In this document: piece after piece, positions 1-64,000 of the stretch | How the letters are laid out: each line of letters opens with the position of its first letter | Numbering within the stretch: the stretch's first letter is position 1 | Source of the DNA: Prevotella sp. | Lineage (GTDB): Bacteria; Bacteroidota; Bacteroidia; Bacteroidales; Bacteroidaceae | Assembly: GCA_017449495.1 (NCBI GenBank) | Contig: JAFTFO010000018.1 | Location: forward strand, 35,324-99,323 | DNA length: 64,000 nt | Direction: 5' to 3' | Translations under genes and position numbers: made by a program | Notes under the pieces: model-generated | Databases searched by the model: none | What the model was told of the DNA's origin: nothing | What the model saw: only the letters and a program-made list of their open reading frames with translations

Positions 1-202
1 GTACGAAGTTACCGTCGAAGTCGGACACGGTGGCGGTCTGTGTGCCTGCCACGCGTACCGTAGCGCCGATAATGGGTTCGCCTGTAGCATCTTTCACATG
101 GCCTTTGACCTCGATTTGGGCAAAGGCACCTACCGATAGGAACAAGCCTAACAAAAGGCCGAGCATCCTAAGAGGCATTTGAATGTTTACCTGCTTCATC
201 AT
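1..202 (-). CDS. SusC-like TonB-dependent receptor, N-terminal part (cut by window edge)
   Basis: Only the first 67 codons are in the window; the gene runs off the left edge. Translation of the minus strand starts MMKQVNIQMPLRMLGLL, a signal peptide ending near GAFAQ. It then enters a carboxypeptidase-D-like regulatory domain with the signature GEPIIGATVRVAGT followed by SDFDGNF, the usual N-terminus of SusC outer-membrane glycan importers. A second ATG follows immediately at 199. The gene diverges from the LacI regulator gene. Its substrate cannot be read from this fragment; the neighbouring LacI and sugar transporter suggest a separate small-sugar or alpha-glucan locus to the left (inference). 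Confidence 0.9.
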   Translation of the reverse strand, partial: MMKQVNIQMPLRMLGLLLGLFLSVGAFAQIEVKGHVKDATGEPIIGATVRVAGTQTATVSDFDGNFV

Positions 203-247
203 TACATTAATTAGAGTTAATCGTTTATATAAATAGTTATTCTGGTG

Positions 248-255
248 CAAAGTTA
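248..255 (-). promoter_or_regulatory. -7 box for the leftward susC
   Basis: TAACTTTG on the minus strand matches the Bacteroidetes TAnnTTTG -7 consensus, about 46 bp upstream of the susC start. No clear -33 TTTG was found at the usual spacing. Confidence 0.55.
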
Positions 256-309
256 CATTTCTTTTCAATATGTTGTTCTTTTTTTGCATTAAAAAGATAC
301 AATAGCCGC

Positions 310-325
310 ATGCAAACGTTTGCAT
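310..325. promoter_or_regulatory. LacI-type operator, perfect 16-bp palindrome
   Basis: ATGCAAACGTTTGCAT is a perfect palindrome with the central CG typical of LacI/GalR operators. It lies between the divergent susC and lacI genes, 55 bp upstream of the -7 box of susC and 56 bp upstream of that of lacI. It is the natural binding site for the adjacent LacI regulator, which could control both genes (inference). Confidence 0.75.
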
Positions 326-380
326 AAGCGCTATTTAATAATATTAATAAGGTGTATGCTCGTGTTTCTGAACTTTTTCG

Positions 381-388
381 TATCTTTG
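381..388 (+). promoter_or_regulatory. -7 box for lacI-family gene
   Basis: TATCTTTG matches TAnnTTTG, 36 bp upstream of the regulator's ATG. No good -33 box is seen. Confidence 0.5.
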
Positions 389-424
389 CATCCAGAAGTC
401 CGTGAATGATTAAAGACAAGGCTG

Positions 425-1450
425 ATGAAAGAAAACGCGCCGATGACGATGAAGGATATTGCCCGGGAGTTTGGAATCTCCGTGGCCACAGTGTCGCGTG
501 CACTGAAAGACTCACCTCGAATCAGTGAGGAACGGCGTCGTGCCATTCAACAGTATGCACGAGAACACAATTTCACGCCGAACACCATTGCCGAGTCTCT
601 GCGCTTCAGTAAGGTGAAACCCCAGAAACTGATTGGAGTCATCATCCCCGACTTCGTACATTATTACTTTGCGTCGGTGCTGGCAGGCATCGAGGAGGAG
701 GCCTCGTCGCAGGGCTATAGGCTGTTGGTGGCGACGAGCCAGGAGAGTTATGAGCGTGAGGTGCGCATCTGTCAGTCTTTCTATGAGAACAAGGTGTGCG
801 GCATCATCGTGTCGCAGGCCAAGGATACGAAACAATATGAGCATTTCCAGAGACTGATCACCGCTGGTGTACCACTCGTGTTCTATGACCGTATCTGTAC
901 TGGTGTCAATGCCAGTCGTGTGGTGGTAGACGACTATATGGGTGCCTACAATGCGGTGACATACCTGATAGAGAAGGGCTGCCGGCGCATTGCTTTCTAC
1001 ACGACCCCTATGTCGCTGGAGATATCGAAGAACCGATACAATGGCTATAAGGATGCACTGCTGAAGCACGGGCTTGGGTGTGATCCGGAATTAACTGTTG
1101 TCTGTGATAACCGGGCTGATGCGGAGACGATGACACCAGACATCCTGAGTCGGGAGGATCGTCCTGATGGCTTTTTTGCCATTAACGACGACACGGCTAT
1201 TGGCATCCTCTATACGGTCAAGCGGGCAGGTCTGCATGTGCCAGAAGATATCCAGATCTGCGGTTTCACCAATGGTTATCGTGCCATTGCTTGTGACCCG
1301 ATGCTGACGACGGTGGAGCAGCGTGGCCGTGTGGTGGGTGAGGAGGCCGCCAATATCTTGATCGGTCATGTAGAGGGCTCGATACCGATAGACAAGGCTG
1401 AGCGCCGCATCGTCCGTACCCGTCTCGTCGTCAGAGGAACCACAAAATGA
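425..1450 (+). CDS. LacI-family transcriptional regulator
   Basis: A 341-residue protein with an N-terminal LacI helix-turn-helix (KDIAREFGISVATVSRALKD, residues about 10-30) and hinge, then a periplasmic-binding-protein-like effector domain (GVIIPDFVHYYFASVLAGIE through GFTNGYRAIACDPMLTTVEQ). The length is normal for the family. ATGs at codons 1, 7 and 9 are all possible; the first is used here. It lies between a divergent susC and a sugar transporter, with a perfect LacI-type palindrome upstream, so it probably senses a mono- or oligosaccharide and controls those neighbours. The sugar is not known. Confidence 0.93.
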   Translation: MKENAPMTMKDIAREFGISVATVSRALKDSPRISEERRRAIQQYAREHNFTPNTIAESLRFSKVKPQKLIGVIIPDFVHYYFASVLAGIEEEASSQGYRLLVATSQESYEREVRICQSFYENKVCGIIVSQAKDTKQYEHFQRLITAGVPLVFYDRICTGVNASRVVVDDYMGAYNAVTYLIEKGCRRIAFYTTPMSLEISKNRYNGYKDALLKHGLGCDPELTVVCDNRADAETMTPDILSREDRPDGFFAINDDTAIGILYTVKRAGLHVPEDIQICGFTNGYRAIACDPMLTTVEQRGRVVGEEAANILIGHVEGSIPIDKAERRIVRTRLVVRGTTK

Positions 1451-1486
1451 AACAATGAAATAATGAAACAATGAAATAATGAAATC
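1447..1486. repeat. octanucleotide spacer tract
   Basis: Five contiguous 8-nt units, ATGAAACA, ATGAAATA, ATGAAACA, ATGAAATA, ATGAAATC, start inside the lacI stop codon region and fill the spacer up to 3 bp before the transporter ATG. One of several exact-period spacers in this window. Confidence 0.9.
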
Positions 1487-1489
1487 GGT

Positions 1490-2791
1490 ATGAAACAGAA
1501 ACCAGACTTGTCATTTTGGAAATTATGGAACCTGAGTTTTGGGTTCTTTGGTGTGCAGATCGCTTATGCCCTGCAGAGTGCTAATATCTCACGTATCTTC
1601 CGTACGCTGGGAGCCGACCCCCACTCACTGAGTTTCTTCTGGATCCTCCCACCGCTGATGGGTATCCTGGTGCAGCCGATTGTCGGCACGTTGAGCGACA
1701 AGACGTGGACACGCTTCGGCCGTCGTATACCTTATTTATTTATAGGAGCCGCCGTGGCTGTGGCTGTGATGTGTCTGCTGCCCAATGCCGGTTCCTTCGG
1801 TATGGCGGTAGGTGCCGCCCTCATCTTCGGACTGATAGCACTGATGTTGCTCGACACCTCGATCAACATGGCCATGCAGCCGTTCAAGATGCTGGTGGGC
1901 GATATGGTCAACGAGAAACAGAAGGCGAAGGCTTATTCCATCCAGTCGTTCCTCTGCAACGCCGGTTCGGTGGTGGGCTTCCTGTTCCCCTTCATCTTTA
2001 CCGCCATCGGTCTGAGCAACGTCGCCCCTGAGGGTGTCGTGCCCGACTCTGTCATCTGGTCGTTCTACATCGGTGCTGCCATCCTGATACTCTGTGTCCT
2101 CTACACCACGGCGAAGGTGAGGGAGTGGCCGCCGAAGGAGTACCAGGAGTATAATCCCGTCGCAGAAGAGAAGGAGGACTCTGCCAACTGGTTCACGCTC
2201 CTGAAGAATGCCCCCTCCACGTTCTGGAAGGTGGGACTCGTGCAGTTCTTCTGCTGGGCTGGCATGCTCTATATGTGGACCTATGTGGTGGATGCTGTCT
2301 CTGAGACGGTCTGGGGCACCATCGACCCCACCACCTCCGACTATCAGGAGGCCGCCAACTGGACGGGAGTGCTCTACGCTATCCAGGCCATGGGCAGTGT
2401 GTTGTGGGCCGCCATGCTCCCGCAGTTTAAGAATACGAAATGGGCCTATGCCGCCAGTCTCGCACTGGGTGGTGCCGGCTTTATCATCATTCCCTTTATG
2501 CACGACCAGTATCTGCAGATCATTCCCTTCCTGCTGATAGGCTGTGGCTGGGCTGCCATGCTTGCCATGCCGTTCACCTTTGTCACCAACGCCCTGCAGG
2601 GCTATGGTCACATGGGGGCCTACCTCGGTCTGTTCAATGGCACCATCTGCGTGCCTCAGATTGTGGCCGCCATCTGCGGTGGTATGATTCTCACGCTGGT
2701 GGGAGGCCATCAGTCTACGATGATGATTGTGGCCGGTGTCTCGTTCCTGATTGGATCGGCCTGCGTGTTTGTGATTAGAGATAAGAGGTAG
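1490..2791 (+). CDS. MFS sugar transporter, SLC45/GPH-like
   Basis: A 433-residue inner-membrane protein with about 12 hydrophobic segments. The N-terminus (SFWKLWNLSFGFFGVQIAYA) and the loop VQPIVGTLSDKTWTRFGRR, which carries the MFS G-x-x-x-D-x-x-x-x-R-x-G-R-R signature between TM2 and TM3, match the SLC45-like sugar carriers found in Bacteroidetes alpha-glucan loci. It probably imports an oligosaccharide such as maltose or sucrose from the periplasm by proton symport (family knowledge; substrate inferred). It lies 39 bp downstream of the LacI gene and is probably co-transcribed. Confidence 0.88.
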   Translation: MKQKPDLSFWKLWNLSFGFFGVQIAYALQSANISRIFRTLGADPHSLSFFWILPPLMGILVQPIVGTLSDKTWTRFGRRIPYLFIGAAVAVAVMCLLPNAGSFGMAVGAALIFGLIALMLLDTSINMAMQPFKMLVGDMVNEKQKAKAYSIQSFLCNAGSVVGFLFPFIFTAIGLSNVAPEGVVPDSVIWSFYIGAAILILCVLYTTAKVREWPPKEYQEYNPVAEEKEDSANWFTLLKNAPSTFWKVGLVQFFCWAGMLYMWTYVVDAVSETVWGTIDPTTSDYQEAANWTGVLYAIQAMGSVLWAAMLPQFKNTKWAYAASLALGGAGFIIIPFMHDQYLQIIPFLLIGCGWAAMLAMPFTFVTNALQGYGHMGAYLGLFNGTICVPQIVAAICGGMILTLVGGHQSTMMIVAGVSFLIGSACVFVIRDKR

Positions 2792-2910
2792 ATAAAAGTA
2801 GATAAAAGTAGATAGAAGAAGATAGAGGAAGATAGAGGAAGATAGAGGAAGATAGAAGAAGATAGAGGAAGATAGAGGAAGATAGATGGAGATAGAAGGA
2901 GACAGAGGGC
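2791..2910. repeat. decanucleotide tandem array (12 units)
   Basis: Twelve contiguous 10-nt units, mostly GATAGAGGAA with variants GATAAAAGTA, GATAGAAGAA, GATAGATGGA and GACAGAGGGC, begin on the last base of the transporter stop codon and run almost to the regulator start. The stretch 2830-2859 is complementary at 29 of 30 positions to 2951-2980 inside the regulator's signal-peptide region. Confidence 0.95.
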
Positions 2911-2930
2911 ATTTCTTTTGCAGCAAGAAC

Positions 2931-5888
2931 ATGAGGCGGTTTAACTATCGTCTTCTATCTTCCTCTTTCTTCCTCTATCTCCTTCTACTTCCCTTCTCCC
3001 TCCCCACTACCGCCAACGTCCTGACGGAACGTTATAACCTGACGACGCTCGACCTGAGTAATGGCCTTCCCCATAATCACGTCAGCGATATCTTCATGGA
3101 CTCCAACGGGTTCCTCTGGATCTCTACCTATGGTGGCGGATTGGTGCGTTATGACGGCTATGGGGTCATGGAACCCCAGCTCGACTTGAACAGCAAGTCT
3201 TGCCGGAGTATCACCGAGGACCGTTTCAAAAGGCTCTGGGTGGCTTTCGACGAGGGTATCAATATCATCGACCTGAAGACGATGAAGTCGGTGGTGCCCA
3301 CCCATCAGGAACTGCAAAAGGTGTTGGTTCTGCCGGCCATCAGGTGCTATCACGACGCCATAGGGCGCATTTGGGTGGTCACGGACCGTCAGGTGTCGCT
3401 GGTGACGTTCGATGCCCAGGGAGAGGTCGACCAGATCTATCATTATCCTCATCAGTGGAGGATGCTCGACATCGCCATCTGTGACGTCGAGGAGAACGGT
3501 AAGCCGTGGATAGGCATCGACGGCGGTCTCTACCGGTTGGTGGTAAAAGGAGGGAAACTGGTGCGTGAGGAGATCTCCGCTCTATTGAAACCCTTGCAGG
3601 ATCATTATATTACCGACATCCTGAAGCGTAATAACGAGATATGGATCACGACGAATCTTGGGCTGTTCCGCTACGATCCGTATCAGCAGAAGTTAACTGA
3701 GTATCACCAGTCCAGCGCACCCGGTGCATTGTCTCATGTCTTCCTCTCCAGTCTGGCTGTCACGTCCGACAACCGCTTGTTGGTCGGCTCATTAGGGGGT
3801 GTCAATGTCTATGATGATCAGACAGACAGTTTCACTGCATGGACTACGGAGAGTCCCGTCCCACTAAAGAGCGACTTTGTGGATTGTATCCGTGTGTATC
3901 AAGGGCATATCTGGATTGGCACCGAGTCGGGTGGCATCGCCTGTCTGGCTCCCCAGCGACTGCTGCTGCGCAACTCCGTTCATACCAGTAATCCTCATTC
4001 TCTCTCGCCCAACCCCGTGAATGCCATGTATGTGGAGGCCGACGGGCGACTGTGGGTAGGAACGGTGGAAGGTGGTCTGAACCTTCGTGAGCAGGGAACA
4101 AGTGATTTCATCCATTATACAACGGCCAATTCCGGCTTGTCGCATAACAGCGTATCGGCCCTTGCTGCCGATCACCACGGCCGGCTGTGGATCGGCACCT
4201 GGGGTGGTGGTGTTTGTCTGACCGACAGGCAAGGGCCGCATCAGATTACACGTCTGTCACTCCCCGATGAGTATCGTGGTCTGACGACCTTTGTAGGTGC
4301 ACTGGCCGTCGACACCATCAACGACGGCTTGTGGATAGGCAGCAATGCCGGTCTGTTTTACTATGATTTCAAGATGCAGCGTATCGAGGAACCCTTTGAA
4401 GGCTGTCGTAGCATCACGGGCAGCATAGGAGCCATCGTTGACCGTGAGGGCGCCCTCTGGATGGGGTGCATGCAAGGTGTGATCAGGGTGGAGCTTCAGA
4501 CAGGGCGCCAGGGGCGCAGACCTTTTGAACATGAGCTGATCTCGCATAAGTTGGATGAACACGACTCCCGCATCGTCGACAAGATATCCTCTTTCTGTCA
4601 GGCTCGCGACGGGACCCTCTGGCTGGGCAGTAATGGCTACGGCCTCTACCGGTTAGTGAAGGGCAGTGACAACTCCCTGGGACATTTCGAAGCCTTGACG
4701 ACAGATGATGGCTTGGCCTTTGGTGGCGTCAAGGGTATCGTGGAGGATGCCAACGGCCGTCTGTGGGTGACCACCCAGAATGGCTTGTCGGTCTATGATC
4801 CGAAGACTCACACTTTTTCAAACTATTTCGAGAACGAAGGACTGGTCAGCCAGCATTTCTATTGGAACTCAGCCATGAGCGATGCCTCTGGCGTCATCTA
4901 TCTCGGCAGCGAAGGTGGTTTGATAGAGGTCTTAGGTGAGAACACGGCGGCCAGACCTTATGGAAAGCTTGTCTTCACACAACTGACGGTGGACAACCAG
5001 GATGTGATGGCCGGCAGTGAATATCTGTCTGACGATATCTCCATTGCCTCTTCCATCCAGTTGCGTGAAGGGAACCGCTCTTTCTCGATAGCCTTCTCTG
5101 CCTTAGACTATGGCAACGAGGAACAGGCGATGTTCAGTTACAGGATGAAGGGACTTGACGATGAGTGGACACCCCTCAAGCTGGGGGAGCACTCCGTGCG
5201 TTATAACGCCCTGCCGGCAGGGCACTATGTCTTTGAGGTGAGATACGTATCGTCATTGTCTGCAGAACAGTCGGATGTGGCCTCTATCGACGTCATTGTG
5301 AAGCCTGCTTTCTGGAAAAGCTGGTGGTTCCGGTTGCTCCTGAGCATCGTCTTTGTCATTCTGCTTATTTATATATATAATAGGTGGGTGGCCCGGCTCA
5401 AGCGCATAGAGGCAGAACAGTTGCTCAACCCCATCCGCCGTGCCCTCGAGGAGTCAGACGATCCCGCTCATCTGCAGACGCGCATCCAGAACATCCTCGA
5501 CAACCAGCAGCGCTATAAGATCAGTGTGACGAAGAGTCTGGAGGCTGACAAGGAGGAGGTCCTCAAGACCGCCAAACCGTTCATGGAACGGGTGATGGCT
5601 ATCATGGAGGCTAACTACATGAACTCCGAGTTCGGCGTGCAGGAGTTCTGCGATGCCCTCGGCATGAGTCGCAGCGTGGCCAGCAAGCATCTCAATGCAG
5701 AGGTGGGCGTGCCTGCCGGACAGTTCATCAAGAACTACCGCCTGAACATGGCCAAGGAACTGCTGTCTGCCAAGACTGGCAACCGCAACGTCACCGAGAT
5801 TGCCTACCGTGTGGGCTTCAACGATCCTAAGTACTTCACCCGCTGCTTCACGAAGATGTTCGGTGTCAGCCCCAGCCACTCAGTTTAA
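2931..5888 (+). CDS. Membrane-bound propeller/AraC regulator lacking histidine-kinase and receiver domains
   Basis: Counting from the ATG at 2931 the product has 985 residues. It has a signal peptide (RRFNYRLLSSSFFLYLLLL), two-component-regulator propeller repeats at about 35-690 (many copies of a motif like GRLWVGTVEGGL), a Y_Y_Y sensor domain near 720-790, one membrane span near 795-820 (WWFRLLLSIVFVILLIYIY), a linker of about 60 residues, then an AraC-type DNA-binding domain (EIAYRVGFNDPKYFTRCFTK) to the end. Classical hybrid two-component regulators carry HisKA, HATPase and receiver domains between membrane span and HTH; none is visible here. It is next to the GH43 locus and is probably its glycan-sensing activator. 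An upstream ATG at 2886 is possible but spoils the signal peptide. Confidence 0.87.
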   Translation: MRRFNYRLLSSSFFLYLLLLPFSLPTTANVLTERYNLTTLDLSNGLPHNHVSDIFMDSNGFLWISTYGGGLVRYDGYGVMEPQLDLNSKSCRSITEDRFKRLWVAFDEGINIIDLKTMKSVVPTHQELQKVLVLPAIRCYHDAIGRIWVVTDRQVSLVTFDAQGEVDQIYHYPHQWRMLDIAICDVEENGKPWIGIDGGLYRLVVKGGKLVREEISALLKPLQDHYITDILKRNNEIWITTNLGLFRYDPYQQKLTEYHQSSAPGALSHVFLSSLAVTSDNRLLVGSLGGVNVYDDQTDSFTAWTTESPVPLKSDFVDCIRVYQGHIWIGTESGGIACLAPQRLLLRNSVHTSNPHSLSPNPVNAMYVEADGRLWVGTVEGGLNLREQGTSDFIHYTTANSGLSHNSVSALAADHHGRLWIGTWGGGVCLTDRQGPHQITRLSLPDEYRGLTTFVGALAVDTINDGLWIGSNAGLFYYDFKMQRIEEPFEGCRSITGSIGAIVDREGALWMGCMQGVIRVELQTGRQGRRPFEHELISHKLDEHDSRIVDKISSFCQARDGTLWLGSNGYGLYRLVKGSDNSLGHFEALTTDDGLAFGGVKGIVEDANGRLWVTTQNGLSVYDPKTHTFSNYFENEGLVSQHFYWNSAMSDASGVIYLGSEGGLIEVLGENTAARPYGKLVFTQLTVDNQDVMAGSEYLSDDISIASSIQLREGNRSFSIAFSALDYGNEEQAMFSYRMKGLDDEWTPLKLGEHSVRYNALPAGHYVFEVRYVSSLSAEQSDVASIDVIVKPAFWKSWWFRLLLSIVFVILLIYIYNRWVARLKRIEAEQLLNPIRRALEESDDPAHLQTRIQNILDNQQRYKISVTKSLEADKEEVLKTAKPFMERVMAIMEANYMNSEFGVQEFCDALGMSRSVASKHLNAEVGVPAGQFIKNYRLNMAKELLSAKTGNRNVTEIAYRVGFNDPKYFTRCFTKMFGVSPSHSV
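2951..3000. repeat. pyrimidine decamer tract inside the signal-peptide coding region
   Basis: Five in-phase 10-nt units (TCTTCTATCT, TCCTCTTTCT, TCCTCTATCT, CCTTCTACTT, CCCTTCTCCC) encode the hydrophobic part of the signal peptide. The first three are the reverse complement of the upstream decamer array with one mismatch in 30, so the mRNA can fold into a long hairpin with the start codon in its loop. Confidence 0.85.
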
Positions 5889-5938
5889 TCGTTTCGATTG
5901 TCGCTCTTTCTCCTTACTTGTAAAGCTTTTATAATTAT

Positions 5939-6047
5939 TTATCGCGCCCATCGCGCCCCTTTTGGGGTTAAGTCTCTGGTTATCAGTAAGATGTCGGGGG
6001 CGCGATTGGTGAATTATCGCGCCCCTATCGCGCCCCTATCGCGCCCC
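5939..6047. repeat. GC-rich hairpin and 11-nt tandem repeat after the regulator gene
   Basis: GGGGCGCGAT (5997-6006) and ATCGCGCCCC (6016-6025) form a 10-bp stem with a 9-nt loop. The right arm belongs to a three-copy 11-nt tandem repeat TATCGCGCCCC (6015-6047), and another ATCGCGCCCC lies exactly 66 bp upstream of the first copy. It could end transcription of the regulator, but no T-tract follows. Confidence 0.75.
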
Positions 6048-6067
6048 TTGATAATTTTAACGTTAGC

Positions 6068-6353
6068 GTTTGAGTATACGCGAACAACCGTTTGAGTATA
6101 CGCAAACGGTCATTTGAGCCAAGGCAAACGGTAGTAAGGATAGGGTAAAACCCCTGTGATGATGCCTGTTACCCCCTATAAACTGCCATCAGTATCCCTG
6201 TAAACAGGCATCAGCAACAACGTTAGGAGGTATCAATAACATCGTTAGGAGGTATCAATAACATCGTTAGGAGGTATCTGCAACAACAATAACGGACTTC
6301 TGCAACAACGTAGGTAGCCATCATCAACAGCGTAAGAATCCTTGATTTATGTC
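6068..6353. repeat. 22-nt-period array A, 13 contiguous units
   Basis: The 286 bp divide into exactly 13 units of 22 nt. Units 1-3 fit (G/A)TTTGA-N7-AAC-N4 or close to it; unit 4 starts GTAAGGATAGGG; units 8-10 share GTTAGGAGGTATC; later units are more diverged but keep the phase, most beginning GT. The period is not a multiple of 3, so this is not coding. The first four units resemble array B at 20.9 kb. It lies in the 636-bp gap between the regulator and susC. Confidence 0.85.
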
Positions 6354-6412
6354 AACGGAAGGGGTTAAAAGGGGACGAAACGCACAAAAATTACCGTTTT
6401 GTGTATAAATTT

Positions 6413-6447
6413 CGTTTTGTCCACCTATTAAATCGTTTTGTCCACCT
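6413..6447. promoter_or_regulatory. direct repeat upstream of arabinan susC, probable activator site
   Basis: CGTTTTGTCCACCT occurs twice (6413-6426 and 6434-6447), 21 bp apart, and a partial copy CGTTTTGTGTA starts at 6395. The second copy ends 19 bp before the -7 box, a good position for an activator such as the AraC-type domain of the adjacent regulator (inference). Confidence 0.65.
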
Positions 6448-6466
6448 TTTCTTTTTAAATAATAAG

Positions 6467-6474
6467 TAACTTTG
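6467..6474 (+). promoter_or_regulatory. -7 box of the arabinan susC
   Basis: TAACTTTG matches TAnnTTTG, 50 bp upstream of the susC ATG. A good -33 TTTG at 19-21 bp is absent, as expected for an activator-dependent promoter. Confidence 0.65.
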
Positions 6475-6524
6475 CGAAAAATTTCACAAATAAACTAATT
6501 TTATTAAACTTAAAAAGACTAACA

Positions 6525-9500
6525 ATGAGGAAAGAAGTATTATTCTCTGTGATGCTACTGCTCGGCGCTGTGGGAGGACTGACGTTCTGCCCGGCCACCG
6601 CAAAGGCATCTGTGCAGCAGGACCAGACCATCAAGGTCAGCGGTCAGGTTGTTGATCAGTCAGGAGAGGCGCTCATTGGTGCCACCGTCAAGGTAAAGGG
6701 TGCTCAGACGGGTGCCATTACCGACTTCGACGGTAACTTCCAGCTGGATGCTCCTGCTAATGCTACGCTCGTAGTGAGCTATGTGGGTTACAAGGATCGT
6801 GAGGTTGCCGTACGCGGACGTGCGCTCCTGAATCAAATTGAATTAGAATCAGACGCCATGATGCTCGATCAGGTGGTTGTCGTGGGTTACGGTGTTCAGA
6901 AGAAGGCCGACCTGACGGGTTCGGTCAGTATCGTGAATGCTGACGAGCTGAAGCGCGTGTCTCACTCGAACATCTCGTCGATGCTCGAAGGTAAGGTGGC
7001 TGGTGTGCAGATCACTTCCGACGGTCAGCCCGGTGCCGACCCGCTGGTGCGTATCCGTGGTATCGGCTCTTTCGGTAGCACCGCTCCTCTGTATGTGATC
7101 GACGGTGTGCCTATGGGTACTTCGATCCGCGACTTCTCGCCGAACGATATCGAGACCATCCAGGTGCTGAAGGATGCTTCTGCCGGTGCCATCTACGGTT
7201 CTCGTGCTGCTAACGGTGTGGTGATCATCACGACCAAGGGCGGTAAGAAGGAGCAGCCTCTGAAGGTTGACTACAAGGGTTACTTCGGTGTCGACCAGAT
7301 CCAGAAGGATGTCTACGACCTGACGAACGCTGAGCAGTACAGCCGTTATCTCGGTATTGCTGCCGAGAATGCCGGTATCCCTGCTCCTGGCGGCTATACC
7401 AAGGGTGGTGACGGTTACTACCATTTCATGGACGGTACCGATACTGACTGGCTGAGTGAGGCCTTTAAGACGGGTATTCGCCAGAACCACAGCGTGAACC
7501 TGAGCGGTGGTGGCGTTAATAATACCTATAATATTAGTCTTGACTACTATAATCAGAAAGGTACGCTCGAGGGCGCAGGTCCTAACTTTGAGCGTTATAC
7601 GGCTCGTGTGAACAACACGATGGACACCAAGTTCATCAAGTTCCGCACCAGCCTCGTCTACTCGCACTCCGACCAGGACAACCTGGCTGTGTCGAACGCC
7701 AACGAGTATGTGCAGGGTCTGTATGGTAATCTGGGTAACGTGCTGGGTGGCGTGCTGAACATGCAGCCTACCATCAAGGCCTACGACGAGAGCACTTGGG
7801 TGCTCGACGACAAGGTGGGCTCGGCCAGCGGCTACCGCTACGATGCCTACGGCTATGGCGTGTACTACGACACCATCCACGGTGACATCTCGGCCATGAA
7901 CCCGCTGCTGGTGAACAATATGCTGACCCGTAACACGATCGTGGACCGTTTCGTGGGTACGGCTTCTGCCGATGTCGACCTGCTCGGCATGGTGGGCATC
8001 AAGAGCAAGAACCACCAGCTGACCTATAAGATCAACCTCTCTTACAGCACGACCTCTTGCAACGACAAGACTTGGATCCCCGCTTGGATTCAGAGTAACC
8101 GTGTGTATCTGGCTAAGGAGAACGAGCGCCTGACGAAGGCTCACCGCAAGTACACCGACGCCCTGATCGAGAACACGCTGACTTGGGACGGCACGATGGG
8201 CCTGCACCATGCTAACCTCGTGGTCGGTCAGACCTTCGAACAGGAGAACACCAACACGATGTCGGCCACTGGCGTGAACCTCTCCGAGCCTTACTTCCTG
8301 CAGTTGCAGAACGCCAGCTCTTGGAGTGCCGACAGTTATGAGTACAAGCACACGCTGGCATCTTACCTGGCTCGTCTGAACTACGACTACGACGGCAAGT
8401 ATCTCGTCTCAGGTATCGTACGCCGTGACGGTAGCTCTCGTCTGTCGAAGGACATCCGCTGGGATACCTTCACCTCTGTCTCTCTCGGCTGGCGCTTCGA
8501 TAAGGAGAAGTTCTTCCCCATCGACCGCGACATCGTGAACATGTTCAAGCTGCGCGCCAGCTATGGTGAGCTGGGTTACGAGGCTGCCGTGGGCGACTAC
8601 GCCATCAACGCTACTATGGCCCGTAACAACATGACCTACAGCTTCGGCAACCAGCCTATCACCGGTTCTGCCGTCTCGACCTTCGTGAACGAGAACCTGA
8701 CCTGGGAGAAGAGAAAGACCATGAACGTGGGTCTCGACCTCGCTTTCTTCAACAACCGCATCGAGTTCACTGCAGAGTGGTATAAGAACAAGTCGGAGGA
8801 CCTGCTCTATAACGTGCCCGTTCCTGCCAGCGCAGGTGTGGCCAACGCTTCTGTGACCATGAACGCCGCCTCGATGGAGAACAGCGGTTTCGAGTTCTCG
8901 GCTACCTATCGTAACCGTGACCACGCCCTGAAGCACGAGATCAGCGCCAACCTGAGCACCCTGAAGAACAAGGTGACCTCGCTCGGTTTCGGTACTGAGA
9001 AGTACATCACCGGCGCCTATATCACGGAGGTAGGTCAGGAAGTCGGTAAGTTCTACGGCTGGGACTATCAGGGCATCATCCGTACCCAGGAGCAACTTGA
9101 CGAGCTGAACGCCATCGCACAGGCCAAGGGCCTCGCTGAGTATCAGCCCGGTGCCCAGGTGGGTGACTGCTACTATCGCGACGTGAACGGCGACGGCCAG
9201 ATCAACGCCGACGACCAGACGGTGCTCGGCAGCGGCCTGCCCTCAGTGAACTTCGGTCTGAGCGCTCACTTAGAGTACGGTATCTTCGACCTGAGCATCT
9301 CGACCTTCGGTGCACTTGGCTACCACGTGACCGACTATCTCTACAACACACTGAACTCCAGCTACGGCTACGGCAACAAGGATGTGAACATCCTGAACGC
9401 CAACCAGTGGGACGGCTCAACCTACGTGAGCAGCATCCCCCGTACCTATCTGTCGAACAGCGCTACGCTGGGTTGGAACGACCTGTTCTGCGACCGTCAG

Positions 9501-9743
9501 ATCCAGAATGCCGCTTACTGGAAGATCGCCAATATCGAACTGGGTTGCAACCTGCCTAACAAGTGGTTTGCTAACTATGTCACCGGTGTCCGCGTCTATG
9601 TATCGGCACAGAACCTCTATACTTTCACTGGATATAAGGGCTACAACGTCGACTATGCCGGCGGTACCTTCACTCCGGGCTACAACTACTGCTCGTACCC
9701 GACGGCACGCAGCTTCATGGCCGGTCTGAACTTCACCTTCTGA
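6525..9743 (+). CDS. SusC-like TonB-dependent glycan importer, probable arabinan locus
   Basis: A 1072-residue outer-membrane receptor with signal peptide (to about residue 30), a carboxypeptidase-D-like regulatory domain (GEALIGATVKVKG, FDGNFQLDAP), a plug domain (QVVVVGYGVQKKADLTGSV, then APLYVIDGVP), and a 22-strand barrel ending in aromatic FMAGLNFTF. It imports oligosaccharides across the outer membrane using TonB energy, with SusD as lid. Codon choice is strongly biased, as in highly expressed genes. It starts a susC-susD-lipoprotein unit followed by GH43 genes; arabinan or arabino-oligosaccharides are the likely substrate, inferred from those enzymes. Confidence 0.95.
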   Translation: MRKEVLFSVMLLLGAVGGLTFCPATAKASVQQDQTIKVSGQVVDQSGEALIGATVKVKGAQTGAITDFDGNFQLDAPANATLVVSYVGYKDREVAVRGRALLNQIELESDAMMLDQVVVVGYGVQKKADLTGSVSIVNADELKRVSHSNISSMLEGKVAGVQITSDGQPGADPLVRIRGIGSFGSTAPLYVIDGVPMGTSIRDFSPNDIETIQVLKDASAGAIYGSRAANGVVIITTKGGKKEQPLKVDYKGYFGVDQIQKDVYDLTNAEQYSRYLGIAAENAGIPAPGGYTKGGDGYYHFMDGTDTDWLSEAFKTGIRQNHSVNLSGGGVNNTYNISLDYYNQKGTLEGAGPNFERYTARVNNTMDTKFIKFRTSLVYSHSDQDNLAVSNANEYVQGLYGNLGNVLGGVLNMQPTIKAYDESTWVLDDKVGSASGYRYDAYGYGVYYDTIHGDISAMNPLLVNNMLTRNTIVDRFVGTASADVDLLGMVGIKSKNHQLTYKINLSYSTTSCNDKTWIPAWIQSNRVYLAKENERLTKAHRKYTDALIENTLTWDGTMGLHHANLVVGQTFEQENTNTMSATGVNLSEPYFLQLQNASSWSADSYEYKHTLASYLARLNYDYDGKYLVSGIVRRDGSSRLSKDIRWDTFTSVSLGWRFDKEKFFPIDRDIVNMFKLRASYGELGYEAAVGDYAINATMARNNMTYSFGNQPITGSAVSTFVNENLTWEKRKTMNVGLDLAFFNNRIEFTAEWYKNKSEDLLYNVPVPASAGVANASVTMNAASMENSGFEFSATYRNRDHALKHEISANLSTLKNKVTSLGFGTEKYITGAYITEVGQEVGKFYGWDYQGIIRTQEQLDELNAIAQAKGLAEYQPGAQVGDCYYRDVNGDGQINADDQTVLGSGLPSVNFGLSAHLEYGIFDLSISTFGALGYHVTDYLYNTLNSSYGYGNKDVNILNANQWDGSTYVSSIPRTYLSNSATLGWNDLFCDRQIQNAAYWKIANIELGCNLPNKWFANYVTGVRVYVSAQNLYTFTGYKGYNVDYAGGTFTPGYNYCSYPTARSFMAGLNFTF

Positions 9744-9782
9744 TGAAGAATGAAAGAATGAAAAAATGAAAAAATGAAATAA
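9744..9782. repeat. octanucleotide spacer tract between susC and susD
   Basis: Directly after the susC stop the sequence is built of 8-nt units TGAAAGAA, TGAAAAAA, TGAAAAAA, TGAAATAA (9751-9782), preceded by TGAAGAA. It resembles the tracts at 1447 and 30111. Confidence 0.85.
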
Positions 9783-9795
9783 ATAAGAATACGAT

Positions 9796-11541
9796 ATGAA
9801 ACTATATAGAATTTCCTTTGCTCTTCTGCTGGGTCTTGGTACTCTCACATCGTGCGAAGACAAGTTGGACGTACAGAACCCCAACCAGCAGACGACAGCT
9901 ACATTCGGTTATACGGCCGAAGAACTGGAGGAGAATGTGATTGCCGCTTACAACCACATTCGTATGGAGGGAACCTACGCCCGTGTAGGCTATACGCTCG
10001 ACGTTTGCCGCGGTGATGAGGTCTGGAATTCGTCGCAGGTATGGTATATGCCGTTCGACGACCTGAACGCTCCCTTTACCGACGAGATCGGCCAGTGGTC
10101 TTGGCGCGACTGGTACTACACGATCAATGTATGTAACTATACGCTCTCTCGTTGTGGCGATGACAACAGCGCCCTGAACGATCAGATGAAGCGCATCAAG
10201 GGACAGATGCTGTTCCTGCGCGGTCTGGCTTACTATAATCTGACGGGTTACTATCAGAACCCCATCCTGATTACGGACTACAACACTTATTCTACCCTCG
10301 ACGGTCTGTATGGCACGAACAGCACATACGACGAGGCTTGGGATCAGGTGGAGGCTGACCTCTCTGAGGCCATGACGCTGCTGCCTACCCGTGATGCCGG
10401 TGGTGAGTGGGCCAAGGGTCGTGCTACCAGCGGTGCTGCTGCCGGCTACTATGCCCGCGCCCTGATGATGCGCCACAAGTACAGTGAGGCACTCACCGTG
10501 CTGAAGGATATCATCAACGGTCGCTACGGCACCTATAAACTGATGGCTAACTACGGTGACAACTTCCGTGAGGGTCCTGCCTACGAGAACAACGACGAGA
10601 GCCTCTTCGAGATCCAGTATCTGGACTACGGTTCTCAGGGTACCGACGACGAGTGGACACCGGTGAACACCAGTCCGAACGCCACTCAGGGTCACGCCAT
10701 CGAGAGTAACTACGGTCCTGGCGACTGCGGTGGCTGGGCTGACCTCTCCGCTTCTCCCTGGCTCTACAACCTCTTCAAGGCAGAGCGCACTACCAGCGGT
10801 TCTCTCGACCCGCGCCTCTACTGGACCATCGGCACCTATGAGCCCGAGTGGGAAGGCTTCGAGTACGGTAATGTCAGCTACACCCTGCCCATCTCTCCCG
10901 ATGAGCCCGTTGTGACCAACAATAACTATGGTGGTCTGCCTATCGCTAAGCACACCAACCTGCGCACTGGTCTCTACGACAAGGTGGTGACTGGTCTGCA
11001 CTGCGGTATCAACCTGCGCATGATGCGCTACAGCGACGTGCTGCTCCGTGCTGCTGAGTGCGAGAATGAGGTCAACGGCCCGACACAGCAGGCTATCGAC
11101 TGGATCAACCAGGTGCGCAACCGTGCCGGTCTGGCTAACCTGAGCCTTTCTGACTTCAGCGGCAATGCCGATAAGCTCTTTGAGCAGATTGCCAACGTGG
11201 AGCGCCCGAAGGAGTTCGGCTGTGAGTTCGGTCGTGGCTTCGACCTGGTTCGCTGGGGATTCTTCTATAGCAATGATCGTCTGCAGCAGATCAAGGAACA
11301 TGGCACCTTCCGTCGTACCAACGACAGGACGAGGGTGAAGGAGAGCGTCAGCTATTCTGAGGTAGGCAACGATCCTGAACTGAAGAGTTCTTACGACAGC
11401 TGGATCCAGGGTCATGAGTTCTTCCCCATCTATCAGGGTACGCTGAATGACAACCCCAACCTGAATGGTAACTCTGCTAATAACAGCTCCAGCAATGCTG
11501 ACCAGCTCTACGGCCCAGTACACCCTGTGGTGAACCTCTGA
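9796..11541 (+). CDS. SusD-like surface glycan-binding lipoprotein
   Basis: A 581-residue RagB/SusD family lipoprotein. The signal peptide ends in a lipobox (LGTLTSC, Cys20). The TPR-rich N-terminal half (NVIAAYNHIR, then FLRGLAYYNLTGYYQNP) and the C-terminal SusD segment (LLRAAECENEV, WINQVRNRAGL, FGRGFDLVRWG) are clear. It sits on the cell surface as the lid of the SusC pore and binds the incoming glycan. It lies 52 bp after susC and is certainly co-transcribed with it. Confidence 0.95.
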   Translation: MKLYRISFALLLGLGTLTSCEDKLDVQNPNQQTTATFGYTAEELEENVIAAYNHIRMEGTYARVGYTLDVCRGDEVWNSSQVWYMPFDDLNAPFTDEIGQWSWRDWYYTINVCNYTLSRCGDDNSALNDQMKRIKGQMLFLRGLAYYNLTGYYQNPILITDYNTYSTLDGLYGTNSTYDEAWDQVEADLSEAMTLLPTRDAGGEWAKGRATSGAAAGYYARALMMRHKYSEALTVLKDIINGRYGTYKLMANYGDNFREGPAYENNDESLFEIQYLDYGSQGTDDEWTPVNTSPNATQGHAIESNYGPGDCGGWADLSASPWLYNLFKAERTTSGSLDPRLYWTIGTYEPEWEGFEYGNVSYTLPISPDEPVVTNNNYGGLPIAKHTNLRTGLYDKVVTGLHCGINLRMMRYSDVLLRAAECENEVNGPTQQAIDWINQVRNRAGLANLSLSDFSGNADKLFEQIANVERPKEFGCEFGRGFDLVRWGFFYSNDRLQQIKEHGTFRRTNDRTRVKESVSYSEVGNDPELKSSYDSWIQGHEFFPIYQGTLNDNPNLNGNSANNSSSNADQLYGPVHPVVNL

Positions 11542-11544
11542 TAT

Positions 11545-11576
11545 AGGTAAAAAGGTAAAAAAGTAAAAAAGTAAAA
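11545..11576. repeat. octanucleotide spacer tract after susD
   Basis: Four 8-nt units AGGTAAAA, AGGTAAAA, AAGTAAAA, AAGTAAAA fill the susD-to-lipoprotein spacer. Confidence 0.85.
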
Positions 11577-11586
11577 AGATACAATT

Positions 11587-13509
11587 ATGAAATACAATAA
11601 AATAGCAACCGCTTTCTGTGCAGCAGCCCTGGGCCTGCTGTCGCTGACGAGCTGCGAGGGCGGTGACTTATTCAGCATAGATTCTCCCGACTGGCTTTCT
11701 TCAAAGGCTGACTCTATCGCTGCCGAGAAAGCTGCCAACCAGGGAGGTGAAGAGGAAATCGAAGGCCTCGAGGAAGATGTGTACACCATCGGTGCCACCG
11801 ACTACAGCACTGGCTGGTGGGCTCAGTTCACCAAGTATTATCAGATTCCCGAGGGCGGCAAGTGGGTGGCCCAGTTCAACCTGAACATCAACCCCGCTGC
11901 CACGAATACCTACAAGAACTTCGCTATGATCATCTGTAACGATGAGGACCGTGGCGCAGCTAACTATACAGAGTATGGTGCTATCCGCTATGACTATCAG
12001 CCGAGCGGTAACTCCGAGTGGGGTGACCATATCGACCGTAGCCTCGCAACGAGTGACCTGGAGTTCCAGACCGATACCGACACGGGTGTCGACAAGCTCG
12101 GTGGTAAGGTGACGCTGACCGTAGACCGCTCTGAGGGCGGACTGCTGGTGACCATGACTAACGGTACTGTCACCAAGACCTATACGCAGAAGACTCCATT
12201 AGTGAACCTCAATGCCGATCAGAGCAACACAAATATCCGTTGCTTCCTCGTTCCTGAGGGATCGTATATCAGCTTCATTGGCAGTACCATCGAGCCGATC
12301 GGTGGCTTCACCTCTAAGGAGGACAAGCAGCCGCTGTCGATGACCCTCAACGGTGTGCCCAAGAAGGTGCTCCAGGGTGCTACGTTAGAAGAGGCCTTTG
12401 CCAACGTCACCGCTACCATCCAGTTCGAGCAGGAGGTATCTGCAACGGTGAAGTACGAGGACCTGACCTTCCAGGCTGTTCCCGACATGATGTCATTAGG
12501 TAAGAAGACCCTCATCGCCGCTTATGCCAAGACCTATAAGGGCGAGGGCGCTGCAGCTCCCGTCATCGGTACGGCTGAGTTCGAGGTGGTCGACAAGATG
12601 TACACCACCCTCGGTGCTACCGACAACTCTACCGGTTGGTGGGGCGCTCACTCCGAGAACATCAAGGTGGCTCCGAATGAGACATACGTCAGCAGCTTCA
12701 CCAACTACACCAGTGGTGCCAACAACTGGAACAACTTCGTGGTGGTGCTCTGCCGTGAGGATAACACTGAGTTCGCTGTGGTACGTGCCGACAACTTCGG
12801 TTGGGGCGAGGGTTATGAGAACAATCCTAACCTGTGGCTCAGCGGTGGTCAGGCTGACTGGGGTGCATGGCTCGCTGCTATGGACGGTGCCAAGGTGACC
12901 GTAGCCGTGACTAACAACGGTGATGGTTCTGCCGACGTTCTGGCTACGATGGAAGGCAACGACGGTAACGTCTACACCCAGGAGTATAAGGGTATCAACA
13001 TCGATCCCGAGGACTTCTACTTCCGCTATACGGTTGACGGCTGCCACCTCGAGTTCGACAACGTGCTGGGTGAGGAAGATAACTCTTCCGGCTGGTGGTC
13101 TGCTCACTCCACCATGCTGAACGTGCCCGTCGGCAAGACGGTCAGCACTCGCATCAGGAACTACACCAGCGGTGATAACAACTGGAACAACTTCGTGGTA
13201 GTGCTCACCCGTGAGGATAACACCGAGTATGCTGTGGTACGTGCCGACAACTTCGGCTGGGGCGACAGTTACGGCGCTTGCACGCCGATCGGTACGCAGG
13301 GCGACTGGGCTACATGGCTCGCTGCTATGGACGAGGCACTGGTAACCGTCTCTGTGACCAACAACGGTGGTTCGGTAGACATCAAGTGCGTCATGCTCGG
13401 CAACGACGGTAACACCTACACGCAGGACTACATCGGCATCAGTCCTACCGACGGCGACGATGTGTTCTTCCGCTTCACAGTGGATGGCTGCCACATGGTG
13501 TTTGAATAA
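11587..13509 (+). CDS. Surface glycan-binding lipoprotein with three tandem domains (SusE/F position)
   Basis: A 640-residue lipoprotein (lipobox LSLTSC, Cys23). It contains a first domain at about 66-230, an Ig-like linker domain at about 233-336, and two further copies of the first domain at about 339-490 and 491-640. Copies share the pattern D-x-S-x-GWW, NYTSG-x-NNWNNFVVVL, REDNT-E-(F/Y)AVVRADNFGWG and end VDGCH-x-x-F. Copies 2 and 3 are much closer to each other than to copy 1. Tryptophan-rich beta-domains in this position usually bind polysaccharide at the cell surface. I do not recognise the domain family; the binding role is inferred from position and architecture. Confidence 0.85.
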   Translation: MKYNKIATAFCAAALGLLSLTSCEGGDLFSIDSPDWLSSKADSIAAEKAANQGGEEEIEGLEEDVYTIGATDYSTGWWAQFTKYYQIPEGGKWVAQFNLNINPAATNTYKNFAMIICNDEDRGAANYTEYGAIRYDYQPSGNSEWGDHIDRSLATSDLEFQTDTDTGVDKLGGKVTLTVDRSEGGLLVTMTNGTVTKTYTQKTPLVNLNADQSNTNIRCFLVPEGSYISFIGSTIEPIGGFTSKEDKQPLSMTLNGVPKKVLQGATLEEAFANVTATIQFEQEVSATVKYEDLTFQAVPDMMSLGKKTLIAAYAKTYKGEGAAAPVIGTAEFEVVDKMYTTLGATDNSTGWWGAHSENIKVAPNETYVSSFTNYTSGANNWNNFVVVLCREDNTEFAVVRADNFGWGEGYENNPNLWLSGGQADWGAWLAAMDGAKVTVAVTNNGDGSADVLATMEGNDGNVYTQEYKGINIDPEDFYFRYTVDGCHLEFDNVLGEEDNSSGWWSAHSTMLNVPVGKTVSTRIRNYTSGDNNWNNFVVVLTREDNTEYAVVRADNFGWGDSYGACTPIGTQGDWATWLAAMDEALVTVSVTNNGGSVDIKCVMLGNDGNTYTQDYIGISPTDGDDVFFRFTVDGCHMVFE

Positions 13510-13554
13510 CCCTACGATTCCACATGATTTAAATACATAGTATTTCTATGAATA

Positions 13555-13592
13555 GGGGGCGGACTTTGCGAAGCCCGCCCCCTTTACTTTCT
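13555..13592 (+). terminator. strong intrinsic terminator inside the glycan locus
   Basis: GGGGGCGGACTT pairs with AAGCCCGCCCCC (12 bp, one mismatch) around a TGCG loop, followed by TTTACTTTCTT. It separates the susCD-lipoprotein genes from the first GH43 gene. Partial read-through would give more binding and transport protein than enzyme (inference). Confidence 0.9.
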
Positions 13593-13611
13593 TCCTAACA
13601 TACTGTAAGAT

Positions 13612-14703
13612 ATGAAAGCGAAAACAATATTGTGGTCGCTGGCAGCCCTCTTTGTCTCTACTCAGGCGGTCGCCCAGCCTCGCCACTTCAATAGAACCGA
13701 CTTCCAGACGGACATGCCGATGGTCCACGACCCGGTGATGGCCTGTGAAGATAGTACATATCATATCTTCGCTACGGGCATGGGCATCCAGCACATGACC
13801 TCAAAGGACCGCAAGACCTGGACGGTGAAGGCAGACCCCGTGATGAGTGTCATCCCCAAGTGGACGCACGACTCCGTGCCCGGCTTTACCCATCATGTGT
13901 GGGCACCCGATGTCATCAGGTGGCACGGCAAGTGGTGGCTCGCCTATAGCTGTTCTACCTTCGGGCGCAACGGCTCGGCCATCGGACTGCTCTCCTGTCG
14001 TTCCTTAGCCTCTGGCCTGTGGGACGACGAGGGGTGTATCGTCACCTCCCGTGAAGGTCGTGACAACTGGAACGCCATCGACCCCAACTTCGTCATCGAC
14101 GACCAGGACCAGCCTTGGCTCGTGTGGGGCTCCTTCTGGGACGGCATCCAACTCGTGCGCCTCGACACTACCATGCATGTGGCTGTGTCACAGCCGCTTG
14201 CCTCTGGCGCTTCACATCGTGAGGTGCCCCGTACCATCGCCCGTCGGTTCAACCTCAACGTTCCCGACGGAAAGAATACCCTCGCCGTGAATCCTAACCC
14301 GCCCAAGAACCCGACGTCAGACTTCGCCGGTCCCAATGCCATCGAGGCCCCGTTTATCTTCAAGCACGACGGGTGGTACTATCTCTTCGTGTCGTGGGAC
14401 TACTGCTGTCAGGGTTCCAAGAGCAATTACCGTGTAGCCGTAGGTCGCAGCCGTTCTGTCGAAGGCCCCTATCTCGACAGCAAGGGTGTTGACATGCGTG
14501 ACGGTGGAGGAAACATCTTCCTCGAAGGTGACAAGAAAGAGTATGAGGCTGCCGGCCACTGCGCCGCCTACCACCTCGACGATCAGGACATCTTCATCTG
14601 TCACGGCTATAGTGTCGCCCAGCAGGGTGCCTCTGTCCTCATCCAGCGTCCCATCCTCTGGACATCCGACGGGTGGCCAACGTTGGCTAACGTTGGCAAT
14701 TGA
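13612..14703 (+). CDS. GH43 endo-alpha-1,5-L-arabinanase-like enzyme
   Basis: A 363-residue secreted five-bladed propeller of the GH43_5 or similar arabinanase type. The signal peptide ends near AVAQ. The catalytic triad is visible as base Asp40 (MVHDPVM), pKa-modulating Asp157 (NAIDPNF) and acid Glu245 (AIEAPF), with the family motifs HHVWAPDV and KSNYRVAVGRS. It should cut the alpha-1,5-arabinan backbone, in the periplasm or on the surface. It follows the internal terminator with no obvious own promoter, so it probably depends on read-through. It has no extra domains. Confidence 0.9.
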   Translation: MKAKTILWSLAALFVSTQAVAQPRHFNRTDFQTDMPMVHDPVMACEDSTYHIFATGMGIQHMTSKDRKTWTVKADPVMSVIPKWTHDSVPGFTHHVWAPDVIRWHGKWWLAYSCSTFGRNGSAIGLLSCRSLASGLWDDEGCIVTSREGRDNWNAIDPNFVIDDQDQPWLVWGSFWDGIQLVRLDTTMHVAVSQPLASGASHREVPRTIARRFNLNVPDGKNTLAVNPNPPKNPTSDFAGPNAIEAPFIFKHDGWYYLFVSWDYCCQGSKSNYRVAVGRSRSVEGPYLDSKGVDMRDGGGNIFLEGDKKEYEAAGHCAAYHLDDQDIFICHGYSVAQQGASVLIQRPILWTSDGWPTLANVGN

Positions 14704-14723
14704 CAATTGATAATTGAAAATTT
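14696..14723. repeat. heptanucleotide tract over stop codon and spacer
   Basis: Four 7-nt units GCAATTG, ACAATTG, ATAATTG, AAAATTT cover the stop codon of the first GH43 gene and end exactly at the ATG of the next. Confidence 0.9.
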
Positions 14724-16898
14724 ATGAAACTCCGACATCTCCACCTCATAGTTCCCATCCTTTCCGCCTTCCTCCTTCATCCTTCCACGGCTTCCGCGCA
14801 GTCATGGACGGCTGACAATGGCAACGGCACATACACCAATCCGCTCTTCTATGATGAGTTCTCCGACCCCGATATCCTGAGGGTGGGCGACGACTACTAT
14901 CTGGCAGGAACGACGATGCACACTGTGCCTGGACTGGTGATCCTCCACTCAAAGGACCTCGTGAACTGGGAGAACATCTCCTACTGTTTCGACCGCTTCG
15001 ACTTCGATGATGACGCCTTCTCGCTGAAGAACCACAAGGAGATCTACGGTCAGGGCGTCTGGGCACCTGCCATCCGCTATGCCAATGGGCAGTTCTATGT
15101 GTTCACCAATATCAACGGCAAGGGATTGCAGTGCTATACCTCGAAGGACATCCGAGGCCCTTGGGAGCATCATAACATGCAGGGTCGTATCTACGACCTC
15201 AGCGTGCTCTTCGACGACGATGGGAAGATCTACGCCATCCACGGCTACGGGGAGGTGAAGTGTACGGAGCTGAAGCCCGACATGAGCGGGCCCATCGAGG
15301 AGACGGAGCGTACCATCATCCCAGAGGGTAATGCCGTCGGCGAGGGACATCATATATATAAGATAGGTGGAATGTACTATCTTATCTCCACCGACTATAA
15401 GCCCAACGGCCGTACGCTCTGTTCACGTTCCAAGAGCATCTGGGGACCCTACGAGACGATCACCATCACAGCCGACGAGACATTCGGCTACCATGCTGCC
15501 TCGATCACTCAGGTGCCTCGCGGTGAACAATACCGCATCGGTCACGACGGCACGAAGTTCGGCATACCAGAGGTGGATCGGGATGCCACCGCCTGCACCA
15601 ACATCCATCAGGGAGGCATCGTTGAGGATCAGAACGGACAGTGGTGGGCCCTGTTGATGATGGACTTCCACAGCATCGGCCGCACCGTCACGCTGGCTCC
15701 CATCACCTGGAAGGACGGCTGGCCTATGCTTGGTCTCGAAGGCAACCTCGGCCGTGCCCCTCGCACTTGGCTGAAGCCTGCAATCTCGAGGAATGAGGAG
15801 GGTGGAGTGAGGAGTGAGGTTACTGCGTTTGCTCCCTATACCCGCTCCGACGATTTTAACTATTCTCCCTCCACACTCCACACTCCACACTCCACGAGAT
15901 TGAAGCCCATCTGGCAGTGGAACCACAACCCCGACGACACGAAATGGAGTCTGAAGAACGGCCGCCTACGCCTGCAGTCGATGCCTGCCGAACAACTGAT
16001 GTGGGCTCGTAACACGCTCACCCAGCGCGTCATCGGTCCGAAGAGTACCGCCACCGTCGAACTCTATACGAAAGGGTTGAAGGATGGTGACGTGGCTGGC
16101 CTTGGCAATATCAATGTGCCCTGCTCTTGGATTGGTGTCGTAAAGGAAGGGAAGAAGACGATTCTGCGTTGCTTCGAGCAGGCTATCAACGACACCATCG
16201 ATGTAGAGGTTGCTCTGCCGCAAGATAAGATATGGTTGCGTATGGTGGGCGACTACGACCACGACCAGGCGCACTACGAATACGCACTCGATGGCGAACG
16301 TTATCAGCAGATAGGTCGTGAGATGCCGCTCTCTTATCAGCTCATCACCTTCCAAGGTTCCCGCCACGCGCTGTTTGCCTTCAACCATCAAGGAAAGAAG
16401 GGTGGCTATGCCGAGTTCGACAACTTCACCGTTGACGAACCGATGGCAGACCGCAGCGAAAACATCCCTTACGGCAAGACCTTGGCTTCCCCTTCGGCCG
16501 CCGACCGCTGGTTCCGCATCATCAACCTCGCTACGGAAAGGCCCGCCATTGCTACGGAGCACGGATTGCTCTACGATACAGCCCCAAGCGACCAGAGCAA
16601 GCAGACTCGTTTCCGCATCATCGACAAGGGTCAGGGACAGGTGATCCTACAGTGTGAGGATGGCCGATATGTATTCTGTGCCGGCTATAGCCTCGCTGGT
16701 GATGTCCGTCTGACGACAGACGAGTCGAAAGCCGAGGTCTTTATGTGGCAGGACTACCTGAATCATGAGTTCATGCTCATGTCGATGCGCACCCACCGAT
16801 ATATCGGCAAGAGTTCCACTACTGGCAGTCCTTATTCGATGGACTTCCCCGGTGCCGACCCCGCCAGACGTAACGGTGCCGTGTTGCGGTGGGAGTGA
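14724..16898 (+). CDS. GH43 glycosidase with beta-sandwich and C-terminal trefoil-like domain
   Basis: A 724-residue secreted enzyme. Signal peptide to about residue 25 (ASAQ). The GH43 propeller (about 35-350) has Asp48 (FSDPDI), Asp158 (IYDLSV) and Glu208 (GEGHH) as probable triad. A concanavalin-like beta-sandwich follows at about 385-570 (IWQWNHNPDDTKWSL), as in beta-xylosidase/arabinofuranosidase relatives. The last 150 residues look like a beta-trefoil carbohydrate-binding module. It probably removes arabinofuranose from side chains or oligosaccharides (inference). The linker at residues about 356-390 is made by two heptanucleotide tracts and is not expected in relatives. Confidence 0.87.
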   Translation: MKLRHLHLIVPILSAFLLHPSTASAQSWTADNGNGTYTNPLFYDEFSDPDILRVGDDYYLAGTTMHTVPGLVILHSKDLVNWENISYCFDRFDFDDDAFSLKNHKEIYGQGVWAPAIRYANGQFYVFTNINGKGLQCYTSKDIRGPWEHHNMQGRIYDLSVLFDDDGKIYAIHGYGEVKCTELKPDMSGPIEETERTIIPEGNAVGEGHHIYKIGGMYYLISTDYKPNGRTLCSRSKSIWGPYETITITADETFGYHAASITQVPRGEQYRIGHDGTKFGIPEVDRDATACTNIHQGGIVEDQNGQWWALLMMDFHSIGRTVTLAPITWKDGWPMLGLEGNLGRAPRTWLKPAISRNEEGGVRSEVTAFAPYTRSDDFNYSPSTLHTPHSTRLKPIWQWNHNPDDTKWSLKNGRLRLQSMPAEQLMWARNTLTQRVIGPKSTATVELYTKGLKDGDVAGLGNINVPCSWIGVVKEGKKTILRCFEQAINDTIDVEVALPQDKIWLRMVGDYDHDQAHYEYALDGERYQQIGREMPLSYQLITFQGSRHALFAFNHQGKKGGYAEFDNFTVDEPMADRSENIPYGKTLASPSAADRWFRIINLATERPAIATEHGLLYDTAPSDQSKQTRFRIIDKGQGQVILQCEDGRYVFCAGYSLAGDVRLTTDESKAEVFMWQDYLNHEFMLMSMRTHRYIGKSSTTGSPYSMDFPGADPARRNGAVLRWE
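15790..15892. repeat. paired heptanucleotide tracts inside the GH43 gene
   Basis: Purine heptamers GGAATGA, GGAGGGT, GGAGTGA, GGAGTGA (15790-15817) and pyrimidine heptamers CTCCCTC, CACACTC, CACACTC, CACACTC (15865-15892) flank 47 bp. Both encode low-complexity linker between catalytic and beta-sandwich domains and keep the frame open. The two tracts are partly complementary. Confidence 0.9.
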
Positions 16899-16947
16899 AA
16901 AGAAGTGAAAAGTAATCAGTGAAGAGTGGAATGTGAAAAGTTTTTTG

Positions 16948-16955
16948 TAACTTTG
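16948..16955 (+). promoter_or_regulatory. -7 box for the third GH43 gene
   Basis: TAACTTTG matches TAnnTTTG, 29 bp upstream of the ATG, suggesting this gene has its own promoter besides read-through. Confidence 0.55.
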
Positions 16956-16984
16956 CCCCAGAATATCATATAAAACAAGTATCA

Positions 16985-18757
16985 ATGAAAAAATATCTAT
17001 TCTACCTGTTGGCGCTTCTGCCGTTATCCGGCACTGCCTCTATCCCGCAGCGTGTCTCTGTCCACGACCCCAGCATCGTCTGGGATCCTGCCTCCAAGAC
17101 TTATTATATCTTCGGTTCTCACAGGGATCACGCCAAGACGACCGACCTGATGAACTGGACGAAGATTGCCGTGCCCTGGGCAACGACGACGAGCACCAAT
17201 GCCAATCCCAATGTCGCCTTCACCACACCAGAGGTGACGAAGGTTAAGAAGGGAGGCGTGGAGGTCGACTTCCCGGCCTTCGATGCCGTTAAGTGGTCAG
17301 CTCGTGGTGGCACGCAGGGCGGTGCTAAGTACGATGTATCCGGTAACCAGTGGGCACCCGACGTCATCTATAATAAGGCTATGGGCAAGTGGTGCATGTA
17401 CCTCAGTGTCAACGGCGACTACTGGTATTCCAGCATCATCCTGCTGACAGCCGACAACATCGAAGGCCCTTATCGCTATCAAGGTCCTGTGGTCATCAGC
17501 GGTTTCAAGAATGGCACGGAGTTTAAGGACACCGACTTGGAGTTGGTGTTAGGCTCCCTCGACGCTCTGCCCGACCGCTATCAGACGGATAACCGCTGGG
17601 GTGAGCGCTGGCCTAACAACATCGACCCCTGCGTGTTCTACGACGAGGAAGGTCGCCTCTGGATGTCGTACGGCTCTTGGAGCGGTGGCATCTGGATGCT
17701 CGAACTCGACGAGGAAACAGGACTCCGCGACTACGATGTTACCTATGAACTGGTAGGCACGGGCAACGGCATCACCGTCGACCCCTACTTCGGCAAGAAG
17801 ATTGCCGGTGGCTACTATGTCTCGGGCGAGGCCTCGTATATCGAATACATCGGCGGCTACTATTTCCTCTTCGTTACCTACGGCGGTCTGGCTGCCGGAG
17901 GCGTGGCTAACGACTACAACAACGGCGGCTATAACATGCGTGTGTTCCGTTCGACGAACCCCGACGGTCCTTACGTCGATGCCCGTAATACGAATGCTGT
18001 CTTCACCAGCTATAAGCTCGACTTCGGTCCTGATGCAAACGACAACCGAGGCGTGAACATCTTCGGTGCCTACGGTGAGTGGGGTAATCAGACCAAAGGC
18101 AACTATTCCGAGCGTTCGCAGGGACATAACTCCATCATTGCCGCTGAGGACGGACGTACCTATCTTGTCTACCACACCCGTTTCCAGAATCGTGGCGAGG
18201 GCCATGAGGTGCGCGTGCATCAGGTCTTCCAGAACGAAGACGGCTGGCTCGTCGCTGCCCCCTTCGAATATACCGGTGAGCAGGTGACGAGTGCCGACAT
18301 CGCTGCCACCCAGCAGGTGGCTACCGACCGCATCGCCGGCACCTGGCAGTTGCTCATCCACCCCTTCAAGCTCGATCATACCAAGAAGGAGATTGCCAAG
18401 CCTGTGGAGATACAGCTCCATGCCGACGGTACCATCAGTGGTGAGCAGACAGGCACATGGTCTGTTCAGGAAGGTACGTCGTATGTCTCTATCGCCCTCG
18501 ACCGCGAGTATAAAGGTGTGCTGGTGGAGCAGACCTTGGAGCCCACCGACGACAAGACCATCGCCTTCACCGCCATGAATCGCAATGGTGTCAGCGTATG
18601 GGGCTATCAGACAGCACAGGCCACGGGGATAGAAGGCGTGACAAGTGAAAGAGTGGAAGATGGTCAGTGGTACGACCTGCAGGGCCGTCGCATCACTACT
18701 CCTCAGAGGGGTATCTACATCCGTAACGGGAAGAAACATATTTTCTCCCGTCCTTGA
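16985..18757 (+). CDS. GH43 arabinanase-like enzyme with C-terminal beta-domain
   Basis: A 590-residue secreted protein. Signal peptide to about residue 19. The long-form GH43 arabinanase propeller has Asp28 (VHDPSI), Asp214 (NIDPCVF) and Glu282 (GEASYIEY), plus GNQWAPDV and SQGHNSII. A GH43 C-terminal beta-domain follows (about 455-550). The last 30 residues (WYDLQGRRI, then GIYIRNGKK) form the tail common on secreted Prevotella proteins and reminiscent of a type IX secretion signal. It would act on arabinan or its oligosaccharides. Its 3' end overlaps the convergent C10 protease gene by 62 bp. Confidence 0.9.
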   Translation: MKKYLFYLLALLPLSGTASIPQRVSVHDPSIVWDPASKTYYIFGSHRDHAKTTDLMNWTKIAVPWATTTSTNANPNVAFTTPEVTKVKKGGVEVDFPAFDAVKWSARGGTQGGAKYDVSGNQWAPDVIYNKAMGKWCMYLSVNGDYWYSSIILLTADNIEGPYRYQGPVVISGFKNGTEFKDTDLELVLGSLDALPDRYQTDNRWGERWPNNIDPCVFYDEEGRLWMSYGSWSGGIWMLELDEETGLRDYDVTYELVGTGNGITVDPYFGKKIAGGYYVSGEASYIEYIGGYYFLFVTYGGLAAGGVANDYNNGGYNMRVFRSTNPDGPYVDARNTNAVFTSYKLDFGPDANDNRGVNIFGAYGEWGNQTKGNYSERSQGHNSIIAAEDGRTYLVYHTRFQNRGEGHEVRVHQVFQNEDGWLVAAPFEYTGEQVTSADIAATQQVATDRIAGTWQLLIHPFKLDHTKKEIAKPVEIQLHADGTISGEQTGTWSVQEGTSYVSIALDREYKGVLVEQTLEPTDDKTIAFTAMNRNGVSVWGYQTAQATGIEGVTSERVEDGQWYDLQGRRITTPQRGIYIRNGKKHIFSRP

Positions 18758-20834
18758 TATAGATGCCTTTGGGCAGGAGCATCTGCATGAGGCGACTGGA
18801 CAGGGGGACAGACCCATCAGTGCGGGATGTCGCACACGAGGGTCTGTCCCTCTGTGCTTCTATCCCCGTGGCCTCGTTGATCTCCAGCATGAAGGCACCA
18901 AGCGGATGACCTGAGGGCGTGATGAGCAGGAGTCTGACAACTCCCTCCTGAGTGGGCCTGAACGAGAACGTGACCTCACCCTCCTGCCCAGCCCGCAGAT
19001 AGGCTCCGCAGATCAGGGTGTCGCCCTCGGCGTAAGGCGTGTCCTCGGTGATGTCCTCGGGACGTATCTTCCCATAATAATATGGTACGAGACAAAGTTC
19101 TCCGACGAAGTCGTGGTCGTCGTGGTTGTCGACGGTGACGGTGACGTCACTACGCTCACCCACAGCTGCCGTGCCCATCGTGACGGCACCGTCGATGCAG
19201 CTCAGGCCAGCCCCCTCGTTGTATGGAAAGTAGATATAGAACGCTCCCTCTTCGGTGCGTCCGGCACAGGCACAGTAGTCCTCTGGAGGTATCCGTTGCC
19301 ACCCTTCTTCAGCAGCGTGACGGAAGCGGAGCATGGGGTAGAGCCTGAGTGAGTCCCCAGGCAGGAATGCTGTCGAGTCGATCTCCACCAGCATGTAGTT
19401 GCCCGAGTAGATGATGCTGTCGTTGGGGTCGCCCATGAACCGGGGTGTCAGCACGCCGTCCTCATAGGTGCCGAGGGCGTGGTCCACGGTGGCCGTCCCT
19501 GCATCCTCTCGGAGGTAGCAGAACTCGAACCTCACCGTGTGCTCGTCTTCTAACGACAGGGCACTATACTGGAAGAGCTTTGGCTTCCCCTCTGCCGGGC
19601 TGGGACGGGGTTCCATCGTCGGGTCCAGGTAGATGAAGGCCCCTTGGTTGATGCTGAATCCGATGCCACTCGAGGCCGCGCCGGCACTGCTGTTATTGTA
19701 TGGGTTGAGCACGGAGAGCGCGAAGTATCCGTCGTCCTTGCCGCCCCATCCCCAGTTGACGTGAAACAGGCCGTTGCCGTCGTAGCCGTCGCAGACGAAC
19801 GAGTGCCCCTCGCTGTCGGTGAAGCCATAGTATAACACGGGTCTGCCGTCGGCCAGCTCCTGATAGATGATATCCTCCCACTCGTCGATGGCAAACTGCG
19901 AACGGATGCCGACATCGGTGGCAGCGGCATAGCCGAAGCAGTCCTTCAGCGCCTTCAGCTGGTCGTCGGTTGCTGAGCCCGAGCCGTCAGGGCTATATTT
20001 CATCTTCATTGCCTGCCCGCAGTAGCGCATCAGCGTGGCCACCGCCTGTTGCTGCTGTTCGGTGCCCAGAATCTTTTTTGGGTCCAGACTCCCGTCTCTG
20101 GGCTCCAGATAGCAGTCGAGCATGTCCTGCCACTCGAAGGTCACAGGCGGCAGGGCATCGATGTGCCATATCTTCTCCTTGCCCTTGTAGGTCGTCTCGA
20201 TATCGTAGCCAGGCAGACTGTCAGCCACCATCTTCGGCCACTGATAGAAGTTCATTACCTGTGCCATCGCAGTGGCTCCGCAACCCGTCATGCACCGCTT
20301 GCCCTTCAGGCTGCTGTTGGCCCCGTCGTAGAGCGGACAGTCATTATTATAGGGTACGATCTGATACCAGTTCGTCTGGATCAGAGGCTCTATGGCGGTG
20401 AGGCCCGAACGCGTCATGCTACCTCTCAGATTGCAGCCGTCCTCGAAGTCCGTCCGACCACCGAGTGTGGCGACGGCCTCGTCATACTGCCTCAGCCAGA
20501 GGCGCATGTTCTCCGGCATCCGTTCCCAGTCTATGCAGCCCGTGTCGCTGTAGCCTAATATCGGCAGCGTTCGACTGTCGGCAGAGGCAATCACATACCC
20601 TCCGCCCTCGCGGTTGAAGGCATAGAGGCTCTTGGCGTCCACCCTGGCAGGAGCCAGGAGCAGATCCTTTTCTCCGTCGCCCTCACCTCTGGCGAAGGCT
20701 TTGTCGTGGGCCGTCAGAAAGTGCACCACGCGCTCTCTCGCCTGCTGCTCAGTGAGTTGCTGCGCCTTCACGCTGCCAGCCACCATCACCATCAGTATCA
20801 GGATTGTCATTCTGATGAGCATCATCCTCTTCAT
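18696..20834 (-). CDS. Peptidase C10 (streptopain-like) with Spi-type prodomain
   Basis: A 712-residue secreted cysteine protease. Signal peptide to about 24 (GSVKAQ), Spi/streptopain prodomain at about 30-130 (GGGYVIASADSRTLPILGYS), and the C10 catalytic domain at about 140-400 with nucleophile Cys185 (TGCGATAMAQVM), His344 (GHSFVCDGYD) and the FHVNWGWGG loop. The remaining 300 residues are beta-rich, ending in the tail GIYIKDGRK. Relatives include Prevotella interpain and SpeB. The C-terminal region carries a long palindrome at 18800-18855, and the tail overlaps the convergent GH43 gene. Confidence 0.92.
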   Translation of the reverse strand: MKRMMLIRMTILILMVMVAGSVKAQQLTEQQARERVVHFLTAHDKAFARGEGDGEKDLLLAPARVDAKSLYAFNREGGGYVIASADSRTLPILGYSDTGCIDWERMPENMRLWLRQYDEAVATLGGRTDFEDGCNLRGSMTRSGLTAIEPLIQTNWYQIVPYNNDCPLYDGANSSLKGKRCMTGCGATAMAQVMNFYQWPKMVADSLPGYDIETTYKGKEKIWHIDALPPVTFEWQDMLDCYLEPRDGSLDPKKILGTEQQQQAVATLMRYCGQAMKMKYSPDGSGSATDDQLKALKDCFGYAAATDVGIRSQFAIDEWEDIIYQELADGRPVLYYGFTDSEGHSFVCDGYDGNGLFHVNWGWGGKDDGYFALSVLNPYNNSSAGAASSGIGFSINQGAFIYLDPTMEPRPSPAEGKPKLFQYSALSLEDEHTVRFEFCYLREDAGTATVDHALGTYEDGVLTPRFMGDPNDSIIYSGNYMLVEIDSTAFLPGDSLRLYPMLRFRHAAEEGWQRIPPEDYCACAGRTEEGAFYIYFPYNEGAGLSCIDGAVTMGTAAVGERSDVTVTVDNHDDHDFVGELCLVPYYYGKIRPEDITEDTPYAEGDTLICGAYLRAGQEGEVTFSFRPTQEGVVRLLLITPSGHPLGAFMLEINEATGIEAQRDRPSCATSRTDGSVPLSSRLMQMLLPKGIYIKDGRKYVSSRYGCRYPSEE
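18710..18767. terminator. imperfect palindrome in the convergent gene overlap
   Basis: The plus strand encodes GIYIRNGKK of the GH43 tail and the minus strand encodes GIYIKDGRK of the protease tail, so the overlap folds into a 27-bp imperfect stem (about 19 of 27 paired) centred on CATA. It may act as a two-way terminator; no clean T-tract is present. Confidence 0.5.
18800..18855. repeat. CAGRGGGAC palindrome inside the C10 protease gene
   Basis: CAGGGGGACAGACCC (18801-18815) and GGGTCTGTCCCTCTG (18840-18854) pair with one wobble, extended by one A/T pair. A small TGCG/CGCA stem lies in the 24-nt loop. It is in frame and encodes part of the poorly conserved linker before the C-terminal tail. 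The outer ends resemble palindromes at 47.3 kb and 36.9 kb. Confidence 0.85.
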
Positions 20835-20858
20835 CTTAGCCTTACTTCATTTCCGCTG

Positions 20859-20866
20859 CAAAGATA
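20859..20866 (-). promoter_or_regulatory. -7 box of the C10 protease gene
   Basis: TATCTTTG on the minus strand, 24 bp upstream of the ATG. Confidence 0.55.
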
Positions 20867-20920
20867 AAGAAAAAAATCGAGAAGACACACTACAATGACA
20901 TTAAAATTTTAAGCGTTAGC

Positions 20921-20986
20921 GTTTGCCTATAGCCGAACGGTTGTTTGAGTACAGCCAAACGGTAGAAAGGATAGGGTAAAACCCCA
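20921..20986. repeat. 22-nt-period array B, three clear units
   Basis: Three contiguous 22-nt units begin GTTTGCCTATAGCC, GTTTGAGTACAGCC and GAAAGGATAGGG. They match units of array A, including the lead-in CGTTAGCGTTTG and the shared core ATAGGGTAAAACCCC. Further 22-nt steps to the right are weak. The array is in the 359-bp gap between the protease and the ORF6N gene. Confidence 0.8.
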
Positions 20987-21012
20987 TCAAAAACCGCTCA
21001 GTAGCACAATTA

Positions 21013-21050
21013 GTGCAGGATAGTAGCTCGATTTTGAGTCTATCCTGCAC
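21013..21050. repeat. 11-bp perfect hairpin
   Basis: GTGCAGGATAG and CTATCCTGCAC are perfect complements separated by 16 nt. No T-tract follows; role unknown. Confidence 0.75.
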
Positions 21051-21123
21051 CGTACTTTGTCTGATTATCAACAACTTACACGCCTCAGTAGCTCCAGTAG
21101 CTCGATAATTTTTTTAGTATACA

Positions 21124-21155
21124 TTTGGCAGATAGAAATAATTGTTGTACTTTTG
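21124..21155 (+). promoter_or_regulatory. promoter of the ORF6N gene
   Basis: A -33 TTTG (21124-21127) and a -7 TACTTTTG (21148-21155) are separated by 20 bp. The promoter lies inside the longest open frame, which supports the ATG at 21194 over 21125. Confidence 0.75.
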
Positions 21156-21193
21156 CAACAGAAATTTATTGTTTAACGTTTAAATTTAGCACT

Positions 21194-22114
21194 ATGGCAA
21201 AGAAAAATGATCAGTTAGCAAGTACGGCGTCACCGTTTAAGGTGCAAAATCTGCACCTTAAAGAGATTAACATCGAAGAATTAATATATGTCATTAGAGG
21301 GCAACGGGTGATGATTGATAGTGATTTGGCCAAGTTGTACAATGAAGAAACCAAATACCTGAAAAGATCCGTACGTACTCACATTAAGCGTTTTCCTGAT
21401 GACTTTATGTTTGAATTGACAAAAGAGGAATATGCATCTTTAAGGTGCAAAAGTAGCACCTTAAAGAGTGCTGGACGAGGCCAACATAGCAAATATCTTC
21501 CCTATGCTTTTACTAAGAATGGTATAGCCATGCTTAGCAGTGTGCTTGATTCAGATACAGCAATTGAAGCTAATATTTACATTATGAGAGCCTTTACGAA
21601 AACCTATAATCTTATTCCTCCTAACTCTGATATATACCATCGTATGGCAGCCATAGAGCACCATCAAATAGAAACAGACAAACAGATAAATGAGGTCATT
21701 AGACGTTTAGATGCAAAAGTCTCTCCTGCACAGGGCATCTTTTACGATGGACAAGTCTTTGATGCCTACCAATTTGTTTGTGGTTTGGTGCGGAGTGCCA
21801 CAAATAATATTGTACTGATAGACAACTATGTTGACGAAACAGTATTGACCTTACTTGACAAACGTGACTCTGGGGTCACTGCAACCATCTATACTCAGTA
21901 TATCAGTCAACAATTACAACTTGATATCACCAAACATAATGCTCAGTATCCGCCAATAAAAGTAGAACGGTTTAACCATGCCCACGACCGCTTCCTTCTG
22001 ATAGATGATGCCGTGTATCATATTGGGGCAAGTATTAAAGATTTGGGCAGGAAGTGGTTTGCTTTTACTAAGATGCAGGATATTACAACCGAAGAACTAT
22101 TAAGTAAAATCTAA
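21194..22114 (+). CDS. ORF6N-domain protein with PLD-like C-terminal domain
   Basis: A 306-residue protein. Residues about 25-140 form an ORF6N domain, a DNA-binding module of phage antirepressor type (VIRGQRVMIDSDLAKLYNEE, then YLPYAFTKNGIAMLSSVL). The C-terminal half (QGIFYDGQVFDAYQFV, then HDRFLLIDDAVYHIGAS) resembles the PLD-like half with one H-x-R/K-type motif seen in this family. It probably descends from a phage or mobile element; no phage genes are nearby. Two copies of one palindrome lie in the coding sequence in different reading frames and may be autoregulatory sites. Function unknown. Confidence 0.85.
   Translation: MAKKNDQLASTASPFKVQNLHLKEINIEELIYVIRGQRVMIDSDLAKLYNEETKYLKRSVRTHIKRFPDDFMFELTKEEYASLRCKSSTLKSAGRGQHSKYLPYAFTKNGIAMLSSVLDSDTAIEANIYIMRAFTKTYNLIPPNSDIYHRMAAIEHHQIETDKQINEVIRRLDAKVSPAQGIFYDGQVFDAYQFVCGLVRSATNNIVLIDNYVDETVLTLLDKRDSGVTATIYTQYISQQLQLDITKHNAQYPPIKVERFNHAHDRFLLIDDAVYHIGASIKDLGRKWFAFTKMQDITTEELLSKI
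21236..21262. repeat. TTTAAGGTGC palindrome, copy 1, within ORF6N gene
   Basis: TTTAAGGTGCA and TGCACCTTAAA are perfect 11-bp arms around AAATC, 42 bp inside the coding sequence. Confidence 0.9.
21437..21467. repeat. TTTAAGGTGC palindrome, copy 2, within ORF6N gene
   Basis: TCTTTAAGGTGC and GCACCTTAAAGA are perfect 12-bp arms around 7 nt. It shares ten bases per arm with copy 1 but is read in another frame. Confidence 0.9.
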
Positions 22115-22219
22115 GGCGCAGTATTACCAGAGGTCGAGCGGCAGCTGGATGAAACTTCTCCGCCCTGTGGAGCAAAGATAAAGAAAAATGTGGTAAAAAG
22201 TAAAATAAAGGCAAAAATA

Positions 22220-22251
22220 TTTGGCAGAATGAAAGGAAATGTGTAATTTTG
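22220..22251 (+). promoter_or_regulatory. trp operon promoter
   Basis: -33 TTTG (22220-22223) and -7 TAATTTTG (22244-22251) with 20 bp between them, 29 bp upstream of the leader peptide ATG. Confidence 0.8.
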
Positions 22252-22280
22252 CCGCCAGAAAGTTATAAAACGAATAAAAA

Positions 22281-22337
22281 ATGAAGAGAACAGCAAACTA
22301 TTGGTGGTGGCGCAGCTCAAGATTCGCAAGATCGTGA
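22281..22337 (+). CDS. trpL: trp leader peptide with three consecutive Trp codons
   Basis: An 18-residue open frame reading MKRTANYWWWRSSRFARS lies between the trp promoter and an intrinsic terminator, 113 bp before trpB. Three TGG codons in a row in front of tryptophan biosynthesis genes are the hallmark of ribosome-mediated attenuation: shortage of charged tRNA-Trp stalls the ribosome and should prevent terminator folding. The frame itself is direct observation; the mechanism is inferred by analogy with known trp attenuators. Confidence 0.85.
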   Translation: MKRTANYWWWRSSRFARS

Positions 22338-22376
22338 GAAGATAGCCACGTACCTATAAGTTGCTATAGAGATACT

Positions 22377-22415
22377 GAGAGGCCTGTCGTTCTTGCGACG
22401 GGCCTCTCAAATTTT
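22377..22415 (+). terminator. trp attenuator hairpin
   Basis: GAGAGGCCTGTCG pairs with CGACGGGCCTCTC over 13 bp (one G-U pair) around TTCTTG, followed by AAATTTT. It lies 39 bp after the leader stop codon and 36 bp before trpB. A competing antiterminator was not resolved by eye. Confidence 0.85.
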
Positions 22416-22450
22416 AAACAAGTGATTATTCACACAAAAACGTTAATTAT

Positions 22451-23656
22451 ATGGGACAATATCAAGTAGACAAAAACGGTTTCTATGGGGAGTTCGGCGG
22501 GGCATACGTACCGGAGATTCTCTTCAAGTGCGTGCATGATCTGCAGGAGGCCTATCTGCCCATCATCGAGTCGCAGTCGTTCAAGGATGCGTATCACGCG
22601 CTGTTGAAGGACTATGTGGGCAGGCCGTCACCTCTCTATGAGGCAAAGCGGATGAGTGAGAAGTATGGCTGCCGGCTGTTTCTGAAGCGTGAGGATCTGA
22701 ACCATACGGGTGCTCACAAGATCAACAACACCATCGGCCAGATCTTATTGGCGAAGCAGATGGGCAAGACGCGCATCATCGCTGAGACGGGAGCTGGTCA
22801 GCACGGCGTGGCGACGGCGACGGTTTGTGCGCTGATGAACATGAAGTGCGAGGTGTTTATGGGAGCAACCGACGTGGAGCGTCAGCACACGAACGTGGAG
22901 CGGATGAAGATGCTGGGTGCGGAGGTGCACCCCGTGAGGACGGGCAACATGACGCTGAGCGACGCCTGTAGCGAGGCTATCCGTGACTGGTGCTGTCATC
23001 CTGCCGACACGTTCTATATCGTGGGCTCGACGATGGGACCGCATCCGTATCCCGACCTCGTGGCTCGTATGCAGAGCGTCATCTCGGAAGAAATCAAATG
23101 GCAACTTGAGGAAAAGATCGGGCGCGACTATCCCGACTATCTCATTGCCTGTATCGGAGGTGGGTCGAATGCTGCAGGCACTATCTACCACTATATGGAT
23201 GATGAGCGGGTGAAGATCGTGCTGGCAGAGGCGGGTGGTCACGGCTGGGAGACGGACTATACGGCTGCCACCATCCACAAAGGGAGGACAGGCATCCTGC
23301 ACGGGGCGAAGATGCTCGTGATGCAGAATGACGACGGACAGATTGAGGAGGCCTTCACCATCTCGGCAGGTCTCGACTACCCCGGTGTGGGACCGATGCA
23401 CTGTAACATGGCCCAGCAGGGGCGTACCGAGGTGTTGAGCATCAACGACGATGAGGCCATCTATGGTGGTTATGAGTTGACACGGATGGAGGGTATCATC
23501 CCGGCCATCGAGAGTGCCCACGCCATAGCAGCGCTCTCCAAGTTAACGTTCAAGCCAGAGGACGTGGTGGTGCTCACCGTCAGCGGTCGTGGCGACAAGG
23601 ATGTGGAGACGTACCTCAAGAACAAGCAGATGGCAAAGGAATACGGCAATTTCTAA
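22451..23656 (+). CDS. trpB: Tryptophan synthase beta chain
   Basis: A 401-residue PLP enzyme that condenses indole with serine to tryptophan in the cytoplasm. The PLP lysine is Lys90 in HTGAHKINN, and the glycine-rich phosphate loop is GGGSNAAGTIYH. The N-terminus GEFGGAYVPE is typical of the main TrpB class. It is the first structural gene of the operon, the usual Bacteroidetes order, directly behind the attenuator. Its partner TrpA is encoded at the far end. Confidence 0.98.
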   Translation: MGQYQVDKNGFYGEFGGAYVPEILFKCVHDLQEAYLPIIESQSFKDAYHALLKDYVGRPSPLYEAKRMSEKYGCRLFLKREDLNHTGAHKINNTIGQILLAKQMGKTRIIAETGAGQHGVATATVCALMNMKCEVFMGATDVERQHTNVERMKMLGAEVHPVRTGNMTLSDACSEAIRDWCCHPADTFYIVGSTMGPHPYPDLVARMQSVISEEIKWQLEEKIGRDYPDYLIACIGGGSNAAGTIYHYMDDERVKIVLAEAGGHGWETDYTAATIHKGRTGILHGAKMLVMQNDDGQIEEAFTISAGLDYPGVGPMHCNMAQQGRTEVLSINDDEAIYGGYELTRMEGIIPAIESAHAIAALSKLTFKPEDVVVLTVSGRGDKDVETYLKNKQMAKEYGNF

Positions 23657-23659
23657 TGG

Positions 23660-23686
23660 AGAATTGAAAATTGAGGATTGAGAATT
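23660..23686. repeat. heptanucleotide spacer tract trpB-trpE
   Basis: Units AGAATTG, AAAATTG, AGGATTG, AGAATTA run from just after the trpB stop to the trpE start; the A of the ATG at 23687 is the last base of the final unit. Confidence 0.9.
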
Positions 23687-25078
23687 ATGATTACCTATAA
23701 ATATACAACAAACAGCAAGACGATTCTGGCGGATCTGTATACGCCAGTGGGAGTCTACATGCGACTGAGAGACCTCTATCCGCAGAGTGCGCTGATGGAG
23801 AGTTCGGACTATCACGACGCAAACAACTCGCGCTCGTTTATCGGCATCAACCCCATTGCCAGCGTGGCTATCGGGCATGGTATCGCCACCGTCAGCTACC
23901 CCGACGGCAGTACGATGCAGCATGAGGTGAACAGGGAATATCGCTCGGATAAGGCCATCCATGCGCTCATTGACCGCATCGAGGTGGAAGGCGAGGATGC
24001 CGACGTGTGCGGACTCTTCGGCTATACATCGTTCAACGCCGTGCGCTATTTCGAGGATATCCCCGTGAAAGACGAGACTCAGGCGAAGAACGACGCCCCC
24101 GACCTGCTATATATATTATATAAGGTGGTGATCGTGTTCGACCATCATAACAACATGTTGAAGGTGGTGACGCTCGGCGATGCTTCTGATATCGACAGCG
24201 TCCTCAAGGCGATGAACAAGTCGAACGTACAGGCATACGACTTCCACCCCGTGGGTGATGTCAGGAGCACACTGACGGACGATGAGCACAGGGCTAACAT
24301 CCGTCGGGGCATCCAGCACTGTCTGCGCGGCGACGTGTTCCAGATCGTGCTTAGTCGCAGGTTCATCCAGCAATACGAGGGTGATGACTTTAAACTCTAC
24401 CGTGCCCTGCGCAGCATCAACCCCTCGCCCTATCTCTTCTACTTCGACTTTGGCGGCTTCCGCATCTTCGGCTCTTCACCAGAGACGCACTGTCGCATAG
24501 AGGGAAGGCGTGCCTATATCGATCCGATAGCAGGAACGACCAGACGTACAGGTGACGAGGAGGCTGACCGAAGGGGAGCAGAGTATCTGCGCAACGATCC
24601 GAAGGAGAATGCCGAGCACGTGATGCTGGTAGACCTCGCCCGAAACGACCTGAGCAGAAACTGTCACGGGGTGAAGGTGGACTTCTACAAGGACCTGCAG
24701 TATTACTCTCATGTGATCCATCTGGTCAGCCGTGTCAGCGGTGAACTTGATGAGGGTGCTGATCCTATCAAAGCGTTTATCGACACGTTCCCTGCCGGTA
24801 CGCTGAGTGGTGCGCCTAAGGTGCGGGCCATGCAACTGATCTCTGAATACGAACCGCATAACCGTGGTGCCTATGGTGGTTGCATCGGCATCATCGGCCT
24901 CGACGGCTCGCTGAATCAGGCCATTACCATTCGTACGTTCGTCTCACGTAATGGTGAGCTTTGGTTCCAGGCTGGCGGTGGTATCGTGGCCAAGAGTGAT
25001 GTGGAATATGAATTACAGGAAGTGAGCAATAAACTCGGTGCTCTTCGGAAGGCCATCGAGAAAGCAGAAAACTTGTAA
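23687..25078 (+). CDS. trpE: Anthranilate synthase component I
   Basis: A 463-residue chorismate-utilising enzyme that makes anthranilate together with TrpG. Motifs include SSPETHCRI, DPIAGTTRRTGDEEADRRGA, the DLARNDLSR segment, PAGTLSGAPKVRAM and GGGIVAKSDVEYE. The start MITYKYTTNSKT at 23687 is preferred to an upstream in-frame TTG. It is 30 bp after trpB. The product is probably feedback-inhibited by tryptophan, as usual. Confidence 0.97.
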   Translation: MITYKYTTNSKTILADLYTPVGVYMRLRDLYPQSALMESSDYHDANNSRSFIGINPIASVAIGHGIATVSYPDGSTMQHEVNREYRSDKAIHALIDRIEVEGEDADVCGLFGYTSFNAVRYFEDIPVKDETQAKNDAPDLLYILYKVVIVFDHHNNMLKVVTLGDASDIDSVLKAMNKSNVQAYDFHPVGDVRSTLTDDEHRANIRRGIQHCLRGDVFQIVLSRRFIQQYEGDDFKLYRALRSINPSPYLFYFDFGGFRIFGSSPETHCRIEGRRAYIDPIAGTTRRTGDEEADRRGAEYLRNDPKENAEHVMLVDLARNDLSRNCHGVKVDFYKDLQYYSHVIHLVSRVSGELDEGADPIKAFIDTFPAGTLSGAPKVRAMQLISEYEPHNRGAYGGCIGIIGLDGSLNQAITIRTFVSRNGELWFQAGGGIVAKSDVEYELQEVSNKLGALRKAIEKAENL

Positions 25079-25103
25079 TAAACAACTACGAATTTCACGA
25101 ATT

Positions 25104-25667
25104 ATGAAGATAGTTATTATAGATAATTACGACTCGTTTACGTATAACCTGAGTCATTTAGTGAAGGAGTTGGGGGCAGAGGTCACCGTCGTGCGTAACG
25201 ACCAGTTTGAGTTGGCAGACTTAGAGCCCTATAGCAAGATTATCCTCTCGCCCGGTCCCGGCATTCCTTCTGAAGCAGGACTGTTGCTCGACGTCATCCG
25301 TACCTATGCAGGTAAGAAACCCATCTTAGGTGTCTGTCTGGGACATCAGGCCATCGGCGAGGTGTTCGGCGGTAAGTTGGAGAATCTCTCTGATGTGTTC
25401 CACGGTGTAGCCACCCCCTGTCATATTACGGCTGACGATCCCATCTTTAGTGGCATTGAGCGCAACATCACCATCGGGCGCTACCACTCTTGGGTGGTCT
25501 CGAAAGAGAATTTTCCCGACTGTCTGGAGATTACTGCTGAGAGCGACGAAGGACAGGTCATGGCATTGCGCCATAAGACGATGAATGTCCGTGGTATCCA
25601 GTTCCATCCCGAGAGTGTGCTCACTCCCGATGGCAAGAAGATGATTCAGAACTGGATGTATTTATAA
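25104..25667 (+). CDS. trpG: Anthranilate synthase component II, glutamine amidotransferase
   Basis: A 187-residue class I glutamine amidotransferase supplying ammonia to TrpE. The oxyanion strand SPGPGIPSEAG, catalytic Cys in GVCLGHQAI and the C-terminal His-Glu in FHPESVLTPDG are all present. The start MKIVIIDNYDSF at 25104 is the family start; an open frame continues upstream but would add 22 unrelated residues. It is 25 bp after trpE. No p-aminobenzoate synthesis genes are nearby to suggest dual use. Confidence 0.96.
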   Translation: MKIVIIDNYDSFTYNLSHLVKELGAEVTVVRNDQFELADLEPYSKIILSPGPGIPSEAGLLLDVIRTYAGKKPILGVCLGHQAIGEVFGGKLENLSDVFHGVATPCHITADDPIFSGIERNITIGRYHSWVVSKENFPDCLEITAESDEGQVMALRHKTMNVRGIQFHPESVLTPDGKKMIQNWMYL

Positions 25668-25670
25668 TTG

Positions 25671-25697
25671 AGAATTGATAAATGAAAATTGATAATT
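25671..25697. repeat. heptanucleotide spacer tract trpG-trpD
   Basis: Units AGAATTG, ATAAATG, AAAATTG, ATAATTA precede the trpD ATG. Closely similar to the trpB-trpE spacer. Confidence 0.85.
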
Positions 25698-26708
25698 ATG
25701 GCACAGACAATGAAAGACATCCTGAACAGGATGCTGAACCACGAGGAACTGTCTCGTGAAGAAATGAAGAATATTCTGATTGGTATTACTCAGAGTGAGT
25801 ATCCTACGGAGCAGATTACGGCCCTGCTGACGGCCCTGCAGATGCGCGGCGTCACCGTCGACGAACTATTGGGTTTCCGCGATGGTATCTTGGAAACAGG
25901 TGTGCCTGCCATCCTGAATGCTGACCGCTACATCGACGTGGTAGGCACAGGCGGTGACAGGAAGAACACTTTTAACATCTCTACCACCAGTTGTTTCGTG
26001 ATTGCTGGTGCTGGCTATAAAGTAGCCAAGCATGGTAACTATGCCGCTACCTCTGTATCGGGTGCCTCGAATGTGATTGCCCATCATGGTATTAAGTTCA
26101 CGGATGATATTGACAAGTTGAACCGTTCACTCAATGAGGCAGGTATTGTGTATCTGCATGCTCAGTTGTTTGCCAAGGCCATGAAGTTCGTGGGACCCAT
26201 CAGAAAGGCATTGCAGTTCCCCACCATCTTCAACCTCTTGGGTCCATTGGTGAATCCCTCACAGCCTCAGTGTCAATTGCTCGGCGTTGCCAACCTCGAC
26301 CAGATGCGCCTCTACAACCAGGTATATCAGAAGATTGGTATCGACTACGGCATCGTGAACTCTATCGATGGCTACGACGAGATCTCCCTGACAGGCGACT
26401 TTAAGGTGACCACCAACAGTTACGAACGTATCTACAAGCCCAGCGACCTTGGCTTCGAGATTGCCAAGCCTGAGGAACTTGTGGGTGGTGCTACTGAGGA
26501 AGAGGCTGCTGCCATCTTCGACTCTGTGCTCGAGAACCGAGCCCTGCCTGCCCAGAAGAATATCGTGCTGGCCAATGCCGGCTTCGGTATTCAGGTGTTG
26601 GAGAAGGGACAGAAGAGTATCGAGGAGTGTATCGAGATAGCCCGTGAGAGCATCGACAGCGGTGCAGCCCTCAGGATCTTCAAGAAGTTCGTGGAACTGA
26701 ACAGCTAA
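25698..26708 (+). CDS. trpD: Anthranilate phosphoribosyltransferase
   Basis: A 336-residue enzyme joining anthranilate to PRPP. It shows the family loop VVGTGGDRKNTFNIST, KHGNYAATSVSGASN and GPIRKALQFPTIFNLLGPL. The start MAQTMKDIL at 25698 fits the family. It is 30 bp after trpG and is not fused to it. No unusual residues seen. Confidence 0.97.
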   Translation: MAQTMKDILNRMLNHEELSREEMKNILIGITQSEYPTEQITALLTALQMRGVTVDELLGFRDGILETGVPAILNADRYIDVVGTGGDRKNTFNISTTSCFVIAGAGYKVAKHGNYAATSVSGASNVIAHHGIKFTDDIDKLNRSLNEAGIVYLHAQLFAKAMKFVGPIRKALQFPTIFNLLGPLVNPSQPQCQLLGVANLDQMRLYNQVYQKIGIDYGIVNSIDGYDEISLTGDFKVTTNSYERIYKPSDLGFEIAKPEELVGGATEEEAAAIFDSVLENRALPAQKNIVLANAGFGIQVLEKGQKSIEECIEIARESIDSGAALRIFKKFVELNS

Positions 26709-26741
26709 TTATACGACAACGAATTACACGAATTATTTAAT

Positions 26742-27545
26742 ATGGCAGACATTTTAGAAGAGATCGTTGCCCACAAACGACTGGAGGTGGAGCGCTTCAA
26801 GGAGCAGATGAGCGAACAGGAGATTCACCGTCAGGTGGAGCCGTTGCTCGACTTCTCTGTGGCGTCAATGTCACAGGCGCTGACAACTTCCGACAGTGGC
26901 ATCATCGCCGAGTTCAAGAGGAAGTCGCCGTCGAAGGGCTGGATCAAGGAAGAGGGGAAGGCTGATGTCATCCCTCTCTCCTACCAGCAGCATGGTGCTG
27001 CTGCCCTCAGCATCCTCACCGATGAGAAGTACTTCGGTGGCTGCGACGAGTTTATCAAGACGGCCCGCCATTCTGGTGTCAAGATACCGGTGCTCTACAA
27101 GAACTTCGTCATCGACGAATACCAGTTGTTCCAGGCCCGTCTCTGTGGTGCCTCTGCCGTACTGCTCATTGCCGCAGACCTGAAGAAGGCAGAGTGCAAG
27201 ATGCTTCTGAATACGACCCATGAACTGGGACTGGAGGTGCTGTTGGAGATACATTCGGAGTCCGAACTGGAATACGCCGAACTGGAGCCTGACATGTGTG
27301 GTATCAACAACCGTAACCTCGGCTCGTTCGTCACCGATGTCCAGAACTCCTTCCGTCTGGCAGAACTGCTGCCAAAGGAGGCGGTGAAGGTGAGCGAGAG
27401 CGGCATCTCGAACCCGGATACCGTCAGGGCTCTGCGCCTTGCCGGCTTCCAAGGCTTCCTCATCGGCGAGAACTTCATGAAGACCGCCGACCCAGGACAA
27501 GCACTCAGCGATTTCATTGCGAAATTGACAACAGGTAATGGATAA
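26742..27545 (+). CDS. trpC: Indole-3-glycerol phosphate synthase
   Basis: A 267-residue TIM barrel that closes the indole ring. The catalytic motifs EFKRKSPSKGWI, KYFGGCDEFI, PVLYKNFVID, GINNRNLGSF and SESGISNPD are visible. It stands alone, not fused to TrpF, whose gene starts 6 bp later. It follows trpD by 33 bp; that spacer (ACAACGAATTACACGAATTATT) is again repetitive, as is the trpE-trpG spacer. Confidence 0.97.
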   Translation: MADILEEIVAHKRLEVERFKEQMSEQEIHRQVEPLLDFSVASMSQALTTSDSGIIAEFKRKSPSKGWIKEEGKADVIPLSYQQHGAAALSILTDEKYFGGCDEFIKTARHSGVKIPVLYKNFVIDEYQLFQARLCGASAVLLIAADLKKAECKMLLNTTHELGLEVLLEIHSESELEYAELEPDMCGINNRNLGSFVTDVQNSFRLAELLPKEAVKVSESGISNPDTVRALRLAGFQGFLIGENFMKTADPGQALSDFIAKLTTGNG

Positions 27546-27551
27546 TTGTTC

Positions 27552-28181
27552 ATGATGAGTGATTTATTGGTCAAGGTTTGTGGGATGCGCGATGCGGAGA
27601 ACATCCGTGAGGTCGAGGCGCTGGGGATAGACCTGATGGGCTTTATCTTCTGGCCGAAATCGAGCCGTTATGTCAGTGAGCGTCCTGCTTATCTGCCACG
27701 GCAGGCAAAACGGGTGGGCGTGTTTGTGGATGCTGACATCGACGACATCAGGCAAAGGGTGCAGGACTATCGGCTCGACTTCATCCAACTACACGGCCAT
27801 GAGTCGCCAGATTTCGTCCGGCAACTCCGTTCTGTTTGTGGTGATACTGCCATTATCAAAGCCTTCAACATCGCAACGACGGAAGACCTCTTTCAGACAG
27901 AGTCCTATGAAGGCTTGGTGGACTACTTCCTTTTCGATACTAAGGGGAAGTCGGTAGGCGGTAATGGGGAGAAGTTCGATTGGAGCGTTCTCGATGCCTA
28001 TCACGGTCACACCCCTTTCCTGCTCAGTGGCGGCATCGGTCCTGACGATGCGGAGCGAGTGACGACCTTTCTCACCTCTCATAAATGTGCCGGCATCGAC
28101 CTCAACTCCCGCTTCGAACTTGCCCTAGGCCTTAAAGATATCCATCAACTCAAAGAATTTATTAAAAAGATACGAATATGA
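27552..28181 (+). CDS. trpF: Phosphoribosylanthranilate isomerase
   Basis: A 209-residue TIM barrel performing the Amadori rearrangement before TrpC. Family motifs: [12 protein letters not shown] with the catalytic Cys, [22 protein letters not shown], and [11 protein letters not shown] with C-terminal GIDLNSRFE. Start ATG at 27552 or 27555. The last four bases overlap the trpA start (ATGA), indicating translational coupling. Confidence 0.96.
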
Positions 28182-28978
28182 ATAAGATTAATAAACTGTT
28201 CGCCGAACGTGGTGACAAGAAACTCCTTTCGCTCTATTTCTGTGCTGGCTGTCCGACTCTTGAGGGTACCGCCGATGTGATCCTTACACTACAGCGACGT
28301 GGTATCGCCATGATCGAGGTGGGCATTCCCTTTAGCGATCCCTTGGCCGACGGCCCCGTCATACAGAGTGCTGCCACACAAGCCCTGAAGAACGGCATGA
28401 GCCTCAAGAAACTCTTTTCCCAGTTGCAGACCATCAAGGATCAGGTGGAGATACCTCTTGTGCTGATGGGCTATCTGAATCCCATCCTCCATTATGGCAT
28501 CGAGGCGTTTTGTCAGTCGTGTGTCGAGGCGGGTGTCAGCGGGGCTATCATTCCTGACCTGCCTTTCGATGACTATCTGAACATTGTCAAACCCGTGGCC
28601 GACAGATACGACCTGCGCATCATCATGCTTATCACCCCAGAGACCTCAGAGGAACGTATCCGCTTCATCGATGACCATACGGATGGCTTTATCTATATGG
28701 TGTCCTCTGCTGCCATCACAGGTACGCAGAAGAGTTTCGACGAACAGAAACAGGCCTATTTCCGTCGTATCAACGGGATGAACCTCCGCAATCCCCGTAT
28801 GATAGGTTTCGGCATCAGCAATGCCCAGACGCTCAAAGCAGCCCAGGACAATGCCGCTGGTGCCATCATCGGCTCGAAGTTCGTCACGTTGTTGAATGAG
28901 GCGTGTCAGGAGGAAACAGCCGACGGCCATTATGCCGAAGTGGCTGTTGACCGTCTGATGGAGGCGCTGGCTAAGTAA
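28178..28978 (+). CDS. trpA: Tryptophan synthase alpha chain
   Basis: A 266-residue TIM barrel that cleaves indole-glycerol phosphate and channels indole to TrpB. The catalytic Glu lies in [18 protein letters not shown] and the catalytic Asp in [10 protein letters not shown]. It ends the operon. The gap to the convergent chromate transporter gene is only 5 bp, with no clear terminator. Confidence 0.97.
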
Positions 28979-28983
28979 AGAGA

Positions 28984-29559
28984 TCAGTAGAGCAACAACA
29001 GCCCCGCGAAACCTGCATAGCAGATCATGCGGATGGGGTTGATCTTCAGATAGCCGGTGCCAAAGGCGGTGGCTGCGAAGAGAGCGCAACTGATGAAGAA
29101 CTGCCAGGGATTCTCCATCGGCGTGGAGAAGTTCTCTTTGTTGCATAGCAACAATGTGGCAGCAGCGAGGAGGCCAACGACGGCAGGGCGCAGACCCGTG
29201 AAGACAGACTGTACCAGTGGGGTGTTCATGTACTTCATGAACATCTTACTGATCAGGATCATCAAGATCAACGAAGGAAGTACCAAGGCTAAGGTGGAAG
29301 TAGCGGAGCCGAGGACGGCCATCATATTTCCATAACCCGCATTGTGGATGGCGGTATAACCGCAGTAGGTGGCAGAGTTGATGCCAATAGGACCCGGCGT
29401 CATCTGCGAGATGGCAACGATATCCGTAAACTCGGCCGTCGAGAGCCAGTGATGCGTTTCCACCGTCTCGTGCTGAATCAGCGACAGCATCCCATAGCCC
29501 CCTCCGAATCCGAAGAGGCCTATCATGAAGAATGTATAGAACAGACTGAGAAATATCAT
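28984..29559 (-). CDS. Chromate transporter (ChrA family), second half-size subunit
   Basis: A 191-residue inner-membrane protein with five to six hydrophobic segments. The motif GLFGFGGGYGMLSLIQHE matches the N-terminal signature of CHR-family half-transporters, with the repeated ISQMTPGPIGINSATY. It is paired with the next upstream CHR gene; such pairs work together. Chromate efflux is the named family function but the physiological anion is uncertain. It is probably transcribed with purL. Confidence 0.92.
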   Translation of the reverse strand: MIFLSLFYTFFMIGLFGFGGGYGMLSLIQHETVETHHWLSTAEFTDIVAISQMTPGPIGINSATYCGYTAIHNAGYGNMMAVLGSATSTLALVLPSLILMILISKMFMKYMNTPLVQSVFTGLRPAVVGLLAAATLLLCNKENFSTPMENPWQFFISCALFAATAFGTGYLKINPIRMICYAGFAGLLLLY

Positions 29560-29564
29560 TTGGC

Positions 29565-30113
29565 TTAACTACTTAACTTCTGACTACCTAACTTCCCATA
29601 GAGATAACCGCAGATTCCTGCTATTATTATAATATAAATAGGTGAGACGCCGAGCGCCCAGATGGCGAGGGCACAGACGACGGGGATCCAGATGGTGTAG
29701 CGGTTCAACTTCGCCCGTTGTCCTAAACGGAAGGTGGGTACGGCGATGAGTGCCACTACCGCAGGACGGATGCCTCGGAAGATGGCTGCCACCACACGGT
29801 TGTCCTCAAACTGCTTGAAGAAGATGGCAATGGCAAGGATGATGAGGAACGAGGGCAGGGCGGTGCCGAGGGCTGTGGCGATGGCGCCTTTCACCTTGCG
29901 CAGCTTATAGCCGATGAAGATGGCGATATTGATGGCAAAGACACCCGGGCAACTCTGGGCAATGGCTATCAGGTCGAGCATCTCTTCCTTCGATACCCAT
30001 TGCTTCCTGTTGACCACCTCTTCCTCTATCAAAGGTATCATGGCATATCCACCACCGAGGGTGAATATGCCAATCTTAAAGAATGTCTTAAATGAATCCC
30101 AATAGATATTCAT
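29565..30113 (-). CDS. Chromate transporter (ChrA family), first half-size subunit
   Basis: A 182-residue inner-membrane CHR-domain protein, recognised by FFKIGIFTLGGGYAMIPLIEE and IAQSCPGVFAINIAIFIGY. It pairs with the gene 5 bp downstream; together they correspond to one full-length ChrA. It follows purL after 12 bp made of an octanucleotide tract, so purine synthesis and this transporter share a transcript. The reason for that link is unclear. Confidence 0.92.
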   Translation of the reverse strand: MNIYWDSFKTFFKIGIFTLGGGYAMIPLIEEEVVNRKQWVSKEEMLDLIAIAQSCPGVFAINIAIFIGYKLRKVKGAIATALGTALPSFLIILAIAIFFKQFEDNRVVAAIFRGIRPAVVALIAVPTFRLGQRAKLNRYTIWIPVVCALAIWALGVSPIYIIIIAGICGYLYGKLGSQKLSS

Positions 30114-30142
30114 TATCTCATTCTTTCATTCTTTCATTTTTT
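30111..30142. repeat. octanucleotide tract at the purL stop and transporter start
   Basis: On the plus strand CATTATCT, CATTCTTT, CATTCTTT, CATTTTTT. The tract contains the stop codon of purL and the start codon of the next gene. Confidence 0.85.
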
Positions 30143-33100
30143 CCTCGACCCATTTGCGTGCATTGACGAAGGCTTCAATCCACGGCGTTACCTCGTCGTT
30201 ACGGCGGTTAGCAGGATACCAGGCGTTCTGCCAGGGGAAGAAGGCGCGCTCCAAGTGCGGCATCATGCAGAGATGACGACCATCCTCAGAGCAGATACCT
30301 GCCACATTATAGTCTGAGCCGTTAGGATTGGCGGGATAGCCGGCATAGTTGTACTTGGCAATCACGTTGTAACTGCTCTCAGCCTCAGGCAGATGGAACT
30401 TACCCTCACCGTGGGCCACCCACAGACCGAGCTTCGAACCACTCAGCGAGCCGAACATCACACTATTGTTCTGTGGGATGCTGAGGCTGATGAATGCACT
30501 CTCGAACTTATGCGAGTCGTTGTGCAGCATCTTGGCACCCTTCGCGCCAGTAAGGCCGAGTTCCACCATCAACTGGCAACCGTTGCAGATACCAAGCGAC
30601 AGGGTATCCTTGCGGGCATAGAACTTATCAAGGGCTTCCTTGGCCTTCGGGTTGAAGAGGAACGCACCAGCCCAACCCTTAGCCGAGCCGAGTACGTCGC
30701 TATTAGAGAAGCCACCACAGAAGACGATGAGGTTCACCTCCTCGAGTGTCTCGCGACCCGTAATCAGGTCAGTCATCATCACGTCCTTCACGTCGAAGCC
30801 GGCGAGATAGAGCATATAAGCCATCTCACGCTCACCGTTCGTTCCTTTCTCACGGATGATGGCAGCCTTGGGAAGTGAAGAGTGAAGAGTGAAGAGTGAA
30901 GAATCTTTCCAGCGGTCGGGGTTGAGGCCGTACTGGGCGAGTTTGCCTGTGAAGCCCTTGGGGAACTTCATCTCCAGAGGCTGATGCTTGTAGTTCTCGA
31001 AGCGCTCCTTGGCCTTACCGTTGAAGCTCTGCTTGCGGTCGAGCAGGTAAGAGGTCTTATACCAGACGTCGCGCAGATGGTCGATGCCTAGTTTTATACT
31101 AGCATTGCTAGCCTGACTAGTATGACTAGCCTGACTAGAGAGGTTAGGATAAATTATCTCAATCTCTCGGGAATCCTCTACGGGGTAGCCGATCTTAGCG
31201 AAGCCGACACCCATCTCTTCCATGAAGTCCTTGAAGTCCTGCTTGTGTTCGTCGCTCACCTCAATCACCACACCCGGGTTCTCGGCAAAGAGTGCCTTCA
31301 CGATGTCGCCATCCTTGCAGATGTCGTGCAGGTTGATATGCAGACCACCCTTTGTGTTGGCGAAGCACATCTCTAATAAGGTCGTGATCAGACCACCAGC
31401 CGAAATATCGTGACCAGCCATGATCCATCCCTTCTTGACCAGTTCCTGGATGGCGTTGAAGGCGTCGCAGAAGTATTCGGGGTTCTTCACCGTCGGCACG
31501 TCGTCGCCCACCTTACCTAAACTCTGGGCGAAGGCAGAGCCACCAAGGCGCTGCTCGTCGAACGAGAAGTCGATATGATAGAGCGAGGCGTTCTTGTCGT
31601 TCACCAAGACAGGCGATACCACCTTCTTGATGTCGCTGACCTCACCGCCTGCCGATACGATGACTGTTCCTGGAGAGATGATCTTCTCGCCGTTGGGATA
31701 CTGCTGACTCAACGAGAGCGAGTCCTTACCCGTCGGCACGTTGATATGCAGGTCGCAGCAGAAGTCGGAGAGGGCTTTCACACCAGCATAGAGGCGGGCA
31801 TCCTCACCCTCTTGCGAGCGGCAGGGCCACATCCAGTTGGCAGAGAGTGATATGCTGTCCATTCCCTCAGCCATCGGTGCCCAGACGATGTTCGTCAGAG
31901 CCTCGGCTACAGAGAGCACGGAGCCAGCAGCAGGATTAGCCAGACCAGCCTGAGGCGCATGGCCTAAGGCGGTGGCGATACCCTTCACGCCGCGATAGTC
32001 GAGGGCCACGACACCACAGTCGCTCAACGGCAACTGTATCTCGCCCTGACATTGCTGGCGGGCAATCTTTCCTGTCACGGAGCGGTCTACCTTGTTCGTC
32101 AGCCAGTCCTTACAGGCGACGGCCTCTAACTGAAGCACGCGCTCCAAGTATTCGTTGATCTTATCCTGAGAATACTTCACATTCTCATAGTGGCGCTCGA
32201 CGGTCTTGTCTCGCATGATGGTCTTCGGCGAGTGGCCGAACATCTGGGCCACGTCGAGGTCGAAGGGCTTCACGCCGTCACCCTGCTTGAACGAGAAGTG
32301 GGCGTCGCCTGTGGTCTCGCCGACCACATACAGCGGAGCACGCTCACGCTCGGCGATCTTGCGGACATGTTCGATATGCTTCTCGTCGATGAGCAGGCCC
32401 ATTCGCTCCTGACTCTCGTTGGCGATGATCTCCTTTGAGCTCAGCGTCTGGTCGCCGATAGGCAGTTTGGTCATATCGATCTCACCGCCGCACTCCTCAA
32501 CCAACTCGGAGAGACAGTTCAGGTGTCCGGCAGAGCCGTGGTCGTGGATAGAGACGACGGGGTTCACATCCTCCTCGCAGAGGGCACGCACCAGGTTATA
32601 GGCACGCTTCTGCATCTCAGGGTTCGCACGCTGCACGGCGTTCAACTCGATGCCGTTGCTGTAGCGACCTGTATCGACAGACGACACAGAGCCACCGCCC
32701 AAGCCGATGCGATAGTTGTCGCCACCCACGACGACGACCTTATTACCCTTCTGGGGCTCCTTCTTCAGGCAGTCGCGCTTCGTGCCATAGCCCACACCGC
32801 CAGCCAGCATGATCACCTTGTCGTAGGCATACTTCTCCTTGCCCTCCTGGTGCTCGAAGGTCAGCACGGAACCGCAGATCAGCGGCTGGCCGAACTTATT
32901 ACCGAAGTCGGAGGCGCCATTCGAGGCCTTGGTCAGAATCTGCTGAGGTGTCTGATAGAGCCACTGGCGTACGGGCATGATATCCTCCCAGTCTCTTGCT
33001 TCCCCATCATCCAGTCTTGGGTAGGCCGTCATATATACCGCCGTTCCTGCGATAGGCCAGGAGCCGACGCCACCACCCATACGGTCGCGGATCTCACCGC

Positions 33101-33896
33101 CAGTACCAGTAGAGGCACCGTTAAACGGCTCTACCGTTGTGGGGAAGTTATGCGTCTCGGCCTTCAGCGAGATCACGCTCTCAATGTCTTTTATCTGGAA
33201 CCAGTCGCTCGTGCTCTGGTCCTTCGGGGCGAACTGCTCCACGACGGGACCCTGTGCGAAAGCCACGTTGTCCTTATAGGCCGACAGAATCTTGTTGGGG
33301 TTCTCCTGCGTGGTCTTCTTGATCATTGCGAAGAGGCTCGACTCCATCTCCTGGCCGTCGATGATGAAGGTGCCGCCGAAGATCTTATGGCGGCAGTGCT
33401 CCGAGTTGATCTGTGCGAAGCCGAAGATCTCAGAGTCCGTCAGCGGGCGGCCGTTCTGCTTCTCCAGTCCGTGCAGGTATTCGATCTCCTCGGGCGAGAG
33501 GGCCAGACCCTCCTGCTCGTTGTATTCCTCCAGATTCTCCACGTGCTTGATGGGCTCCGGCTTGATGTTGATCGTGAAAATCTCCTGGTCGAGACCGTCG
33601 TACATGCGCTGCAGCATCTCGTCGTGCTCAGCATCCTTGCTGGCCACAGCCCAGTATTCCTCGATTCGGCTGATGCCCTGCAGACCCATGTTCTGCGTGA
33701 TCTCTACGGCATTGGTAGACCACGGGGTCACCATCTCCCGTCGCGGGCCGACGAAGTAGCCGTCCAGCTGTTCGGCGTCGAGCAACGTAGCCTCGCCGTA
33801 GAGCCAACATAATTCCTTGATTTCCTGTTCACTGAGTGCGTGATTCACTTCCGTTGCAATCACCGTCTGCTGTGGAGTCTGAAAGAAACGTATCAT
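30126..33896 (-). CDS. purL: Phosphoribosylformylglycinamidine synthase, large single-chain form
   Basis: A 1256-residue enzyme of purine synthesis that converts FGAR to FGAM with glutamine and ATP. Domain order: N-terminal PurS-like region, linker, two AIRS-type halves (motifs AETHNFPTTVEPFNGASTG and HDISAGGLITTLLEM), then a C-terminal glutamine amidotransferase (nucleophile Cys in LGICNGCQL). Two low-complexity insertions sit in linkers: one encoded by 9-nt repeats (31099-31134) and one by 7-nt repeats (30873-30900), just before AAIIREKGTNGE. It heads an operon with the chromate transporter pair. Confidence 0.97.
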   Translation of the reverse strand: MIRFFQTPQQTVIATEVNHALSEQEIKELCWLYGEATLLDAEQLDGYFVGPRREMVTPWSTNAVEITQNMGLQGISRIEEYWAVASKDAEHDEMLQRMYDGLDQEIFTINIKPEPIKHVENLEEYNEQEGLALSPEEIEYLHGLEKQNGRPLTDSEIFGFAQINSEHCRHKIFGGTFIIDGQEMESSLFAMIKKTTQENPNKILSAYKDNVAFAQGPVVEQFAPKDQSTSDWFQIKDIESVISLKAETHNFPTTVEPFNGASTGTGGEIRDRMGGGVGSWPIAGTAVYMTAYPRLDDGEARDWEDIMPVRQWLYQTPQQILTKASNGASDFGNKFGQPLICGSVLTFEHQEGKEKYAYDKVIMLAGGVGYGTKRDCLKKEPQKGNKVVVVGGDNYRIGLGGGSVSSVDTGRYSNGIELNAVQRANPEMQKRAYNLVRALCEEDVNPVVSIHDHGSAGHLNCLSELVEECGGEIDMTKLPIGDQTLSSKEIIANESQERMGLLIDEKHIEHVRKIAERERAPLYVVGETTGDAHFSFKQGDGVKPFDLDVAQMFGHSPKTIMRDKTVERHYENVKYSQDKINEYLERVLQLEAVACKDWLTNKVDRSVTGKIARQQCQGEIQLPLSDCGVVALDYRGVKGIATALGHAPQAGLANPAAGSVLSVAEALTNIVWAPMAEGMDSISLSANWMWPCRSQEGEDARLYAGVKALSDFCCDLHINVPTGKDSLSLSQQYPNGEKIISPGTVIVSAGGEVSDIKKVVSPVLVNDKNASLYHIDFSFDEQRLGGSAFAQSLGKVGDDVPTVKNPEYFCDAFNAIQELVKKGWIMAGHDISAGGLITTLLEMCFANTKGGLHINLHDICKDGDIVKALFAENPGVVIEVSDEHKQDFKDFMEEMGVGFAKIGYPVEDSREIEIIYPNLSSQASHTSQASNASIKLGIDHLRDVWYKTSYLLDRKQSFNGKAKERFENYKHQPLEMKFPKGFTGKLAQYGLNPDRWKDSSLFTLHSSLPKAAIIREKGTNGEREMAYMLYLAGFDVKDVMMTDLITGRETLEEVNLIVFCGGFSNSDVLGSAKGWAGAFLFNPKAKEALDKFYARKDTLSLGICNGCQLMVELGLTGAKGAKMLHNDSHKFESAFISLSIPQNNSVMFGSLSGSKLGLWVAHGEGKFHLPEAESSYNVIAKYNYAGYPANPNGSDYNVAGICSEDGRHLCMMPHLERAFFPWQNAWYPANRRNDEVTPWIEAFVNARKWVEEKMKE
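30873..30900. repeat. heptanucleotide tract inside purL
   Basis: Plus strand AAGTGAA, GAGTGAA, GAGTGAA, GAGTGAA. Read as TTCACTC units on the coding strand it is almost identical to the tract in the pagL-like gene at 43379-43406. It encodes SSLFTLHSSLP between the second AIRS half and the amidotransferase domain. Confidence 0.9.
31099..31134. repeat. nonanucleotide tract inside purL
   Basis: Four 9-nt units CTAGCATTG, CTAGCCTGA, CTAGTATGA, CTAGCCTGA encode a Ser/Ala/Gln-rich linker (SQASHTSQASNAS). Confidence 0.9.
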
Positions 33897-33929
33897 ACCT
33901 TATTTATTATTAATTTTCTAATTTGGCCA

Positions 33930-33961
33930 CAAAGGTACAAATAAGTGAGCGAAAAACCAAA
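33930..33961 (-). promoter_or_regulatory. purL promoter
   Basis: On the minus strand, -33 TTTG (33958-33961) and -7 TACCTTTG (33930-33937) with 20 bp between, 33 bp before the ATG. Confidence 0.8.
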
Positions 33962-34037
33962 TCTTTTAGGCACTTTCCGTTGCGATTATCCATCCGCAGG
34001 CATGCTGAAAACGATACTTTCATCCTGATGCGCTTTC

Positions 34038-34103
34038 GTTTGACCTTGGTCAAACAATCGTTTGACGGCCGTCAAACAAACGTTTGACCCGTGTCAAACG
34101 ATC
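34038..34103. repeat. 22-nt-period array C, three palindromic units
   Basis: Three contiguous 22-nt units, each GTTTGAC-N4-GTCAAAC plus a 4-nt spacer, with centres CTTG, GGCC and CCGT and spacers AATC, AAAC, GATC. Unit 2 is a perfect 18-bp palindrome. It lies upstream of purL in the 759-bp gap before the lipoprotein gene. Confidence 0.92.
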
Positions 34104-34265
34104 GACACCTTAGCCCAGAGTGCGCATCAGCCCATCGTAAAGGCACACTTTCCACAGGCCGTCCGTCGCGATTGGCGACTGCTTTTGGGGCTGGAATCCG
34201 CCCGTTTTGTAAGAGAAACGGAAAATATTCGGCGGAATAACATTATTTAACTCTTTCTCGTGCAG

Positions 34266-34273
34266 TATTTTTG
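34266..34273 (+). promoter_or_regulatory. possible promoter of the lipoprotein/sigma operon
   Basis: TATTTTTG matches TAnnTTTG. If used, the transcript would have a leader of about 380 nt holding the two hairpins below. No convincing -33 box. Confidence 0.35.
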
Positions 34274-34350
34274 CCCTTTTCCCATTTATATAAATAGACG
34301 AAGGTGTAATCATCAAATGAACGAAACGATTCCTATATAATTCTCTCTTT

Positions 34351-34494
34351 GGCTCCTGCGGCTTTTAAATCACCATTTTCATCCAGGAGCCGGCCCATCG
34401 GCCTATAGGTAAAAAGATTGTCTTAAAATGGTTAGTGATTTATATGACGGCTGATGGGATATGGCTGCTGCCCGATGTGTTTCGGGTAGCGGCC
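34351..34494 (+). ncRNA. structured leader region with two hairpins
   Basis: GGCTCCTG (34351-34358) pairs with CAGGAGCC (34384-34391), and GGCTGCTGCCCGA (34463-34475) pairs with TCGGGTAGCGGCC (34482-34494) around TGTGTT. The second stem is 13 bp with two G-U pairs, which favours an RNA structure over a DNA site. No known riboswitch or RNA family is recognised. The rest of 34104-34655 shows no gene. Confidence 0.45.
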
Positions 34495-34655
34495 TTTCTC
34501 GAAAGAGGATGGGGTGTTGATGAAGCTCGTTAGTGAAATTTTCCGGCACCAAGGTTAGGGAATTGCCGTCCTTATTCGTTATATAGATAGAGTGAGGCCT
34601 GAAAACGGGCTGAACGCTGCGAAGAAATGAATGTTTAATTTAAAATTGTACGAAT

Positions 34656-36218
34656 ATGAAGAAACTGTTTTTGGTGATGAGTGTGCTGCTGTCGGCAGGC
34701 ATGTTCTGCGCTTGCAGCAACAGCGATGAGGATGACTTCTTTGATGGTGGTCTGCCCCCAAGTGAAGGCTTTAACGAAGAGCCGACAATAAGTTTTACTC
34801 CAAGTGACCTGAATAAACTTCAAATTACGGAGGTTTTTGGAAGTTATGGAAGTAGAACTTTAGGCAAGACTGACTCTTGCTGGGTCTCTAACCCCATTTG
34901 CGGATTGTCAGACCCGGTATATGTCTCCAAGAATGACGAAAACTTTATAGATAATCAAATGAAGTTCACGGCTACGATTAAGAATTCTCCACATCTCACA
35001 GGGCTGCAACTGGGTATCGAGAACAGGGAAAACCGTAGAATCGAGGATATGAAGGTGGGCACTTTCTTCAGCACCTCCCTCTTCAACCCTTATAACAAAC
35101 TCTCCTATAGACTATGGGGCGACGGCTATGGTAATGGGGGAGGTGTGCTGCAAGGACGAGTCGAGGTGGTTGGCAAAAGGACAACCTCTGACGGTACGAC
35201 ATTCATCATCCTGAGTCTCCAGGACCTCGAGGCCAGCGCTTACGACGAGAGCAACTGGACTCTTCACGTGTATTATCTTAATGGTTTGATAGAGTTCAAG
35301 GTTTGCGAAGATGGTCTTTACCCCAAGCCACAAGAGAGTTTTGATATGGAGACTGCGGTGATACCAAGCGACAATCTTATATGGTTCATGATGAATGCCC
35401 TGTACAAAGGTGAATCTGAGGGACGAAAGACTTTCTTCAGCCCAGCAGCGGAAGAGGAGAAGTGCCTCATTATCAACAGCGAACAGGAATTCCGTGAGGC
35501 CTATCATGGCGATATGGAGATATCTGATCTGGGTATCAATTTCGGCCGTTTTTCCCTCGTGATAGGACGTACCTACGGAGAACATGGCGGCATCTCGTTG
35601 GGCGATTATGACTTCGTTGATAATGGCGACAGCTATCAGCTCAACCTGACGGTGAACAACAATGTGAATCCCGATTACGCTTATACGGCAGCCTTTATCG
35701 ACCTCTATTTCTGGAAGATCTGTCCCAAGATGGAGAACAAGCCCGTCGTCTTCAACCGCATCCGTCAGAATGTCATCATCGACCCCATGCAGGACTATTC
35801 CCTCTTCTGCAAGCGGTGGTTCCTGCAGAGCTATGATGATGCCGACGGTAATCCCCAGATGTTTAACAAAGAATGGGGTGACGAGCGTTATTCCATCGAG
35901 TTCAAGGCCAACGGCAGAATAGAGGGTCGTATCAACACGAACGAATACAGCGGCTACTACACGATGCCACACATGATGACGATCGACGGCAAGCGCGAAG
36001 GCTATAACGGTGACCTGCACTACGGACTCTTCAATTTGGCACTCGTTGATGTTACTGAAGTCGCTGACGACGAGCCTCTGTCGAAGGCATTCATGCGCAT
36101 CTTCAATGCCGCCGAGATTAAAATCTGGTCGCAGGACATCATGACGATCACAAACGCTGACGGGGAAATCTTCGGCTTCTTCCGTGAGAACATCAAGGAA
36201 ATCTATGGCTACAAGTAA
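34656..36218 (+). CDS. Uncharacterised lipoprotein
   Basis: A 520-residue protein with a signal peptide and lipobox (SAGMFCAC, Cys20), so probably anchored in the outer membrane. After an acidic segment (NSDEDDFFDGG) it is beta-rich with no recognised domain. The region near 395-450 (KRWFLQSYDDADGNPQMF, then FKANGRIEGRI) vaguely resembles META/lipocalin-like domains. It is 29 bp before an ECF sigma factor and may be part of the same envelope-sensing unit. Function unknown. Confidence 0.8.
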   Translation: MKKLFLVMSVLLSAGMFCACSNSDEDDFFDGGLPPSEGFNEEPTISFTPSDLNKLQITEVFGSYGSRTLGKTDSCWVSNPICGLSDPVYVSKNDENFIDNQMKFTATIKNSPHLTGLQLGIENRENRRIEDMKVGTFFSTSLFNPYNKLSYRLWGDGYGNGGGVLQGRVEVVGKRTTSDGTTFIILSLQDLEASAYDESNWTLHVYYLNGLIEFKVCEDGLYPKPQESFDMETAVIPSDNLIWFMMNALYKGESEGRKTFFSPAAEEEKCLIINSEQEFREAYHGDMEISDLGINFGRFSLVIGRTYGEHGGISLGDYDFVDNGDSYQLNLTVNNNVNPDYAYTAAFIDLYFWKICPKMENKPVVFNRIRQNVIIDPMQDYSLFCKRWFLQSYDDADGNPQMFNKEWGDERYSIEFKANGRIEGRINTNEYSGYYTMPHMMTIDGKREGYNGDLHYGLFNLALVDVTEVADDEPLSKAFMRIFNAAEIKIWSQDIMTITNADGEIFGFFRENIKEIYGYK

Positions 36219-36247
36219 TCTGGATGGCTGCCGCAACGATAAACAGA

Positions 36248-36742
36248 ATGCATATTGACCAGACAGAGGTAGAGCAACTGTTTGTCGACAGTCATCAGCG
36301 GCTACAGGCTGTGGCTCGGCAGATATTGAAAGACGACGAGGATGCGAGCGATGTTGTAAGCGATGTGTTCGCCCGACTTGCGGACGGCTCGATGAAGGTA
36401 CCCAAAGAACACCCAGAGAACTATCTGGCGGTGACCGTCCGCAACCTCTGCCTGGACCGCATCCGTCTCATGACCGTCAGGGAACGGATTGAGCGCAGGC
36501 TGTCGCTCAATGAGCCGGAGTCGACGCTGATGGATAGTGAGCAGGAACGCGTCACGGAGATGCTGAACTTTGCGGAGATGACCTTTCCCAAGCAGACGTG
36601 GCGCGTGTTCCAACTGCGCTTCGACGAGGGACTGCTCTACAGGGAGATAGCCGAACGAATGGGCGTTAGTGAGGTGACCGTCTACAAACACCTGGCTGAG
36701 GCATTGAGGAAACTAAAAAAGAAATTTAATCCGACAAGATGA
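36248..36742 (+). CDS. ECF-type RNA polymerase sigma factor (FecI-like)
   Basis: A 164-residue sigma-70 family protein with region 2 (EQLFVDSHQRLQAVARQIL, DASDVVSDVFARL) and region 4 (RFDEGLLYREIAERMGVSEV, then VYKHLAEALRKLKKK). An earlier ATG at 36224 is possible. It overlaps the anti-sigma gene by 4 bp. It should direct transcription of its own cluster in response to the outer-membrane protein encoded two genes downstream (family knowledge). Confidence 0.92.
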   Translation: MHIDQTEVEQLFVDSHQRLQAVARQILKDDEDASDVVSDVFARLADGSMKVPKEHPENYLAVTVRNLCLDRIRLMTVRERIERRLSLNEPESTLMDSEQERVTEMLNFAEMTFPKQTWRVFQLRFDEGLLYREIAERMGVSEVTVYKHLAEALRKLKKKFNPTR

Positions 36743-37332
36743 TGAAAAATATCGAAGAACTGCTCAGAATGACAGAGCGCCCACAAGACTTCTCGGACGA
36801 GGAGATCCAACAGATGATGAGCGACCCCGACATGAGGGCCTACTATGAGCTGATGGTCAGTGCCGAAGCCGGCTTCGCCCAGAGAAAGAAGAATCACGGG
36901 GACAGCCCTCATGATCTTCGCTTCGCTGCTAACACAAGGACAGTCCCCCTGATTCTCCGAATCGCCGCTATGTTTATTGGTGTGCTATTGTTGTCGGGTG
37001 TCGCCTTTGCAGCGTGGCACTTCACGCAGGGCGATGGTGAGAGAGCCGCTATCCCTGCCCAGAGCCAAGAGTCTGTCATCACGCCCCGCCAGCAAGGGGC
37101 TACGGAGGCCAATCAGGTGCGCACCTTTGAGAATGTCGAGTTGCAGCAGATACTCCAGGAACTGTCGGACTACTATCAGGTAGGAGTGGTATTTCACAAC
37201 GAGCGGTCGCGCCATATCCGTATCTATACGAAGTGGGACACTACCGCCCCGCTACACCAGATGATAGAGCGGCTTAACGGCTTTGAGAAGGTGAACATTC
37301 GCTTAACAGACGATAATATCATCGCAGAGTAG
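36739..37332 (+). CDS. Short FecR-like anti-sigma factor
   Basis: A 197-residue single-span membrane protein. A cytoplasmic part (1-65) is followed by a membrane segment near 70-93 (LRIAAMFIGVLLLSGVAFAA) and a periplasmic DUF4974-like domain (about 130-197: FENVELQQILQELSDYYQVGV). Usual FecR relatives are about 320 residues and have a FecR domain between these parts; here it is reduced to a linker. It should hold the sigma factor inactive until the outer-membrane partner signals. A long palindrome lies within the gene at 36890-36956. Confidence 0.85.
   Translation: MMKNIEELLRMTERPQDFSDEEIQQMMSDPDMRAYYELMVSAEAGFAQRKKNHGDSPHDLRFAANTRTVPLILRIAAMFIGVLLLSGVAFAAWHFTQGDGERAAIPAQSQESVITPRQQGATEANQVRTFENVELQQILQELSDYYQVGVVFHNERSRHIRIYTKWDTTAPLHQMIERLNGFEKVNIRLTDDNIIAE
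36890..36956. repeat. palindrome inside the anti-sigma gene
   Basis: An imperfect palindrome with 24-bp arms and 19 matched pairs; the outer ends AGAAT/ATTCT and the GGGGAC/GTCCCC core are perfect. The right arm reads CAGGGGGACTGTCC on the minus strand, like the ends of the palindromes in the C10 protease and rluA genes. Confidence 0.65.
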
Positions 37333-37334
37333 GC

Positions 37335-40031
37335 ATGAGACGACTCCTATACCTGATGATGATGTGTTGCTCTTGTGTTGTAACTCAGGCGCAACACATC
37401 TTTCATGGTACATCGCTCTCAAAGGCACTCATCGAACTCGACCAGTCGTCGAAGCGCTACGACATCTCTTTTGTCTACGATGAGTTGGAAGACTTCACCG
37501 TGACCAAGACCATCAAGCGGGGGCAATCCCTGCCCAAAGCGGTACGGGAGGTCTGTGGATTCTATCCCGTCAGGGTAACAGTCAAAGGACATGACATCCT
37601 TGTGGAGTGCATTCAGAAAGACCGTACGAAGTTGATGGGACGACTCATAGGGCCAGACAGTCACCCTATTGCCTATGCCAATATCACGCTCACTCTCCCT
37701 GCCGATACTGTATATATAGGTGGTGGCGTAAGCAACGAGGCTGGCGACTTTGTGATTCCCTGTAATGCAGAGCGCGCCAAGGTGAGAATCAGTTGCGTTG
37801 GCCTAAAGACCATCGAACGGGTGATGCCCATTGGCGATGTGGGCACCATCCGCATGCAGATGGAGAACAACTATCTGGGCAGCGTCACCATCAACGGCAA
37901 GCTACCCGTCATCCGCAACGAGGCAGACAGACTATTGTATATCGTCAGTAACGACGCGTTTGCCCGTGGGCTCAGCGCCCAGGAGTTGCTTAGTCGAGTG
38001 CCGATGGTAACGATGGCTGGCAGACAGGCCATGATCCTCGGTAAGGGTCCGGCACGTTTCATGCTCAACGGTCGTATCACAGAGATGGGCGATGAGGCCA
38101 TCCAGCAGAAGTTGTGGACGCTGCGTTCTGAGGACATTGAAAGGATTGAGGTCATCTCTATTCCCTCAGGGCGTGATGCGTTGGAGATGGGCGGTGGCTA
38201 TATCAACATCGTCCTGCGAAGCCACCAAGCCCTCGGCTGGCGAGGAAGCCTCGGAACGGAAATGGGCATGAGTGACGACTGGAGTGGACGAGCCAACGGC
38301 TCCGTGAGCTATGCCTCGGAGAAGTTGGACGTGACATTAGACGCCCATGGTGGGCATAGCGCCCAGACCACCGACCGTGTGATGACCTATAACATATTGG
38401 GTGTAAATGTTTTCTCAGACGCTCATGCCAAACGGACCAACCAGGAGCTGGCAGCCAACCTAATGCTTCGTTATCAGCCTGTGAAGCATGTGGAGTTGGG
38501 AGGCATGCTGTCGTGGCAGACCGTATGGCCAGAAGAAGTGATCGACGGAAAGGTTAACTATCCCAATACGACAATCATCACAACATCGAAAGCCAAGCAA
38601 AAACCTGATGACAATACCTCAGCCAAGAGTCTGACTGCCTACTGCGACTGGCACCTTGATGATAAGGGCAAATTGTTGAGCCTGACTTATAATGGCTATA
38701 GGAAAGATGATGATGGTAGGTCGATGGTTGGATCAAACTATCGTCTTGAGAAAACCAGCGGTGGGTACTATCCGGTCTCGTTGGGGGAAGACTTTGATAG
38801 TCACGTCAGATATCGAATACAGTCTGCCAAGCTCGATCTAACATTGCCGTTTCGCATTGCTACAATCGATGCGGGAGCCTCTTATACGCATATCAGGAAC
38901 CAGGCCGTTTTAGAGGTCCAGAACTCAAACAGTACTTCTTTCTTCATCAATTACTCTGGCGACATGCTCGACTATCAAGAAATGACGAAAGTCGCATACC
39001 TGTCGCTCCGCCGCGACTGGGAGCGTTTTGCCATCAAGGCTGGACTGCGCTATGAGCATATAGGATGGGAGGAAGATGCAAAGGTAAATGGTACAATCAG
39101 ATATTACGATCTGACTGCTACGATCTATGACAAGTCCAAAGACTATTGGTTGCCGGCACTCAGTCTGTCGTTTAAACCCCAGAAGGGTCATCAAGTCAAC
39201 CTTTCATGGGGAACCAGTTGCCTGCGTCCTAACTTCTACGACCTGAACCCTTTCCGCATCTATCAGTCTGCATACGAATATTCGGAAGGTAATCCTTTGT
39301 TGAGACCAAGTCGGATTAGTCATGTGGAACTGAGTTATCAGCATCACAAAGGACTCTATGCCAGTGCTTACCATCATCACGGCAGTAAGATGGTTATGCC
39401 GGTATCGAACCTCTCGATGCTGGAAGAATCCCAGCACTTGAGCGAAACAACCCCTCTTAATATAGGGCGTATCAACCAGACGGGACTCTACTTGCGTTAT
39501 CAACGGCAACTGTCAGACCGTTTGATGTCAACTGCGGAGGGAGATGTCTGTTATCATGATGCGACGGCACAATATGGAACCAGCGAAAGCCAACTTAACG
39601 GGTGGGGAAGTCGTGTGGCCGTCTCAGCTGACTGGTATCTGAACAGCCTGCATACACTCATGCTGACTGCCCGTTACCAGTATTGGTTCAAAGACTATCG
39701 CGACATGACGGAGAACGACGGCTATGGCTATTGTTATTTTGCTTTGAGATATGCGCTGCTGGATGATCGGCTGAAATTGTCATTAGTGGTCAATGACCCT
39801 TTCCATCAGCATGTTACCGACGGGACTATCTGGAATAACACGGCTACGACTTCTAAGCCCATAAACGGGCAAATTAGCAGAGAGTTGATTCATCATCCTT
39901 TTTACAGCCACACCCTTCACCACAGCCATTACATTGGGTTGACTGCTACCTACTCGTTTGGTGGTAAGAAGGTTCATCACATCCGCCACGACTTGCGGAA
40001 CACAGAGTCGGAGCGGGCAGAGAAACAATAG
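37335..40031 (+). CDS. STN-domain outer-membrane beta-barrel protein (TonB receptor-like)
   Basis: An 898-residue outer-membrane protein. Signal peptide to about 20, STN signalling domain at about 25-95 (FHGTSLSKALIELDQSS), carboxypeptidase-like domain at about 100-175, a plug-like segment (LSAQELLSRVPMVTM), then a large barrel of the outer-membrane beta-barrel family. The STN domain is the part that talks to anti-sigma factors, so with the sigma and anti-sigma genes this is a FecA/I/R-type surface signalling unit. The ligand is unknown. It ends 6 bp from the convergent aminopeptidase gene. Confidence 0.9.
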   Translation: MRRLLYLMMMCCSCVVTQAQHIFHGTSLSKALIELDQSSKRYDISFVYDELEDFTVTKTIKRGQSLPKAVREVCGFYPVRVTVKGHDILVECIQKDRTKLMGRLIGPDSHPIAYANITLTLPADTVYIGGGVSNEAGDFVIPCNAERAKVRISCVGLKTIERVMPIGDVGTIRMQMENNYLGSVTINGKLPVIRNEADRLLYIVSNDAFARGLSAQELLSRVPMVTMAGRQAMILGKGPARFMLNGRITEMGDEAIQQKLWTLRSEDIERIEVISIPSGRDALEMGGGYINIVLRSHQALGWRGSLGTEMGMSDDWSGRANGSVSYASEKLDVTLDAHGGHSAQTTDRVMTYNILGVNVFSDAHAKRTNQELAANLMLRYQPVKHVELGGMLSWQTVWPEEVIDGKVNYPNTTIITTSKAKQKPDDNTSAKSLTAYCDWHLDDKGKLLSLTYNGYRKDDDGRSMVGSNYRLEKTSGGYYPVSLGEDFDSHVRYRIQSAKLDLTLPFRIATIDAGASYTHIRNQAVLEVQNSNSTSFFINYSGDMLDYQEMTKVAYLSLRRDWERFAIKAGLRYEHIGWEEDAKVNGTIRYYDLTATIYDKSKDYWLPALSLSFKPQKGHQVNLSWGTSCLRPNFYDLNPFRIYQSAYEYSEGNPLLRPSRISHVELSYQHHKGLYASAYHHHGSKMVMPVSNLSMLEESQHLSETTPLNIGRINQTGLYLRYQRQLSDRLMSTAEGDVCYHDATAQYGTSESQLNGWGSRVAVSADWYLNSLHTLMLTARYQYWFKDYRDMTENDGYGYCYFALRYALLDDRLKLSLVVNDPFHQHVTDGTIWNNTATTSKPINGQISRELIHHPFYSHTLHHSHYIGLTATYSFGGKKVHHIRHDLRNTESERAEKQ

Positions 40032-40037
40032 GATGTT

Positions 40038-42602
40038 TTACTTCTTCCTTGCAGGGGCTTTCTTCGCAGGTGCCTTTGAGACGGCTTTCGCAGGGGCTTT
40101 CTTTGCGGGTGTGGGTTTGGCCTTTGCGACATAGGGCTGCTGCTTCATAAGGAACCATGCGGCTTCGAAGATCTTGTTGCGGAGGTGTTCGGGATAGGCT
40201 GGATGGGTGCTGATGAACTGCTCCACAATCAAACGGGCTTCCTTGCTCTTATGGGATCCTAACATGGCGCGGAGCCAACTGGTGGGGAAGAAGATGTCGC
40301 TGGTCTGCTGGATGTACTGCAGGGACTGCAAGCCGGGCTCGATGAGGGCGTTGTTGACGGGCTCGTAGACATCGGAGCTGAGCAGCTGCAGGGCCTTCAG
40401 CGCCCAGGGCTCTTGTTCGCGGTTCTGGGGATGGAGCATCTCGTTGAACAGCTTGGTGCGCAAGGCGGGGTCGGGACTGCAGACGCGGCTGATGTAGTCG
40501 AACTCGCGGCGCTCGTCGGCGGTGGTCAGCCGTTTGCGCTGGGCGGCCAGCACGGGGTGATAAGTGTCGCCACGGACAGTGGCCAGGCGGTAGGCCATGT
40601 TCATGTAGTCCTGCTCGTTGAGGAGCGGGTCGTTGTGCCGTTGCCAGATGGTGTATATCTTATCGAGCAACTCGGGTGAGGTGGCGTTGGAGCCAAGCTT
40701 GCGGATGATGTACTGCCGACACTCCTGTGAGTGGTTCACGTCGACGAGGTCCATCATACAGAGCTCGAGGGTCTTCCGCTTGTCGGCGGGCATGTCGAAG
40801 GCGATCTTGAACATGTGGTCGACGGCGGTGGAGATGATGAGGGGGTTCTTCTCGGTCATCATGAACCGGTGGAGCTCGCCGAAATGGGATGCGGGGATGC
40901 GGCCCAGCAGGTAGTTGTCGTGGATGGTCAGCAATAGGGCGTAGCGGTTCAGGTCGTTACGGGTGGTGATGAGGCGTTTGGGCAGGATGGTAGCATACTC
41001 GTCGTCGAGGGTGAAGTGGCCGTAGCCCTTGCCGTCGTAGTTGGGGATGATGTAGTTGGGCTTGTTGCCGACGGAGATGGTGACGGTAGGCTGCTTCATG
41101 TCGACGGTGATCGTGCGGCTGGTGCCCAGTTCGTAGATGAGTCTCACCTGGAACTTCTGCGGCCAAACGACGCCCCGGTTGTAGGGATCGGTCTGCGTGA
41201 TAGTGACAGTCCCGTCTTTATAAGAGGTGTGTATGGTGGGCATGCCTTTCTGTTTCACCCATACGTCGCTGAACTGGCGCACGCCGGCATTGGGTGCCGA
41301 CTCGTCGAGGGCTGAAACCAGATCGTCCCATGAGGCATTGCCGAAGAGATGGCTGTTCAGGTATTTCTGCAGGCCGATCTGAAGCTCAGGGGCACCGGTC
41401 AGCTGTTCCAGCATCCGCATCATGACGGGTGCCTTGTCGTAGATGATATTGTCGTAGAGCAGGCTGGCATGGTTCATGTTCTTCAACTCCTGGGCGATGG
41501 GGTGGGTGCCGTCGGTACGGTCGATGGCGATGGCCCGGCTCTGGTAGGTCTTGAGGAAGTTCAGGTCGTGGTCGATGCGTGAGAATGTGCGACGGGTGAT
41601 CTTCGAGGCCATGAAGTTGGCGAGTACCTCCTTGGCCCATACGTCTTCAAACCACTTCAGCGACACGAGGTCGCCGAACCACAGGTGGGCTGTCTCGTGG
41701 GCGATGAGCTCCAGGCGTGCAGCCTTCTCCTCTTGGGTGGCGTTCTTCTCAAGGAAGATACGGCGATCGTTCATCTGGATGGCTCCAGGATGTTCCATCC
41801 CTCCGAACTGATAGCCGGGTAGCACCACCATACCGTATTCTTTGAACGGACAGGCGATGCCTGTATAGCCCTCCATCCAGCTGAGCGACTGGGCAGCCTC
41901 GTCGAACACCTGATCGAGTTGTGCCACCTTGTAGGGGTCGGTCTCGCGGTAGAGGATGCGCATGGGTCGTCCGTCGCGGACAGCGGTCTTCTCCTGGAAG
42001 TTGCCTGCGACAAAGGAGTAGAGATAGGTGGGAAGCTGACAGACATTGTCGCTCGTCATGGTCTTCCAACCCTCTGGCGCGTTGAGCGAGGTGACGAAGA
42101 CGGCCCTGAGGTCGGGCTGGTCAAAACAGGGGAAGGCAGAACGGGCCATATCGGGTACGAAGAGGGTGTACATATAGTCTTCGTTGCGATTCAGTGCCTT
42201 GTCGCTGGCAGCGAACTGTAGCTCAATCTTGTTGTCTCCCTCAAGCATCGATGCCATGGGGATGATGATATGCTCATCTTGGTATGTCACCTCTATGGGC
42301 ATCCGCTTCGACTTTCCCTTCTTCTTCTCTATATAGACATAGCAGGTACCGTCGAACTGGCCTTGGAAGTCGAGAACGACATCCTGCGGCGCCTTCAGGT
42401 TGAAAGAGATGATAGCTTTACCTGTCACAGGTTCATGGGGATTGGCAGGGATGTCGAAGGAAAGGTCATAGATAACTTTACTGATGTTGGCCTTTCTATG
42501 GTCGGCGAGTTCCTTGGATACGCCTTTCGACAGCATCTGGGCATTCGTGGTCTGTGTGGTCAGGCACATGGGCAGCACGAGGAGAAGCATGATATTTTTC
42601 AT
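40038..42602 (-). CDS. M1-family metallo-aminopeptidase with basic C-terminal tail
   Basis: An 854-residue secreted zinc aminopeptidase. Signal peptide to about 21. The exopeptidase loop is GGMEHPG (267-273) and the zinc site is HETAH (302-306), with the second Glu further on in WAKEVLANFMA. The ERAP-like helical C-terminal domain follows. The last 26 residues are a Lys/Ala/Pro-rich tail (KPTPAKKAPAKAVSKAPAKK), encoded by short DNA repeats and unusual for this family. It trims peptides in the periplasm. Confidence 0.93.
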   Translation of the reverse strand: MKNIMLLLVLPMCLTTQTTNAQMLSKGVSKELADHRKANISKVIYDLSFDIPANPHEPVTGKAIISFNLKAPQDVVLDFQGQFDGTCYVYIEKKKGKSKRMPIEVTYQDEHIIIPMASMLEGDNKIELQFAASDKALNRNEDYMYTLFVPDMARSAFPCFDQPDLRAVFVTSLNAPEGWKTMTSDNVCQLPTYLYSFVAGNFQEKTAVRDGRPMRILYRETDPYKVAQLDQVFDEAAQSLSWMEGYTGIACPFKEYGMVVLPGYQFGGMEHPGAIQMNDRRIFLEKNATQEEKAARLELIAHETAHLWFGDLVSLKWFEDVWAKEVLANFMASKITRRTFSRIDHDLNFLKTYQSRAIAIDRTDGTHPIAQELKNMNHASLLYDNIIYDKAPVMMRMLEQLTGAPELQIGLQKYLNSHLFGNASWDDLVSALDESAPNAGVRQFSDVWVKQKGMPTIHTSYKDGTVTITQTDPYNRGVVWPQKFQVRLIYELGTSRTITVDMKQPTVTISVGNKPNYIIPNYDGKGYGHFTLDDEYATILPKRLITTRNDLNRYALLLTIHDNYLLGRIPASHFGELHRFMMTEKNPLIISTAVDHMFKIAFDMPADKRKTLELCMMDLVDVNHSQECRQYIIRKLGSNATSPELLDKIYTIWQRHNDPLLNEQDYMNMAYRLATVRGDTYHPVLAAQRKRLTTADERREFDYISRVCSPDPALRTKLFNEMLHPQNREQEPWALKALQLLSSDVYEPVNNALIEPGLQSLQYIQQTSDIFFPTSWLRAMLGSHKSKEARLIVEQFISTHPAYPEHLRNKIFEAAWFLMKQQPYVAKAKPTPAKKAPAKAVSKAPAKKAPARKK

Positions 42603-42622
42603 CGTGGATCGGTTTTTGCTTG

Positions 42623-42630
42623 CAAATTTA
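42623..42630 (-). promoter_or_regulatory. -7 box of the aminopeptidase gene
   Basis: TAAATTTG on the minus strand matches TAnnTTTG, 20 bp before the ATG. Confidence 0.5.
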
Positions 42631-42683
42631 ATTAAAATAATCTAAACCTCCACGTTTTTCATGGTTTTTTTGTGACAGTTTAG

Positions 42684-42691
42684 TAATTTTG
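42684..42691 (+). promoter_or_regulatory. -7 box of the pagL-like gene
   Basis: TAATTTTG matches TAnnTTTG, 24 bp before the ATG. Confidence 0.55.
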
Positions 42692-42715
42692 TGTCGTTAA
42701 AATCAAAAACAGCGC

Positions 42716-43898
42716 ATGAAGGTGTTGAAAATCGTGATAGTAACGATGGCACATACCCTCGCCGCTGCTGCCGTGACAGAAGATAGTGCGACTGTTCATC
42801 GTGTGGAGGTAGAGGCGGTGCCGGGACTGATCCTGCACACCAACGACTTCCTCAGAGGGAACAATGGTGAGGTGCGGACGATGAACCATGCCTTCACGGC
42901 GAAGGTGAAATATGCCTTTGCCCCGCCATCCGGTTCTTTGGAGGCAGCACTCTATAAAGGTGTCTACCAAGGTGTCGGACTGGCCTATCACGACCTGAAC
43001 CCGCAGTTGGGACATCCTGTGTCACTTTTCCTCTTTCAGGGTGCGACCATCAAGACGCTGGCCCCAAAACTCTCACTTGACTATGAATGGAATTTGGGTT
43101 TGGCTTACGGTTGGAAAAAGTACGACGTGATGAGTCATCCCGACAATCGTGTCATTGGCTCGAAGATAACGGCCCATATCAGTGTGGACTTCTACCTTCG
43201 CTATATGCTTTCAAAGGAATGGGACTTGAACTTAGGTGCCTCCATCACCCATTACAGCAACGGCAACACGTCGTTTCCCAATGCTGGTCTGAACATTGCG
43301 GGTGTCAAGGCCAGTGCTGCGTATTATTTTAATAGGAGACAGGAGACAGGAGTCAGGAGGCAGGAGCCGGGAGAATTCTTCACTCTTCACTTCTCACTCT
43401 TCACTTCCCAAATGGCTGTGGGATCTCACGTTTTATGGTGCTTGGAAACGGAAGGGCATTGAGACAGAGACGGGTACCTTCGCTATTCCCGGGAAATACG
43501 GGGTAGGGGGAATCAATCTAAATCCGCTCTATCGCATTAACAGATGGGTTAATGTTGGTCCGTCGTTAGATATCTCATATGACAGCAGTGCCAATCTGGA
43601 GATCGACGTGCACAAGAATCTGGAGCCGGTGGAGGAAGATGTCCACATGGCTCCCTGGCATAAGCGGATGGCTGTGGGATTATCGGGACGCGTGGAGTTC
43701 GTCATGCCCTATTTTACCATTAACTTCGGCATCGGGCATAATGTCGTGAATGCTTCGACAGACGACTTGAAAGGCTTCTATGAGATCCTCGCATTGAAGA
43801 TACATATTCTGCGTAAAAGCTATATCCATATTGGATACAGCCTCTACGACTTCTACTATCCCAACAATCTCATGCTTGGCGTAGGGCTTTCGCTTTGA
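42716..43898 (+). pseudogene. Acyloxyacyl hydrolase / lipid A deacylase (PagL-like), frameshifted at a repeat
   Basis: Two overlapping frames make one outer-membrane protein. The first half (42716 to about 43330: signal peptide, YQGVGLAYHDLNPQLGHPVS, ITHYSNGNTSFPNAGLN with the His-Ser pair of PagL) is in one frame. The second half (from about 43411: WLWDLTFYGAWKRKG to NLMLGVGLSL) continues in another. The break falls in a run of five AGGAGNC heptamers. Loss of one heptamer, or gain of two, would join the halves into about 390 residues with no stop. It is therefore either a pseudogene or a phase-variable gene; the sequence alone cannot decide. Confidence 0.8.
43334..43406. repeat. paired heptanucleotide tracts in the pagL-like gene
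   Basis: Purine heptamers AGGAGAC, AGGAGAC, AGGAGTC, AGGAGGC, AGGAGCC (43334-43368) are followed after 10 bp by TTCACTC, TTCACTT, CTCACTC, TTCACTT (43379-43406). The second part is nearly identical to the purL tract. Confidence 0.92.
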
Positions 43899-43955
43899 AT
43901 TGTTAAAAGAAGAAAAAACTTTGTGCCATTGTTTCCATGTATACCATATTTTAAG

Positions 43956-43963
43956 TATCTTTG
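43956..43963 (+). promoter_or_regulatory. -7 box of the scaffold/GGGtGRT operon
   Basis: TATCTTTG, 54 bp before the first ATG. Confidence 0.6.
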
Positions 43964-44017
43964 TAGGCTACAAAGAGGATTTATTAAGTTGTTTAACATT
44001 TAAATGTTTTATTATCA

Positions 44018-44719
44018 ATGATTTATTCAAAAGAAGTGGAAAACATGTGTAGCGTTTGCAAAGGCGCCTACCATGGACCTGCACCTATCCCCGAGGAGGG
44101 CAAGTGGGTTGCAGTGAAGGAAATCAAGGAGATCTCTGGTTACACCCACGGTATCGGCTGGTGTGCACCTCAGCAGGGTGCCTGCAAACTGAGCCTGAAC
44201 GTGAAGGACGGTATCATCCAGGAGGCTCTCGTCGAGACAATCGGTTGTACGGGTATGACTCACTCTGCCGCTATGGCCAGTGAGATCCTGCCGGGCAAGA
44301 CCATCCTCGAGGCCCTGAACACCGACCTCGTTTGCGATGCCATCAACACCGCTATGCGTGAGCTCTTCCTGCAGATTGTCTACGGTCGCACACAGAGTGC
44401 CTTCTCTGAGGGCGGTCTGGCCATCGGTGCTGGTCTGGAGGATCTCGGCAAGGGTCTTCGTTCGCAGACTGGTACACTCTATGGCACCGTTGCCAAGGGT
44501 ACCCGTTATCTGGAGTTGACTGAGGGTTACATCACCAAGCAGTATCTCGATGAGAACAACGAGGTTTGCGGTTATGAGTATGTTCACCTCGGCAAGGCTA
44601 TGGAAGCCATCAAGAACGGCATGGACGCCAATGAGGCTATCAAGAAGAACACCGGTTCCTACGGTCGTACGACTCAGGAGCAGGGTGCAGTAAAGGCTAT
44701 TGACCCACGTAAAGAATAA
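44018..44719 (+). CDS. NifU-like iron-sulfur scaffold-related protein
   Basis: A 233-residue cytoplasmic protein related to the NifU/IscU scaffold family. Cysteines occur in CSVC (11, 14), GWCAPQQGACKL and ETIGCTGMTHSAA, the last resembling the scaffold motif GCGAxxASS. The C-terminal 60 residues are an extension. It is always seen beside a GGGtGRT protein in anaerobes (family knowledge), as here. Codons are those of highly expressed genes. The exact function is not known; iron-sulfur handling is an inference. Confidence 0.82.
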   Translation: MIYSKEVENMCSVCKGAYHGPAPIPEEGKWVAVKEIKEISGYTHGIGWCAPQQGACKLSLNVKDGIIQEALVETIGCTGMTHSAAMASEILPGKTILEALNTDLVCDAINTAMRELFLQIVYGRTQSAFSEGGLAIGAGLEDLGKGLRSQTGTLYGTVAKGTRYLELTEGYITKQYLDENNEVCGYEYVHLGKAMEAIKNGMDANEAIKKNTGSYGRTTQEQGAVKAIDPRKE

Positions 44720-44724
44720 GGAGG
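44718..44724 (+). promoter_or_regulatory. strong Shine-Dalgarno site before the GGGtGRT gene
   Basis: AAGGAGG, 8 nt before the ATG at 44733 and overlapping the previous stop codon. Such a site is exceptional in this window, where other starts have A-rich leaders only. Confidence 0.75.
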
Positions 44725-44732
44725 ATACGACT

Positions 44733-45749
44733 ATGATTAGAAAAGTACAGTTTGAGAGTCAGGAGCGCCGTATCAACCAGGTTCTTGCTGCTCTGAAGGA
44801 GAATGGCATCAACAGTATTGAAGAGGCCAACGAGATTTGTGAAAAGGCAGGCGTTGATCCTTACCAGATGTGTGAGGACACCCAGCGTATCTGCTTCGAG
44901 AACGCTAAGTGGGCATACGTCTGCGGTGCTGCTATCGCCATCAAGAAGGGCGTGAAGACTGCTGCCGACGCTGCTGAGGCTATCGGTATCGGTCTGCAGA
45001 GTTTCTGCATCCCCGGATCAGTGGCCGACGACCGTAAGGTGGGTGTAGGTCATGGTAACCTCGCCGCCCGTCTGCTCCGTGAGGAGACCGAGTGCTTTGC
45101 CTTCCTGGCAGGTCACGAGAGCTTCGCTGCTGCCGAGGGTGCCATCAAGATTGCCGAGATGGCCAACAAGGTGCGCCAGAAGCCCCTCCGCGTTATCCTG
45201 AACGGTCTTGGCAAGGACGCTGCTCAGATCATCAGCCGTATCAACGGCTTCACATACGTACAGACTAAGTTCGACTACTTCACAGGCGACCTGCAGGTGG
45301 TGAAGGAAGTGCCTTACGGCAACAACCCCAGCCGTCTGAAGGTGAAGTGCTATGGTGCCGACGATGTTCGTGAGGGTGTGGCTATCCTGTGGAAGGAGAA
45401 CGTCGATGTATCCATCACTGGTAACTCTACCAACCCCACTCGTTTCCAGCACCCCGTAGCCGGTACCTATAAGAAGGAGCGCGTGCTTGCTGGCAAGCCC
45501 TACTTCTCAGTAGCTTCTGGTGGTGGTACTGGTCGTACCCTGCACCCCGATAACATGGCTGCTGGTCCTGCTTCTTACGGTATGACCGACACCCTGGGTC
45601 GTATGCACAGCGACGCTCAGTTCGCAGGTTCCTCTTCAGTGCCTGCTCACGTTGAGATGATGGGCTTCCTCGGCATGGGTAACAACCCGATGGTGGGTGC
45701 TACCGTTTCCGTGGCCGTTGCCATCGACCTCGCCCTGAACAAGAAGTAA
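44733..45749 (+). CDS. GGGtGRT family protein
   Basis: A 338-residue cytoplasmic protein carrying the family signature SVASGGGTGRTLHPDNMA at about residues 260-277 and the conserved segment IPGSVADDRKVGVGHGNLA. The family is widespread in anaerobes but has no established role. The start MIRKVQFESQ has a strong Shine-Dalgarno site. It is 13 bp downstream of the NifU-like gene, and a canonical terminator follows directly. Strong codon bias points to high expression. Confidence 0.9.
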   Translation: MIRKVQFESQERRINQVLAALKENGINSIEEANEICEKAGVDPYQMCEDTQRICFENAKWAYVCGAAIAIKKGVKTAADAAEAIGIGLQSFCIPGSVADDRKVGVGHGNLAARLLREETECFAFLAGHESFAAAEGAIKIAEMANKVRQKPLRVILNGLGKDAAQIISRINGFTYVQTKFDYFTGDLQVVKEVPYGNNPSRLKVKCYGADDVREGVAILWKENVDVSITGNSTNPTRFQHPVAGTYKKERVLAGKPYFSVASGGGTGRTLHPDNMAAGPASYGMTDTLGRMHSDAQFAGSSSVPAHVEMMGFLGMGNNPMVGATVSVAVAIDLALNKK

Positions 45750-45753
45750 TTTT

Positions 45754-45783
45754 AAAAGCCCCGCCAACTGGCGGGGCTTTTTT
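45754..45783. terminator. bidirectional intrinsic terminator
   Basis: GCCCCGCC pairs with GGCGGGGC around AACT, flanked by AAAA and TTTTTT. It serves the GGGtGRT operon and, with TTTT on the other strand, the Dabb gene. Confidence 0.95.
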
Positions 45784-45785
45784 GT

Positions 45786-46091
45786 TTAGATCTCGAAATC
45801 GAGACAGGAACGCTGTGCGGTGTAGGGACGAACCTTCCCGTTGGCGACGGCGACATGCTCGGGATGCTTGGCATAGCCCTTCAGGGCCTCTTCGCTCTCG
45901 AGGGTGCTGTCGAGCATCACGTCGGCATTCGACGAAGCCAGACGGCCGTCCACGTGAACTTTTACGTCGATGAGGCCGGGTACCTTGCCAACAAGACCTT
46001 CCAAACCTTCCTTAATACCTGCCTTGACGGCCTTCTTCTCCTCTTCGGAGAGTTCTGGATTCAGTGTCCAGAGAATGATGTGCTTAACCAT
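45786..46091 (-). CDS. Dabb (stress-responsive alpha/beta-barrel) domain protein
   Basis: A 101-residue single-domain protein. The start MVKHIILWTLNPELSEEEK and the segment VDVK..HPEHVAVANGKVRPY follow the dimeric alpha/beta barrel pattern. The biochemical role of bacterial Dabb proteins is generally unknown. It is 32 bp downstream of the RluA-like gene on the same strand and may be the last gene of that operon. Confidence 0.88.
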   Translation of the reverse strand: MVKHIILWTLNPELSEEEKKAVKAGIKEGLEGLVGKVPGLIDVKVHVDGRLASSNADVMLDSTLESEEALKGYAKHPEHVAVANGKVRPYTAQRSCLDFEI

Positions 46092-46123
46092 AACAGAATT
46101 GTTCTAAAGTGATACTTATATTA

Positions 46124-47497
46124 TTAATAATGTGTAATGTTGTCAAACTCATTGGGCAATTCGAAATGCATCTTCCGTCCCGTTATCGGATGGACAAAGC
46201 TGATAGCCTGTGCCTGAAGATAAAGACGGTCTGCCTTCCTACCATATAGCTCATCGCCCTTGATGGGACAGCCGAGGCCGTCGGGGTGGGCGCAGTGCAT
46301 CCTCAACTGATGGGTGCGGCCTGTATGTGGCCAAAGGGCGAGGAGGTTGGGAGGGGTTAACACTCTATATTCCGTGATGGCACGTTTACCGTGCTCGTAG
46401 TCTACCACTTGCCGCGGACGGTTGATGGGGTCGCAAAGCAGGGGTAGGTCGATGATACCATGTTCTGCTTTGGGCGTACCTTCTACGACGGCGAGGTATC
46501 TCTTCTTGATGGTATGCTCCTCAAATTGTCTTTGCAGATGGTGGTAGGCCTCTTGGGTCTTGGCTACGAGTATGATACCAGATGTCCACATGTCCAGACG
46601 GTGTGCGGGCTGTGACCCTGGCCATCGCTGCTGTGCCCAGGTGGCGATAGAGTAGTCTTCTGTTCTTCCGGGGATGCTCAGCATGCCTGAAGGTTTGTTG
46701 AGTACGGCGATCGTCTCATCTTCCCACACAATCTCAACAGCCAGATGTGGAAACCCGTGGGCATCGGGGCTGGGATCAACGTCAAGGCCCTGTAGCATCC
46801 AAGTGAGCACGGGTTTGCACTTGCCACGACAGGCGGGATAGAATTGTCCATGGTGGCGCACCTCACTCTTGGGTGGCGGTCCCCACCAGAACTCGGCCAT
46901 ACAAAGGGGTTTCAAGTCGTGCTGATAGGCATATTGTAATAGTTTGGGTGCACAGCAGTCGCCTGTGCCGCCTGGCGGTAAGGGATATCGCCTTCTGATA
47001 CGTGGAGAACAGTGATAGTCCTGCCAGATATCCACCAAGTCTTTCTCTTCGCCCCTTGCATTCAGCATGCGGTACTGATGGAAGAGCCACAGTTGAAGGT
47101 CTTGTGACATCTTCTTTGAGGTGAGTGGGGAGTGATGAGACATTATAGAAATCTCGCGCTCTGTCTGCTTGAAATAACCGTCGTGCTGTTGGGCATCGAA
47201 GACAGGCGGCACGAAATAAGGCCAGTCGTTTCGACCCTCGAGCAAACCAGAATATGCCGCCATATAACAGAGGGACGGTTCTTTTGTTACACCAGGCGAT
47301 GTAACAAAAGAACCGTCCCTCTGTTTCACCTCCACCACGAGCACGCCGAACATCTTACCCTCTGAAGGTTGGATGCGTTCAATCTCCCGCTTCACTTCTT
47401 CCGCTGCGAGGATGCACAGCGGGTGAGGCTCATAGCAGAAAGGGTAGGTGAACCGCTCTGGCTTGGGAATGTCAGACTGTAGGACGTGTAACCTCAT
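46124..47497 (-). CDS. RluA-family pseudouridine synthase with N-terminal extension
   Basis: A 457-residue RNA-modifying enzyme. The C-terminal 210 residues are the RluA catalytic domain, with catalytic Asp302 in HRLDMWTSGI and motifs VLNKPSGMLSIPG and PHTGRTHQLRMH. The N-terminal 240 residues are the extension found in some Bacteroidetes members (GKMFGVLVVEV, YFVPPVFDA, Cys-rich CCAPKLLQYA). Residues about 58-77 are encoded entirely by a 60-bp perfect palindrome and interrupt a conserved beta segment. A heptamer tract encodes HHSPLTS near 119-127. The target RNA is unknown. Confidence 0.9.
   Translation of the reverse strand: MRLHVLQSDIPKPERFTYPFCYEPHPLCILAAEEVKREIERIQPSEGKMFGVLVVEVKQRDGSFVTSPGVTKEPSLCYMAAYSGLLEGRNDWPYFVPPVFDAQQHDGYFKQTEREISIMSHHSPLTSKKMSQDLQLWLFHQYRMLNARGEEKDLVDIWQDYHCSPRIRRRYPLPPGGTGDCCAPKLLQYAYQHDLKPLCMAEFWWGPPPKSEVRHHGQFYPACRGKCKPVLTWMLQGLDVDPSPDAHGFPHLAVEIVWEDETIAVLNKPSGMLSIPGRTEDYSIATWAQQRWPGSQPAHRLDMWTSGIILVAKTQEAYHHLQRQFEEHTIKKRYLAVVEGTPKAEHGIIDLPLLCDPINRPRQVVDYEHGKRAITEYRVLTPPNLLALWPHTGRTHQLRMHCAHPDGLGCPIKGDELYGRKADRLYLQAQAISFVHPITGRKMHFELPNEFDNITHY
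47120..47140. repeat. heptanucleotide tract inside the rluA-like gene
   Basis: Plus strand GGTGAGT, GGGGAGT, GATGAGA. Short but in exact 7-nt steps; it encodes a linker segment. Confidence 0.65.
47266..47325. repeat. 60-bp perfect palindrome inside the rluA-like gene
   Basis: Two perfect 26-bp arms, outer part AACAGAGGGACGGTTC, flank an 8-nt loop (CCAGGCGA). The total of 60 bp equals 20 codons, so the element keeps the frame. Its ends resemble the palindromes at 18800 and 36890. Confidence 0.97.
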
Positions 47498-47510
47498 GAC
47501 TCATCTTTGA

Positions 47511-47538
47511 CTTCTCACCTTTTCCCTCTCACCTCTAA
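47511..47538. repeat. heptanucleotide tract at the pyridoxal kinase stop
   Basis: Plus strand CTTCTCA, CCTTTTC, CCTCTCA, CCTCTAA cover the last codons of the kinase gene and the spacer to the rluA-like gene. Confidence 0.8.
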
Positions 47539-48345
47539 TAAATCGAGGCATTTCTCTACAGGGATGCCCTTGTTCCTGTCAGGGGTGTCCCTATAACGGT
47601 CAATCATGCGGAATACGGTGTCCATCGCTGTGCGAGTGCTGGTCTTCAGTGTCTCACCGTTCAGCAGATGTCCGATGAGTACTGCTGAGAAGATATCCCC
47701 CGTGCCGTGGAATAGTCCTGGTATCTCGTGGTACTCCAGATGGAAGTAACTGCCATCATAGTGGTTGTAACCAGCCACGGCGTTCAGACCGTCGATTTTA
47801 CAACTCGTGACAAGAGCTGACTTACAGCCAATCTGACGCAGTCTGTCAAGCAGTGTTTTTGCCTCTTCCCAGGTGATACCTTCCATGTGAATGGGAGTGT
47901 CTGTAAGGTAGCAGGCCTCTGTATAGTTAGGGAAGGTGAGATGAGCCACACTGACCATCTCACGCATGAGCTCTACCTGTCGCTCTGTCACGCCATTGTA
48001 AAGTCGTCCGCCATCGCCGAGGATGGGATCCACAAACACCGTCGTGCCCAGTACACCTTGTTCTTTGCAATAACCAGCCACTAACCGTGCTTGTTCGTCG
48101 CTGAACATCAAGCCAGTACATACTGCGTCGAACGAGAAGCCGAGCTCCTTCCATACGGGCAGTGTCCCACGGATATAGTCCGTCGTATCTTGGATATTGA
48201 ACTTCCCGTAGTCAAGCGTGTTCGACACCAGTGCCGTAGGCAGACTGTAGGTGGGAATGCCCAGATACGACAGGATGGGAAGCATGGCCACCATACCCAC
48301 CTTGCTATAGCCTACGACATCGTTGATTAGCAGTATCTGTTTCAT
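47515..48345 (-). CDS. Pyridoxal/pyridoxamine kinase-like protein
   Basis: A 276-residue ribokinase-fold kinase expected to phosphorylate vitamin B6 vitamers. Motifs: INDVVGYSKVGM at the N-terminus, the DPILGDGGRLY region, and the anion-hole/catalytic motif FHGTGDIFSAVL. The ATG at 48345 is chosen over an in-frame TTG at 48357 because the latter lies in the -7 box. The transcript would then start only a few bases before the ATG. It leads an operon with the rluA-like gene. Confidence 0.88.
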   Translation of the reverse strand: MKQILLINDVVGYSKVGMVAMLPILSYLGIPTYSLPTALVSNTLDYGKFNIQDTTDYIRGTLPVWKELGFSFDAVCTGLMFSDEQARLVAGYCKEQGVLGTTVFVDPILGDGGRLYNGVTERQVELMREMVSVAHLTFPNYTEACYLTDTPIHMEGITWEEAKTLLDRLRQIGCKSALVTSCKIDGLNAVAGYNHYDGSYFHLEYHEIPGLFHGTGDIFSAVLIGHLLNGETLKTSTRTAMDTVFRMIDRYRDTPDRNKGIPVEKCLDLLEVRGKR

Positions 48346-48352
48346 ATCTGGC

Positions 48353-48404
48353 TGCAAAGTTAATGCTTTTTTTGCATATCACAAAAAAAAGCATTAACTT
48401 TGCA
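48353..48404. promoter_or_regulatory. mirror-symmetric divergent promoter
   Basis: Two perfect 21-bp inverted arms (each containing GCAAAGTTAATGC and a T7/A7 run) flank 10 bp. Each arm holds a TAACTTTG -7 box facing outward, and each box has its TTTG -33 element 19-20 bp upstream near the centre (48371-48374 plus, 48382-48385 minus). It drives the helicase and kinase genes apart. Confidence 0.92.
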
Positions 48405-48411
48405 CACAATT

Positions 48412-50268
48412 ATGACAAATTCGATACAGGCACTCCAGCAACAGCGACTGCTGCTCCAGATAGAATACGCAGCCGAGAAGGATGCTTTCCGTAAACAGAC
48501 CGAGGAGATGGGACTGATGCGGAAGGTGAAACGAGGTGATGCCTGGTGGCCACTGAAGATGGGCAAAAGCTACTATAACTCGCTGAATCAACTGGTGGTG
48601 GAGGTGTTCCGTCAAGGTGAGGACGATGAGATAGAGCACAATTTCGAGTATGGCCGTCCTGTGGCTTTTTTCCGTATCGACGGCAAGGATCAGATCAAGT
48701 ACTTCAATTTCACGGGTACCGTGAGTTTTGTAGACGGTGACCGTATGGTGGTGGCAGTGCCTGACAACGGACAACTCATCTATGTGCAGGGAGCGGAGCA
48801 TGTAGGCATCCAGTTGTTCTTCGACGAGACGAGCTATAAAACGATGTTCGAGGCCCTTGACCGTGTCATACGGGCAAAGGGGCGACTGGGCTATCTGCGT
48901 GATCTGTTTTATTCGCATCAGCCGGCAGAGACCTTCTCGTTTGCGCCAATGCACTTCCCCTATCTGAACCGCACACAGGAGGAAGCGGTGAACAAGGTGT
49001 TGTGGGCCAAGGATGTGGCTGTGGTACACGGTCCTCCAGGTACAGGTAAGACGACAACGCTCGTTGAGGCCATCTACGAGACCCTGCGCCGTGAGAGTCA
49101 GGTTCTCGTTTGTGCGCAGAGCAACATGGCCGTCGACTGGATTTCTGAAAAACTGGTGGACCGAGGCGTGAATGTCCTAAGAATTGGTAATCCCTCGCGG
49201 GTAAATGACAAGATGCTCTCCTTCACCTACGAGCGACGCTTCGAGGCACATCCTGATTACGAGTTACTGTGGGCCATCCGCAAGGCTATCCGAGACCTTC
49301 GTGCTCATCGCAAACGAGGTGACGAGAAGTATCATCAAAAATTGGAACGCCTCAAAGAGCGTGCTATAGAGATTGAAATACGTATTAACGCCCAGCTTTT
49401 CGGTGAGACCCGTGTCATCGCGTCCACCCTCGTGGGCTCTGCCAGTCGTCTGCTTGAAGGACAGAAATTCGGCACCTTGTTTATAGACGAGGCCGCCCAG
49501 GCACTTGAAGCTGCTTGTTGGATACCCATCCGTCGTGTGTCGAGGGTGGTCTTTGCCGGTGACCATTGTCAGCTGCCACCGACTGTGAAGAGCTTTGCCG
49601 CCCTAAAAGCAGGCTTGGGTAAGACTCTGATGGAACGAATCGTGGAGAATAAACCGGAGGTGGTCACCTTATTGAAGATGCAATACCGTATGAACGAGGA
49701 GATCATGCGTTTCTCCTCCGACTGGTTCTATGGTAATCAGGTGGAAAGTGCCCCAGAGGTGAAATACCGTTCCATTCTCGACCTCGATATTCCGATGACG
49801 TGGGTGGATACGGAGGAACTGGGGGAGGAAGAGTTTGTGGGTGAGAGTTTTGGCCGTATTAACAAGGCAGAAGCCGAACTGACGCTCCTCGTCCTCGAAC
49901 AGTACTTCCAGAAGGTCGGCAAGCAGCGCATCCTCGACGAGCGCCTCGACGTGGGCATCATCTCTCCCTATCGTGCTCAGGTGCAATATCTGCGTCGACT
50001 GCTGAAGAAACGAGAGTTCTTCAAGCCCTATCGCAGTCTGATCAGCGTCAACACCGTCGACGGTTTTCAGGGGCAGGAGCGCGACATCATCCTCATTTCC
50101 CTCGTCCGTTCCAACGATGAAGGACAGATCGGCTTCCTCCGTGACTTGCGCCGCATGAACGTGGCCATCACCCGAGCCCGCATGAAACTCATCATCCTCG
50201 GCGATGCCTCCACCATGACCCGTCACCCCTTTTACAAACGACTCTATGACTATATCGAGGCCCTTTGA
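48412..50268 (+). CDS. Superfamily 1 DNA/RNA helicase (Upf1/IGHMBP2-like)
   Basis: A 618-residue ATP-dependent helicase. After an N-terminal OB-like region (1-180) come Walker A GPPGTGKTTT (about 206-215), Walker B DEAAQ (about 357), QYRMNEEIMRFSS, VNTVDGFQGQERDIILISLV and NVAITRARMKLIILGD. This is the small bacterial family related to Upf1-like helicases. It is monocistronic, from the divergent symmetric promoter. The substrate is not established. Confidence 0.93.
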   Translation: MTNSIQALQQQRLLLQIEYAAEKDAFRKQTEEMGLMRKVKRGDAWWPLKMGKSYYNSLNQLVVEVFRQGEDDEIEHNFEYGRPVAFFRIDGKDQIKYFNFTGTVSFVDGDRMVVAVPDNGQLIYVQGAEHVGIQLFFDETSYKTMFEALDRVIRAKGRLGYLRDLFYSHQPAETFSFAPMHFPYLNRTQEEAVNKVLWAKDVAVVHGPPGTGKTTTLVEAIYETLRRESQVLVCAQSNMAVDWISEKLVDRGVNVLRIGNPSRVNDKMLSFTYERRFEAHPDYELLWAIRKAIRDLRAHRKRGDEKYHQKLERLKERAIEIEIRINAQLFGETRVIASTLVGSASRLLEGQKFGTLFIDEAAQALEAACWIPIRRVSRVVFAGDHCQLPPTVKSFAALKAGLGKTLMERIVENKPEVVTLLKMQYRMNEEIMRFSSDWFYGNQVESAPEVKYRSILDLDIPMTWVDTEELGEEEFVGESFGRINKAEAELTLLVLEQYFQKVGKQRILDERLDVGIISPYRAQVQYLRRLLKKREFFKPYRSLISVNTVDGFQGQERDIILISLVRSNDEGQIGFLRDLRRMNVAITRARMKLIILGDASTMTRHPFYKRLYDYIEAL

Positions 50269-50333
50269 CTGCACTCTTCGTGCGATTTAACTCCTTTTAA
50301 CTCCTGTCACTCCTTTAACTCCATAAAACTTTG

Positions 50334-50341
50334 TACCTTTG
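50334..50341 (+). promoter_or_regulatory. -7 box of the GNAT-like gene
   Basis: TACCTTTG, 22 bp before the ATG. Just upstream (50286-50323) is a low-complexity run of TTTAACTCC-like units. Confidence 0.6.
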
Positions 50342-50363
50342 CAGCAGTTAGAATTTCGTAACT

Positions 50364-51503
50364 ATGGTTGACATTAAGAAAGTAACCACGAAAAAGGAAC
50401 TACGACAGTTTGTTCAGTTCTATTATGACCTCTATCGCGGCAATGATTGTGCCGTGCCTTTCCTCTATTTCGACGAGTTAGCTACGCTTGATAGGAAGAA
50501 GAACCCTTCGTTCGACTACTGTGAGGCCGACTTCTTTTTGGCTTATCAGGAAGGAAAGGTGGTGGGACGTGTCGCTGCCATCATCAACCGTCGTGCCAAT
50601 GAGCGCTGGAACAGCAGTCCGGTACGCTTCGGATGGTTTGATTTCATCGACGACCCCACAGTGTCTGCTGCCCTTTTGAAAGCCGTTGAGGAATGGGGGC
50701 GTGAGCGGGGTATGACGGAGATGATTGGTCCGATGGGCTTCATCGATACCGATCGCGAGGGTATGTTGGTGGAGGGCTTTGACGAACTGGCCTCGATGTA
50801 TATTAACTATAATTACCCTTACTATCCACAGCATATCGAGCGGATGGAGGGCTTTGAGAAATCCAACGACTGGGTGGAGGTGAAGGTACGTGTGCCCGAT
50901 GTGGTGCCTGAGAAGTTTGCCAAGGTGACGGAAATGGTGCGCCGCCGTTATAATCTAAAGGTGCATAAGTTCACCCGTCACGAGCTGATGAAGCAGGGTA
51001 AGGCCCATGAGATTTTTGAAGTGCTTAACATGACCTATCAGAACCTCTATGGCTTCTGCCAACTGACGGACAAGCAGATTGACAAGTTGGTTAATGACTA
51101 TATCGGAATGGCCGACCTGAACCTGGTGACGGGTATCGTCGACGGCAACGACAACGACAAGCTCGTGGGTTTCGGCATCACCTTCCCCTCTTTTTCACGG
51201 GCCCTGCAGAAGACGCGTGACGGGCGGCTCTTCCCCTTCGGGTGGTGGCATCTGGTCAAGATACTGAAATGGCACAAGACACCTATCGTCGACCTGCTGC
51301 TCATCGGTGTTCTGCCAGAATACCGTGCCAAGGGTGCCAACGGACTGATCTTCGACGATCTCATCCGCCAGTTCCAGCGCTATGGATTCGAATGGGCTGA
51401 TACAGGACCTATGATGGAAACCAACGATGGGGTACTCTCCCAGTGGCAGTACCTCGAGTCTGAGGTCCATCGTCGTCACCGCTGTTACAAGAAAATGTTA
51501 TAA
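50364..51503 (+). CDS. GNAT-like acyltransferase, uncharacterised
   Basis: A 379-residue cytoplasmic protein of a family annotated as N-acetyltransferase-like. It seems to have two GNAT-like halves: FYYDLYRGNDCAVPFLYFDE to GPMGFIDTDREGML in the first, and LLLIGVLPEYRAKGANGLIF in the second, where R-A-K-G-A resembles the acetyl-CoA loop. The substrate is unknown. It overlaps no gene, but the MgtC-like gene starts 1 bp after its stop, so the two are co-transcribed. Confidence 0.82.
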   Translation: MVDIKKVTTKKELRQFVQFYYDLYRGNDCAVPFLYFDELATLDRKKNPSFDYCEADFFLAYQEGKVVGRVAAIINRRANERWNSSPVRFGWFDFIDDPTVSAALLKAVEEWGRERGMTEMIGPMGFIDTDREGMLVEGFDELASMYINYNYPYYPQHIERMEGFEKSNDWVEVKVRVPDVVPEKFAKVTEMVRRRYNLKVHKFTRHELMKQGKAHEIFEVLNMTYQNLYGFCQLTDKQIDKLVNDYIGMADLNLVTGIVDGNDNDKLVGFGITFPSFSRALQKTRDGRLFPFGWWHLVKILKWHKTPIVDLLLIGVLPEYRAKGANGLIFDDLIRQFQRYGFEWADTGPMMETNDGVLSQWQYLESEVHRRHRCYKKML

Positions 51504-51504
51504 T

Positions 51505-51963
51505 ATGATGGATAGTATGACATGGGAGTTTGTTCTCCGTATTTTTATTGCAGCCCTTTTGGGCGGCGCCATCGGACTGGAACGAGAGTACAGGGCTAAG
51601 GAGGCGGGTTTCCGTACACATTTCCTTGTGGCACTCGGTTCTGCCTTGTTTATGATCGTGTCTGCCTATGGCTTCGAGGGTGCTATGCATTCGCCGGAGC
51701 ATCGCTGGGATGTGTCGCGTGTCGCTGCCCAGGTTGTATCAGGTATTGGTTTCATCGGTGCTGGTACGATTATCTTCCATAAGAGTGAGAATGTGGTTAG
51801 AGGACTGACAACGGCAGCGGGTTTATGGGTGACTGCTGCCATTGGTCTCGCCTGTGGAGGAGGCTTGTATGTCTTGGCTGCTGCTGCAACTTTCTTGGTT
51901 CTTGTCGGGCTTGAGGCTTTCAATTTCATCCTTCATAAGTTCGATAAACACCGTGGAGCGTGA
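51505..51963 (+). CDS. MgtC/SapB family membrane protein
   Basis: A 152-residue inner-membrane protein with four to five hydrophobic segments and the family motif ALLGGAIGLEREYRAKEAGFR, then GIGFIGAGTIIF and GLTTAAGLWVTAAIGLACG. MgtC-like proteins are linked to magnesium limitation and regulation of membrane ATPases; the long C-terminal cytoplasmic domain of virulence MgtC is absent. Translationally coupled to the upstream gene. Confidence 0.93.
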   Translation: MMDSMTWEFVLRIFIAALLGGAIGLEREYRAKEAGFRTHFLVALGSALFMIVSAYGFEGAMHSPEHRWDVSRVAAQVVSGIGFIGAGTIIFHKSENVVRGLTTAAGLWVTAAIGLACGGGLYVLAAAATFLVLVGLEAFNFILHKFDKHRGA

Positions 51964-52100
51964 TTTTTACTAAAGAAAGGTTTAATCAAAAAGTTTATCA
52001 AACGTATCAGACACTTTGCGAAAAGTAACATTTTTATATTTTGGCACATTTAAGAAAAATATGCGTTACAAAATATAAAGTATTTAAGTAAAAATTATAA

Positions 52101-52108
52101 TATCTTTG
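52101..52108 (+). promoter_or_regulatory. -7 box of the orphan susC
   Basis: TATCTTTG, followed by a leader of about 105 nt before the ATG. The leader contains short complementary AGCTG/CAGCT segments but no clear regulatory fold. Confidence 0.6.
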
Positions 52109-52220
52109 CATCCGATAAGAAAAGCCGAAAAAACTGCGTGAGCAGCTGGCTGGGTATCGAATGTAAATAATCAGCTAATCATTTTTATATATAACAATTA
52201 TCTTACTAATTAATTTAATT

Positions 52221-55200
52221 ATGTGGAATTTTAAATCACTACAAAAGCCGTTAGTGTTTCTGTTCCTGCTCTGTTTGTTCCCACTGGGAGCTTTGGCTCA
52301 GAGCACCGTTACTGGAACAGTAAATGATGAATCAGGTGAACCCATTATTGGTGCCAGCGTGAAAGTGCAGGGTACTAAGACGGGTGCCATCACCGATTTC
52401 AATGGTAACTTCAGTGTGCAGGCAGATGCCAACGCAACACTGCAGATCTCTTACATTGGTTATATCACAGCAACCGTGAAGGCCAATGGTCGTAACAACA
52501 TCACCGTCACTCTGAAAGAAGACGCCCAGACGCTGAACGACGTGGTCGTTATCGGTTATGGTGTTCAGAAGAAGAGCGACCTGACTGGTGCCGTTGCATC
52601 TTTGAAGGGTGACGACATCAAGAACCTTTCTACTTCAGATGCTGCTGCTGCTATGCAGGGTAAGGTTTCTGGTGTGCAGATTATTAATACGGGTTCTCCT
52701 GGTGAAGGTGCTCTGATTCGTGTTCGTGGCTATTCCTCGAACTCTGGTAACCTTGGCCCGCTTCTCATCGTAGATGGTTTGAAGGTGGATAATATCCAAT
52801 ATCTGGATCCTAATCTTATTGAGTCGATGGAAGTCCTGAAGGACGCTGCCTCTGCAGCTATCTATGGTGCTCAGGCCGGTAATGGTGTCGTGCTGATTAC
52901 TACCAAGAACGGCCAGAAGGGTCAGGCTCATGTAACATATAGTCTGAAAGCTGCAAGTCAGAGCCTCGGTAAGAAGGCTGATATATTCAATGCCAATGAC
53001 TATATCGAATATCATAAATATCTTGGTGACCTCGTTGACAAAGAACTAGAAGAGAAGGCATACAAGACTGGTTTTGTTGATACCAACTGGTATGATGAGG
53101 TTTTTGACAACAGCTGGAGCCTTCAGCATACCCTTACTGTTGAGGGAGGTAATGACAAAGGACGCTTCCTTGCTGGTCTTGGCATCGTCGACAACGACGG
53201 TATTGTGAAAGGCGACAAAGATACCTATAAGCGTTTCTCTGGTCAGATAAATGTTGACTATAAGTTCTTCGATTGGTTAAGCGTAACGAGTAACACGTCT
53301 GTTGAGAAATGGAAGAGGAAGTCTCTGGGTGATGGTTACGGTTCTTTCCTGAATGCTGTCGTTTCTATAGACCCGCTGACACCTGCCTACATCTATGATG
53401 AGTCTGATTTCGGAATTAACGTGGCCAGTGCTTGGGGTGAAGGAAAGAATACCGGCCATGTGTTACTGCCTCCTAATTACACTGAGGAGAATCCTGTTTG
53501 GTACGGCACATCTAAATATGTAGAGGATGCTACAGCTAACCCATTGGCACAGCGCGACCGTCAGAACGGTTATAGCGAAGGCATTAATGTTCGTGGGTCT
53601 CTAGCTGCCAACCTGATGCCGTTCAGCTTCTTGACCATTACTTCTCGTCTTGGTTATCGTATCGCTCAGGGCAACAGCCACAACTATAGTGAGCCTTACT
53701 ACCTGTCTTCAATGGCTCATGGTGATGGCTATTCCATCTCTGCAAACACCGATGCAAGTCTCTACTATCAGTGGGAGAACTTCGCCAACTTCAACAAACA
53801 GTTTGGCAAGCACAATGTAGGCGCCATGGTTGGTATGTCATTCACAAAGAACCATTGGGATAACACAAGAGCGTCATCTTCAGATACAGGTATGATATTG
53901 AGAGGAGATGCAGCTCCTAATTTCCGTTATATCGATTGCTTGAATGCAAATGGCATCTCGCATCTCTCAGCAGGAAATGCTCCTGGCGATGCTACAGAGC
54001 TCGCTTACTTCGGCCGTCTGTCTTATTCTTATGACGATCGCTATTATCTGCAGGCAAACTTCCGTGCCGATGCCTTCGACTCTTCGAAGTTGACAAAAGA
54101 GAATCGCTGGGGTTACTTCCCCTCATTCTCTGCTGGATGGACTATCAGTAACGAGAAGTTCTTCAAGAACAATATCAGCACTGATGCTGTGTCATTCCTG
54201 AAACTTCGTGGATCTTGGGGCCGCAATGGTAATGTGAATATTCTGAGTGGTTATAAGTACAATCCAACCATTAGTCTTGGAGGTTACTATGATTTCACAG
54301 ACCAATATACAGCTGGTGGTGCTGCTACCGAAGGTGGAAAGCCGTCTATTCTGGCCAATCCAGACTTGACTTGGGAGACCTCTGAACAGATTGACCTTGG
54401 TCTCGATGCCCGCTTCCTGAGCAATCGTCTGTCGTTGGCAATCGATTGGTATCGCAAGATGACCAAGGATCTTCTCATTGAGATGGAACCTGTATATCCT
54501 GAAATCGGTTTCCAGAATTCAACAGTTAACTCCGGAGAGGTCTTGAATACCGGTTTTGAATTCGAACTTGGCTGGCGTGATCAGATTGGTGATTTCAAGT
54601 ATGGTATAGTAACAAACTTCTCTACATTAAAGAATGAGGTGCAAAAAGTGAACGATGCACTTCCTCGTATAACAGCTGAAGGACCTTCTGGCTTTAACAA
54701 TAAGCTTGGTCCTTGCTTTGAGTCAGGTCATCCCATTTGGTATTTCCGTGGTTTCGAATATGCCGGTGTAGATCCTGAGTCAGGTAAGGCTTTGTATTAT
54801 GGTGCTGTTACAGACGAGGCCACTGGTGAGGTTACGCGTGGCATCGTTGAAGCTCCAAAAGATGATGACAAGACTGATCTCGGTTCTGCTATTCCTAAGT
54901 TTACCTATGGTATCACTGTGAATCTTGAATATAAAGGCTTCGATTTGACTGTATTTGGTACTGGTGCTGCTGGCAATAAGATTTATAATTTCATGGTATC
55001 AGCTGACCGTCCTCGTATCAATGGTATTGATGTGTATTGGAAGGATTCTTCTAAACAGGCAGAAGATGGCTCTTGGATTATTGGCAAGTATCCTGATATG
55101 AAGCAGGTCGCTACGGACTGGACATTCTTCAGCTCTAGTGCTTGTATCTTCAGCGGCTCTTATTTCAAGTTCAAGCAAATTCAGTTGGGTTACACGATTC

Positions 55201-55415
55201 CTCAGAGCATCACAAAGAAGTTCTTGGTCAGCAATCTCCGACTCTCTGTTTCTCTCGACGACTACTTCACCATCACCAGTTATCCTGGTGCCGATCCAGA
55301 GGCTGCATCAACAGGTTTGAATGATAATGCAGGTCATAGTCGTTTGCGTGGCTACGATAACGGTACATACCCGACGTCTAAGAAGATTGTCTTTGGTGTA
55401 AACGTTACTTTCTAA
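52221..55415 (+). CDS. SusC-like TonB-dependent receptor, orphan pair
   Basis: A 1064-residue outer-membrane receptor with signal peptide (to about 25, GALAQS), carboxypeptidase-like domain (GEPIIGASVKVQGT), plug (DVVVIGYGVQKKSDLTGAV, then LLIVDGLKVDN) and barrel. It lacks the strong codon bias of the arabinan susC, and base composition looks lower in GC. No enzyme, regulator or third binding protein lies beside it, so its substrate cannot be guessed. Confidence 0.95.
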   Translation: MWNFKSLQKPLVFLFLLCLFPLGALAQSTVTGTVNDESGEPIIGASVKVQGTKTGAITDFNGNFSVQADANATLQISYIGYITATVKANGRNNITVTLKEDAQTLNDVVVIGYGVQKKSDLTGAVASLKGDDIKNLSTSDAAAAMQGKVSGVQIINTGSPGEGALIRVRGYSSNSGNLGPLLIVDGLKVDNIQYLDPNLIESMEVLKDAASAAIYGAQAGNGVVLITTKNGQKGQAHVTYSLKAASQSLGKKADIFNANDYIEYHKYLGDLVDKELEEKAYKTGFVDTNWYDEVFDNSWSLQHTLTVEGGNDKGRFLAGLGIVDNDGIVKGDKDTYKRFSGQINVDYKFFDWLSVTSNTSVEKWKRKSLGDGYGSFLNAVVSIDPLTPAYIYDESDFGINVASAWGEGKNTGHVLLPPNYTEENPVWYGTSKYVEDATANPLAQRDRQNGYSEGINVRGSLAANLMPFSFLTITSRLGYRIAQGNSHNYSEPYYLSSMAHGDGYSISANTDASLYYQWENFANFNKQFGKHNVGAMVGMSFTKNHWDNTRASSSDTGMILRGDAAPNFRYIDCLNANGISHLSAGNAPGDATELAYFGRLSYSYDDRYYLQANFRADAFDSSKLTKENRWGYFPSFSAGWTISNEKFFKNNISTDAVSFLKLRGSWGRNGNVNILSGYKYNPTISLGGYYDFTDQYTAGGAATEGGKPSILANPDLTWETSEQIDLGLDARFLSNRLSLAIDWYRKMTKDLLIEMEPVYPEIGFQNSTVNSGEVLNTGFEFELGWRDQIGDFKYGIVTNFSTLKNEVQKVNDALPRITAEGPSGFNNKLGPCFESGHPIWYFRGFEYAGVDPESGKALYYGAVTDEATGEVTRGIVEAPKDDDKTDLGSAIPKFTYGITVNLEYKGFDLTVFGTGAAGNKIYNFMVSADRPRINGIDVYWKDSSKQAEDGSWIIGKYPDMKQVATDWTFFSSSACIFSGSYFKFKQIQLGYTIPQSITKKFLVSNLRLSVSLDDYFTITSYPGADPEAASTGLNDNAGHSRLRGYDNGTYPTSKKIVFGVNVTF

Positions 55416-55452
55416 CATTGAAAGATTGAAAAAAAGTAAAATGGAAATTATT

Positions 55453-57306
55453 ATGAAAAAGATTATATTTTCAATGCTCGCACTTGTTGCTGGTGGCGTT
55501 GCATTAACCTCTTGTGAGGATAAGCTAGACATTCCGCAGAAGGCTGCGTTAACAACTGAGACTTATTATCAAACAGATAATGATGCTCAGGCAGCTTTGG
55601 CTTCTGCATACGAGGCTTTTCAGATTCAAACAATGGGCCGCACAACTCTTGGCCCTGGTATTTATACACCAGCAAGGGTTCTGGCTAACCACCCTGGCGA
55701 TGATGTAAACTATGGTGGTCAGTGCTATGGTGACCATGAGTTTGGTGGATCTGTAGATGAGTTCCGTTTCCTTCATACTCCAGAGGCAATCTACACTCAT
55801 TATAAGGGAATTTACCTCTCTCTCTTTAGTGACAACATCCTTCTCGAGAAATTTGCAGATGCTACTTCTGATTTCCAGAAACAGGCAGTCGCAGAGGCCC
55901 GTGTTCTCCGTGCTTACAATTTCTTCCTGCTTGCTTGTTATTGGGGAACACCGCCCTTCGTAGATCATACAATGTCTACGAGTGAGGTTCCGACCAATAG
56001 TGACCGTGATGAGCGTCCTGAAGCCCCAAAGTCTCAACAGGAGTACTTCAAATGGGTTGGTGATCAGTGTCTGATGGCAGTTGACGACCTCTCCGAGCGT
56101 GCTTCTACTGCCGACAAGGAAGGTGCTTATCGTATCACCAAGGGCTTTGCTTGGGCAATGGCTGGTAAGGCTTACATGTTCGCCGGTGATTTCGCCAAGG
56201 CAAAGGATTGCCTGAAGAAGGTGATCGACTCTGGCAAGTATGCTCTCGTTCCTGGTGATCAATTCATGGATCAGTTCCATATTCAGGGTGATGGTAGCCC
56301 TGAGAAGGTGTTCGAGGTGAACTTCCGTTACAACGCTGCTGCTGGCGAGTGGAGCTCAGGCGGTGGTGCTGGATGGAACAACCACAGTACGTGGATGGAG
56401 CCTCAGTGCTTCCAGATCCGCTCTGATAAGTTCAAGAGGCCACCACTTGGTAAGTATACAGATAATGTTGCTGGTTGGGGCTCTATTGGCCTTCCTAAGT
56501 GGTATGCTGATGAGTTTGTCGAGAACGATGGTCTTGACTCTAAGCGTTTGAAGGCTACGATGGTTAATATTGAGAACTTGATTTATGGTGAGACAGGTAT
56601 TGATCTAATCGATAATTATTATGCAAAACTTAAAGGAATGTCTCATGCTGATAAGGTTAAGAATGATAAGATTGGTATCGAAGCGCAAGATGGCCATTAT
56701 GGTCAGTCATTCTGGATACCCCTTAAACACATTGTACGAGTTGGTGATGCTGTAGAGGATGGAAGTTCATACAGCTCTGTACACCGTCTGAACAATATCA
56801 TCATCATGCGTTATGCTGAGGTGCTCCTCAACTATGCTGAATGCTGCCTCCGTACGGGTGATGCTGGATCTGCCAAGACTTATATCAACATGATTCAGGA
56901 GCGTGCTGGATCTAAGACTGTTAGTGCTGATGTTGATTTGGTGACTCTTAAAAAAGAAAAGTCTTATGAGATGTGGTTTGAAGGTTGCCGCTATCAGGAT
57001 CTCCTTCGCTGGAGCTTGCTTGATAACGACACTTACACTCAGGAGTGTATGGATCATCTTAAGAAACAGGGTACCCATATTCCTCATCTCTATGACAAGT
57101 TGTTCCGTGCACCGACTTCTGCTGATGTTGATGTGATTTGGCAGAATGGAAGTGAGTCTAATAGTCGCTTCTGGATTGGTCACACCCATGAGGCTCAGGA
57201 TGCTGGCTTTACAGTTGGTTGGCAGGAGAAGCACCGTCTGTTCCCATATCCGACAACCGTTTTGGAGAACAATCCTGAACTCCATCAGAATCCTGGTTGG
57301 GAATGA
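55453..57306 (+). CDS. SusD-like lipoprotein, partner of the orphan SusC
   Basis: A 617-residue RagB/SusD lipoprotein. The start MKKIIFSMLALVAGG at 55453 gives a good lipoprotein signal (VALTSC, Cys21); an upstream ATG at 55426 spoils it. SusD features include ASAYEAFQIQ, RAYNFFLLACYWGTPPFVD, GKAYMFAGDFAKAKDCLKK, MRYAEVLLNYAECCL and FEGCRYQDLLRWS. It lies 37 bp after susC and is closed by a strong terminator. Confidence 0.95.
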   Translation: MKKIIFSMLALVAGGVALTSCEDKLDIPQKAALTTETYYQTDNDAQAALASAYEAFQIQTMGRTTLGPGIYTPARVLANHPGDDVNYGGQCYGDHEFGGSVDEFRFLHTPEAIYTHYKGIYLSLFSDNILLEKFADATSDFQKQAVAEARVLRAYNFFLLACYWGTPPFVDHTMSTSEVPTNSDRDERPEAPKSQQEYFKWVGDQCLMAVDDLSERASTADKEGAYRITKGFAWAMAGKAYMFAGDFAKAKDCLKKVIDSGKYALVPGDQFMDQFHIQGDGSPEKVFEVNFRYNAAAGEWSSGGGAGWNNHSTWMEPQCFQIRSDKFKRPPLGKYTDNVAGWGSIGLPKWYADEFVENDGLDSKRLKATMVNIENLIYGETGIDLIDNYYAKLKGMSHADKVKNDKIGIEAQDGHYGQSFWIPLKHIVRVGDAVEDGSSYSSVHRLNNIIIMRYAEVLLNYAECCLRTGDAGSAKTYINMIQERAGSKTVSADVDLVTLKKEKSYEMWFEGCRYQDLLRWSLLDNDTYTQECMDHLKKQGTHIPHLYDKLFRAPTSADVDVIWQNGSESNSRFWIGHTHEAQDAGFTVGWQEKHRLFPYPTTVLENNPELHQNPGWE

Positions 57307-57366
57307 TTTGGTATTATTACCAGACTATTGTTAGTATTTTAGATATACATTGTTTGGGATTTCACG

Positions 57367-57398
57367 GGTGCCGCGTTGTGATGACGCGGCACCTTTTT
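57367..57398 (+). terminator. intrinsic terminator after susD
   Basis: GGTGCCGCGT pairs with ACGCGGCACC around TGTGATG, followed by TTTTT. Confidence 0.95.
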
Positions 57399-57420
57399 AA
57401 TTATATATCAGCAACAATAT

Positions 57421-57521
57421 TATACCTTATCGGGTATAATTATAGTTAAATCAATTAATTTTGTACCCGTTAGGGTATATTATTAAGAAATAATGTGTAT
57501 CTTTGTACCCGTTAAGGTATA
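57421..57521. promoter_or_regulatory. three operators upstream of the hipB-like gene
   Basis: Three 18-bp palindromes of the form TrTACC-N6-GGTATA lie at 57421-57438, 57462-57479 and 57504-57521, 41 and 42 bp apart (about four helical turns). The last two overlap -7 boxes TAATTTTG (57456) and TATCTTTG (57498). This is the expected layout for autorepression by HipB-type dimers with looping. Confidence 0.85.
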
Positions 57522-57527
57522 ATAGTG

Positions 57528-57728
57528 ATGACTTTATCGGAGTATATTAAGCAAAAACGGAAGAAAAACGGCCTTTCTCAGGTTGAGTTGGCAGAACGGG
57601 CTGGAGTGGGGCTTAGGTTCGTGAGAGATCTCGAACGAGGGAAGCAGACCTTGAGGATGGACAAAGTCAACGATGTGCTTGCCCTGTTTGGAGATTGTCT
57701 CGGACCTGTAAAAACTGAGTTGGTATGA
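57528..57728 (+). CDS. hipB: HipB-like antitoxin/autorepressor (Xre/Cro family)
   Basis: A 66-residue DNA-binding protein that is almost entirely a Cro/C1-type HTH (KKNGLSQVELAERAGVGLRF, then VRDLERGKQTLRMDKVNDVL). The ATG at 57528 is used; a GTG lies one codon upstream. It overlaps the next gene by ATGA. It probably binds the three palindromes upstream and represses the operon, with help from the HipS/HipT proteins. Confidence 0.9.
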   Translation: MTLSEYIKQKRKKNGLSQVELAERAGVGLRFVRDLERGKQTLRMDKVNDVLALFGDCLGPVKTELV

Positions 57729-58048
57729 AGCAGGCGGGTATTTATGTCAATGACATCTTTTGTGGCACTCTTACAGAAGACGAGGAGGGCTTCCACTTTA
57801 TCTATGATAAGACGTATCTTGGTCATCAAAATGCAGTTCCTGTAAGTCCGACGATGCCCCTGACTGATGAGCAGTATGATAAGGAGATGATGTTTCCAGT
57901 CTTCGACGGTCTCATTCCTGAGGGCTGGCTGCTGGATATAGCAGCCTCGTCTTGGAAAATAGATCCACGAGACAGAATGTCGCTCTTGATGGCATGCTGC
58001 AAAGACTGCATCGGCAATATTAGCGTTAAACCATTGGACTATGAGTAA
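57725..58048 (+). CDS. hipS: HipS-like protein: stand-alone HipA N-terminal domain
   Basis: A 107-residue protein equal to the N-subdomain of HipA (QAGIYVNDIFCGTLTEDEEG, PTMPLTDEQYDKEMMFPVFD, GLIPEGWLLDIAA). In classical hipBA this domain is fused to the kinase; here it is a separate gene overlapping its neighbours on both sides (4 bp and 8 bp). In the tripartite HipBST modules this small protein, not HipB, is the antitoxin for the kinase (published for E. coli); the same is inferred here. Confidence 0.87.
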   Translation: MKQAGIYVNDIFCGTLTEDEEGFHFIYDKTYLGHQNAVPVSPTMPLTDEQYDKEMMFPVFDGLIPEGWLLDIAASSWKIDPRDRMSLLMACCKDCIGNISVKPLDYE

Positions 58049-58985
58049 GTGTTTGTATTGTTATCAGGAACTGGAAGAAGGCCAAGAGGACTTTCACCCC
58101 GCTTGCGCCCGAAAGATGTTTGGCAGCGAAACGGCACCTATTCTTCCTTATACGAGGGGCAATATGTCTGAACTCGCCCGCCAAGTAATCCGAACCAGTG
58201 CGTCTGTAACTGGTGTTCAGGCCAAGATGTCGCTTGATGTGAACCGTGGCGGAAAGAATGAGCCAGCCAAATTCACCATTGTGGGCCTCTGGGGCAAGTA
58301 TATCTTCAAACCGCAAAGCAGTAAGTATCCTTGTCTGCCAGAATTGGAAGACTTGACGATGAAGATGGCAGAGGCTGCTCGTATCCGAACAGCCCGTCAT
58401 TCGCTCATCCGACTTGCTGATGGTGAGCTGGGCTATCTGACTCTCAGGATGGATCGAGGTCCGAAAGGTGAAAAGATCTCCATGTTGGATATGTGTCAAC
58501 TAACCAATCGCCTTACAGAGCACAAATACTATGGCACCTATCAGCAACTGGCAGAAACGATAAAGAAGTACTCGTCGGCTCCCATGCTGGATGTTCAGCG
58601 TTTTTGGGAGGTTGTCTTGTTCTCATGGATAACAGGTAACTCTGACATGCATTGCAAGAACTTTTCCCTTGTTGATTCCGGGAATGGGGAGTACCTCCTG
58701 GCTCCCGCCTATGACTTGCTGGCTGTACTGCTTGCCGACCCAGAGGATACAGAGGAGATGGCTATGAGTTTTACAGTAGGAGACGCTAAAAACGGCTTCG
58801 ACCGCAATACCTTCATGACGGCCTTTACCCAAAGCGGTATCCCCTTTGCTGTAGCTGACAAAATGATAGAACGGCTGAAGAGCTATTACCCTGCCTGGAA
58901 AGAACTCATCTCTCAATCTTTCCTTCCAGAAAAGATGAAAGGCGATTATTGCCTTTTACTTGGCAAGCGCATTTCCCGTCTCTGA
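58041..58985 (+). CDS. hipT: HipT-like Ser/Thr kinase toxin (HipA C-terminal kinase)
   Basis: A 314-residue HipA-fold kinase without the N-subdomain. A small Cys/His cluster opens it (Cys4, Cys7, His19, Cys22: possible zinc site). The glycine-rich loop is TSASVTGVQAKMSL (52-65), with possible autophosphorylation Ser/Thr; then the ATP lysine Lys90 (YIFKPQ), catalytic GNSDMHCKN (Asp202, Asn207) and metal-binding Asp225 (AYDLL). All kinase residues look intact. HipA-type kinases phosphorylate aminoacyl-tRNA synthetases and cause growth arrest; the target here is unknown. Confidence 0.9.
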   Translation: MSKCLYCYQELEEGQEDFHPACARKMFGSETAPILPYTRGNMSELARQVIRTSASVTGVQAKMSLDVNRGGKNEPAKFTIVGLWGKYIFKPQSSKYPCLPELEDLTMKMAEAARIRTARHSLIRLADGELGYLTLRMDRGPKGEKISMLDMCQLTNRLTEHKYYGTYQQLAETIKKYSSAPMLDVQRFWEVVLFSWITGNSDMHCKNFSLVDSGNGEYLLAPAYDLLAVLLADPEDTEEMAMSFTVGDAKNGFDRNTFMTAFTQSGIPFAVADKMIERLKSYYPAWKELISQSFLPEKMKGDYCLLLGKRISRL

Positions 58986-59025
58986 TATCTTAGTTTCATT
59001 AGCACTCATCTCATGTTCATGTTTT

Positions 59026-59178
59026 TAGGACTTTAGTTAGGCTAAACTCTCCGTTATGATAGTGTTGAGTCTGAGAAAGGTTAGGGCTTTCTCCGAAATT
59101 CTCGAGAGAATTTTGGACTTTACCCTAACTAAAGTCCGACTTTACCCTATCTAAACTCCGACTTTACTGCCTTCAAAC
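59026..59178. repeat. 22-nt-period array D
   Basis: Three contiguous 22-nt units (59113-59178) share GACTTTACCCTA or GACTTTACTGCC. Read on the minus strand they begin GTTTGA, GTTTAG and CTTTAG and contain ATAGGGTAAA or GTTAGGGTAAA, as in arrays A and B. A related unit lies at 59026-59047. The 341-bp gap between hipT and the ATPase gene holds nothing else recognised. Confidence 0.78.
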
Positions 59179-59326
59179 TGCTTGCAACCTGAACTTAGGT
59201 GTCAGTTCTGGTGCGCGTTGGGTGCAAGATCTATTTTATATAACTATCAGATAATCAGCATTAGGTGTCGGTAGTGTAAGAAGTGTAAGTTCTGATAATG
59301 TTCTTATACTAGTCTTGCTGTTACTA

Positions 59327-60667
59327 CTATAGGAATATGGTCATGAATACAGGCAAGAGTGTTGTTGCCTCGTCTTTCCTAAGATCTTTGGTATAGATGA
59401 GGTAACGGTTGCTGATTCGATCTGAGAATTTTATGCAGAAAGCATCAAGCGAGGCATGAGTCTTATAGCCGGAAGATTTCACCTCAATAGGCCATATCTT
59501 ACTGCCCCGTGATAGCAGGAAGTCAACCTCATAGTTGTGGTTACTGTTTTCCATTGGCCAAGTATGGTAGAAAAGCTTGTTCCCTGTCGCTGTAAGCATC
59601 TGGGCTACGATGTTCTCATAGACATAGCCGAGATTGGCAGAAAGCTTGTCTGAAAGTAGTTTCTGATAGATGATGTTCTCCGTGACATCCTTGTCCCAGA
59701 ATGCAAGCGTAATAAACAATCCCGTATCGCCAACGAACATCTTGTATTGGTCTTTATCACTGTTGAGCGAAAAACCGACATTGGGGTCGTTAGAATGATA
59801 GGAGAAGTTGACCACCATACTGTCCTTCATGGCTTTCAGTACCTCCGAGAGATTCTTGCGCTCACTATCTGAAAGAACACTGCTCACCTGATAGCGTGAT
59901 GCATTCTTACTAAGTTCCGAGGGAATGGCCTGGAATAGTTGAGAAGCACGTCCCGATGGGTCGATTTTAAGAAAGTCATCGAAGTAGAGATCTATAATCT
60001 CGCGTTTTACCGTATCAACCTTACTGAGATTGTTGGTATCAAGGTATTCGTTTACTGCCTGTGGCATCCCACCCACAAGCATGTACAGACGGAAATCACG
60101 CATGGATTTACGAAAAGCCTGTCCAAGAGACATCTGCTTATCAAAGAACTGACGGAGAAGCGGAACTGTCGCCTTGTCACCCAAAGCCCAACGAAATTCC
60201 TCATAGTCCATCGGGAACATGTCTATGCGTGTTTCCTCGCTGGGAATAATGATACCCTCGGTATTTTTGCGGATGGAGATAAGTGACCCCGTCTCTATAT
60301 AGTCATAGCGGTGGTCTTTCACAAGCTGCTTGATTGCCTGCCTTGCAAGAGGGCATTTCTGAACTTCGTCGAAGATGATGACAGAATGGCGTTCTTGGAG
60401 AATGACATTGTAGATAGCCTGCAGACGCAAGAAAATATAGTCGAGATCCATCAGGTCGTTGAAAAGCGATTTAACCTCTTCCGATGCTCTTGAAAAATCT
60501 ATAAGCATGTATGTTTCGTACTCCTGACGTGCAAACTCTTCAACAATGGTGGACTTGCCTACCCGTCGGGCACCTTTGACCAGAAGTGCAGTTTTGCCGT
60601 CACGTTCCTGCTTCCATTGAAGCATCCGTTCGTATATCTTCCGTTTGAAAATCCTTATATCTGACAT
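59327..60667 (-). CDS. AAA-type ATPase with DUF4143-like C-terminal domain
   Basis: A 446-residue protein. Walker A is GARRVGKST (32-40) and Walker B SVIIFDEVQ; a winged-helix region follows, then a DUF4143-type nuclease-like domain with the restriction-fold pattern NYEVDFLLSRG, then IWPIEVKSSGYK (D-x(n)-E-V-K). Such proteins are common, variable accessory genes in Bacteroidetes and their role is not established. The start MSDIRIFKRK is preferred to an upstream TTG. Three 33-nt-spaced repeats lie just upstream. Confidence 0.88.
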   Translation of the reverse strand: MSDIRIFKRKIYERMLQWKQERDGKTALLVKGARRVGKSTIVEEFARQEYETYMLIDFSRASEEVKSLFNDLMDLDYIFLRLQAIYNVILQERHSVIIFDEVQKCPLARQAIKQLVKDHRYDYIETGSLISIRKNTEGIIIPSEETRIDMFPMDYEEFRWALGDKATVPLLRQFFDKQMSLGQAFRKSMRDFRLYMLVGGMPQAVNEYLDTNNLSKVDTVKREIIDLYFDDFLKIDPSGRASQLFQAIPSELSKNASRYQVSSVLSDSERKNLSEVLKAMKDSMVVNFSYHSNDPNVGFSLNSDKDQYKMFVGDTGLFITLAFWDKDVTENIIYQKLLSDKLSANLGYVYENIVAQMLTATGNKLFYHTWPMENSNHNYEVDFLLSRGSKIWPIEVKSSGYKTHASLDAFCIKFSDRISNRYLIYTKDLRKDEATTLLPVFMTIFL

Positions 60668-60704
60668 ATTATATCTATGTTTTGGGTGCAAAATTAAGAA
60701 TATT

Positions 60705-60783
60705 TTCCAGAATCCCCAAATTTTATTAGGGCAAATATTCCAAAATCCCCAATTTTAAATATCTATATTGTTCCAAAATCCCC
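60705..60783. promoter_or_regulatory. three 33-nt-spaced repeats upstream of the ATPase gene
   Basis: TTCCAGAATCCCC, TTCCAAAATCCCC and TTCCAAAATCCCC start at 60705, 60738 and 60771, exactly 33 bp apart. Their position 38-117 bp before the ATG suggests operators for this gene (inference). Confidence 0.75.
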
Positions 60784-60899
60784 ATTTTTATCTATGTAGT
60801 TGTACTGCACCCTTTCAGTAAGAACAGAACAGCGGTTTCTTTTGCTTCGGATATTCTTCCAGAGTTACGAAAAAAGCCTGTTTGCGCCAAATAATAACG

Positions 60900-60950
60900 C
60901 TATAATATGGCGCAATCTTGCAAAAAAGTTGAGATTGCGCCATGTTATAG
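60900..60950. repeat. 19-bp hairpin with a competing third arm
   Basis: Arms 60900-60918 and 60932-60950 (core ATGGCGCAATCT / AGATTGCGCCAT) pair with one wobble. A third segment TTGCGCCA near 60882 can pair with the same left core, so two exclusive folds exist. It follows the stop of the gene at 60957 and may be its terminator. Confidence 0.7.
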
Positions 60951-60956
60951 TTCGTT

Positions 60957-61574
60957 TTAATGCTTCATCGAGTATCGTCCTCCCAGCATCAGCTCTCTCC
61001 AGGCCCGGATATTCGTTTCCTCGCTACGGTAAGGCTGAATAACCTCCATACAGTCGGAGATGAGCTGGCGAGCCTCTTTTGTGACTTTCATGAGAGAGTC
61101 ATAATCTGCCACCAGATAGGGCTCTTTCAGCATCAAGCCTGCCTGCGTCAGTTTCTGGATGGCTTCAGACTCTTTTTTCTTGTTATCCCCTGAATCAATA
61201 AGCAATTTAACGACAGGTGAGATCTTGAAATACTCATATTCTTCTAATACGGCAAGGACTTTCCGGCATCCTTGCGTATGAAGATGTTGTTCCCATAGTC
61301 TGCCAAATGCACCATTAAAGTTGGCACTATCCTCATTCTTCGCTTTCTCGGCAATAGCCTCTATCGAGTCGGCTCTCTCTCTCAAGGCGAGCGCATAGCT
61401 CTCAATCAAAGGATATGCCACTCCAATTGTTTCGTCGAATCGCTGCGCCAGTTCTTTGCTGATCTGGTCGTTGACTCCACGTTTTGTCTTATGCTCTATA
61501 AATGCCCATGTTGAGAGGGCGACGGCGCATGCTAACAGCGCTATGATAGTGAAGTGCTTCTTTGTGATAGTCAT
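60957..61574 (-). CDS. Uncharacterised secreted or membrane-anchored protein
   Basis: A 205-residue protein with one N-terminal hydrophobic segment (TIIALLACAVALSTWAFIEH), either a signal anchor or signal peptide. The rest is mostly helical and charged, with possible coiled coil near 35-85 (RERADSIEAIAEKAKNED). No domain is recognised. It lies downstream of the duplicated-domain protein but is separated from it by a strong terminator, and it has no clear own promoter. Confidence 0.7.
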   Translation of the reverse strand: MTITKKHFTIIALLACAVALSTWAFIEHKTKRGVNDQISKELAQRFDETIGVAYPLIESYALALRERADSIEAIAEKAKNEDSANFNGAFGRLWEQHLHTQGCRKVLAVLEEYEYFKISPVVKLLIDSGDNKKKESEAIQKLTQAGLMLKEPYLVADYDSLMKVTKEARQLISDCMEVIQPYRSEETNIRAWRELMLGGRYSMKH

Positions 61575-61610
61575 AATATAAATAGGTGTATTTGGATGAC
61601 TGGGATGATA

Positions 61611-61643
61611 TTAAAAAAGTAGGAGGAATTGATCCTCCTACTT
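61611..61643 (-). terminator. intrinsic terminator of the duplicated-domain gene
   Basis: AAGTAGGAGGA pairs with TCCTCCTACTT around ATTGA; on the minus strand the stem is followed by TTTTTTAA. Confidence 0.93.
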
Positions 61644-61670
61644 AATTTTGATATGTAGTACTAAGTACAA

Positions 61671-62759
61671 TTACTTCTGGATGTACTTCTTACCGTTCTT
61701 GATAACGAAGCCCTTGTAAGAAGCGCTTACCTTCTGACCAGCGAGGTTGTAGATAACGTTGTCAGCCTTCTTAGCTGTCTTCACGTTCTGGATAGCGGTT
61801 GCACCCTCATGAATAACCTGTACCTTCTTAACAATGGTGGTACCAACAATACGACCAGGCTGGAACAGCACGTGGCAGCCCTCAGCGTCATCTGCCCAAT
61901 CGGGGAATTCAACCTCAATCTCCTGGAAGTCATCACTTGCAGTTACAGGAACAACGTACTGCTTATTGACACCCCAGCTACCCATGTTGATCTGGAGGAA
62001 ACCGTCAGCAGGAATCTTGGCTGTAACAACAACCTTGTAAGTCTCGTCAATTGCAAGGTTGAAGTCCTGAAGAACTGACATCTGAGGCATCCATTCCTTA
62101 CCCTCGCCCATATCGGTAGAATGAGTGATGGCAATACCGTCTGCTACCATTTCGTAAGTAGCATCAGATTCACCCTCCTGGAAGAAGCCCAGATCATATT
62201 CTGCAACACCTGTCCAGTCTCTTTCAGCAATAACCTCTTCACCAGCAGGCTCGGGGGCTTCACCACTCATGTTATAAACCTGTACCTTCTTAATGATGGT
62301 GGTACCAACAATACGACCTGGCTGGAACAGCACGTGGCAGCCCTCGGCGTCATCTGCCCAATCGGGGAATTCAACCTCAATCTCTTGGAAGTCATCACCT
62401 GCAGTTACAGGAACAACGTACTGCTTATTGACACCCCAGCTACCCATGTTGATCTGGAGGAAACCGTCAGCAGGAATCTTGGCTGTAACAACAACCTTGT
62501 AAGTCTCGTCAATTGCAAGGTTGAAGTCCTGAAGAACAGACATCTGAGGCATCCATTCTTTACCCTCACCCATATCGGTAGAATGGGTAATGGCAATACC
62601 ATCTGCTACCATTTCATAAGTAGCATCAGATTCGCCCTCCTGGAAGAAGCCCAGATCATACTCTGTTGCGCCTGTCCAGTCTCTCTCAGCAACCAAAGTC
62701 TGAGCATTTGCACCAACGGCCATCAAAGCCATTGCAACTAAAGTAAATAACTTTTTCAT
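61671..62759 (-). CDS. Secreted protein with two almost identical CBM-like domains and a C-terminal tail
   Basis: A 362-residue protein from the ATG at 62759. Signal peptide ending AVGANAQ, then two tandem domains of about 140 residues that differ at only a few positions (ERDWTG.., YDLGFFQEGESDATYEMVAD, through VLFQPGRIVGTT). Their beta-rich pattern, ending in an I-K-K-V-Q-V strand, is like CBM4/9-type galactose-binding folds (inference). The end (IYNLAGQKV, GFVIKNGKKYIQK) is the tail also found on the GH43 and C10 proteins. The gene has its own promoter and terminator. Ligand unknown. Confidence 0.82.
   Translation of the reverse strand: MKKLFTLVAMALMAVGANAQTLVAERDWTGATEYDLGFFQEGESDATYEMVADGIAITHSTDMGEGKEWMPQMSVLQDFNLAIDETYKVVVTAKIPADGFLQINMGSWGVNKQYVVPVTAGDDFQEIEVEFPDWADDAEGCHVLFQPGRIVGTTIIKKVQVYNMSGEAPEPAGEEVIAERDWTGVAEYDLGFFQEGESDATYEMVADGIAITHSTDMGEGKEWMPQMSVLQDFNLAIDETYKVVVTAKIPADGFLQINMGSWGVNKQYVVPVTASDDFQEIEVEFPDWADDAEGCHVLFQPGRIVGTTIVKKVQVIHEGATAIQNVKTAKKADNVIYNLAGQKVSASYKGFVIKNGKKYIQK
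61815..62697. repeat. recent tandem duplication within the gene, period 462 bp
   Basis: Copies at about 61815-62235 and 62277-62697 are nearly identical at DNA level, including third codon positions. Confidence 0.9.
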
Positions 62760-62840
62760 AAGCAAATTTTAATTTGTTAGTTAATGAATAATGTTAATTA
62801 TAAGATGTATAAATCTCTTTCTTTTTTTAGAAATACGTTG

Positions 62841-62848
62841 CAAAGATA
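62841..62848 (-). promoter_or_regulatory. -7 box of the duplicated-domain gene
   Basis: TATCTTTG on the minus strand, 81 bp before the ATG. The 296-bp gap 62760-63055 otherwise holds only A/T-rich leader sequence. Confidence 0.55.
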
Positions 62849-63026
62849 AGGTATTATTCTGATATGACTTTCCTTTTTTGGTTAAAAAATGTTTCTTGCC
62901 GTTAATTTTTTCCTTTTGGTTACATTTGATGCGTATAAATGAAACAAATGATAAAGTAAATAAAATGAATTTGAGGCGTAATCACAAGTTTTTGTGCTTT
63001 CGTGCAGTAATTTCATGGAAAATATC

Positions 63027-63034
63027 TAACTTTG
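63027..63034 (+). promoter_or_regulatory. -7 box of the last membrane-protein gene
   Basis: TAACTTTG, 21 bp before the ATG at 63056. Confidence 0.6.
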
Positions 63035-63055
63035 CACAAAATTTAAAAACATCCG

Positions 63056-63868
63056 ATGAAAAGAGTCATACCATTCTTACCGTGGATTGGAGCCTTGCTG
63101 CTCATCGCTGTCGCATTGCTCTGTTACGAGTCTGATCTTCTTTGGAAGGTTCAGCAGTACAATTTATTCCTCGACACTCCGCTCTTCTTCCGTGAGCAGA
63201 TGCTGGTGTCAGGAGGTTTCCTGTCTTATGTCAGTTGTTATTTCACGCAGTTCTTCTACCATCCTTGGCTGGGAGTGCTGATGCTCTGTGGCTGGTGGCT
63301 GCTGCTGATGTGGCTCACTAAGCGCACGTTCCGCATGGCTGACAACTGGGCTGTGCTGGCGTTGATACCTGTGGCCCTCCTGTTGATTGCCAATATGAGC
63401 ATGGGCTACTGGCACTACTTCATGAAACTGCGAGGCTATTTCTTCGTGCCAACCATCGGTACCACGGTGGCTGTTGCCATGCTGTGGGCTTTCCGTGTAC
63501 TGCCTGCCAAACTCCGTTTTGTCTGGGTTGTCTTGGCGGCAGCTGTTGGCTATCCGTTGTTTGGCATCTACGTGCTGGCTGCTGTCTTATTGATGGGCAT
63601 CTGGGGTTGGCGCCTTCATGGTAATCGCTCTCAGAATGCCATTCTTACTGTTGTCGCGCTGCTCAGCATCATCGCAGTTCCTTTGTTCTGTTACCGTTAC
63701 GTGTATTATCAAACCCATATTGACGATATTTGGACGATGGCCCTGCCCGCTTTTGTGTTTACGGAGTCATATCCGCTCTTCTATATACCTTATTGTATAT
63801 TAGGCGGATTTTTCCTACTGTTGGCCCTTTTCTATCAGACATCTCCTCTCGCAAAACTAAAACACTAG
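63056..63868 (+). CDS. DUF6057-like multi-span membrane protein, probably truncated
   Basis: A 270-residue inner-membrane protein with about seven hydrophobic segments. The N-terminus (PFLPWIGALLLIAVALL, FREQMLVSGGFLSYVSCYFTQ, FFYHPWLG) resembles the DUF6057 family, whose members are, as far as I recall, about twice this length with a large C-terminal part. Here the frame stops after TSPLAKLKH, right where a sequence resembling an insertion-element end begins. It may therefore be a broken gene. Function unknown. Confidence 0.75.
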   Translation: MKRVIPFLPWIGALLLIAVALLCYESDLLWKVQQYNLFLDTPLFFREQMLVSGGFLSYVSCYFTQFFYHPWLGVLMLCGWWLLLMWLTKRTFRMADNWAVLALIPVALLLIANMSMGYWHYFMKLRGYFFVPTIGTTVAVAMLWAFRVLPAKLRFVWVVLAAAVGYPLFGIYVLAAVLLMGIWGWRLHGNRSQNAILTVVALLSIIAVPLFCYRYVYYQTHIDDIWTMALPAFVFTESYPLFYIPYCILGGFFLLLALFYQTSPLAKLKH

Positions 63869-64000
63869 TGTCCACTTAAATCCGTTAACAATTCTCTGAA
63901 ACATCAATAAATAGTAGGCCTTTGAGCATTTTGAGTTACGTGTACATTTATTTTGCTACCTTTGCGGGCAGATATCAAAATGTAAGTATACGGTTTACAA
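63866..64000. mobile_element. possible left edge of an insertion sequence (continues outside window)
   Basis: The membrane-protein frame ends in CACTAGTGTCCACTTAAATC, followed by non-coding DNA with a promoter-like TACCTTTG at 63957-63964 reading out of the window. The layout (truncated gene, abrupt change, outward promoter) fits an insertion element whose transposase lies beyond 64000. No inverted partner can be checked. Confidence 0.35.

Follow-up and report, generated by a model that had tools for sequence, protein, structure and literature searches.

Arrays with a 22-base step adjoin, and are probably bound by, an overlooked HU-like protein family in Prevotella

In Prevotella, tandem DNA arrays with a step of 22 bases adjoin genes of an overlooked family of HU-like proteins and are probably bound by these proteins. 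The family is HU-HIG (PF18291), in which HU is fused to a winged helix-turn-helix (wHTH), an Ig or a Gly-rich motif. What is new here is the association of phased arrays with HU-HIG genes; neither a DNA target of HU-HIG proteins nor a phased cognate array was found in the literature searched, which took in few subscription papers. Judging from gene linkage and spacing, we consider it likely that the arrays are multi-site targets of HU-HIG proteins in double-stranded DNA, and array sequences seem to differ from one HU-HIG protein to another.

Four loci in the window (the whole stretch of DNA analysed, 64,000 nt) carry such arrays, and they fall into three unit families: type A at 6068 and 20921, type B at 34038 and type C at 59116 (Table 1). 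A sequence-only reading had assigned all four loci one period and a shared consensus, with a second type of unit in the same phase. The 22-nt period stands, but A, B and C differ and the single consensus fails. The layout of 6068-6353 as thirteen contiguous units of exactly 22 nt was reproduced, with the final units weak. The same reading was right to place all four arrays between genes, as no ORF of at least 80 aa overlaps any of them, and to set them apart from the identical repeats and unique spacers of CRISPR, as the units are contiguous and diverging and spacers are absent. Tandem Repeats Finder reported period 22 in the window at 6069-6132, 6206-6287, 34036-34104 and 59116-59167. When the window was matched against itself (at least 38/66, lags 12-40), lag 22 topped all lags with three clusters; lag 33 gave two, lags 14, 20, 30, 32, 39 and 40 gave one each, and the remainder gave none. 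The copy at 20921-20986, an 82% match to the first array (L027), is alone too short to pass this self-match.

Table 1. Arrays of the window and a related gene elsewhere in the same genome
Feature	Position	Strand	Description
Type A leader	6053..6067	+	A/T run, then CGTTAGC; profile of 13 own-genome copies
Type A core units	6068..6133	+	three 22-nt units, imperfect dyads such as GTTTGAGTATACGCAAAC plus 4 nt
Fourth type A unit	6134..6155	+	GTAAGGATAGGGTAAAACCCCT, in phase
Further type A units	6156..6353	+	nine 22-nt units, GTTAACAGGCATCAGCAACAAC-like, last ones weak
Leader of second type A copy	20900..20920	+	
Second type A copy	20921..20986	+	two core units and a ATAGGGTAAA unit
Type B array	34038..34103	no strand	three palindromic 22-nt units, GTTTGA-N6-TCAAAC plus 4 nt
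Type C array	59116..59181	-	three 22-nt units
HU-HIG gene	G000:C44:26356-26902		two upstream units share the outer arms of the second type C unit

The type A copies inspected follow one plan, with all parts in phase: a leader precedes the core units, of which there are usually three, and a ATAGGGTAAA unit then comes fourth, before C-ended units. In a profile of 13 copies from the genome of the window (G000; 2.24 Mb, 68% complete), most leader positions from -13 to -1 are invariant, with conservation setting in near -25 to -29. In all, 123 type A elements were assembled from the collected loci after elements identical in their first 66 nt had been dropped. Three core units are present in 89 of them, four in 26, two in 4, and five and six in one each; the remaining two did not parse. 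CCC holds the 22-nt phase across three slots past the last core unit (118 elements), and the central unit positions keep their letters though most do not pair (249 distinct units).

Type A is dispersed through its own genome and conserved across species. A BLAST search with 6040-6160 found 19 places in the genome at E<=3.2e-12, including 20921, and the exact pattern GTTTGA-N7-CAAAC-N4-GTTTGA occurs 15 times over the two strands taken together, with none for the reversed control. Across the genus the two-unit pattern matches 36 of 398 genomes, and the reversed pattern matches none. A scan of named genomes yielded at least 112 type A stretches; the 80 listed belong to Prevotella, Prevotellaceae or Xylanibacter, together with one 'Bacteroidia' and one 'Bacteroidales' record. 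ORFs of at least 100 aa overlap two of the 123 elements. Type A is thus an intergenic, multi-copy tandem minisatellite with a leader, which is the make-up of BrickBuilt or MITE-like elements. Away from HU-HIG genes it lies in 28 convergent, 6 divergent and 53 co-directional regions, against 15, 29 and 70 among background regions (Fisher p 3e-5, with counts resting on crudely called ORFs).

When the nearest proteins of the 123 elements were clustered, one HU-HIG family was outstanding; 16 elements, among them the own-genome copy L010, have it on their left. Three array-linked proteins score 35.9, 38.8 and 45.6 bits against the PF18291 cut-off of 26.2. An NCBIfam search gave one weak HU match, below cut-off, and comparison with solved structures by sequence gave nothing convincing (best E 0.26). 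The predicted structure of the type A partner, of moderate confidence, is HU-like at residues 36-124 and wHTH-like at 140-206, and the protein looks like an HU domain, with the HU fold in the model, followed by an apparent winged helix-turn-helix.

The linkage was also seen when loci were taken by protein, namely the 30 best homologues of a query, A1, made of eight proteins that all come from array neighbours. With the array threshold at 33/66 or more at lag 22, an array lies within 500 nt after the stop codon in 27 of the 29 assessable loci, and in the 600 nt upstream in just 2 of 30. The best lag is 22 in 25 of the 28 loci assessed. Core-to-core gaps are exactly 22 nt in 53 of 54 cases and 44 nt once, with no other value below 60, which agrees with the proposal, made from the window, that spacing is constrained. 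Arrays that adjoin HU-HIG genes and keep their spacing would likewise suit the cooperative DNA-binding protein site that had been put forward as a candidate.

By hand count, an A1 homologue at E<=1e-30 is present in 27 of 36 array-positive genomes versus 72 of 362 others, and one of at least 340 bits in 20 array-positive genomes versus three others; these figures include shared descent and are partly circular, because A1 was built from array-adjacent proteins. The three array-negative genomes with a homologue of at least 340 bits (G022, G095 and G284) do have diverged arrays. Nine of the 36 array-positive genomes are without a homologue at E<=1e-30, and eight chosen genomes gave none at E<=1e-5. 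Unlike proteins tend to go with unlike units, for instance TTTTGCGTATGCCCGCAAGG-like ones in G107, G378 and G105. A unit-aligned Mantel test of unit against protein similarity gave r 0.42 (7 of 5000 permutations), in a version made after the results of two cruder tests, neither of them significant (124/2000 and 143/2000), were known.

Type B is a palindromic family with GTTTGACCNNGGTCAAAC-like units. Related places occur on contigs C5, C6, C18 and C37 of the same genome, and on C37 no stretch rose above 36/66 in the self-match. None of the seven PF18291 matches found in this 68% complete genome is on a contig with a type B copy. Type C, read on the plus strand, has the form GACTTT-N9-AAA..., preceded by ATTCTCGAGAGAAT, and its second unit is GACTTT-N9-AAACTCC. 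The outer arms of this second unit comprise 13 letters, all of which recur in two units that precede the HU-HIG gene on C44. These were the only matches to the arms among 308,272 22-mers from 16 own-genome loci, mostly chosen around HU-HIG genes and arrays. The local type C pattern had no match in 399 loci. A HipA_C-domain gene (58041-58982) adjoins array C.

Of the seven PF18291 matches of the genome, five are as long as HU-HIG proteins and two have the length of canonical HU. Within about 600 nt of each of the five long matches there is a lag-22 stretch scoring 38/66 or more, the one on C14 being the least convincing; of the short matches, C42 has such a stretch and C35 does not. The HU-HIG gene C19:258 has TTCAGTGAA units upstream, and the phased 22-nt array of these units was found at six further loci of the genome, with none for the reversed control. 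Three of the six copies occupy regions between divergently oriented genes, in one case before a gene that is, by recognition, presumably alaS. Another of the six precedes the canonical-length HU gene of C42.

To place these genes in a wider setting, 60 HU-HIG loci from 15 genomes were assembled, picked near the top of the PF18291 match list and not randomly. They contain 30 lag-22 clusters, 18 in the 28.5 kb immediately before the HU-HIG domain and 12 in the other 410 kb, an upstream excess with a Poisson probability of 3e-18 against the rate elsewhere. The next lags were 44, a harmonic, with 20 clusters, 21 with 14 and 14 with 13. Counted by lag, upstream stretches occur at lag 22 in 18 loci, at 23 in 7, at 21 in 4 and at 16 in 4, one of the lag-21 cases (L295) being a 7-nt simple repeat; control windows 1.5-2.1 kb away gave 0 to 1 stretch per lag. 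In about half of the 60 loci an upstream array is absent at the thresholds used. Judged by eye, the upstream arrays differ between most HU-HIG paralogues, and many of the units are short palindromes. In several loci a TAnnTTTG box, which we take to be the Bacteroidetes -7 element, was seen by eye directly before or after the array.

Among 13 further loci, namely 11 lower matches of G003 and two G016 loci already examined, nine have an upstream array at lag 21-23, compared with 0 of 21 control windows. Eight of the 11 previously unexamined loci, all in G003, are positive, but G003 was the richest genome of the first set (12 of 14) and its further loci are not independent, because some of the genes are close paralogues with near-identical arrays. 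The loci L405 in G016 and L410 in G003 have a related unit, AAAAAGGTAGACC, in common. Two unlike paralogues in G017 have one array in common, which could reflect a heterodimer or co-regulation. In G046, from another family of the order, lag 22 gave no upstream stretch at any of eight HU-HIG loci, and lag 23 or 44 gave one at three of them.

An array lies nearby in 23 of the 60 HU-HIG loci versus 2 of 20 canonical-length HU loci, where it was sought within about 1 kb and where one of the two is the C42 array (Fisher p 0.024). In the 20 canonical-length loci lag 24 gave seven clusters and lag 22 six. Random loci contained nine lag-22 clusters in 168 kb, with at most three at any other lag. Arrays of this step are therefore common in the genus beyond HU-HIG genes, and part of the linkage could be due to chance; the position-specific enrichment upstream of HU-HIG genes argues against this. 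Array families vary from genome to genome, and the PF18291 matches, canonical HU included, number from 1 to 30 per genome among the matches listed. In G016, six of nine random loci (L349-L353, L357) contain dispersed 22-nt arrays whose units are TGCGTCAAAT-like. This array family is beside none of the three HU-HIG genes of G016, a genome with no A1 homologue. Such units do occur within about 1 kb of two canonical-length HU genes there, perhaps by chance given the density of these arrays.

Our preferred reading is that HU-HIG proteins bind the arrays as double-stranded DNA. Each 22-bp unit would then be an imperfect dyad readable by one protein dimer and, because 22 bp is about two helical turns, neighbouring dimers could all occupy the same face of the helix. 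An array upstream of the protein's own gene would lend itself to autoregulation; the type A array sits just after the stop codon. Copies elsewhere may act as addresses, some of them upstream of other genes, as in the TTCAGTGAA family. The preference of type A for gene ends would be expected of an architectural or silencing site.

An unlikely alternative is that the array is a MITE-like or otherwise mobile repeat that spreads non-autonomously, with the HU-HIG neighbour as its source locus or a coincidence. Copies have position-specific units in common, so that whole arrays appear to have been copied; the flanks of L023 and L024 look alike beyond the array; and the arrays are intergenic, as is a similar published element, BrickBuilt. 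By eye, however, the own-genome copies show neither a fixed right end nor terminal inverted repeats, and inspection of the 14 neighbour clusters listed, two families of which were searched in Pfam, revealed no recognisable transposase. Mobility would also leave unexplained why HU-HIG genes that differ have different arrays in one and the same upstream position. That arrays precede HU-HIG genes themselves, and other genes too, one of them a canonical-length HU gene, weighs as well against the rather improbable idea that the arrays are selfish or invading repeats recognised and silenced by HU-HIG proteins, and the type A pattern had no match in viral contigs. A conflict role for HU-HIG expansions was reportedly proposed by Burroughs et al. 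in 2017, and the uneven PF18291 counts and the differing array families among genomes would fit it.

It is similarly doubtful that the arrays are chromosome-partition or membrane-anchoring sites, like ParR-parC or Noc sites, although a nucleoid or segregation site, another candidate of the sequence-only reading, may still be considered. Their tandem register, their dispersal and the preference of type A for gene ends are compatible with such a role, as is the family of about 480 aa with a hydrophobic stretch to the right of eight elements. Each genome nevertheless has several different arrays, three TTCAGTGAA arrays lie between divergent genes, and a look through the 14 neighbour clusters listed revealed no recognisable motor gene. 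An RNA element, either a structured untranslated region or a terminator, was among the candidates of the sequence-only reading and found no support; we regard it as very improbable. The units are able to form short hairpins, and in several of the copies listed the fourth unit looks by eye like a compensated hairpin. Yet type A shows no orientation bias relative to genes (24 vs 29), the central pairs are mostly mismatched, and 5880-6524 has no Rfam match at E<=1. In the 249 distinct units G-U cells (161) exceed C-A cells (103), but 122 of the G-U cells fall at one pair. The RNA reading was dropped because this excess concerns mainly one stem position and the central GG is kept without pairing.

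As targets of HU-HIG proteins, the arrays can be set beside several known systems. The linked genes match PF18291, and the predicted fold is HU-like, as in the HU/IHF family. HU, whose Pfam domain we take to be PF00216, is generally regarded as weakly sequence-specific; unlike it, the HU-HIG proteins described here have candidate phased cognate arrays. In iterons, ParR-parC and TubR-tubC, protein dimers bind in register to tandem repeats beside their own, autoregulated gene. The present arrays are likewise tandem repeats in register that adjoin the gene of a putative binding protein, but they are chromosomal, come in several different kinds per genome and have no recognised replication initiator or motor gene nearby. 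REP/BIME elements are dispersed palindromic units that prefer gene ends; type A is also dispersed and favours gene ends, but differs in its strict 22-nt tandem register, and no RAYT transposase was recognised among the neighbours listed.

Going by the accessible part of PMC4596501, the closest published element is BrickBuilt of Porphyromonas gingivalis, which has 23-nt units, a leader and 19 intergenic copies in one strain. It has short IS5-like inverted repeats, its end repeats were the ground for classing it as MITE-like, and 22-nt repeats had been described earlier in strain W83 (PMC4596501). BrickBuilt_14 is listed in Table 1 of that paper beside PGN_0872, a 'DNA-binding protein (PF00216)'; a link to HU-HIG was not found in the part available (PMC4596501). 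So far as this source describes it, BrickBuilt resembles the present arrays in being dispersed and intergenic, with a leader and exact tandem units, and its 23-nt period falls within the range of 21-23 seen here; its unit sequence is different, and its IS5-like inverted repeats were not seen here by eye. More tentatively, and perhaps a little against the odds, Prevotella and possibly other Bacteroidales may have many parallel HU-HIG/array pairs, in which every HU paralogue, alone or together with a second one, recognises a tandem sequence of its own phased at 21-23 bp, controls its gene through that sequence and organises or regulates private chromosomal sites, with BrickBuilt as an unrecognised case. 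If so, these pairs would form a set of addressable nucleoid proteins. For many PF18291 proteins a candidate cognate array makes the DNA target a matter for a binding test. The pairing may also account for phased repeats that are widespread in these bacteria, perhaps even for a published element that had been classed as mobile.

Several smaller features were noted around the arrays. Repeats of CGCGCCCC (5941-6048) adjoin the 6068 array on its left and occur left of copy L010 as well. A GTGCAGGATAG...CTATCCTGCAC hairpin follows the 20921 array on its right, at about 21016-21056, with a similar one beside copy L021. The window has a 10-nt tandem repeat of AGATAGAGGA type at 2779-2908, and the motif recurs behind the type A arrays in L010, L015, L020 and L021. 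A 462-bp tandem duplication with 95% matches lies within an ORF at 61815-62692. The family of about 480 aa (L066:2255-3700 and seven others), right neighbour of eight type A elements, has a conserved C-terminus (KVTRKSPHNN...), and neither Pfam nor NCBIfam gave a match for the one member searched. The gene right of the own-genome HU-HIG/array locus (L389; G000:C23:80921-82288) resembles by eye the right neighbours in L114, L118 and L160. A 32-bp palindrome, GGTNACATGGTNACAGCTGTNACCATGTNACC, occurs within 500 nt downstream of 34 of the 123 type A elements and upstream of none. It lies mostly 110-180 nt past the start of the array (loci L059-L169), and its arms tend to vary together (C, T, once A).
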